Assembly: GCA_947074115.1 (NCBI GenBank)
Contig: CAMTOK010000013.1
Coordinates: 1 to 32,664 of the forward strand
DNA from: an uncultured Erysipelotrichaceae bacterium
GTDB taxonomy: Bacteria; Bacillota_I; Bacilli_A; Erysipelotrichales; Coprobacillaceae
DNA: 32,664 nt
Direction: 5' to 3'
Part shown: positions 1-32,664 of the stretch, in pieces
Layout of the letters: the number at the start of each line of letters is the position of its first letter
Numbering within the stretch: position 1 is the first letter of the stretch
Made by a program: the position numbers and the translations under genes
The notes under the pieces: model-generated
What the model was told of the DNA's origin: nothing
Database searches by the model: none
Seen by the model: only the letters and a program-made list of their open reading frames with translations

Positions 1-800
1 TCTTTAAAGAAGATATAATTTTCTAACCAAAACAATGCAACAATTGGTATTAAAGCCCCAACAATAACATCACTTATATAGTGTTTACCAATAATAAGAC
101 GCGAAACCATGACACAAAGGGTGAAGATACTTGCACCTATTGTTACAGCGGTTCTATAGGTTTCAGGCTTTTTAAAATTAATGACATGAGTAAGTAAAAT
201 TGGGACAAAACTGAGTGCTGCTTGTGCAGAATGACCTGATGGGAAACTTGTATTAGGGAACCCAAAATTAAAGACATACCAAGGTATGAAATCAGTTGCA
301 GGATTAGCGAGTGTACAAAATCTTGGACGTCCTGTTAAGACTTTTATTAAATTAACGACATCAACCGCAAGGTAACAACAGAATAATCCTATTATTGAAA
401 CACATGCAAGTTCTAATGTTTTACCTTTTTTAATGATTTTATAAATCATAAACATAAATAATAAACTCATTAATACAGTAATAAATCCTACCATCCACAT
501 ATTATCAGGATAATCATGAATGACTTTAATGTAACCATAATGATAATAATGAATTAATGAGTAATAACCAAAGAGATGATAGACAATATTCCAAAATAAG
601 TTTTGTGCTCTTATTGTGACAACAAAAGCTATAGAACACCAAATCCCAATAACAGCGAGAGGGAATGTTCCTGTTACCGCAAAGAATTGCCCAAATTGGC
701 TATCTGGATTATAAATCCATTGTGCAAAAGGTAAATCAATCCATATGCATGCAATCATAATAGCTATAAATAATGTAAGATATATTATTCTTTTCTTCAT
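1..800 (-). CDS. PAP2-family membrane phosphatase (3' end cut by window)
   Basis: About 266 codons are visible, starting at ATG 800-798 behind a GGAGGAT ribosome binding site at about 804-810; the C-terminus lies beyond base 1. The protein is hydrophobic throughout, with several membrane spans. It carries the three PAP2 phosphatase motifs in order: K153-x6-R160 (in the context GRPRF), PSGH at 187-190, and S233-R234-x5-H240-x3-D244. H190 and H240 are the expected nucleophile and acid/base residues. The first motif ends in R-F instead of the usual R-P. The family removes phosphate from lipid phosphates (phosphatidate, undecaprenyl pyrophosphate, PGP) at the membrane; the substrate cannot be told from sequence. 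It is divergent from the BCAA operon and nothing ties the two together. Confidence 0.9.
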   Translation of the reverse strand, partial: MKKRIIYLTLFIAIMIACIWIDLPFAQWIYNPDSQFGQFFAVTGTFPLAVIGIWCSIAFVVTIRAQNLFWNIVYHLFGYYSLIHYYHYGYIKVIHDYPDNMWMVGFITVLMSLLFMFMIYKIIKKGKTLELACVSIIGLFCCYLAVDVVNLIKVLTGRPRFCTLANPATDFIPWYVFNFGFPNTSFPSGHSAQAALSFVPILLTHVINFKKPETYRTAVTIGASIFTLCVMVSRLIIGKHYISDVIVGALIPIVALFWLENYIFFK

Positions 801-986
801 ATAAGATCCTCCGTATTGTTCTAATATATGAGGTATAAATAGTATTTAAGAACTATAAATTGGGCTTTTGTCATAATATTTATATTTGTGAATATGAATG
901 AGTTTGATATAAGTCTTGATAATTTTTGAAATAACGAAATATATTGTGTTTAATTTAATAAAAGCGAAAAAATCAAAACTTATTTA
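801..986. other. AT-rich divergent intergenic region
   Basis: This stretch separates the PAP2 gene from the promoter of the BCAA operon. It must hold the minus-strand promoter of the PAP2 gene, but I see no hexamer pair good enough to name. No ORF, repeat or hairpin stands out. Confidence 0.5.
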
Positions 987-1015
987 TTGACTTATGAGAG
1001 AAATTTGTATATTAT
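987..1015 (+). promoter_or_regulatory. SigA-type promoter of the BCAA operon
   Basis: TTGACT at 987-992 and TATTAT at 1010-1015 are separated by 17 bases. Transcription would start near 1022, so the whole T-box element lies in the transcribed leader. Confidence 0.75.
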
Positions 1016-1021
1016 ATGAAC

Positions 1022-1323
1022 AACAACCCTATATCAAATACAGAGATAGGAAATAGTAGACTTTATGTAATGCGTAGAGAGATTCTGGTTGGTGAAAAGG
1101 ATCGTGAATATAAAGTTGAACTCATCCTTGAGTGGAGCACTGAAACATATGGAGTAAGCTGCTACGGACCTGCGACCGTTATAACGCTAGAGTATGAACC
1201 TGTTAAATGAGGCGTACTTGATAAGGTTATTACCGTGAGGTAATAATAAATAGAGGTGGAACCACGAAGTAGATAACTCTCGTCCTCTACTGTGCACGTG
1301 CACTGTAGAGACGAGGTTTTTTA
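1022..1323 (+). promoter_or_regulatory. T-box riboswitch leader (probable leucine type)
   Basis: The leader has the landmarks of a tRNA-sensing T-box in the right order. There is an AGTA element near 1052, a GGTTGGTG distal stem I segment near 1087-1094, and a specifier context GAA-CTC-A in which CTC (1121-1123) reads as a Leu codon. A stem III hairpin follows (1227-1234 with 1239-1246), then the T-box motif at 1252-1266 containing the bulge TGGAACC. Antiterminator arms TAGAGG (1251-1256) and CCTCTA (1284-1289) are exact complements. The second arm also lies in the terminator stem, so the two structures exclude each other. Uncharged tRNA should allow read-through into leuA. The variable bulge base is A, where A73 tRNAs normally match T. 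The specifier assignment is by pattern and is less sure than the class. Confidence 0.9.
1279..1323 (+). terminator. T-box regulated intrinsic terminator
   Basis: A long hairpin with arms CTCGTC-CTCTAC and GTAGAG-ACGAG, extended by GTGCAC on each side of the loop, is followed by a run of six T. It competes with the antiterminator formed by 1251-1289. Confidence 0.9.
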
Positions 1324-1352
1324 TTATATATAGGGTAGAGGAGGGAAAGACA

Positions 1353-3035
1353 ATGAATTATAAAAAGTATCAAAAATTCAATACTATTCGCTTAAAAGAC
1401 AGAACTTGGCCTGATAATGAGATAACAAAAGCGCCAGTTTGGTGTTCAGTTGATTTACGTGACGGAAATCAAGCACTGATTACACCAATGAAAATTGAAG
1501 AAAAGGTAGAAATGTTTCAATTGTTAGTTGATATGGGGTTCAAACAAATTGAAGTTGGTTTCCCATCAGCATCTCAAATTGAGTATGACTTCTTAAGATT
1601 ATTGATCGAAGAAAACTTAATTCCTGATGATGTAACTGTTCAAGTTTTAACACAAGCAAGAGAGCATTTAATTAAAAGAACATTTGAATCTTTACAGGGA
1701 TTAAAGAAGGCGATTGTTCATATATACAATTCAACATCAGTTTTACAAAGAGATGTTGTCTTTGGTAAAGAAAAAGAAGAAATCAAACAAATCGCTATTG
1801 ATGGTGTTCAATTGGTTAAAGATTTATCACAAGAGTTTGATGGTGAAGTCATCCTAGAATACTCACCAGAAAGTTTTACTGGAACAGAAGTTGAGTACGC
1901 AATTGATGTTTGTGAAGCAGTATTAGATACATGGGGTGCTTCTCAAGACAAACCAGTGATTATTAATTTACCAGCTACAGTTGAGATGGATACCCCTAAC
2001 GTGTATGCAGATCAAGTTGAATGGATGTGTAGACAGTTTAGTGATCGTGATCGCGTCATTGTCTCTTTACATCCTCATAATGATAGAGGGTGTGGTGTTG
2101 CATCAAGTGAACTTGGATTATTAGCTGGGGCAGATCGTGTTGAAGGAACTTTATTTGGAAATGGTGAAAGAACAGGAAATGTGGATATCTTAACGTTGGG
2201 ATTGAACATGGTGACTCATGGTGTTGATCCTGAACTTGAGTTAAGTCAAATGAATCATATCAAAGCTGTTTATGAAAAATGTTCAAAAATGGATGTACCA
2301 CCAAGACATCCTTATGCTGGACAACTTGTCTTTACAGCATTCTCAGGAAGTCACCAAGACGCTATCAATAAAGGTATGACTGCTTACCATGAAAGAGGAA
2401 CAGGTATTTGGGAAGTTCCATATTTACCAATTGATCCAGCAGATTTAAACAGACAATACGAACCAATTGTACGTATTAACTCACAATCTGGTAAAGGTGG
2501 AGTTGCCTTTGTCATGGATACAGTATTTGGGTATCACTTACCAAAAGCATTACAAGCAGATTTTGCGAAAGCAATCCAAAATATTAGTGAAATTGAAGGA
2601 GAAGTTTCTCCTGAAAGAATATATGATACATTTAAGAAAGAGTATATTGATATTGAATTACCATTCAAATTCATTAAACAAAAACTTATTGATATCAGTG
2701 ATGATGATTCAGAACATGAAAGACGTGCTGAATTAACAATTGAAGATCATGGTGTTGAGAAAACAATCATTGGTTATGGAAATGGTCCAATTGACGCTGT
2801 TAAGGATGCATTTAACTCTAATGGTTACTTATACACTCACTTGTTAGATTATAGTGAACATGCATTAACATCAGGATCATCTGCAAAAGCAGCAGCTTAT
2901 GTACAATTAAGAGCTAAAGGAACAGCAATTTGTGAATATGGAGTTGGTGTTCATGCGAATATTACAACAGCAACAATTAAAGCTATTGTTTCAGCAATTA
3001 ACCGTATTCATAAAACAATGAGCAAGGAGGCTTAA
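1353..3035 (+). CDS. leuA: 2-isopropylmalate synthase, type 2
   Basis: This enzyme joins acetyl-CoA and 2-oxoisovalerate, the committed step of leucine synthesis. At 560 residues it is the longer type 2 form known from actinobacteria and fungi, with the marker stretch APVWCSVDLRDGNQAL near residues 27-42 and VGFPSASQ near 68-75. Metal ligands are D37 and the HPHND motif at 240-244. A TIM-barrel catalytic domain is followed by a linker and a C-terminal LeuA dimer/regulatory domain from about residue 430, the usual site of leucine feedback. The start ATG follows a GAGGAGGG ribosome binding site. It is first in the operon, directly behind the T-box, which fits control by leucine supply. Confidence 0.95.
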   Translation: MNYKKYQKFNTIRLKDRTWPDNEITKAPVWCSVDLRDGNQALITPMKIEEKVEMFQLLVDMGFKQIEVGFPSASQIEYDFLRLLIEENLIPDDVTVQVLTQAREHLIKRTFESLQGLKKAIVHIYNSTSVLQRDVVFGKEKEEIKQIAIDGVQLVKDLSQEFDGEVILEYSPESFTGTEVEYAIDVCEAVLDTWGASQDKPVIINLPATVEMDTPNVYADQVEWMCRQFSDRDRVIVSLHPHNDRGCGVASSELGLLAGADRVEGTLFGNGERTGNVDILTLGLNMVTHGVDPELELSQMNHIKAVYEKCSKMDVPPRHPYAGQLVFTAFSGSHQDAINKGMTAYHERGTGIWEVPYLPIDPADLNRQYEPIVRINSQSGKGGVAFVMDTVFGYHLPKALQADFAKAIQNISEIEGEVSPERIYDTFKKEYIDIELPFKFIKQKLIDISDDDSEHERRAELTIEDHGVEKTIIGYGNGPIDAVKDAFNSNGYLYTHLLDYSEHALTSGSSAKAAAYVQLRAKGTAICEYGVGVHANITTATIKAIVSAINRIHKTMSKEA

Positions 3036-3037
3036 AC

Positions 3038-3550
3038 GTGGAAAGGCTTGTATTATCAATATTAGTTCACAATAGTGCTGGTGTTTTATCTCGTGTTAGT
3101 GGACTCTTCTCTAGAAGAGGATATAACATTGATAGCCTATCTGTAGGAACAACAAATACGGATGGTGTATCAAGAATCACAGTTGTCGCTCAAGGTGATC
3201 ACCAAATCTTAGAACAAATAGAAAAACAATTAAGAAAACTAGAAGATGTCATTGAAATCTTTGCATTAGCGGATAAGGAAGCTGTATTTAGAGAACTTAT
3301 GTTAATCAAAGTTGAGGCAACTCACAAAACAAGAGCAGATATCGTTGCGATTGTGGATATCTTTAGAGCAAAAATTGTTGATGTCTCACCAGAATCACTT
3401 GTTATTGAAGTAACAGGGGACTCAACAAAAATCAATGGTTTATTAGCAATGTTAGATGGTTTCAATATTGTAGAGATCGTAAGAACTGGATTATCAGGGA
3501 TATCTAGAGGTCTTAACAATTTGGATATAAATTCAGAAGAAGGTCAATAG
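3038..3550 (+). CDS. ilvN: Acetolactate synthase small (regulatory) subunit
   Basis: A 170-residue protein with an N-terminal ACT domain (about residues 3-75, including NSAGVLSRVSGLFSRRGYNI) and the C-terminal ALS small-subunit domain. It binds the IlvB catalytic subunit, raises its activity and gives feedback inhibition by branched-chain amino acids. The start is GTG at 3038, two bases after the leuA stop and behind AAGGAGG at 3024-3030, so the two genes are tightly coupled. The partner ilvB is last in the operon, about 5.7 kb downstream, not next to it as in most genomes. Confidence 0.93.
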   Translation: MERLVLSILVHNSAGVLSRVSGLFSRRGYNIDSLSVGTTNTDGVSRITVVAQGDHQILEQIEKQLRKLEDVIEIFALADKEAVFRELMLIKVEATHKTRADIVAIVDIFRAKIVDVSPESLVIEVTGDSTKINGLLAMLDGFNIVEIVRTGLSGISRGLNNLDINSEEGQ

Positions 3551-3557
3551 GGGGTAA

Positions 3558-4580
<1,023 letters not shown>

Positions 4581-4581
4581 T

Positions 4582-4635
4582 CAACACACACTTTGTGTGT
4601 TGTCATTAAAGAGTGAGTCACTCTTTAGTGACAAC
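4582..4635 (+). other. Two overlapping hairpins between ilvC and leuC
   Basis: Hairpin 1 (4582-4602) has 9-base perfect arms, CAACACACA and TGTGTGTTG. Hairpin 2 (4599-4635) is a 17-bp stem, from GTTGTCA at its base to GAGTG/CACTC at its tip, with a 3-base loop and a single U-G pair. They share the bases GTTG at 4599-4602, so they compete. Neither is followed by a T run, so they are unlikely to be simple terminators. They may protect the 3' end of an ilvC mRNA segment or attenuate the downstream genes. Confidence 0.75.
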
Positions 4636-4662
4636 TTACAAAGTACTAAGGGGGAAATAAAT

Positions 4663-5934
4663 ATGTCGATGACGATGACACAAAAAATATTAGCAGATCA
4701 TGCTGGATTAAAAGAAGTTCAAGTAGGACAATTAATAGAGGCATCTTTAGATGTTGTAATGGCAAATGATATTACAGGACCAATGGCATTACCAATCTTT
4801 AATGAAATGGCGACTGAAGTCTTTGATAAAGATAAAGTTGTATTGGTTCCAGATCATTTTACACCTAATAAAGATATTAAAAGTGCTGAAAATTCAAAAG
4901 CAATTCGTGAGTTCTCATTAGATCAATGCTTAACACATCATATGGAACAAGGGAAATGTGGTGTAGAACACGCTATTTTACCTGAAAAGGGAATTGTGGT
5001 TGCTGGTGAAGCAATTATTGGTGCAGATTCACATACGTGTACTTATGGTGCATTAGGAGCGTTCTCTACTGGTGTAGGAACGACGGATATTGCGACTGGT
5101 ATGGCAACAGGACAACTTTGGTTTAAAGTGCCTAGTGCTATTAAATTTGAGTTATCAGGAGAATTACAACCATATGTTAGTGGTAAAGACGTTATTCTTC
5201 ACATCATCGGTTTAATTGGGGTAGATGGTGCATTATATAAATCAATGGAATTCACAGGTGAAGGTGTAAAAGCTTTAACTATGGATGACCGTTTTACGAT
5301 ATGCAATATGGCAATAGAAGCTGGAGCTAAAAACGGAATCTTTGAAGTTGATGAACAAACAATTGAGTATATTGAAAAACATTCGACTAAAGATTATAAA
5401 GTTTATAAAGCAGATGAAGACGCAGTTTATGATCAAGTGATTGAAATAGACTTGTCTAAAATTGTTCCAACTGTCGCATTCCCTCACTTACCAGGAAATG
5501 CACATACAATAGATGAAATAAACAATGATGAAAAAGTCATTATTGATCAAGTTGTCATTGGTTCATGTACAAATGGACGATTAAGTGATTTAAGAAAAGC
5601 AGCTGCAATTCTTAAAGGAAAACAAGTCGCAAATCATGTACGTGTTATGGTTGTACCAGCAACACAAAAAATATTTGTACAATGTATTCAAGAAGGGTTA
5701 GCAGAAATCTTTGTTGAATCTGGATGTGCATTTAATACACCAAGTTGTGGACCGTGTATGGGTGGACATATGGGTGTTATGGCAAATGGAGAAAAATGTG
5801 TTTCAACAACAAATAGAAACTTCGTAGGACGTATGGGAGATACACAATCATTGATTTATCTTGCATCACCAGAAGTTGCTGCTGCAAGTGCGATTGCAGG
5901 ATATATTGCAGACCCAAGAAAAGGAGGAGAGTAA
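4663..5934 (+). CDS. leuC: 3-isopropylmalate dehydratase large subunit
   Basis: With LeuD it isomerises 2- to 3-isopropylmalate through a [4Fe-4S] cluster. The protein has 423 residues, typical of the shorter archaeal/clostridial LeuC type. Cluster cysteines are C302 (GSCTNGR), C362 and C365 (SCGPCMGG). I chose ATG 4663 because AAGGGGG lies at 4649-4655, about eight bases upstream. A GTG-initiated extension back to 4597 would begin inside hairpin 1 and adds a tail unrelated to the family. Two bases of spacing would not be enough to separate it from leuD, and only one base lies between its stop and the leuD start. Confidence 0.95.
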
Positions 5935-5935
5935 C

Positions 5936-6439
5936 ATGATCGCAAACGGTAAAGTTTTAAAATATGGAGATAATGTTGATACAGATGTTATCATTCCAGC
6001 ACGTTACTTAAACTCTTTTGACGCTAAAGAATTAGCGAGTCACGCAATGGTTGATATCGATCCTACTTTTGTCGAACGTGTCGAAGTCGGAGATATCATG
6101 GTTGCAGGAAACAACTTTGGTTGTGGATCATCAAGAGAACATGCACCGCTTGCATTAAAAACAGCTGGTGTGAGTTGCGTTATCGCAAAATCATTCGCAA
6201 GAATATTCTATCGTAATTCAATTAATATTGGATTTGCGATCCTTGAATGTGACGAAGCTGCAGAAGATATCGATGAAGGAAATCAAGTGAAAGTCGATTT
6301 CGATACAGGAAAGATCTATAACTTAACAAAAAATAAAGAATATCAAGCACAACCATTCCCAGAGTTCTTACAAAGAATGATCAAAGCAAATGGTTTAGTC
6401 AACTATGTTAATGATCAAAAGGGGAATACAAATGAATAA
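5936..6439 (+). CDS. leuD: 3-isopropylmalate dehydratase small subunit
   Basis: A 167-residue swivel-domain subunit, the short form that pairs with the LeuC type found here. Visible family features are [15 protein letters not shown] near residues 10-24 and the substrate loop [14 protein letters not shown] near residues 53-66. The start is ATG 5936 behind AAGGAGGAG at the end of leuC; an open frame running back to 5861 is only leuC read in another frame. The gene ends inside the leuB start region with an 8-base overlap. Confidence 0.94.
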
Positions 6440-7514
6440 ATCAATCGCAGTGATTAAAGGTGATGGAATCGGACCTGAAATTGTAAATGAAGCAATAAAA
6501 GTCATTGATAAAATTGCTGAAAAGTATAATCATACATTTCAATATCAAGATATTTTAATGGGAGGCGCATCTATTGATGTTCATGGTGTTCCATTAACAG
6601 ATGAAGCGATTGATATCGCTAAAAACAGTGATGCAGTATTACTCGGATCAATTGGTGGAGATACGAATACATCACCATGGTATAAATTAGAACCAAGTTT
6701 ACGACCAGAAGCTGGATTATTAAAGATTAGAAAAGAATTATCATTGTTTGCAAACTTAAGACCTGCTTACTTATATGATGAATTAAAAGACGCATGTCCA
6801 TTAAAACCAGAATTAATTGAAGGTGGTTTTGATATGATGATCATGCGTGAGTTAACAGGTGGTTTATACTTTGGAGACCGTGAAACAAAAGAAATCAATG
6901 GTCAAATGGTAGCTCATGATAATTTAGTATATAGTGAAGAAGAGATTCGAAGAATCGCAAAAAGAGGATTCGATATCGCAAAAAAACGAAGAAAAAAAGT
7001 AACAAGTGTTGACAAGGCCAACGTTTTGGATACTTCAAGATTGTGGAGAAAGATTGTAAATGAAGTTGCAGTTGACTATCCTGAGATTGAATTAGAACAT
7101 ATGTTGGTTGACAATTGTGCAATGCAGTTAGTGAGAAATCCACAACAATTTGATGTTATTTTAACAGAAAATATGTTTGGAGATATATTGTCAGATGAAG
7201 CAAGTATGGTGACTGGATCAATTGGAATGTTATCAAGTGCATCTCTTAGAGATGATACATTTGGTATGTATGAACCAAGCCATGGAAGTGCACCTGATAT
7301 TGCAGGACAAAATAAAGCCAATCCAATTGCGACAATCTTATCAAGTGCGATGATGTTACGTTATTCATTTGATATGGATGAAGAAGCAACTGCAATAGAA
7401 AAGGCAATTGAGAAAGTCTTACAAGCAGGATATCGTACGATTGATATCATGTCTGAGGGAAATGAATTGGTATCATGTTCAGAAATGGGCGATGAAATCG
7501 TGAAGTGTTTATAG
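6432..7514 (+). CDS. leuB: 3-isopropylmalate dehydrogenase
   Basis: It oxidises and decarboxylates 3-isopropylmalate with NAD+, the last leucine-specific step before transamination. The 360-residue protein begins with the [13 protein letters not shown] motif of the isocitrate/isopropylmalate dehydrogenase family. It contains LLGSIGGD, the [13 protein letters not shown] substrate helix, and the metal-binding region [21 protein letters not shown]. The start ATG 6432 overlaps the leuD stop (ATGAATAA) and has AAAAGGGG at 6417-6424, so translation is coupled to leuD. Confidence 0.95.
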
Positions 7515-7526
7515 AGGGAGAATATT

Positions 7527-9197
7527 ATGAGAAGCGATAATGTAAAGACAGGTGCTCAACGTGCACCTCATAGATCATTATTTAATGCATTAGGTATGAC
7601 AGAAGAAGAATTATCAAGACCATTAATCGGTGTTGTTAATTCTTATAATGAAATTGTACCTGGTCATATGAATTTAGATAAAATCACAGAAGCAGTAAAA
7701 AAAGGTGTTTACTTAGCAGGGGGAACCCCTGTTGAAATTCCTGCGATTGCGGTCTGTGATGGAATTGCAATGAATCACACAGGAATGAAATATTCTTTAG
7801 TGACTCGTGAAATCATTGCAGATAGTACAGAGTGTGTTACACAAGCTCATCAATTTGATGGTTTGGTTATGGTACCTAACTGTGATAAAAATGTTCCTGG
7901 GTTATTAATGGCAGCAGGACGTTTAAATATTCCTACTGTATTTGTGAGTGGTGGTCCAATGTTAGCAGGTCGTCGTTTAGATGGAAAGCAAACATGTTTA
8001 TCAACATTATTTGAAGCTGTTGGTCAATATAATAACGGAACTATGAGTGAAGAAAAACTAAAAGAATTTGAAGAAAAAGCATGTCCAACATGTGGATCAT
8101 GTTCAGGTATGTATACTGCAAATTCTATGAACTGTTTAACAGAAGTTCTTGGTATGGGATTAAAAGGCAATGGTACGATTCCAGCAGTGTATAGCGAAAG
8201 AATTCGTTTAGCTAAAAAAGCTGGTATGGCAATCATGGACTTAGTTGAAAAAGACATTAAGCCAAGAGATATTATGAATGAAAAAGCATTCTTGAATGCT
8301 TTAGCAGTTGATATGGCATTAGGATGTTCTACAAACTCAATGTTACATTTACCTGCAATTGCTCATGAAGCAGGAGTAGAATTAAATCTAGAAATCGCTA
8401 ATGAAATTAGTAAGAAAACACCAAACTTATGTCACTTAGCACCAGCAGGTGATACATTTATGGAAGATTTAAATGAAGCTGGTGGTGTCTATGCAGTTAT
8501 GAATGAACTTGATAAATTAGGCATTCTTCATACTGACTTAATCACTTGTACAACAAAAACAATTAAAGAAAACATCGAAGGATGTGTGAATTTAGATCAT
8601 AACATTATTAGACCTGTGGAAAACCCATATAGCCAAAGTGGTGGAATCGCTGTATTAACAGGGAATTTAGCACCAGATAGCTGTGTAGTTAAACAATCAG
8701 CTGTCGCAAAAGAAATGATGAAACACAGTGGACCAGCAAGAGTGTTTGATTGTGAAGAAGATGCAATTGACGCCATTCGTGCTGGAAAAATTGTTAAAGG
8801 TGACGTTGTTGTCATTCGTTATGAAGGACCAAAAGGTGGTCCTGGAATGAGAGAAATGTTATCACCAACATCTGAAATTGCTGGTATGGGATTAGATAAA
8901 GATGTTGCATTAATTACTGATGGTCGTTTCTCTGGGGCAACTCGTGGAGCGTCTATTGGACATGTTTCTCCAGAAGCAGCAGTTGGCGGACCAATTGCAT
9001 ATGTACAAGAAGGAGATATCATTGAAATTGATATTCCTAACCACAAAATTGATTTTGTGATTAGTGAAGAAGAATTAGCTTTAAGAAAGCAAACAACAGA
9101 ACTTAAAAAACCGAACGCTGTCAGTGGATACCTTAAAAAATATGCATCAATGGTCACTTCAGCAAATACAGGAGCTGTATTAAAAGTTAAAGATTAA
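7527..9197 (+). CDS. ilvD: Dihydroxy-acid dehydratase
   Basis: It dehydrates the dihydroxy acids made by IlvC to 2-oxoisovalerate and 2-oxo-3-methylvalerate. The 556-residue protein belongs to the IlvD/Edd family and shows [15 protein letters not shown] (77-91), PNCDKNVPG (117-125), [18 protein letters not shown] (186-203) and, in the C-terminal half, [10 protein letters not shown]119 and C192 are expected Fe-S ligands; C77 may supply the third. The start ATG follows AGAGGGAG, 12 bases after leuB. Confidence 0.95.
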
Positions 9198-9209
9198 GGA
9201 GGAGAGAAT

Positions 9210-10886
9210 ATGATTTTAACAGGTGCAGATATCGTTGTAGAGTGTTTACTTGAACAAGGTGTTAATACCGTCTTTGGATATCCGGGTGGAACAATCCTCA
9301 ATATCTATGATAGTTTATATAAGTATCAAGATAAAATTAATCATATCTTGACTTCACATGAACAAGGTGCGTCACATGCTGCTGATGGTTATGCAAGAGC
9401 AACAGGACGTGTAGGTGTTTGTATGGCCACAAGTGGACCTGGAGCAACGAACCTTGTAACAGGGATTGCAACAGCATATATGGATTCAATTCCATTAGTT
9501 GCGATCACAGCAAACGTTGCTGTTCCCTTATTAGGGAAAGACAGTTTTCAAGAAATTGATATAACTGGTGTCACAATGCCAATAACGAAACATAATTTTA
9601 TTGTTAAGAACATTGATGATTTAGCAACAACAATTAGAAAAGCATTTCAAATCGCAAAAGAAGGTCGTCCAGGACCAGTATTAGTTGATATCACAAAAGA
9701 TGTCACTGCAGCAACAACTTCATTTGAATCAAAGAAGCCTGAAGCAATTGAAAGAAGATCTTATACTTACCCAACATCTTCAATCAAAACAGCAATTGAA
9801 ATGATCAATGCAAGTGAAAAACCATTCATCTTTGTTGGTGGTGGTGCTATTGCATCTGATGCATCAGTTGAATTAAGAGAATTTGTTGAAAAAATTGATT
9901 CACCAGTCACTGATTCATTAATGGGTAAAGGTGCATTTGATGGAACAAGTCCTCGTTATACAGGAATGTTAGGGATGCATGGGACAAAAACAAGTAACCT
10001 TGGTGTGTCACGTTGTGACTTATTAATCGTTATAGGTGCACGTTTTAGTGACCGTGTTATTGGTAATGCAAAATGCTTTGCTAAAAATGCAAAAATTATT
10101 CACATTGATGTAGATGCAGCAGAAATCAATAAAAATATACGTGTTGATTTAGGTATTGTTGGAGATGCAAAAAGTATCTTAGGCGCATTAAACTTATTAT
10201 TAACACAACAAAACCATCCTCAATGGATGAAGGAAATAAGAAATTTAAAAGAAGAAAATCCTTTATCTTACCCAAGTGGTATTTTAACAGGACCTTATGT
10301 TGTTGAACAAATCAACAATATAACAGATAGTAATGCAATTATATGTACTGAAGTTGGTCAAAATCAAATGTGGGCAGCACAGTACTACCAATATAAAGCA
10401 CCACGCCAATTAATTTCGAGTGGTGGACTTGGAACAATGGGTTATGGTTTAGGCGCAAGTATGGGTGCAAAAATGGCACAACCAAATAAACCTGTATTTA
10501 ATATTGCTGGTGATGGATGTTTCAGAATGAACTTAAACGAACTCGCAACAGCATCACGATACAATATCCCAATTATTCAAGTTGTTTTAAACAACCATGT
10601 ATTAGGAATGGTAAGACAATGGCAAACATTATTCTACGACAAGCGTTATTCAGCAACAATCTTAAATGATGGTGTTGATTTCTGTAAAGTTGCAGAAGGT
10701 TTAGGATGTAAAGCAATTAAAGTCACTGAATGTGATCAAGTTGAAGCTGCAATTAATGAAGCTTTAGAACATGATGGTCCAGTCGTAATTGAATGTATCA
10801 TTCAAGAAGACGATAAGGTTTTCCCAATGGTTGCACCAGGTGCATCAATTGAAGAAGTCTTTGACGAAAGAGATGTAAAAGAGTAA
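9210..10886 (+). CDS. ilvB: Acetolactate synthase large (catalytic) subunit
   Basis: A ThDP-dependent enzyme that condenses two pyruvates, or pyruvate with 2-oxobutyrate, feeding IlvC. The 558 residues form the usual three domains. The N-terminal pyrimidine-binding domain holds the catalytic E51 (in SHEQGASHAADGYARATG). A central domain follows. The C-terminal PP-binding domain has the GDG motif at 434-436 and N441. The start follows AAGGAGGAG. It is last in the operon, far from its regulatory subunit ilvN. Confidence 0.95.
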   Translation: MILTGADIVVECLLEQGVNTVFGYPGGTILNIYDSLYKYQDKINHILTSHEQGASHAADGYARATGRVGVCMATSGPGATNLVTGIATAYMDSIPLVAITANVAVPLLGKDSFQEIDITGVTMPITKHNFIVKNIDDLATTIRKAFQIAKEGRPGPVLVDITKDVTAATTSFESKKPEAIERRSYTYPTSSIKTAIEMINASEKPFIFVGGGAIASDASVELREFVEKIDSPVTDSLMGKGAFDGTSPRYTGMLGMHGTKTSNLGVSRCDLLIVIGARFSDRVIGNAKCFAKNAKIIHIDVDAAEINKNIRVDLGIVGDAKSILGALNLLLTQQNHPQWMKEIRNLKEENPLSYPSGILTGPYVVEQINNITDSNAIICTEVGQNQMWAAQYYQYKAPRQLISSGGLGTMGYGLGASMGAKMAQPNKPVFNIAGDGCFRMNLNELATASRYNIPIIQVVLNNHVLGMVRQWQTLFYDKRYSATILNDGVDFCKVAEGLGCKAIKVTECDQVEAAINEALEHDGPVVIECIIQEDDKVFPMVAPGASIEEVFDERDVKE

Positions 10887-10887
10887 A

Positions 10888-10920
10888 AAAAGGTGTCTTC
10901 AGAAAGAAGACATCTTTTTT
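10888..10920. terminator. Bidirectional terminator between ilvB and the rhodanese gene
   Basis: Arms AGGTGTCTTC (10891-10900) and GAAGACATCT (10906-10915) have T runs on the plus side and A runs on the other. The hairpin can therefore end both the BCAA operon and the convergent minus-strand gene, whose stop codon lies at 10919-10921. Confidence 0.9.
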
Positions 10921-11224
10921 AGAAGAAACTGCTTGGTGGTTGATAAAGTAATGGTTGCATACCACCAGCAAAATCATAAACTTCAAAACCTTGACTTCTT
11001 AATATGTCTGCACATTGTCTAGAATGTCCACCGTATTGGCATATTAAGTAATAAGGTTTATCCTTTTTCAAACTTCCAATTTGACTCATAAAGATATCAT
11101 AAGGTATGTTTTGAAAATTTTTAATATGTTTTTGTTTGTATTGATAAGGATCTCTTAAATCAATAAAATACCCGTCTTTTTGGGTAATATAGTAAGCTTC
11201 ATCAGCTTGTAAAGTTGTTCCCAT
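10919..11224 (-). CDS. Small single-domain rhodanese-like protein
   Basis: 101 residues from ATG 11224, with AGGTGATGAC just upstream. A TTG-initiated extension to 11260 has no ribosome binding site and is rejected. The fold markers are FIDLRDPYQYKQKHIKN (20-36) and the active-site loop C62-Q-Y-G-G-H67-S, which aligns with the family pattern C-x-x-G-x-R-S but has His instead of Arg. The sulfur-carrying cysteine is present, so sulfurtransferase activity is possible; the R-to-H change could alter substrate choice. The acceptor and pathway are unknown. It is alone between the BCAA terminator and the pgk promoter. Confidence 0.85.
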   Translation of the reverse strand: MGTTLQADEAYYITQKDGYFIDLRDPYQYKQKHIKNFQNIPYDIFMSQIGSLKKDKPYYLICQYGGHSRQCADILRSQGFEVYDFAGGMQPLLYQPPSSFF

Positions 11225-11356
11225 GTCATCACCTGTTATAGAATATGACAATAAGGACAAATGTGTGAATTGAAATGTGTGAATGAAGATAAAAAGTTAA
11301 GGTTATACTAATATAAAATGATAATTTTAATTGCTAAAAGTAGGCAAAGAAATCAT

Positions 11357-11385
11357 TTGAAAATGCACAAGAACAGTGATATAAT
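11357..11385 (+). promoter_or_regulatory. Near-consensus promoter of pgk-tpiA
   Basis: TTGAAA at 11357-11362, a 17-base spacer ending in TGA, and a perfect TATAAT at 11380-11385. The start point would be about 11392, giving a very short leader with the ribosome binding site almost at its 5' end. Confidence 0.88.
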
Positions 11386-11409
11386 GCAACCATGGAGGAA
11401 TGTGAAAAA

Positions 11410-12594
11410 ATGGATAAGAAAACAATCAAAGATATCGAAGTCGCTGGAAAAACAGTATTAGTTCGTGTTGACTTCAATGTACCAAGAAACAAAGAAACTG
11501 GAGAGATTACTAACGATAATAGAATCGTTGCTGCTCTTCCAACATTAAACTATTTATTAGAACAAAACCCTAAAGCTTTAGTATTATTCTCTCATTTAGG
11601 TAAAGTAAAAACTGAAGAAGATAAAGCTAAAAATGATTTAGCAGTTGTTGCTCCTAGATTAGCAGAATTATTAGGAAAAGACGTTCAATTCGTAAACTGT
11701 ACAAAAGGTGAAGAACTTGAAACTGCAGTTAAAAATGCAGATAATGGTCAAGTTATCTTAGTTCAAAATACACGTTATGAAGCTGGAGAAAGCAAAAATG
11801 ATCCTGAATTAGGAAAATATTGGGCTTCTTTAGGTGATGTATTTGTTGAAGATGCATTTGGTTCAGTTCATAGAGCTCATGCTTCTACAGCTGGAATTCC
11901 TGCTCATTTACCATCAGCAGCTGGATTCTTAGTAGAAAAAGAAATCGCTTATATCGGTAAAGCTGTTAATGATCCTGAAAGACCATTAGTTGCAATCTTA
12001 GGTGGAGCGAAAGTTTCTGACAAAATCGCAGTTATTGAAAACTTATTAAAAGTTGCTGATAAAGTTATCGTTGGTGGAGGTATGTGTTATACTTTCGCTA
12101 AAGCAATGGGTTATGAAATCGGAAACTCATTAGTTGAAGATGATAAAGTAGAATTAGCAAAATCATTTATTGATAAAGCTGAAGGTAAATTAATCTTACC
12201 AATCGATTCAATCTGTTCAGATAAATTCGGTGTAGACGGAGATATCAAAGAATGTGGTGAAAATGTACCAGAAGGTTACATGGGATTAGATATTGGACCT
12301 AAATCAGTTGAATTATTCACAAAAGCATTAGAAGGTGCTAAAACAGTTATCTGGAATGGACCAATGGGTGTATTCGAAATGGCTCCATTCGCTAATGGAA
12401 CAATCAAAGTTTGTGAAGCATTAGCTGCTTTAGATGGTGCTAACACAATTATCGGTGGTGGAGATAGTGCTGCTGCTGTTATGCAATTAGGATTTGCTGA
12501 TCAAGTTTCTCATATTTCAACTGGTGGTGGAGCATCATTAGAATATATGGAAGGTAAAGTTCTTCCAGGTATTGCTGCTATTGATGACAAATAA
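11410..12594 (+). CDS. pgk: Phosphoglycerate kinase
   Basis: It transfers phosphate from 1,3-bisphosphoglycerate to ADP in glycolysis. The 394-residue protein has the N-terminal signature [10 protein letters not shown], then LFSHLGK, the hinge region, and the nucleotide-binding C-terminal end GGGDSAAAV...[14 protein letters not shown] chose ATG 11410. An in-frame ATG at 11392 sits at the predicted transcription start and would bury the GGAGGA site (11394-11399). Codon use is strongly biased, as expected for a highly expressed gene. It is followed 12 bases later by tpiA. No gapA, eno or gpm is in the window. Confidence 0.96.
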
Positions 12595-12606
12595 GGAGAA
12601 AAGACA

Positions 12607-13350
12607 ATGAGAAAACCAATTATCGTAGGAAACTGGAAAATGAATAAAACAATTGCTGAAACGAAAGCATTCGTAGAAGCAGTTGATGGATACTGTCATG
12701 ATAATGCTGATTGGGGTGTAGCTACACCATACTTAGCATTACAAACAGCTAAAGAAAACGCTAAAAACTTATTAATCGCTGCTGAAAACTGCCATTTCGA
12801 AAACAATGGTGCTTTCACTGGTGAAATTAGCGTTGATATGTTAAAAGAAATCGGAGTTGAATGGGTTATCTTAGGACACTCTGAAAGAAGACAATATTTT
12901 GGTGAAACTGATGAAACAGTTAACAAAAAAATGTTACAAGTTCTTAAAAATGATTTAACTCCAATCGTATGTGTTGGTGAAACATTAGAAGAATATGAAG
13001 CTGGAACAACTAAAGAAGTATGTAAAACTCAAACAGTTGCTGCTTTCAAAGATGTATGTCCTGCATGTGCAAGCCGTACAGTAATCGCTTATGAACCAGT
13101 ATGGGCAATCGGAACTGGTAAAACTGCGACTAACGAAATCGCTCAAGATGTTTGTGCATATATCAGAAGTGTTGTTGCTGAATTATATGGTCCAGAAGTT
13201 GCTGAAAAAGTAAGAATTCAATACGGTGGATCAGTTAAACCTGAAGGTTTAAAAGAATTATTAGAACAACCAGATATCGATGGTGCTTTAGTTGGTGGAG
13301 CTTCTTTAGTAGAAGATTCATACAAAGCAATGATCGATGCATTAAGATAA
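12607..13350 (+). CDS. tpiA: Triosephosphate isomerase
   Basis: It interconverts dihydroxyacetone phosphate and glyceraldehyde 3-phosphate. The 247-residue TIM barrel keeps all catalytic residues: N9 and K11 in VGNWKMN, H91 in GHSERR, and E163 in AYEPVWAIGTG. Phosphate-binding YGGSVKP and GALVGGAS are near the end. The start follows AAGGAGAAAAG; it is cotranscribed with pgk and closed by its own terminator. Confidence 0.97.
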   Translation: MRKPIIVGNWKMNKTIAETKAFVEAVDGYCHDNADWGVATPYLALQTAKENAKNLLIAAENCHFENNGAFTGEISVDMLKEIGVEWVILGHSERRQYFGETDETVNKKMLQVLKNDLTPIVCVGETLEEYEAGTTKEVCKTQTVAAFKDVCPACASRTVIAYEPVWAIGTGKTATNEIAQDVCAYIRSVVAELYGPEVAEKVRIQYGGSVKPEGLKELLEQPDIDGALVGGASLVEDSYKAMIDALR

Positions 13351-13355
13351 TAAAC

Positions 13356-13384
13356 AAAGATGGATATAATCCATCTTTTTTATT
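13356..13384 (+). terminator. Terminator of pgk-tpiA
   Basis: Arms AGATGGAT and ATCCATCT around ATA, followed by a T run. Confidence 0.9.
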
Positions 13385-13394
13385 ATGAAAAAGA

Positions 13395-13423
13395 TTGTTT
13401 AAAAGTAATATTCAGTTTATAAT
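13395..13423 (+). promoter_or_regulatory. Promoter of the V4R/diguanylate cyclase pair
   Basis: TTGTTT at 13395-13400, a 17-base spacer and TATAAT at 13418-13423. A second perfect TATAAT lies at 13431-13436 without a good -35, so a second start is possible. Confidence 0.65.
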
Positions 13424-13460
13424 TGGGAACTATAATAGACATAATTCGGGAGGTTACGAC

Positions 13461-13997
13461 ATGTCAAATATGTTTTTTGCTAAACAAACAAATGAATTTA
13501 GTTGGGATAAACTTGGTGATATTTCAAAAGGTCGCGAAAACCTTGGGGAATTGATGCCAGTCCTTGTTTATAGACTCCTAGAATATTCTATGAATGATGT
13601 TTTAACACAAGAATTTGGGGTGGAAAAGGCATCTGAACTTTTCTTTAAATCAGGACGCTTGGTTGGTATTGAGTTTACGAATAATGTCATGGATAAAACA
13701 TTAGAACCAAGAGCATTCTTTTCTATGTTAGAAGAGAAATTGATTGAATATAAAATGGGTATATTAAGAATAGAAAAATTTAATTATGAAACTGGAGAAT
13801 TTGTGTTAACAATAGATGAAGATTTAGATTGTAGTGGTTTACCATCAACTGATGAAATGGTATGTCAATACGATGAAGGTTTTTTAAGTGGAATTATGGA
13901 AGCTTATACAAATAATAAATACATAGTTGAAGAAATTGATTGCTGGGCAAGTGGAGCAAGAGTATGTCGATTTAGAGGTTATGTGAAAGGATCATAA
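13461..13997 (+). CDS. V4R-domain protein (probable small-molecule sensor)
   Basis: 178 residues from ATG 13461, behind GGGAGGT at 13449-13454; an open frame back to 13395 runs through the promoter and is rejected. The protein looks like a stand-alone V4R (4-vinyl reductase-like) domain. Its features are an amphipathic N-terminal part, the motif FFKSGRLVGIEF about a third of the way in, and a C-terminal end CWASGARVCRFRGYV with paired cysteines, as in V4R proteins that bind small hydrophobic or metal-containing ligands. It has no signal peptide or membrane segment. Its stop overlaps the start of the diguanylate cyclase (TAATG), which suggests that it senses a ligand and controls that enzyme. 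The ligand is unknown. The family call is by motif, not alignment. Confidence 0.75.
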   Translation: MSNMFFAKQTNEFSWDKLGDISKGRENLGELMPVLVYRLLEYSMNDVLTQEFGVEKASELFFKSGRLVGIEFTNNVMDKTLEPRAFFSMLEEKLIEYKMGILRIEKFNYETGEFVLTIDEDLDCSGLPSTDEMVCQYDEGFLSGIMEAYTNNKYIVEEIDCWASGARVCRFRGYVKGS

Positions 13998-15226
13998 TGA
14001 ACAAGAATAGACAAGATGATATTAATAGATTGTGCCTATATATAAAAGAACTTATTAATAATCCACAAAATGCATCATTAGATGTTCATGATTATTCAGA
14101 GGAATTTGAGGTTCTTATAGAGGGACTCACAATAATCCAGGAATTTATATTAGAGAATGAATCATTTGTTAGATCATTAGCACGCGGTGAATTAGATGTA
14201 GAGTATCCCTCATCATATAATAAGATAGCTGCTCCAGCCAAATCTTTACATACAGCTTTATCCCACTTAACATGGCAAGCACATTGTATTGCTGAAGGAG
14301 ATTATAATCAAAAAGTAGAATTCTTAGGAGATTTTTCAAAATCATTTAATCGTATGATAGAGTCTTTAAAAGAATCTAAAAAGATTGAAGAAAGAGAAAA
14401 AGCTCTCATTAAAAAAAGAAATGATGAACTTCAACAAAGTCAATCATTAATCGTTGAATTAATTACCTTAAGTAAACATAAGGTCGTTGTCCTTGATTTT
14501 GAAACTGATGCGTTTTTATTTACAAATATCAACGTAGGTGAAGAAAGAATGGCAAAGATACAGAATGTCCTAAGTAAGAGTTTATGCAATGAGGACCACG
14601 ATATAGTCCAATGGGAGTATACTGTGACAGACGAACTTCATAAAGAAACATTCTATACAATATCATCTCACTATACAATGTGGAGTGGTAGGCCAGCTGT
14701 TGCCCATTTGATCAGTGATGTCACTGATGAAAAACTAAAGGAAATTGAAATGTCTACATATGCATATCGAGATTCATTAACAGGTTTATATAACCGTCGC
14801 TATGCTATGGAAGTCTTAGAACATTATGCAGAAAACAATAAGGAGTTTATTGTTGCATTCTGCGATATAGATCATTTAAAGTATTGTAATGATGTCTTTG
14901 GTCATGAAGCTGGAAATCAATATATACATGAAATGGCAGAATGTTTATTAGATATGCCATTTGAAAAAGATATCTGTCGTATAGGTGGAGACGAATTCAT
15001 TATTATTACATTGATGACTGATTATGAATTTGTTGAACAATCTTTATTAAATGCTCAAGAAAAGTTAAAATCATATCCAAAACCAGAAGGATATATAAAT
15101 AATAAAGTCTTTAGTTTTGGACTTGCAAAAACAAATGATAATAAAACAGTAAAAGAAGTTCTTTCTGAAGCAGATAGACTTATGTATAAACAAAAACTTG
15201 AAAAAAGAGTAAATAGAACGATCTAA
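13997..15226 (+). CDS. Cytoplasmic diguanylate cyclase with HAMP-like and PAS-like regions
   Basis: 409 residues without membrane spans. Residues about 60-130 resemble a HAMP-type pair (repeated ARGELDVEYP and AEGDYNQKVEF followed by helices). A coiled-coil-like helix rich in K and E is at about 130-155, and a PAS-like region at about 155-255. The GGDEF domain is from about residue 260, with DSLTGLYNRR, the metal-binding FCDIDHLKYCNDVFGH, and the catalytic RIGGDEF (GGDEF at 330-334), all intact. It should make cyclic di-GMP from GTP. The product-inhibition RxxD site expected before GGDEF is missing (FEKD there, at a different spacing). It is translationally coupled to the V4R gene. No EAL or HD-GYP phosphodiesterase is in the window. 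Confidence 0.9.
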   Translation: MNKNRQDDINRLCLYIKELINNPQNASLDVHDYSEEFEVLIEGLTIIQEFILENESFVRSLARGELDVEYPSSYNKIAAPAKSLHTALSHLTWQAHCIAEGDYNQKVEFLGDFSKSFNRMIESLKESKKIEEREKALIKKRNDELQQSQSLIVELITLSKHKVVVLDFETDAFLFTNINVGEERMAKIQNVLSKSLCNEDHDIVQWEYTVTDELHKETFYTISSHYTMWSGRPAVAHLISDVTDEKLKEIEMSTYAYRDSLTGLYNRRYAMEVLEHYAENNKEFIVAFCDIDHLKYCNDVFGHEAGNQYIHEMAECLLDMPFEKDICRIGGDEFIIITLMTDYEFVEQSLLNAQEKLKSYPKPEGYINNKVFSFGLAKTNDNKTVKEVLSEADRLMYKQKLEKRVNRTI

Positions 15227-15258
15227 AGACATGAGAAATCATGTCTTTGTTTTATTTT
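15225..15258 (+). terminator. Terminator after the diguanylate cyclase
   Basis: Arms AAAGACATGA and TCATGTCTTT around a GAAA loop, then a T-rich tail. The first arm overlaps the stop codon. Confidence 0.85.
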
Positions 15259-15288
15259 ATGAAAAAATAATACCTCATGATAAAGAAT

Positions 15289-15297
15289 TGTTATACT
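15289..15297 (+). promoter_or_regulatory. Possible extended -10 promoter of the AEC permease
   Basis: TGTTATACT reads as TGn plus TATACT, about 24 bases before the start codon. No good -35 is seen, so this is tentative. Confidence 0.4.
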
Positions 15298-15320
15298 TAT
15301 ATAAAATTGGGGGAAAATAT

Positions 15321-16259
15321 ATGAGTTTATTATTAATAGAACAAATATTACAATTATTTATTATTTTAGGTATAGGTTTCTTTATTGTTAAAAAAGGTGT
15401 ATTAAAGTCTACTGATAGCCGTGTTATGTCAATCTTACTTTTATATGTTGTCGCACCTTGTGCTATTATAAATGCATTTAGCGTCAATTATACGAGTGAA
15501 ACATTAAAAGGCTTATTACTTGCTGTTTTAGCAGCAATCATAGTTCATATCGTCTTTATTCCATTAACAGCACTGCTCAAGACAGTCTTTCATTTAAGTG
15601 ATATCGAAAAGGCATCATTAATATATTCAAATTCAGGTAATCTTATTATACCCCTTGTGGGGTCTATATTAGGTCCAGAATGGGTAATTTATACAAGTGG
15701 ATATATGATGGTCCAAAATATACTTATGTGGACTCATGGAAAGAGTTTGATTCAAGGAGAGTTTGATTTTAATTTTAAAAAGATCTTTTTAAGTATTAAT
15801 ATATTATCAATCTTTGTTGGTTTAATACTTTTTATAACTCAAATACAATTGCCATCAATAATTTTATCTAGTGTGTCAAAATTAGGAAGTATGATGGGTC
15901 CATTAGCGATGATTATTATTGGTATGCTGATGGGTGATGTCACATTAAAGTCTTTTAAGATTTATAAAAAGGCATATTTAATCACTTTTATGAGACTATT
16001 GGTTTATCCAATAATCATAGTCATCTTATTTCATCTTACAGGATTAACACGTGTTTTAGATAATAGCTATCAAATTATAATGATAACAATACTTGCATGT
16101 AGTGCACCAGTTGCTGCAACAATAACACAATTTGCATCACTGTATAACAAACAACCACTCTATTCTAGTATGATCAATGTTGTAAGTGTCATTTGCAGTA
16201 TTATAACAATGCCTTTAATCATATGGTTATATGAATTTTTGTACACATTATTAACATAA
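15321..16259 (+). CDS. AEC (auxin efflux carrier) family permease
   Basis: 312 residues from ATG 15321, behind GGGGGAA at 15309-15315. Earlier in-frame starts fall inside the preceding terminator and are rejected. About ten hydrophobic spans in two halves match the AEC transporter family. The N-terminal LLIEQILQLFIILGIGFFIVKKGVL, in part, and YSNSGNLIIPLVGSILG near residue 100 are typical. Members move organic acids such as malate or other small anions; the substrate cannot be told here. It stands alone, with a terminator upstream and a new promoter downstream. Confidence 0.85.
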   Translation: MSLLLIEQILQLFIILGIGFFIVKKGVLKSTDSRVMSILLLYVVAPCAIINAFSVNYTSETLKGLLLAVLAAIIVHIVFIPLTALLKTVFHLSDIEKASLIYSNSGNLIIPLVGSILGPEWVIYTSGYMMVQNILMWTHGKSLIQGEFDFNFKKIFLSINILSIFVGLILFITQIQLPSIILSSVSKLGSMMGPLAMIIIGMLMGDVTLKSFKIYKKAYLITFMRLLVYPIIIVILFHLTGLTRVLDNSYQIIMITILACSAPVAATITQFASLYNKQPLYSSMINVVSVICSIITMPLIIWLYEFLYTLLT

Positions 16260-16289
16260 AATGTTAAGAAATTATTAAGAATTGTTTTG

Positions 16290-16318
16290 TTGCTTTTGAT
16301 ATAGACTTTTAGTAATAT
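16290..16318 (+). promoter_or_regulatory. Promoter of the lipoprotein gene
   Basis: TTGCTT at 16290-16295, a 17-base spacer and TAATAT at 16313-16318. The start point would be near 16325, after the ATG at 16317, which supports the GTG start at 16341. Confidence 0.6.
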
Positions 16319-16340
16319 GATGATGAAAAGGGGTGTTAGG

Positions 16341-17120
16341 GTGCAAAGGAAGATAGGGATTGTTTTAATTTGTTCGTTAATGTTGTTTTTATTTGGTTGC
16401 TCTAAAGAAGAAGAGAAAGAGGATCCAACAGAAACAAACGTACCAACATTTGTAGGTATGAGTGCTCTTGAAACATATAATGCAGCTGTTGATTATTTTA
16501 ATCAAACAGTAAACTATTATATGATTAGTGGAAAAATAGAAGATACAAATTGTGAAAAAGAAATATTTAAAAATAATTCACAAATTAATGTTAGTAATAA
16601 AGAAGTCTATGAAGAATGGTCAAGTTATATCTTAAGTTATAGTATTACAGAAGGTGAAACTTACCACGCATTGTCTTTAGGTGATCAAGATTTATATGAG
16701 TATGAGGTATTAGACGGTTATCCGAAAATTATGGATAAAATGTATAACCGATATGATACAGGAGATGCTGAACTTTTAAACATTAAAAGAGTCAATTCTG
16801 ATGGTAAAATCCATTTAACTTTGAAAGTGAAAGATACTGAAGATTACACTTTTGGTGCAGGAGATGGATCAATTGAGGATATTTTCTATACAATTGATAT
16901 TGTGATTAATGAAGATGCTTTAATTGAAAAAGAAACAATGACGATTTATAGTGATGAAAGCTTTAGTGAAGTATTGTATGTATCGACAGATTTTGATTTT
17001 AAAAATATTAATCAAAAAGAATATGAAGATTTTACTGATTTAATTGATGAAATGGTGAAATGCCATGGTTTAAGTCAAGAGGAAGTCTTTAAAATACTAA
17101 AGATTGAAGAAATGTTGTGA
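16341..17120 (+). CDS. Lipoprotein of unknown function
   Basis: 259 residues if started at GTG 16341, with AAAAGGGG ending about eight bases upstream. ATGs at 16317 and 16320 have no ribosome binding site and overlap the predicted -10 box. The N-terminus has basic residues, a hydrophobic core and a lipobox ending FLFGC, followed by an acidic spacer rich in E and D, so the mature protein should be anchored outside the membrane. The rest is a soluble, beta-rich looking domain rich in acidic residues, ending in a short helical tail. I recognise no family. Its own promoter and terminator make it a single-gene unit. Confidence 0.8.
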   Translation: MQRKIGIVLICSLMLFLFGCSKEEEKEDPTETNVPTFVGMSALETYNAAVDYFNQTVNYYMISGKIEDTNCEKEIFKNNSQINVSNKEVYEEWSSYILSYSITEGETYHALSLGDQDLYEYEVLDGYPKIMDKMYNRYDTGDAELLNIKRVNSDGKIHLTLKVKDTEDYTFGAGDGSIEDIFYTIDIVINEDALIEKETMTIYSDESFSEVLYVSTDFDFKNINQKEYEDFTDLIDEMVKCHGLSQEEVFKILKIEEML

Positions 17121-17137
17121 TAACATTTCTTTTTTTG
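17108..17137 (+). terminator. Terminator with the stop codon in its loop
   Basis: Arms AGAAATGTT (17108-17116) and AACATTTCT (17122-17130) are followed by T8. The TGA stop of the lipoprotein gene lies in the five-base loop and the 5' arm is coding. Confidence 0.85.
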
Positions 17138-17169
17138 TATATCTTATTAAAAAGGGTTTCATAATATTA

Positions 17170-17197
17170 TTGAAATGATAATGATATATGGTATACT
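17170..17197 (+). promoter_or_regulatory. Promoter of the cation exchanger gene
   Basis: TTGAAA at 17170-17175, a 16-base spacer ending in TGG, and TATACT at 17192-17197. The spacer contains TGATAATGATA, which looks like half of a Fur/PerR-type box, but the other half is missing. Confidence 0.65.
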
Positions 17198-17245
17198 AAC
17201 AATATTTAACACATTTATGAAATGTAAAGAGTAGGGAGGAACGCA

Positions 17246-18184
17246 ATGATCGTCAATATTGTTTTATTAATCATCGGCTTTGTTTTATTAATTAAGGGAG
17301 CTGATGTTTTCGTTGAATCCGCATCAAAAGTCGCAAGTATGTTTAAAATACCTCAAATTGTCATTGGTTTAACTATTGTTGCTTTTGGAACAAGTGCGCC
17401 AGAAGCAGCTGTCAGTATAGCATCAACTTATAACGGAAATGCTGGAATTGCTGTTGGGAATATTATTGGAAGTAATATTGCCAATATTCTTTTAATTTTA
17501 GGGGTAGCAGGAATGATCACTGCATTGCCTATTAAAAGAAATACAATGAGAGTCGAAATTCCTTTTGTTGTTGTCATTACTGTTTTGTTAGCTCTATTAG
17601 GATTTGATGAAAGAATTACCCGTTTAGACGGTGTTATTCTTTGGTTATTCTTTATCGGATTCCTAGTCTATCTTTTCTTTATGAGTAAAAATGGAGCCGA
17701 TAGTGCTCTAGATGATGTCCCTGAGTATGACGAAAATGATAAGTTATGGAAGTTAATAATTATCTTAGTATTAGGTATGATTTGTATAGTTGTTGGTAGT
17801 CAAGTGACAGTCAATTCAGCAAGTGCAATTGCTCAAGATTTTGGAGTGAGTGATCGTATTATTGGATTAACAATTGTATCAATTGGTACATCTTTACCAG
17901 AACTTGTTACATCAATTAGTGCTTCTTTAAAAGGTAAAAATGAAATTGCTATTGGGAATGTTATAGGAAGTAATATCTTTAATATATTATTTGTACTTGG
18001 AACTGCAGCCTTAGTTGCTCCTAGTGCAATACCATTTCCTATTAGTTTTATTGTTGATATTATCATTGCAATTGGTGCAATTTTACTATTCCTTATCTTC
18101 ATTGGTAAGGACAAACACCTTAAGAGATATGGCGCATTTATCATGCTTTGTTGTTATATTGGATACATGATTTACATTCTTTAA
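17246..18184 (+). CDS. Calcium/sodium antiporter, CaCA family (YrbG-like)
   Basis: 312 residues, about ten membrane spans, with the two inverted alpha repeats of cation/Ca2+ exchangers. Repeat 1 has GTSAPE (48-53) and GNIIGSN (71-77); repeat 2 has GTSLPE (214-219) and GNVIGSN (237-243). An acidic loop (about 150-167) lies between the halves. All ion-binding acidic and polar residues of the repeats are present. It should exchange Ca2+ (or another divalent cation) for Na+ or H+ at the membrane. The start ATG follows TAGGGAGGAACG. It is monocistronic, with its own promoter and terminator. Confidence 0.92.
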   Translation: MIVNIVLLIIGFVLLIKGADVFVESASKVASMFKIPQIVIGLTIVAFGTSAPEAAVSIASTYNGNAGIAVGNIIGSNIANILLILGVAGMITALPIKRNTMRVEIPFVVVITVLLALLGFDERITRLDGVILWLFFIGFLVYLFFMSKNGADSALDDVPEYDENDKLWKLIIILVLGMICIVVGSQVTVNSASAIAQDFGVSDRIIGLTIVSIGTSLPELVTSISASLKGKNEIAIGNVIGSNIFNILFVLGTAALVAPSAIPFPISFIVDIIIAIGAILLFLIFIGKDKHLKRYGAFIMLCCYIGYMIYIL

Positions 18185-18196
18185 AGAAAAAGTTTT

Positions 18197-18247
18197 GAGA
18201 GAAAGGGCTTACATTTAAACTGTAAACACTTTCTCTCTATTTTTTTA
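18197..18247 (+). terminator. Terminator of the cation exchanger gene
   Basis: Outer arms GAGAGAAAG (18197-18205) and CTTTCTCTC (18229-18237), with an inner pair TTACA/TGTAA, followed by a T run. Confidence 0.85.
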
Positions 18248-18249
18248 AA

Positions 18250-18275
18250 TTCCTTGCTTGTTTTTTCACAAGGAA
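18250..18275 (+). promoter_or_regulatory. Candidate Rex operator in the adhE promoter
   Basis: Arms TTCCTTG and CAAGGAA are 12 bases apart. At the same centre lies TTGCTTGTTTTTTCACAA (18254-18271); its right half TCACAA is a perfect Rex half-site, while the left keeps only TTG. It covers the -35 box and spacer of the adhE promoter. Rex, an NADH-sensing repressor, controls adhE in many Firmicutes. Confidence 0.5.
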
Positions 18276-18286
18276 TATAGTATATT
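18258..18286 (+). promoter_or_regulatory. Promoter of adhE
   Basis: TTGTTT at 18258-18263, a 17-base spacer and TATATT at 18281-18286, about 40 bases before the start codon. Confidence 0.7.
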
Positions 18287-18325
18287 ATCGTTGTAATAAA
18301 AATAAACATTTTTGGAGGATAAAGT

Positions 18326-20995
18326 ATGGCAGAAAAGAAAGTAGTAAAAGTACAACCTGCTAAAGTAGAAGAACCAACTAATGAACAAGTTGAACAACAT
18401 GTTGATGGTTTAGTTCAAAACGCCTTAGCAGCATTAGATGCATTTGATAGTTTAGATCAAGATGCAGTTGATTATATCGTAGCAAAGTGTTCAGTTGCTG
18501 GTTTAGATCAACATGGTGTGTTAGCTGAAGCAGCAGTTAACGAAACAGGTAGAGGTGTATTCGAAGATAAAGCGGTTAAAAACTTATTCGCTTGTGAATA
18601 CGTAACAAATAATTTACGTCATATTAAAACTGTAGGGATTATCAATGAAGATCCATTAACTGGAATCACTGAAATCGCTGAACCAGTTGGTGTTGTATGT
18701 GGTATCGTTCCAACAACTAACCCAACTTCAACAGTTATCTTTAAATCTTTAATTTCTTTAAAAACAAGAAACCCAATCATTTTCTCATTCCATCCATCAG
18801 CATATGAATGTTCTGTATTAGCAGCAACAGTTATTAGAGATGCTGCAATTGCTGCAGGAGCTCCTGAAAACTGTATTCAATGGTTAGGAATGCGTACAAT
18901 GTATGCAACAACTGCATTAATGAATCACCCAGGTGTAGCAACTATCTTAGCTACTGGTGGTAACGCAATGGTTAAAGCAGCTTACTCATGTGGTAAACCA
19001 GCATTAGGTGTAGGTGCCGGAAACGTACCAGCTTATGTTGAAAAAACATGTGTATTAAAAAGAGCTGTTAACGATATCGTATTATCAAAATCATTTGATA
19101 ATGGTATGATTTGTGCTTCTGAACAAGCAGCAATCGTTGATAGAGAAATCTATAAAGCATTCAAAGAAGAAATTAGCAGATTCAAAGTTTACTTCGTAAA
19201 CGCTGAAGAAAAAGCTAAATTAGAAAACTTCATGTTTGGAACAACTGCTTACTCTGATACAGTTAACCAAGCTAAATTAAATCCAAACGTTGTTGGTAAA
19301 CCAGCTCCATGGATCGCTGAACAAGCAGGATTCACTGTACCAGAAGATACTCAAATCATCTGTGGTGAATGTAAAGAAGTTGGTCCAAATGAACCATTAA
19401 CTAGAGAAAAATTATCTCCAGTATTAGCTATCTTAGAAGCTTCTTCAACTGAAGATGGTATCGCTAAATCAGCTCAAATGGTTGAATTCCATGGTTTAGG
19501 TCACTCAGCAGCTATTCATACAGAAAATCATGATGTTGCTATCCAATTCGGATTAAAATGTAAAGCTATCCGTATTATTGAAAACGCTCCTTCTACATTC
19601 GGAGGAATCGGTTCTGTTTATAACGCATTCATCCCTTCATTAACATTAGGATGTGGATCTTATGGACACAACTCAGTTTCAAATAACGTAAGTGCTGTAA
19701 ACTTATTAAACATTAAGAGAATCGGGAGACGTAACAACAATATGCAATGGGTTAAACTTCCTCCAAAAATCTATTTTGAAAAAAATTCAATTAGATATTT
19801 AAGAGATATGAAAGTCATGGATAAAGCCATGATCGTTACTGATAGAGGTATGTACAATCTTGGTTATGTTGCTAAAGTTGAAGATGTTATCAACAGAAGA
19901 CGTAACAAAGTAGATTTAGAATTATTCTTCGATGTTGAACCAGATCCAAGTATTGAAACAGTACAAGCTGGTGTAGACTTAATGAGAAGTTTCCAACCAG
20001 ACGTTATCATCGCTTTAGGTGGAGGTTCTTCAATGGACGCTGCTAAAGTTATGTGGTTAATGTATGAAAACCCAGAAGTTAACTTCGATGATATTAAACA
20101 AAAATTCATGGATATCAGAAAACGTGCATTCAAATTCCCTGAGTTAGGTAAAAAAGCAAAATTAATTTGTATCCCTACAACTTCAGGAACTGGATCAGAA
20201 GTCACTCCTTTCGCAGTTATCACTGATAAAGAAGCAAACAAAAAATATCCATTAACTGACTACGCTTTAACTCCAACTGTAGCTATCGTTGACCCTGAAT
20301 TCGCAATGAGTATGCCAGGATCAATTGCTGCTGATACAGGAATTGACGTATTAACTCATGCTGTTGAAGCTTATGTTTCAATCTTAGCATCTGATTTCAC
20401 TGATGGATGGGCAAAACAAGCTATCAAATTAACTTTCGATTACTTAGAAAGATCAGTTAAGAATGGTAAAGCAGACCCAGAAGCAAGAGAAAAAATGCAC
20501 AATGCAGCAACTATCGCTGGTATGGCATTCGCTAATGCTTTCTTAGGTATGAACCACTCATTAGCTCACAAAATCGGTGGAGAATTCCACGTACCTCATG
20601 GACGTACTAACGGAATCTTATTACCACACGTTATTAGATATAACGGAACAATCCCTACTAAATTAAACATCTGGCCAAAAATCGAAAACTACAAAGCTGA
20701 TGTTAAATATATGGAATTAGCACAATTAATCGGATTAAATCCTAAAACTCCAGCTGAAGGTGTTGCAATGTTTGCAGACGCTTGTGAAGAGTTATGTGCA
20801 AAAATTGGTGTTGTAAGTAACATTAAATCTCAAGGTATTGATGAAAAAACTTGGGAAGAAGCAATTCACAGAATGGCAATGAACGCTTACGAAGATCAAT
20901 GTACTCCAGCAAATCCAAGAATGCCTATGGTTCATGACATGGAAGCTATCTTAAGAAGCATCTATGCTTACGAAACTAAATTCGTTCAAAAATAA
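18326..20995 (+). CDS. adhE: Bifunctional acetaldehyde-CoA/alcohol dehydrogenase
   Basis: 889 residues, full length for AdhE. The N-terminal half is a CoA-acylating aldehyde dehydrogenase with the catalytic C263 in NGMICASEQA and GVGAGNVPAYVE upstream. The C-terminal half, from about residue 465, is an iron-dependent alcohol dehydrogenase with the NAD site GGGSSMDAAK, TSGTGSEVTPFAVITD, and metal-binding histidines in NHSLAHKIGGEFHVPHG. It reduces acetyl-CoA to ethanol in two NADH-consuming steps, so the organism very likely ferments to ethanol. The start ATG follows GGAGGA. Codon use is strongly biased towards the high-expression set. It forms a single-gene unit with a Rex-like dyad in its promoter. 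Confidence 0.97.
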   Translation: MAEKKVVKVQPAKVEEPTNEQVEQHVDGLVQNALAALDAFDSLDQDAVDYIVAKCSVAGLDQHGVLAEAAVNETGRGVFEDKAVKNLFACEYVTNNLRHIKTVGIINEDPLTGITEIAEPVGVVCGIVPTTNPTSTVIFKSLISLKTRNPIIFSFHPSAYECSVLAATVIRDAAIAAGAPENCIQWLGMRTMYATTALMNHPGVATILATGGNAMVKAAYSCGKPALGVGAGNVPAYVEKTCVLKRAVNDIVLSKSFDNGMICASEQAAIVDREIYKAFKEEISRFKVYFVNAEEKAKLENFMFGTTAYSDTVNQAKLNPNVVGKPAPWIAEQAGFTVPEDTQIICGECKEVGPNEPLTREKLSPVLAILEASSTEDGIAKSAQMVEFHGLGHSAAIHTENHDVAIQFGLKCKAIRIIENAPSTFGGIGSVYNAFIPSLTLGCGSYGHNSVSNNVSAVNLLNIKRIGRRNNNMQWVKLPPKIYFEKNSIRYLRDMKVMDKAMIVTDRGMYNLGYVAKVEDVINRRRNKVDLELFFDVEPDPSIETVQAGVDLMRSFQPDVIIALGGGSSMDAAKVMWLMYENPEVNFDDIKQKFMDIRKRAFKFPELGKKAKLICIPTTSGTGSEVTPFAVITDKEANKKYPLTDYALTPTVAIVDPEFAMSMPGSIAADTGIDVLTHAVEAYVSILASDFTDGWAKQAIKLTFDYLERSVKNGKADPEAREKMHNAATIAGMAFANAFLGMNHSLAHKIGGEFHVPHGRTNGILLPHVIRYNGTIPTKLNIWPKIENYKADVKYMELAQLIGLNPKTPAEGVAMFADACEELCAKIGVVSNIKSQGIDEKTWEEAIHRMAMNAYEDQCTPANPRMPMVHDMEAILRSIYAYETKFVQK

Positions 20996-21003
20996 TAACA
21001 ATG

Positions 21004-21029
21004 AAAAGAGCCTATAGGCTCTTTTTTTG
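21004..21029 (+). terminator. Terminator of adhE
   Basis: Arms AAAAGAGCC and GGCTCTTTT around TATA, followed by more T. Confidence 0.92.
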
Positions 21030-21101
21030 TTTTGAACACAATAAATAAGTCAATAATGAGTGAAATAAATAGAAAAATGTATTTTTATGATAGGAGTTTC
21101 T

Positions 21102-22067
21102 ATGAAGACATATTTAAAAACCCTTATTTTATTGTTTATCGTTACAAATATCTTATTTGTTTGTTTAGTAGGGATATCATCTCAATATATAAAAACTATT
21201 GAAGATGATTATAAAATAAGAAGTCAGAATGAAAATTTATTAATTCCTTCAATTCGAGGTTCTGCTATGGGATTAGATTATGTTCATACAATTGATATAT
21301 ATGATTCCGGCTATATCATTACATTTGGCGCATCAACATCTATACTGGGTATGCTTGAAGATGAGTTAAATACATCATTGATCTATCGGGATGCGTCAAG
21401 CGGTTCAGCATCAATACAATCTATGATGATCATGAAAAACTATTTAGAATTAAAAAATGAAGATATATTATCAACTTGTATTATTAAAGTTGATATCTCT
21501 CCAGTTATTTTTAAAGATGCTCATTATGAAAATGAAGTTATTACAAGTGCTTTGGAATATGCATCCATATATGATGTTCATGATGACCTCAGTGTAACAA
21601 GAAATATATTTTCTCCAATCTCACAGTTTTATGGAATGGGAACAAGATATATAGAAAAAGCATATGAATATTTTCGCGCAAAAAAAGATGGGAGTATAGA
21701 TGAACTCTTTTTACCTGCGATAGGTGATTGGAGTCAATACCACAGACAAATGACAATCACACAAACAAAAAAAGAAATGGTTATGTCTTTTATTACTGAT
21801 ATTCCTATAGACAATTGTATTGTGGATATACTTTATCAAAATAATGAACTCAAAGAAAGTCAAGCTGGGCTCAAGTTTAATGAGTATATAGATGATGAAT
21901 TGATTCCGTTTTTAAATGAGAATTATATTTCATTCATAGACAGTCGAGACAGTGTTGATTCCTCTTATTTTCTTGATAGTAATCATTTAAGTTATGAAGG
22001 TCGTGTTCTCTATACACGGTATATAGATAATGAATTAAAGAAAGTGTTTGGTGAAAGATATGAATGA
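21102..22067 (+). CDS. DltD-like membrane-anchored SGNH acyltransferase/esterase
   Basis: 321 residues from ATG 21102, with TAGGAG six bases upstream; an ATG at 21087 has no such site. The first 28 residues are a signal anchor, leaving the rest outside. The catalytic features are those of SGNH proteins: G76-A-S78 after a beta strand (ITFGAST) as the nucleophile motif, and D292-x-x-H295 (DSNHLSYEG) near the C-terminus. Size, topology and these positions match DltD, which takes the acyl group from the MBOAT/shuttle and passes it to teichoic acid. As first gene of the FkbH-ACP-MBOAT operon it is the likely final transferase onto a surface polymer. Overall similarity to DltD cannot be measured here. 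It could instead be an esterase that removes the group. Confidence 0.75.
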   Translation: MKTYLKTLILLFIVTNILFVCLVGISSQYIKTIEDDYKIRSQNENLLIPSIRGSAMGLDYVHTIDIYDSGYIITFGASTSILGMLEDELNTSLIYRDASSGSASIQSMMIMKNYLELKNEDILSTCIIKVDISPVIFKDAHYENEVITSALEYASIYDVHDDLSVTRNIFSPISQFYGMGTRYIEKAYEYFRAKKDGSIDELFLPAIGDWSQYHRQMTITQTKKEMVMSFITDIPIDNCIVDILYQNNELKESQAGLKFNEYIDDELIPFLNENYISFIDSRDSVDSSYFLDSNHLSYEGRVLYTRYIDNELKKVFGERYE

Positions 22068-23847
22068 ATTGATTAATGAAATCATTGAGGGGAGGTATCA
22101 TAATGACTTAAGGCATTATGATTATCTTGAATTGTTATCATTACATAAAAAGTTATGGAAAAGAAAACATGACTTAAAAGGTCAACCTATTAAAATCGCT
22201 ATTATTGGATCTAAAAGTATTCAATTGTTTGTGAAAACAATTGAGGTTCTCTTAATATCTCGTGGTTATTTACCTGAAATATATGAAGGGGAATATAATG
22301 GGATTATTTCTGAAATCATAAATGATGATTCAGATTTATATAAATTCTCTCCACAATATACAATTATTTTAACACATCATACAGACATACACACTTATCC
22401 ACCATTGTTGAGTTCTCATACAGAGCTCAAATCATGGATATCAGATCATACACGTTATTATCAACAGCTTCATGAGAAATTGGAATCATTGAACTGTTGT
22501 GTGATTCAAAGTTTATTTGTTGTTCCTGATATACAAGTGCTTAATCAATTAGAATCCAATGTTTTATATTCAGAAAATATGTTACTGAAGATGTTAAATA
22601 TTGAATTGGTTATGAATAAGAAACCATTTGTGCATTACATTGATTTGGATACTCTTGCATCATCAATTGGCAAGAGAAAATGGTTTGATCATAAAGGTTA
22701 TTATTTACATAAGGCACCCTTTGATTATGAATACTTACCAGATGTTGCTCATCTCTTTGTGAATCGAATTGATTCACTAGAAGGACGCATTAAAAAGTGT
22801 ATTGTTTTAGATCTAGACAATACGCTTTGGGGTGGTGTTATTGGTGATGAAGGTGCACAAGGTATTAATATTAATCAAAGTGACCCTATAGGGGAAGCTT
22901 ATCTCGATTTTCAAAAATATTTATTACAGTTAAAAGACCGAGGTATTGTTCTTACTATTTGTTCTAAAAATGATGAAGACAACGCTAAAAGTGCTTTTAT
23001 TGAGAATGAGAATATGATTTTAAAGTTAGATGACATAGCTGTTTTTAAAGCAAATTGGGATGATAAAGCCAGTAATATACAGTTGATTGCTGATGAATTA
23101 AATATTGGTGTTAATTCTCTTGTGTTTGTTGATGATAACCCTGCAGAAAGACAAATTGTACGCCAGTTCTTACCCACTGTTTGTGTGATTGAACTGGATG
23201 ATGATCCTGTTAACTACAAACAAAATGTGAATGATGCATTATGCTTTGATTGGCCTACGTTAACACGTGAAGATTTAAACCGTGTTGATACTTATAAAGA
23301 TAATGCAAGGCGTCTATCTATGAGTCAATCTTTTGTGAATTATGACGATTATTTAAAATCTTTAGAAATGGAAGCGTCACTAAAAGAGGTCACTCATGAT
23401 GATATTTCAAGGTATGTACAATTAACGAATAAATCAAATCAGTTTAATTTAAGAACGATGCGTCTACAAGAAAATCAAGTCTTAAGTATGCTTAAAGATG
23501 ATCATTACAAATTGTTGTATGTCACATTAAAAGATTGCTTTTCATCATTTGGAATCATTTCTTGCTTAATCTTAAAGAAAGATGGTGATATCTGTTTCAT
23601 TGAAAATTGGTTAATGAGTTGTCGTGTGTTAAAGCGTGATGTAGAAGTATACGTTTTAAATCAACTTGTTCTTATAGCGTCAAAATGGGGTTGTACACAA
23701 TTGGTTGGTGAATATATCCCAACAACAAAAAACAAAATGGTGGAAAACTTTTATCCATCATTAGGTTTTGTTCAAAATGGTCATCTTTATGAACTAAATC
23801 TTGATCACTATGAATCAAAAAAGACATATATAAAAGGAGATGTATAA
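22060..23847 (+). CDS. FkbH-like HAD-IIIC protein, predicted to load glyceryl onto the ACP
   Basis: 595 residues from ATG 22060, overlapping the previous stop by eight bases, with GGTGA close upstream. There are three parts. The N-terminal FkbH-type alpha/beta domain (to about 235) includes IAIIGSKSIQLFVKTIEVLL. The HAD-IIIC phosphatase domain has the nucleophile motif D251-L-D253-NTLWGGVIGDEG, SKND and FVDDNPAER. A C-terminal GNAT-like domain runs from about residue 410, with TNKSNQFNLRT typical of FkbH. Characterised FkbH-like proteins bind 1,3-bisphosphoglycerate, remove phosphate and form glyceryl-S-ACP, mainly for polyketides. Here the next gene is an ACP and no polyketide synthase is present. 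I infer that it takes the place of DltA and supplies glyceryl, or a close hydroxyacyl, for export. Confidence 0.88.
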   Translation: MNELINEIIEGRYHNDLRHYDYLELLSLHKKLWKRKHDLKGQPIKIAIIGSKSIQLFVKTIEVLLISRGYLPEIYEGEYNGIISEIINDDSDLYKFSPQYTIILTHHTDIHTYPPLLSSHTELKSWISDHTRYYQQLHEKLESLNCCVIQSLFVVPDIQVLNQLESNVLYSENMLLKMLNIELVMNKKPFVHYIDLDTLASSIGKRKWFDHKGYYLHKAPFDYEYLPDVAHLFVNRIDSLEGRIKKCIVLDLDNTLWGGVIGDEGAQGININQSDPIGEAYLDFQKYLLQLKDRGIVLTICSKNDEDNAKSAFIENENMILKLDDIAVFKANWDDKASNIQLIADELNIGVNSLVFVDDNPAERQIVRQFLPTVCVIELDDDPVNYKQNVNDALCFDWPTLTREDLNRVDTYKDNARRLSMSQSFVNYDDYLKSLEMEASLKEVTHDDISRYVQLTNKSNQFNLRTMRLQENQVLSMLKDDHYKLLYVTLKDCFSSFGIISCLILKKDGDICFIENWLMSCRVLKRDVEVYVLNQLVLIASKWGCTQLVGEYIPTTKNKMVENFYPSLGFVQNGHLYELNLDHYESKKTYIKGDV

Positions 23848-23848
23848 A

Positions 23849-24082
23849 ATGGATTTAAGAGCAGAATTACAAGCATTGTTTCAAGATTTCTTTGAAGATG
23901 AAGATCTTATCTTAGAAGATCATTTGACTGCAGAAGATATTGAAGATTGGGATTCACTAGCACATATAGGTTTAATCGCAACGATTGAAAAGAAATACAA
24001 CATTAAGTTTGCGACTGCGGAAATTTCAAGGTTAAAGAATGTTGGTGAGCTCATTTCACTAACAAAGAAAGCATTAGAATAA
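23849..24082 (+). CDS. Acyl carrier protein (DltC/FkbJ-like)
   Basis: 77 residues from ATG 23849, nine bases after AAAGGAG; an ATG at 23840 lies too close to the ribosome binding site. It is an acidic four-helix ACP with S36 in W-D-S-L as the phosphopantetheine attachment site. Its position between the FkbH-like gene and the MBOAT fits a carrier that holds the acyl thioester on the cytoplasmic side and presents it to the MBOAT, as DltC does. No phosphopantetheinyl transferase is nearby, so the cell's AcpS would have to activate it. Confidence 0.92.
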   Translation: MDLRAELQALFQDFFEDEDLILEDHLTAEDIEDWDSLAHIGLIATIEKKYNIKFATAEISRLKNVGELISLTKKALE

Positions 24083-24085
24083 AAC

Positions 24086-25246
24086 ATGACAATCAATTCA
24101 TTATTATTTATTCTAGCATTACTTTTAACGCCTTTTGTATTAAGAGTCAATAAACCATACAAAAAGTTAATCTTCTTAATCTTAAATATTATCATTTTTA
24201 TATTATCAACAGGTTCTTTACAATCATTAATTGTATCATTTTTGTTTATTATGATTCCTTATATATATTGTCATTATTTTAAAAAGAAGTGGCCATTATT
24301 TATTGTATTGAGTCTTTCATTTATCTACTTTAATCAATATGGATGGATCTTTAATACTTTAAGAATTCCAATGTTGCTTTCAATTCAAGTCTTTGGTTTG
24401 TCTTATATCGTATTTAGGATCACTGATTTTGTGATTAACTATGACTATATAGATCAAAAGAAAAGAACATTAGTAAATTACCTTAATTATCTCTTATCTT
24501 TCTATACTATTATTTGTGGTCCAATTATGCAGTTTGAGGAATTTTGTGATAGTTTTCATAATGCAGGTAAAATTCCTCATGATAAAAATGATATTTATAG
24601 ATTAATCAATAGAATTGTTAATGGTTATATAAAGGTAATGATTATTTCGTATTTTTGTTATCATGTCGCTTCGCTCATGTTCGATTCTATGCGAAGTGGG
24701 ATAACACTCGTTCATTTTGTCATCTTTGCGATTGCTAATGTATGGTACATCTATTTTAATTTCTCTGGTTATTGCGATATTGTGATTGGCAGTGGTGCGC
24801 TTGCAGGATTGTACATCCCTGAAAATTTCAATAAACCTTATTTAGCGAGGGATATGAGTGATTTTTGGACAAGACAGCATATTACATTAACAAGGTTTAT
24901 TACCAATTATATTTTTACACCAGTGGTAAAGACCATGGTCAATCATTTTGGTGTAGAAAGAATAGACTTATGTCAGTACGTAGGCTTCTTTATTGCCTTT
25001 TTTATCGCAGGTGTCTGGCATGGAACGACTGTGAGTTTTATCTATTATGGTATAGCACAAGCCATAGGGGTATGTTTAACGAAATTTTATAAAAGTTATA
25101 TGTTAAAGAAATTAGGGAGTAAAAAAGCCTTTAAAGCTTATCAAGCTAAAAAAAGTGTTTATATTTGTGAAGTGATTTGTACACAAATATTTGTTTATTT
25201 GTCTTTTGTATTTATTGTATTTGATTTTGCAAGTTTAATGTTTTAG
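24086..25246 (+). CDS. MBOAT acyltransferase (DltB-like)
   Basis: 386 residues, hydrophobic throughout with roughly ten or more spans, the size of DltB. MBOAT features are CGPIMQFEEF near residue 147, DFWTRQHITLTRFITNYIF (258-276, with H265), and the catalytic-channel histidine H312 in FIAGVWHGTTVSF. DltB-type proteins take an acyl group from the cytoplasmic carrier through a membrane funnel and place it on an acceptor on the outer face. The C-terminus ends in hydrophobic residues without a tyrosine shuttle motif; that motif is instead on the next, very small gene. The start is three bases after the ACP stop without a strong ribosome binding site, so translation is probably coupled. Confidence 0.93.
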   Translation: MTINSLLFILALLLTPFVLRVNKPYKKLIFLILNIIIFILSTGSLQSLIVSFLFIMIPYIYCHYFKKKWPLFIVLSLSFIYFNQYGWIFNTLRIPMLLSIQVFGLSYIVFRITDFVINYDYIDQKKRTLVNYLNYLLSFYTIICGPIMQFEEFCDSFHNAGKIPHDKNDIYRLINRIVNGYIKVMIISYFCYHVASLMFDSMRSGITLVHFVIFAIANVWYIYFNFSGYCDIVIGSGALAGLYIPENFNKPYLARDMSDFWTRQHITLTRFITNYIFTPVVKTMVNHFGVERIDLCQYVGFFIAFFIAGVWHGTTVSFIYYGIAQAIGVCLTKFYKSYMLKKLGSKKAFKAYQAKKSVYICEVICTQIFVYLSFVFIVFDFASLMF

Positions 25247-25255
25247 GAGGTCATC

Positions 25256-25375
25256 ATGAAAATAACACGAAGAAATGAATGGTTTATGATTCTTTATTTG
25301 AGTATTAAGATCATTATTGTGATGATTGCTTGTTACGTTTTAGGAAGTACATTGGTACTTTATCAAGGATTCTAG
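25256..25375 (+). CDS. 39-residue DltX-like acyl-shuttle microprotein
   Basis: ATG 25256 lies five bases after a perfect AGGAGG (25245-25250) that overlaps the MBOAT stop; the gene ends at TAG 25373-25375. The protein has a basic N-terminus (K2, R5, R6), one membrane span (about residues 9-33) and a C-terminus outside by the positive-inside rule. It ends V34-L-Y36-Q-G-F39. In the Dlt pathway the microprotein DltX ends F-I-Y-N-E-F. Its tyrosine accepts D-alanine from DltB and passes it to DltD. Here the tyrosine and the final phenylalanine are in the same positions from the end, with a hydrophobic residue before the tyrosine. Position, size, topology and motif all agree; function is inferred. 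Confidence 0.8.
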   Translation: MKITRRNEWFMILYLSIKIIIVMIACYVLGSTLVLYQGF

Positions 25376-25387
25376 GAGGATATGAAA

Positions 25388-25852
25388 ATGAAAAAATTAG
25401 TTTTGGCTTTAGTTATGAGTTTAATGATAGTGGGGTGTTCTCAAAATAAAGAAACACCGGATTTATCACTCACAATGGATGACTTTATGTTTGAAGGATA
25501 TAAACCTAATGACCAGTTTACTGGCAGTGAACTTGGTGACAACTATCAATACAGTGAATCAGAAAGTTGTGGTTTTACAGGGTTAGATAAATTCTATTCT
25601 TATGATTATTATGATATAGGAACTTATCCAAATGGTGATGTTGATCATATTCTTTATATTGATTTGTATGAAAATCAACAAACAGCCAGAGGGATTTCTA
25701 TAGGAAATACTAAGGATGATGTGATTAACGCTTATGGTGAAGATTATACTCAAGAGGGAGATTACTACGTCTATACAATGGATAAAATGTTATTAAAATT
25801 CTTGATCATTAATGATGCGGTTGGCGGTATTCAAATGACATATGATGCATAA
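25388..25852 (+). CDS. Small lipoprotein, seventh-operon accessory
   Basis: 154 residues from ATG 25388, eight bases after AGGAGG (25374-25379), which itself overlaps the microprotein stop; an ATG at 25382 is too close to the site. A lipobox ending MIVGC puts the mature protein on the outer face of the membrane. The C-terminal half has ARGISIGNTKDDVINAYGEDY, a pattern shared with small repeat-type lipoprotein domains resembling BamE/SmpA folds. No function can be assigned. Tight spacing makes it part of the acyl-transfer operon, so it may help recognise the polymer or the wall. Confidence 0.78.
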   Translation: MKKLVLALVMSLMIVGCSQNKETPDLSLTMDDFMFEGYKPNDQFTGSELGDNYQYSESESCGFTGLDKFYSYDYYDIGTYPNGDVDHILYIDLYENQQTARGISIGNTKDDVINAYGEDYTQEGDYYVYTMDKMLLKFLIINDAVGGIQMTYDA

Positions 25853-27116
25853 CAATCAATTAAAACAATTTATTAAAGAATATAAGTATTATCTTTGTGC
25901 ATTTGTATTGGTTGTCATTGTCTATTTTATATATTTTCAAATGAGGACAGTCATTTATAAAGAAGTGATTTGGGAACTCGGTGTGCCCTTTGAAGACGTG
26001 AATGAGGTTTTGGTGAAAAATCCGACGTCTCAAACAAAAATATTATCCCCTTTAGAGAGTGTCGATAGTGATCAGGTAGGTGATTACAATATTCAGATTT
26101 CTCATAAAGGAAGATTGTATGATTGCGTTGTTAAAGTCAGGGATACGCAGGCACCAAAGGCGAAAGTCAAAGAAAAGACAATAGTCATCAATACGATATT
26201 AAATCCTTATACACTGATTTATGATATAGAGGAAGCTTCATCACTAACAATTGAGTTTGATAAGGCATATGTATTTGATAAAGAGAAAACGTATTCTGTG
26301 AGAATAATATTAACAGATGAATATCAAAACAAAACAATATTAAAGACAAAGGTTCACGTTATTGATGACCAAGAGAGTCCAGAAGTCATTGAGAATCCAA
26401 CGCTTTATATTTCTAGAGGTGCAGAGGATATAGATTATCTTGAGGGTCTTGTGTTAGAAGATAATGTGTGTGATCAAGATGATATACGCATATCAATTCA
26501 TGATCAAGCAGTCGATGCCTCATCTTTTGGTGAGTATACAGTGACACTAAAAGTAGAAGATACGGCAGGAAATGTCCGATATGTAAAAAGACAAGTAGAA
26601 GTGACAATTATGGCCCTTGTTGAAACAAACCTTGTCTTAGAACAAATGAGTCCTGAATTATCAGATTCATTAGACCGTGTATTGGAGGATTTAATTCACG
26701 ATGATATGAGTGAACGTCAAAAATTAAGGGCAGTTTATGATTGGTGTTTAACTTTACGCTATCAAAATAATGGTGAACAAGATTATTTAGAGAATTACTA
26801 TCAAAACATGGAATCGTATGCTTCCTATATATTAAGTCGAAGGACAGGACATTGTTTTCATTATGCTGCGATACAAACGTATATGATACATAAATTAGGT
26901 CTACCCGTCTTTTTAATTAAGGGAGAAGGAATAAATACTGCATTAAATTATGAACTTCATTTTTGGAGTGTTGTTCAATTAAATGGGACATGGTATCATT
27001 TTGATCCTTTATATGAACAACTCTTTCTATACAACAAACAATTCTTCTTATCAACGTCATCTTCAATTTATAATGTAACGCATAGATGGGATAAAACACT
27101 TTATCCAGGAATATAA
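25842..27116 (+). CDS. Membrane-anchored Ig-like/transglutaminase-core protein
   Basis: 424 residues. A cytoplasmic N-terminus and one span (about 16-34) are followed by two bacterial Ig-like regions, with DTQAPKAKV at 101-109 and DDQESPEVIENP at 175-186 as boundaries. A transglutaminase-like domain runs from about 290. The cysteine-protease type triad is complete: C338 (RTGHCFHYAA), H373 (ELHFWSVVQ) and D388 (WYHFDP). Such extracellular domains act as peptidases, amidases or crosslinking enzymes in the cell wall; the substrate is unknown. The start overlaps the lipoprotein stop by 11 bases (ATGATG, either codon possible). It is last in the operon and converges with a class A PBP gene. Confidence 0.87.
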   Translation: MMHNNQLKQFIKEYKYYLCAFVLVVIVYFIYFQMRTVIYKEVIWELGVPFEDVNEVLVKNPTSQTKILSPLESVDSDQVGDYNIQISHKGRLYDCVVKVRDTQAPKAKVKEKTIVINTILNPYTLIYDIEEASSLTIEFDKAYVFDKEKTYSVRIILTDEYQNKTILKTKVHVIDDQESPEVIENPTLYISRGAEDIDYLEGLVLEDNVCDQDDIRISIHDQAVDASSFGEYTVTLKVEDTAGNVRYVKRQVEVTIMALVETNLVLEQMSPELSDSLDRVLEDLIHDDMSERQKLRAVYDWCLTLRYQNNGEQDYLENYYQNMESYASYILSRRTGHCFHYAAIQTYMIHKLGLPVFLIKGEGINTALNYELHFWSVVQLNGTWYHFDPLYEQLFLYNKQFFLSTSSSIYNVTHRWDKTLYPGI

Positions 27117-27146
27117 AAATACACATCATTGATGTGTATTTTTTAT
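27115..27146. terminator. Bidirectional terminator between the envelope operon and the PBP gene
   Basis: Arms ATACACATC and GATGTGTAT around ATT have A and T runs on the two sides. It lies between the stops of two convergent genes. Confidence 0.9.
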
Positions 27147-29008
27147 CTTGATTTAAACCAATAAACAAGGCCACTTTCACTAAAATCGCCAGTGAGAGGA
27201 TCAACAGGAATGGATTGTAATGTCGCTGTTGGACTGTACCATTCTTCTTCTGTTTGTAAGTAATTGGCCATATGCTGGAAGACAACTTTAGGCACCATTT
27301 TATCCTGTGTGATGGTCAGATCCCGATTGTCATCAAAACCTACCCATGATAAGAGAGTGTAATTGGGATTGTATCCAATACATAATGAATCAAAATCACT
27401 TGTCCCTGTTTTACAGGCAAATGTTGTATTTGTCTGATAATTACTCATTGTTGGGTTTGAGTATGTATGATACTCAGATTTAAATGTTGATGTTAATAAT
27501 TGACTTAAAATTAAGCATGTATCACGATCTAATAAAGCAACATCATTGTTTTCACGTTGATAAAGAACTTCATTATTATGATTTGTAATCTTTGTGATTG
27601 TATGAATTTCTCTGTTAATTCCTTGATTTGCGAATGTTGTATAGATATTTGCAACTTCATAAATATTTGTATTTAATGTCCCTAATGCAAGAGAAGGGTG
27701 TGGTGAGACATGTGTATAACCAAATTTATTTAAGGCGTTAACAAGTGCTTGTTCTCCTAAGAACAAGTGCGTTTTAACAGCATAGATATTATCACTTAAT
27801 GCGATAGCTTGAGCCAGCGTAATCTCTGTGTTGGCATAACGATCGCTAAAATTCGTTGGTGCATATGTTTGTCCACTTTCTAATGTAAACTCAGTTGGTG
27901 CACTCAGGAACTTAGTATTAGGCGTAAAACCGTTCTCTAAGGCTACGTAATAAAGGAGTGGCTTGATTGTTGATGCGATTTGCCTTTGTGCATCAGTCGC
28001 CCGATTAAACTGCGACAGAGCATAGTCCTTTCCACCAACAAGGGCCATAACACCAGCATCATCATTGGAGACAACCATACTGGATATTTCAAGTTCACCC
28101 TTATCATTCATATTGTCACTAACAGTGGCTTCTAATTCATTTTGTGTATCAGAATCCATTGTTGTATAAATATTTAATCCTTGGTTAATATAATTTTCTT
28201 CATAGAATCCTAAATCAGTTAATTCTTGTATAACTGTATCTTTATAATAAGGATGTTGATTTTTAGATGCTGAAGTTGGATTTTCATTTAAAACAAATTC
28301 AGTATTCTGTATTTCTAATGATTTTTCTTCTGTAATATATTCATCTTCAACCAAACGATCTAAAACAAGCTTTTGTCTTTCCTTTGCAGCAACCAAATCG
28401 ATGTATGGAGAATAATATGAAGGTCCATTTATAACTCCTGCTAACATTGTTGCTTCATTTAAATCAAGTTCACTTGGTTTTTTATTAAAATAATATTGTG
28501 AAGCATTTTTAATACCATAGATTCCATGTCCAAAAAAAACAGTATTGACATAACCTTGTAAAATGGTATCTTTATCGTAATGGGTTTCCAAACGTATTGT
28601 TAGAAAAGCCTCCTTGATCTTTCTTTCCCATGTTTTATCGTTTGTGAGAAAGAGAAGACGGGCATACTGTTGAGAGATTGTACTCGCTCCTTGTGACTTA
28701 CTTGCCACTAGGTTCTTCACAACTGCTCTTGATATCCCAACAATATCAAACCCTAAATGTGAATAAAAACGATGATCTTCAATAGAGACGATCGCAACTA
28801 AAAAATCTTCAGATATCTCATTTAATGAGACATCGTTACTTTGTTCATCAGATTGGTAAAATAATGCGCCTTGGTCATCATACATCTTGATATAATGTCC
28901 TTGTCCTATTTGAGGTGCCTCCATAAAAAAGCCTACCCCATATATGATCATGACACAAACTATCCCGAGTATGAGAACTCTACGTGCCCATAACACTAAA
29001 GTTTTCAA
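27143..29008 (-). CDS. Class A penicillin-binding protein (PBP1A-type)
   Basis: A peptidoglycan glycosyltransferase/transpeptidase of about 621 residues. A signal anchor (about 8-30) precedes the GT51 domain, with catalytic E77 in EDHRFYSHLGFD, GASTISQQYAR, and GYVNTVFFGHGIYG. The penicillin-binding transpeptidase domain has S346-T-I-K349, S405-D-N407 and K533-T-G535, all intact. It polymerises and crosslinks peptidoglycan on the outer face. I chose TTG 29008 because GAGGTGG (29020-29014) lies five bases upstream; a GTG at 29017 falls inside that site. The C-terminus is short, without extra domains. Confidence 0.94.
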   Translation of the reverse strand: MKTLVLWARRVLILGIVCVMIIYGVGFFMEAPQIGQGHYIKMYDDQGALFYQSDEQSNDVSLNEISEDFLVAIVSIEDHRFYSHLGFDIVGISRAVVKNLVASKSQGASTISQQYARLLFLTNDKTWERKIKEAFLTIRLETHYDKDTILQGYVNTVFFGHGIYGIKNASQYYFNKKPSELDLNEATMLAGVINGPSYYSPYIDLVAAKERQKLVLDRLVEDEYITEEKSLEIQNTEFVLNENPTSASKNQHPYYKDTVIQELTDLGFYEENYINQGLNIYTTMDSDTQNELEATVSDNMNDKGELEISSMVVSNDDAGVMALVGGKDYALSQFNRATDAQRQIASTIKPLLYYVALENGFTPNTKFLSAPTEFTLESGQTYAPTNFSDRYANTEITLAQAIALSDNIYAVKTHLFLGEQALVNALNKFGYTHVSPHPSLALGTLNTNIYEVANIYTTFANQGINREIHTITKITNHNNEVLYQRENNDVALLDRDTCLILSQLLTSTFKSEYHTYSNPTMSNYQTNTTFACKTGTSDFDSLCIGYNPNYTLLSWVGFDDNRDLTITQDKMVPKVVFQHMANYLQTEEEWYSPTATLQSIPVDPLTGDFSESGLVYWFKSR

Positions 29009-29042
29009 AAAAACCACCTCGTATTCATTTTTACCTAAAATA

Positions 29043-29051
29043 TGTTATAAT
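29043..29051 (+). promoter_or_regulatory. Extended -10 promoter of the DUF1934-cls unit
   Basis: TGTTATAAT is a perfect TGn-TATAAT, 20 bases before the start codon. The -35 region (29023-29029) is weak. Confidence 0.7.
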
Positions 29052-29070
29052 ATTCAAGGTGAGATAAATT

Positions 29071-29478
29071 ATGTATAAAACAAAACAAATTCAATATAAA
29101 CTAATTATTAAACATGATACCCATAAAGAAACGGTTGAATACAAATGTCAAGGGATCTTAAAAGAAGATCATAAGACACTCATTCAATTTAAAGGAGATG
29201 AGGGCGTCATTACTATTCATTATTCTCAAGAGTGTATAGATCTTATACACAATGATTCTAAACTTATTCTAAAGATTAATGAAAGAGTAAAAAATCTCTA
29301 TCAAACACCATATGGTGATATGGTGTTATATACATATTTAAAACAGTCATCATTTGATCATGACGTTTTAAAAATAACTTATGAACTATTTGATGAAACA
29401 CATAAAGTGTCAACAAATTATATAATGGTTCAACTCTCAGAAGTCTTTATAGGAGGAAGTGAGAATGAAAATCTTTAA
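29071..29478 (+). CDS. DUF1934 (YwiB-like) beta-barrel protein
   Basis: 135 residues without signal peptide or membrane span, rich in predicted beta strands. YQTPYGDMVLYTYLKQ (near 76-91) resembles the conserved T-x-x-G-x-L core of the DUF1934/YwiB family, small cytoplasmic calycin-like barrels of unknown role. The neighbourhood supports the call: in Bacillus ywiB is directly upstream of argS, and argS is two genes downstream here. The start ATG follows AAGGTGAG. Its end overlaps the cardiolipin synthase gene by 14 bases. Confidence 0.75.
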   Translation: MYKTKQIQYKLIIKHDTHKETVEYKCQGILKEDHKTLIQFKGDEGVITIHYSQECIDLIHNDSKLILKINERVKNLYQTPYGDMVLYTYLKQSSFDHDVLKITYELFDETHKVSTNYIMVQLSEVFIGGSENENL

Positions 29479-30976
29479 AGCCTTATCAAGTCGAATATTT
29501 ATTTTTGGTTTGTTAATGGTGATTCAAGCATCATGGATCTTTTTATTGACGTTCAATATCATTGAATCAAATCGATGGATTGAAACCTTATTGTCTTTAA
29601 TAAGTGTCCTTGTTGTTCTTGCGATATTAATGAAACAAGATAATCCCTCATATAAAATTTCTTGGATTATCTTAATCTTATGCTTCCCCATCTTTGGTGG
29701 TTTATTATACATATTTGTTGGTAATAAAAAACCATCACGTATTATTAGACGTTCAACACAACCTATATTAGATGAAATGAAAGGTGAAATGTTAATGTCT
29801 AATGAATGTTCTAAAGATCTTGATAATCAAGTGTCTTATGGCTTTTCATATTTAAAGGCAATGGGATTTGGAACATATCAAAATACAACTTCAAAATACT
29901 ATCCTTTAGGGGAATATTGTTATATAGATTTATTAAGGGATTTAAAACAAGCAAAACATTATATCTTCATGGAATACTTTATTGTGAGTGATGGAAGAAT
30001 GTTTAATCAAATTTTGGCAATCCTTAAAGAGAAGGTCAAAGAGGGGGTAGAGGTCCGCTTCATGTATGATGACTTTGGTAGTTTGACGACATTGCCTTAT
30101 CATTATGAAAGAGAACTCGAAAACAGTGGTATCAAATCATTGGTCTTCAATCCATTTAAACCTGTATTATCAGTAGCGATGAATCATCGTGATCATAGAA
30201 AGATTTGTGTTATAGATGGGTATATTGGCTATAGTGGTGGTTTCAATCTAGCAGATGAATACATTAACTGTGAAGAAAGATTTGGACATTGGAAAGATAC
30301 TGGTATTCGTTTAGAAGGTGAAGCAGTATGGAATCTATGTGCTATGTTTTTATCTTTATGGAATGCATTTAGAAAAGAAGATTATGATTACTCTATCTAT
30401 AAACCAAAACATCATCAAGTGAAGAATGTTCCTACTGATGGATATGTTGTTCCTTATGGAGATTCACCACTTGATAATGATCGTATAGGTGAAGATGTCT
30501 ATTTAAATTTAATTCAACAAGCAAAAAATGAAATCTTAATTATGACACCGTATTTTATTATTGATGATACGATGATCAAAGCATTTGAAATTGCTTGTAA
30601 AAAAGGTGTAAAAGTAAAAATTATCACACCAGGTATTCCAGATAAACGAACAGTTTATCGTGTCACACGTTCTTATTATCACCATTTAATTGAATATGGT
30701 GTAGAATTCTATGAATATTGTCCTGGGTTCTTACATGCGAAAGGAATCTTAGTTGATAACGAAATCGCTACCGTTGGAACAATTAATTTTGATTATAGAA
30801 GTCTCTATTTACACTTTGAATGTAACGTTCTTTTATATAAGACAAAGAGTATTGAAGATATTGCTTTAGACTTTAAAAAGACGCTTTCACTCAGTAAGAA
30901 AATAGATGTAAAATACAGTAAAAAATACCTTGGAATCTATGAATCTATATTAAGATTATTTGCGCCGTTAATGTAA
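29465..30976 (+). CDS. cls: Cardiolipin synthase (phospholipase D type)
   Basis: 503 residues from ATG 29465, eight bases after AGGAGG; a GTG at 29459 is too close to the site. Two N-terminal spans (about 8-30 and 36-55), and a third near 65-85 (SWIILILCFPIFGGLLYIFVG, in part), are followed by two PLD domains. The HKD motifs are H244-R-K246-x4-D251 with GGFN after it, and H424-A-K426-x4-D431 with GTINFD after it. It joins two phosphatidylglycerols to make cardiolipin at the membrane. It is coupled to the DUF1934 gene by overlap. Confidence 0.95.
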   Translation: MKIFKALSSRIFIFGLLMVIQASWIFLLTFNIIESNRWIETLLSLISVLVVLAILMKQDNPSYKISWIILILCFPIFGGLLYIFVGNKKPSRIIRRSTQPILDEMKGEMLMSNECSKDLDNQVSYGFSYLKAMGFGTYQNTTSKYYPLGEYCYIDLLRDLKQAKHYIFMEYFIVSDGRMFNQILAILKEKVKEGVEVRFMYDDFGSLTTLPYHYERELENSGIKSLVFNPFKPVLSVAMNHRDHRKICVIDGYIGYSGGFNLADEYINCEERFGHWKDTGIRLEGEAVWNLCAMFLSLWNAFRKEDYDYSIYKPKHHQVKNVPTDGYVVPYGDSPLDNDRIGEDVYLNLIQQAKNEILIMTPYFIIDDTMIKAFEIACKKGVKVKIITPGIPDKRTVYRVTRSYYHHLIEYGVEFYEYCPGFLHAKGILVDNEIATVGTINFDYRSLYLHFECNVLLYKTKSIEDIALDFKKTLSLSKKIDVKYSKKYLGIYESILRLFAPLM

Positions 30977-30984
30977 GAAAATCA

Positions 30985-31012
30985 TTGACTATATAAGGAA
31001 ATGTGATATTGT
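30985..31012 (+). promoter_or_regulatory. Promoter of argS
   Basis: TTGACT at 30985-30990, a 16-base spacer ending in TGA, and TATTGT at 31007-31012. The leader is too short for a T-box. No terminator separates cls from argS, so read-through may add to expression. Confidence 0.65.
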
Positions 31013-31042
31013 ATTTAGGTATGATATATAAAGGAGGAGACT

Positions 31043-32664
31043 ATGGCTGTTAATAAAATTGAACTTTCTTTAAAAGAAGTCTTAAAACAAGCAATCATTG
31101 ATTTAAACTATGTAGATGATTATGAATTAGATAAAATAGTCATTGAAATTCCTAAAGATAAAGCTCATGGTGATTATTCTAGTAATATTGCAATGCAATT
31201 AACGAAAGTCCTTAAGCAAAATCCTAGGGAAATTGCGAATAATATTATTTCAGCAATTAATAAAGAAGCTGGTAATATTAATCAAGTAGAAATAGCAGGA
31301 CCTGGTTTCATAAACTTATTTTTAAATAAAGATGCTATGACATCAATTATAAAAGAAGTCTTAAATGAACAAGATAATTATGGAACATCAACATATGGTC
31401 AAAATATTAAATATAATATAGAGTATGTATCAGCAAACCCAACTGGTGACTTACATTGTGGTCATGCGAAAGGGGCAGCTGTTGGAGATAGTATTTGTCG
31501 TATCATGAAAGCGGCAGGTTATGATGTTGTTGGTGAATATTACATCAATGATGCAGGTAACCAAATTACGAATTTAGCAATATCTTTATATGTAAGATAT
31601 TTAGGATTGTTTGGAATTGAAAAAGAAATTCCAGCTGATGGATATCAAGGTAAAGATATTATTGAAATTGCGAAAAAGATTAAAGAAGATCTTGGTGATA
31701 AATATGTAGAAGCAAGTGAAGAAGAAGCGTTAGCTTACTTTAGAGAACTTGGAACAAAATACCAACTACAAAAGATCAAAGATATCTTAAAAGAATATCG
31801 TGTAGAACACGATGTTTGGTTTAGTGAAACATCTTTATATACTGAGAACAAAATTGTTCCAGCAATTGAAGAATTAAAAAACAAAGGTTACACATATGAA
31901 TTAGATGGGGCTTTATGGTTTAGATCTACTGATTTCGGAGATGATAAAGACCGTGTCTTAATTAAATCTGATGGAAGCTATACATATTTAACTCCTGATA
32001 TTGCATATCATTTAAATAAATTAAATAGAGGATATGAATATCTTGTCGATTTACTTGGTGCAGATCATCATGGTTATATCAACCGTATGAAAGCAGCAAT
32101 TCAAGCATTAGGATATAATGCTGATCAGTTAAATATTGATATTATGCAAATGGTAAGAATGGTTGAAAACGGTGAAGTCGTTAAAATGAGTAAACGTACT
32201 GGTAACGCAGTAACAATCAAAGACTTAATTGAAGATATTGGTGTTGATGCTGCACGTTATTTCTTTGCAGCAAAAGCAGCAAATACACCATATGACTTTG
32301 ATTTAGGATTAGCGAAATCAAATTCAAATGAAAACCCTGTTTACTATGCACAATATGCTCATGCGAGAATGTGTTCTATTGAAGCGCAAGCAAAACAATT
32401 AGGTGTAGAAGCAAGTGATCACTTTGAGTTATTAACTCATGAAAAAGAGATTGAACTTGTTAAACATATTAATGAATTAAGAAACGAAGTTGTTGAAAGT
32501 GCAAAACAAAGAGCACCACACAAAATCGCAAACTATATTCAAAAACTTGCTTCATTATTCCATACATTCTATAATGATTGTTATGTATTAGATGAAAACA
32601 ATTTAGAATTATCTGCACAAAGATTAGCATTAGTCAGTGCAACTCGTATTACATTAAAAAATAG
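31043..32664 (+). CDS. argS: Arginyl-tRNA synthetase (3' end cut by window)
   Basis: 540 codons are visible from ATG 31043, behind AAAGGAGGAG; the family is usually about 550-560 residues, so only the last few are missing. An N-terminal tRNA-binding Add-1-type domain (about 1-110) includes KDKAHGDYSSNIAMQL. The class I catalytic core has the HIGH variant H138-C-G-H141 in PTGDLHCGHAKGA and the KMSKS variant K381-M-S-K384-R-T-G-N. The C-terminal DALR anticodon-binding domain includes NPVYYAQYAHAR. It charges tRNA-Arg. The bacterial type with a KMSK motif is clear. Confidence 0.97.
   Translation, partial: MAVNKIELSLKEVLKQAIIDLNYVDDYELDKIVIEIPKDKAHGDYSSNIAMQLTKVLKQNPREIANNIISAINKEAGNINQVEIAGPGFINLFLNKDAMTSIIKEVLNEQDNYGTSTYGQNIKYNIEYVSANPTGDLHCGHAKGAAVGDSICRIMKAAGYDVVGEYYINDAGNQITNLAISLYVRYLGLFGIEKEIPADGYQGKDIIEIAKKIKEDLGDKYVEASEEEALAYFRELGTKYQLQKIKDILKEYRVEHDVWFSETSLYTENKIVPAIEELKNKGYTYELDGALWFRSTDFGDDKDRVLIKSDGSYTYLTPDIAYHLNKLNRGYEYLVDLLGADHHGYINRMKAAIQALGYNADQLNIDIMQMVRMVENGEVVKMSKRTGNAVTIKDLIEDIGVDAARYFFAAKAANTPYDFDLGLAKSNSNENPVYYAQYAHARMCSIEAQAKQLGVEASDHFELLTHEKEIELVKHINELRNEVVESAKQRAPHKIANYIQKLASLFHTFYNDCYVLDENNLELSAQRLALVSATRITLKN

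Follow-up and report, generated by a model that had tools for sequence, protein, structure and literature searches.

What does an operon built like a Dlt system accomplish when an FkbH protein, and not DltA, stands at its loading step? The question is raised by a stretch of 32,664 nt (hereafter the window) that spans positions 1 to 32,664 of contig CAMTOK010000013.1 of assembly GCA_947074115.1, from an uncultured Erysipelotrichaceae bacterium. Judging from sequence and from analogy with characterized systems, we consider that the locus probably encodes a second Dlt-like envelope acylation line of this cell, in which glyceryl loaded by FkbH onto an acyl carrier protein (ACP) would be exported by way of an MBOAT, a tyrosine peptide and an SGNH-like protein to a surface polymer.

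The seven-gene operon and its conservation

A sequence-only reading of this DNA had described a complete export line of five genes. All five open reading frames were confirmed at the same coordinates, closely packed on one strand, and the Dlt logic with an FkbH/ACP loader and a DltX-like peptide was upheld, but the set is not complete with five, as the lipoprotein and Ig-transglutaminase genes that follow had been overlooked. The operon, flanked on both sides by terminator-like hairpins, covers positions 21102 to 27116 of the window:

21003–21026, + strand: terminator-like hairpin 5' of the operon, after adhE; 10-pair stem followed by a T run
21102–22067, + strand: predicted SGNH-like acyltransferase and DltD analogue with Ser78, Asp292 and His295; membrane helix at the N-terminus
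22060–23847, + strand: FkbH protein; FkbH_N and HAD domains, the latter with DLD, and a C-terminal domain in which Cys521 is invariant
23849–24082, + strand: ACP; phosphopantetheine serine in WDSL
24086–25246, + strand: DltB-like MBOAT of 386 aa; conserved His265 and His312, shuttle helix absent from the C-terminus
25256–25375, + strand: one-span microprotein of 39 aa, predicted DltX-like shuttle; C-terminal VLYQGF
25382–25852, + strand: lipoprotein; lipobox IVGC, recurs near MBOAT-SGNH modules
25842–27116, + strand: membrane-anchored Ig-like and transglutaminase-like protein; Cys338, His373 and Asp388 conserved
27115–27143, + strand: terminator-like hairpin at the 3' end of the operon; 13-pair stem followed by a T run

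The SGNH and fkbH genes overlap by 8 bases and the lipoprotein and transglutaminase genes by 11, and the remaining gaps measure 1 base (fkbH–ACP), 3 (ACP–MBOAT), 9 (MBOAT–microprotein) and 6 (microprotein–lipoprotein). This tight spacing, together with the hairpins at both ends, indicates that the natural unit is seven genes, not five; terminator-like sites numbered 4, against 1.7 expected from shuffles. A gene for phosphoglycerate kinase, an enzyme that uses 1,3-bisphosphoglycerate, is found 8.5 kb upstream (11392–12594), a proximity that is probably a coincidence.

The gene set recurs, as seven genes, in a genus of the sister family: three of its genomes (G052, G059 and G300; loci L021, L022 and L049) have an identical gene order, and the set appears as well under L025 and L027, which are MAG records named Erysipelotrichaceae, and under L023, an uncultured bin. 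Identities to the window range from 32 to 51% over the whole set (FkbH 46–50%, MBOAT 43–44%, SGNH 33–36%, microprotein 49–51%, lipoprotein 35–36%, transglutaminase protein 32–33%). The genes flanking the operon differ between the window and the sister-family genus, and the order conserved across genomes rules out chance gene neighbors. In the copy represented by L021 and L027 the fkbH frame is split into two overlapping open reading frames (L021, 8381–10164), while it is intact in related records. FkbH itself was found in 15/316 genomes of the order, and the operon only in the window and the three sister-family genomes. The other FkbH genes of the order that could be placed belong mostly to FkbH-ACP-MaoC sets in CMP-nonulosonate-type or other glycan clusters. 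In eight loci (L050, L052–L055 and L057–L059) such a set adjoins NeuB/NeuC-like and nucleotidyltransferase genes, where it may perhaps supply the N-acyl group of a nonulosonic acid.

The predicted loader pair and the probable acyl group

The family identity of the FkbH protein is firm, given scores of 285.2 bits against TIGR01686 of NCBIfam (cut-off 146.65) and 52.8 bits against FkbH_N of Pfam (PF21211; cut-off 27), and a match to the solved relative 3slr at 5.5e-82. Comparison of 17 FkbH proteins drawn from several phyla leaves 54 invariant positions; the HAD-site aspartates D251 and D253 are among them, as are K336, D358 and C521, and the HAD residues needed for dephosphorylation are retained in the window protein. 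The ACP scores 20.0 bits against PF00550, slightly below the 20.8 cut-off, with the serine of the DSL motif present. It shares 35–43% identity with FkbH-partner ACPs versus 15% with the genome's own DltC-like ACP, and its 14.6 bits against the DltC model (cut-off 68) place it outside that family. By sequence, therefore, it resembles the FkbH-partner type and not the DltC type. The seven genes include neither an AMP-binding gene or DltA ligase nor a dehydrogenase, methyltransferase, FabH, MaoC or SDR able to alter glyceryl-ACP.

Glyceryl is the group loaded by characterized FkbH proteins (PMC3679948, PMC8949500), which, together with the retained dephosphorylation residues and the lack of a modifying enzyme in the operon, argues against the alternative that the same line loads or delivers a different small acid (lactyl, phosphoglyceryl or another hydroxyacyl), so that the ester would not be a glycerate. 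This alternative draws on the fact that FkbH specificity is not readable from sequence here, and on FkbH sets elsewhere that bear extra enzymes: four Lachnospiraceae loci (L029–L031 and L036) are arranged MBOAT-SGNH-FkbH-ACP-MaoC-SDR inside glycosyltransferase clusters, with an MBOAT ending in FAYYVF, and there MaoC and SDR could dehydrate and reduce glyceryl-ACP to lactyl-ACP. For the window we regard a different acid as unlikely, and glyceryl as the probable cargo.

It has also to be asked whether glyceryl-ACP enters a secreted secondary metabolite or glycolipid that is acylated by the MBOAT, since aeruginosin-type clusters such as that of suomilide hold both FkbH and MBOAT genes (PMC10143770). 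The unit has no PKS, NRPS, FabH or tailoring genes, its shuttle microprotein, SGNH-like protein and lipoprotein indicate a site of action outside the membrane, and its relatives adjoin capsule or glycan genes; we thus hold a small-molecule pathway to be very improbable indeed. A secondary-metabolite cluster was rejected, as no such genes surround the operon; the sequence-only reading had counted a constant placement of homologous operons in such clusters among the findings that would overturn it.

Its further proposal that FkbH replaces DltA does not hold in this cell. A separate operon on contig C14 retains a DltA-type ligase, together with a DltC-like ACP, an MBOAT and an SGNH-like gene, and FkbH would therefore feed a second, parallel line and not substitute for DltA. 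The two operons follow the same logic in the same cell, but that on C14 differs from the window in its AMP-forming ligase, its DltC-like ACP and its MBOAT of 526 aa, to which the shuttle motif is fused as a terminal FIYATF (L019, 10289–11869). A third MBOAT, ending in FLYFRF, is encoded on contig C99, and the genome also encodes an LtaS-like protein (93 bits, below its cut-off).

The proposed export relay and its accessory pair

Membership of the window MBOAT in its fold family is clear (51.9 bits against PF03062, cut-off 27), and it matches solved DltB at 3e-21 as a single sequence and at 4e-38 as a profile, with the invariant His265 and His312 aligned to the DltB histidines; its 147.6 bits against the DltB equivalog TIGR04091 fall short of the cut-off of 375. 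Two C-terminal helices, which in other bacterial MBOATs bear the shuttle motif, are absent from it, as they are from DltB. This acyl-tyrosine shuttle motif, FXYXXF, is located either on DltX or, by fusion, on the MBOAT itself (PMC12148441). The 39-aa microprotein ends in VLYQGF, compared with FIYNEF in Listeria DltX, and so fits the motif with one deviation, V for F at the first position; the VLYQGF end is conserved in four sequences. It is thus predicted to provide the shuttle helix that is missing from the MBOAT. Its assignment to the Pfam DltX family was unsupported, since the model (PF12459) does not detect it: no match at E 0.001 was obtained in its own genome, microprotein included, nor any in 120 genomes of the phylum, and a microprotein profile gave no useful match to solved structures.

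The product of 21102–22067 is likely to be an SGNH protein, as suggested by its motifs and by a structure model. Ser78 lies in FGAST, and Asp292 and His295 in FLDSNHLSYEG near the C-terminus, a region that nearly matches FLEDPIHLSWRG of Listeria DltD; all three residues are invariant within the operon family. No significant match was found in Pfam or NCBIfam, which leaves the protein outside the DltD family, and neither profile comparison with the other SGNH partners nor a profile search of solved structures gave a significant or useful match. Two AlphaFold models reached a pLDDT of only 55–56, for which reason their residue geometry was left unused. In a fold search of the PDB with the low-confidence model of the domain alone, GDSL/SGNH hydrolases, DltD (6pfx, 7dxm) and PatB (7tjb) were among the top matches, none of them below E 0.001.

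From the known behavior of these families, a three-step route can be proposed. FkbH would dephosphorylate 1,3-bisphosphoglycerate and attach glyceryl to the ACP through its phosphopantetheine arm, as in the mechanism described for the family (PMC3679948, PMC7489565). By analogy with DltB and DltX, the MBOAT would then move glyceryl across the membrane onto the tyrosine of the LYQGF end of the microprotein. The SGNH-like protein, as DltD and PatB do, would accept it on Ser78 and pass it on to a surface polymer, where it would form a glycerate ester with a hydroxyl, while the lipoprotein and the Ig-transglutaminase protein would be putative accessories outside the membrane. Glyceryl esters do exist on bacterial polysaccharides, since native gellan bears them.

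Another destination is suggested by the Ig-like and transglutaminase-like domains that the conserved operon encodes: the acceptor of the acyl group could be a surface protein or lipoprotein, and not a glycopolymer, with the SGNH-like protein, lipoprotein and transglutaminase directing the transfer. The wider distribution of the pair bears on this point. In 311 genomes of the order, lipoprotein homologues also occur outside FkbH operons, and an MBOAT gene lies close to the lipoprotein gene in 10 of the 11 judgeable loci (strong matches, not cut at a contig end). The lipoprotein accompanies a DltA-type ligase and MBOAT in L088, L089 and L099, and MBOAT-SGNH-type genes alone in L087, L092 and L095–L098; L093 has it with MBOAT-SGNH on a cut contig, and in the exception, L094, a transglutaminase gene adjoins it. 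Transglutaminase relatives were found in L087, L088 and L094–L099, and between the window and L088 the lipoproteins are 36% identical (2e-30) and the transglutaminase proteins 26% (3e-41). Because the pair is present with differing loaders, it appears to track the export relay and not the acyl group. Its presence with DltA-type and ligase-free MBOAT-SGNH modules means that it is not tied to glyceryl, and the MBOAT-SGNH acceptors known so far are polymers (PMC12148441), so that a protein acceptor seems very unlikely and a surface polymer remains the destination we favor.

Throughout the Erysipelotrichales loci (window 25382–27116; L087–L089 and L092–L099), the lipoprotein/Ig-transglutaminase pair recurs next to MBOAT-SGNH modules whose acyl loaders are of three kinds. 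In two of the MBOAT-SGNH-lipoprotein operons, a gene of the Asp/Glu/hydantoin racemase family lies immediately 5' of the DltA-like ligase gene (L088, 12107–12817; L089, 2120–2875), a hint that the D-amino acid loaded there may not be alanine.

Recurrence, origins and relation to known systems

The combination of FkbH, ACP and MBOAT recurs in Lachnospiraceae, Bacteroidota and Alphaproteobacteria, with an SGNH-like partner in most cases and with the shuttle motif fused. A Bacteroidota MAG (L034) has the order FkbH-ACP-MBOAT-SGNH and an MBOAT ending in FIYFQF. The sets of Sinorhizobium meliloti, Rhodobacteraceae SC52 and Tistrella mobilis were found by tblastn of plasmids. On pSymB of S. meliloti (L105), genes for an MBOAT ending in FLYQGF, a 409-aa protein, the ACP and FkbH are followed by capsule export genes; this MBOAT has Asn at the position of the first conserved His of DltB. 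The FkbH is contained in 40 Sinorhizobium records, its gene being split into two overlapping open reading frames in strain 1021 (L111, 8206–10268) and a single frame in 2011. We infer that these genes fall within or adjoin SMb20823–SMb20841, a capsular biosynthesis and export region (PMC4468178); the literature on SMb20840/20841 gives a region-level capsule annotation and nothing finer. The LYQGF end is common to the S. meliloti MBOAT (L105, 6258) and the window microprotein (25372), and among the MBOATs and shuttle peptides examined, which are few, S. meliloti alone has it outside the seven-gene operon family. SC52 has the order ACP-FkbH-MBOAT-358-aa protein, the MBOAT ending in FIYFNF, and in T. 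mobilis an MBOAT (FIYAGF) and a 340-aa protein are divergent from ACP, methyltransferase and FkbH genes; a pattern search of the SC52 and Tistrella partner proteins for SGNH histidine motifs gave no clear match.

On the FkbH tree, linkage to an MBOAT takes four changes, at least three of them on well-supported branches, which indicates that this linkage was gained or lost repeatedly; the nearest relatives of the window FkbH outside the seven-gene operon lack an MBOAT. The MBOAT tree joins the window group to true DltB (95/98), a join that may be false as both branches are long. Approximately unbiased tests rejected trees in which the window MBOATs group with the fused MBOATs of the DltA type (p-AU 0.007), trees in which they group with the remaining FkbH-linked MBOATs (p-AU 0.0003), and trees that make those remaining FkbH-linked MBOATs one clade (p-AU 0.0004); a single origin of all FkbH-linked MBOATs is thereby rejected. 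Taken together, the trees and tests indicate that loader and exporter were joined more than once.

With the Dlt system (DltA/B/C/X/D) the operon shares a carrier-bound acyl donor, a short DltB-like MBOAT, a separate one-span tyrosine peptide and an SGNH-like partner in which the spacing around D-x-x-H-L-S-x-x-G is like that of DltD. It differs in having FkbH as loader in place of DltA, an ACP that is not DltC-like, a microprotein and an SGNH protein outside the Pfam families, an added lipoprotein and transglutaminase, and another gene order. The PatA/PatB and AlgI/AlgJ/AlgX systems likewise pair an MBOAT and an SGNH protein with an acyl-tyrosine shuttle motif, but theirs is fused to the MBOAT and PatA uses acyl-CoA (PMC12148441), whereas in the window the shuttle is predicted to be a separate peptide and the donor an ACP. 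Polyketide, tetronate and NRPS clusters that load glyceryl-ACP also combine FkbH with a free-standing ACP; unlike them, the window has no PKS, NRPS, oxidation or methylation genes, and its predicted product is an exported ester. The open literature, to which our search was confined, contained no account of FkbH feeding an MBOAT-SGNH line. The components themselves are known; what appears to be new is that they are found combined, and repeatedly so, together with the split shuttle and the accessory pair.

The chances seem to us evenly balanced that FkbH-fed export constitutes a distinct class of envelope acylation with several origins, in which activated 1,3-bisphosphoglycerate replaces an ATP-spending ligase, glycerate reaches surface polymers through the MBOAT-tyrosine-SGNH relay, and the relay of Erysipelotrichales shares a lipoprotein/transglutaminase pair whatever its loader. 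If so, the acylation machine would be modular, one relay accepting acyl groups from acyl-CoA, from an amino-acid ligase or from an FkbH enzyme coupled to glycolysis. The operon would also provide a second example of a shuttle microprotein that, like DltX, is a separate peptide, to be set against the statement that such microproteins are absent from other MBOAT pathways (PMC12148441). The set in S. meliloti makes the hypothesis testable in a model organism. For the bacteria that carry them, these genes would be a genetic source of surface glycerate esters and would tie surface chemistry to glycolytic flux.
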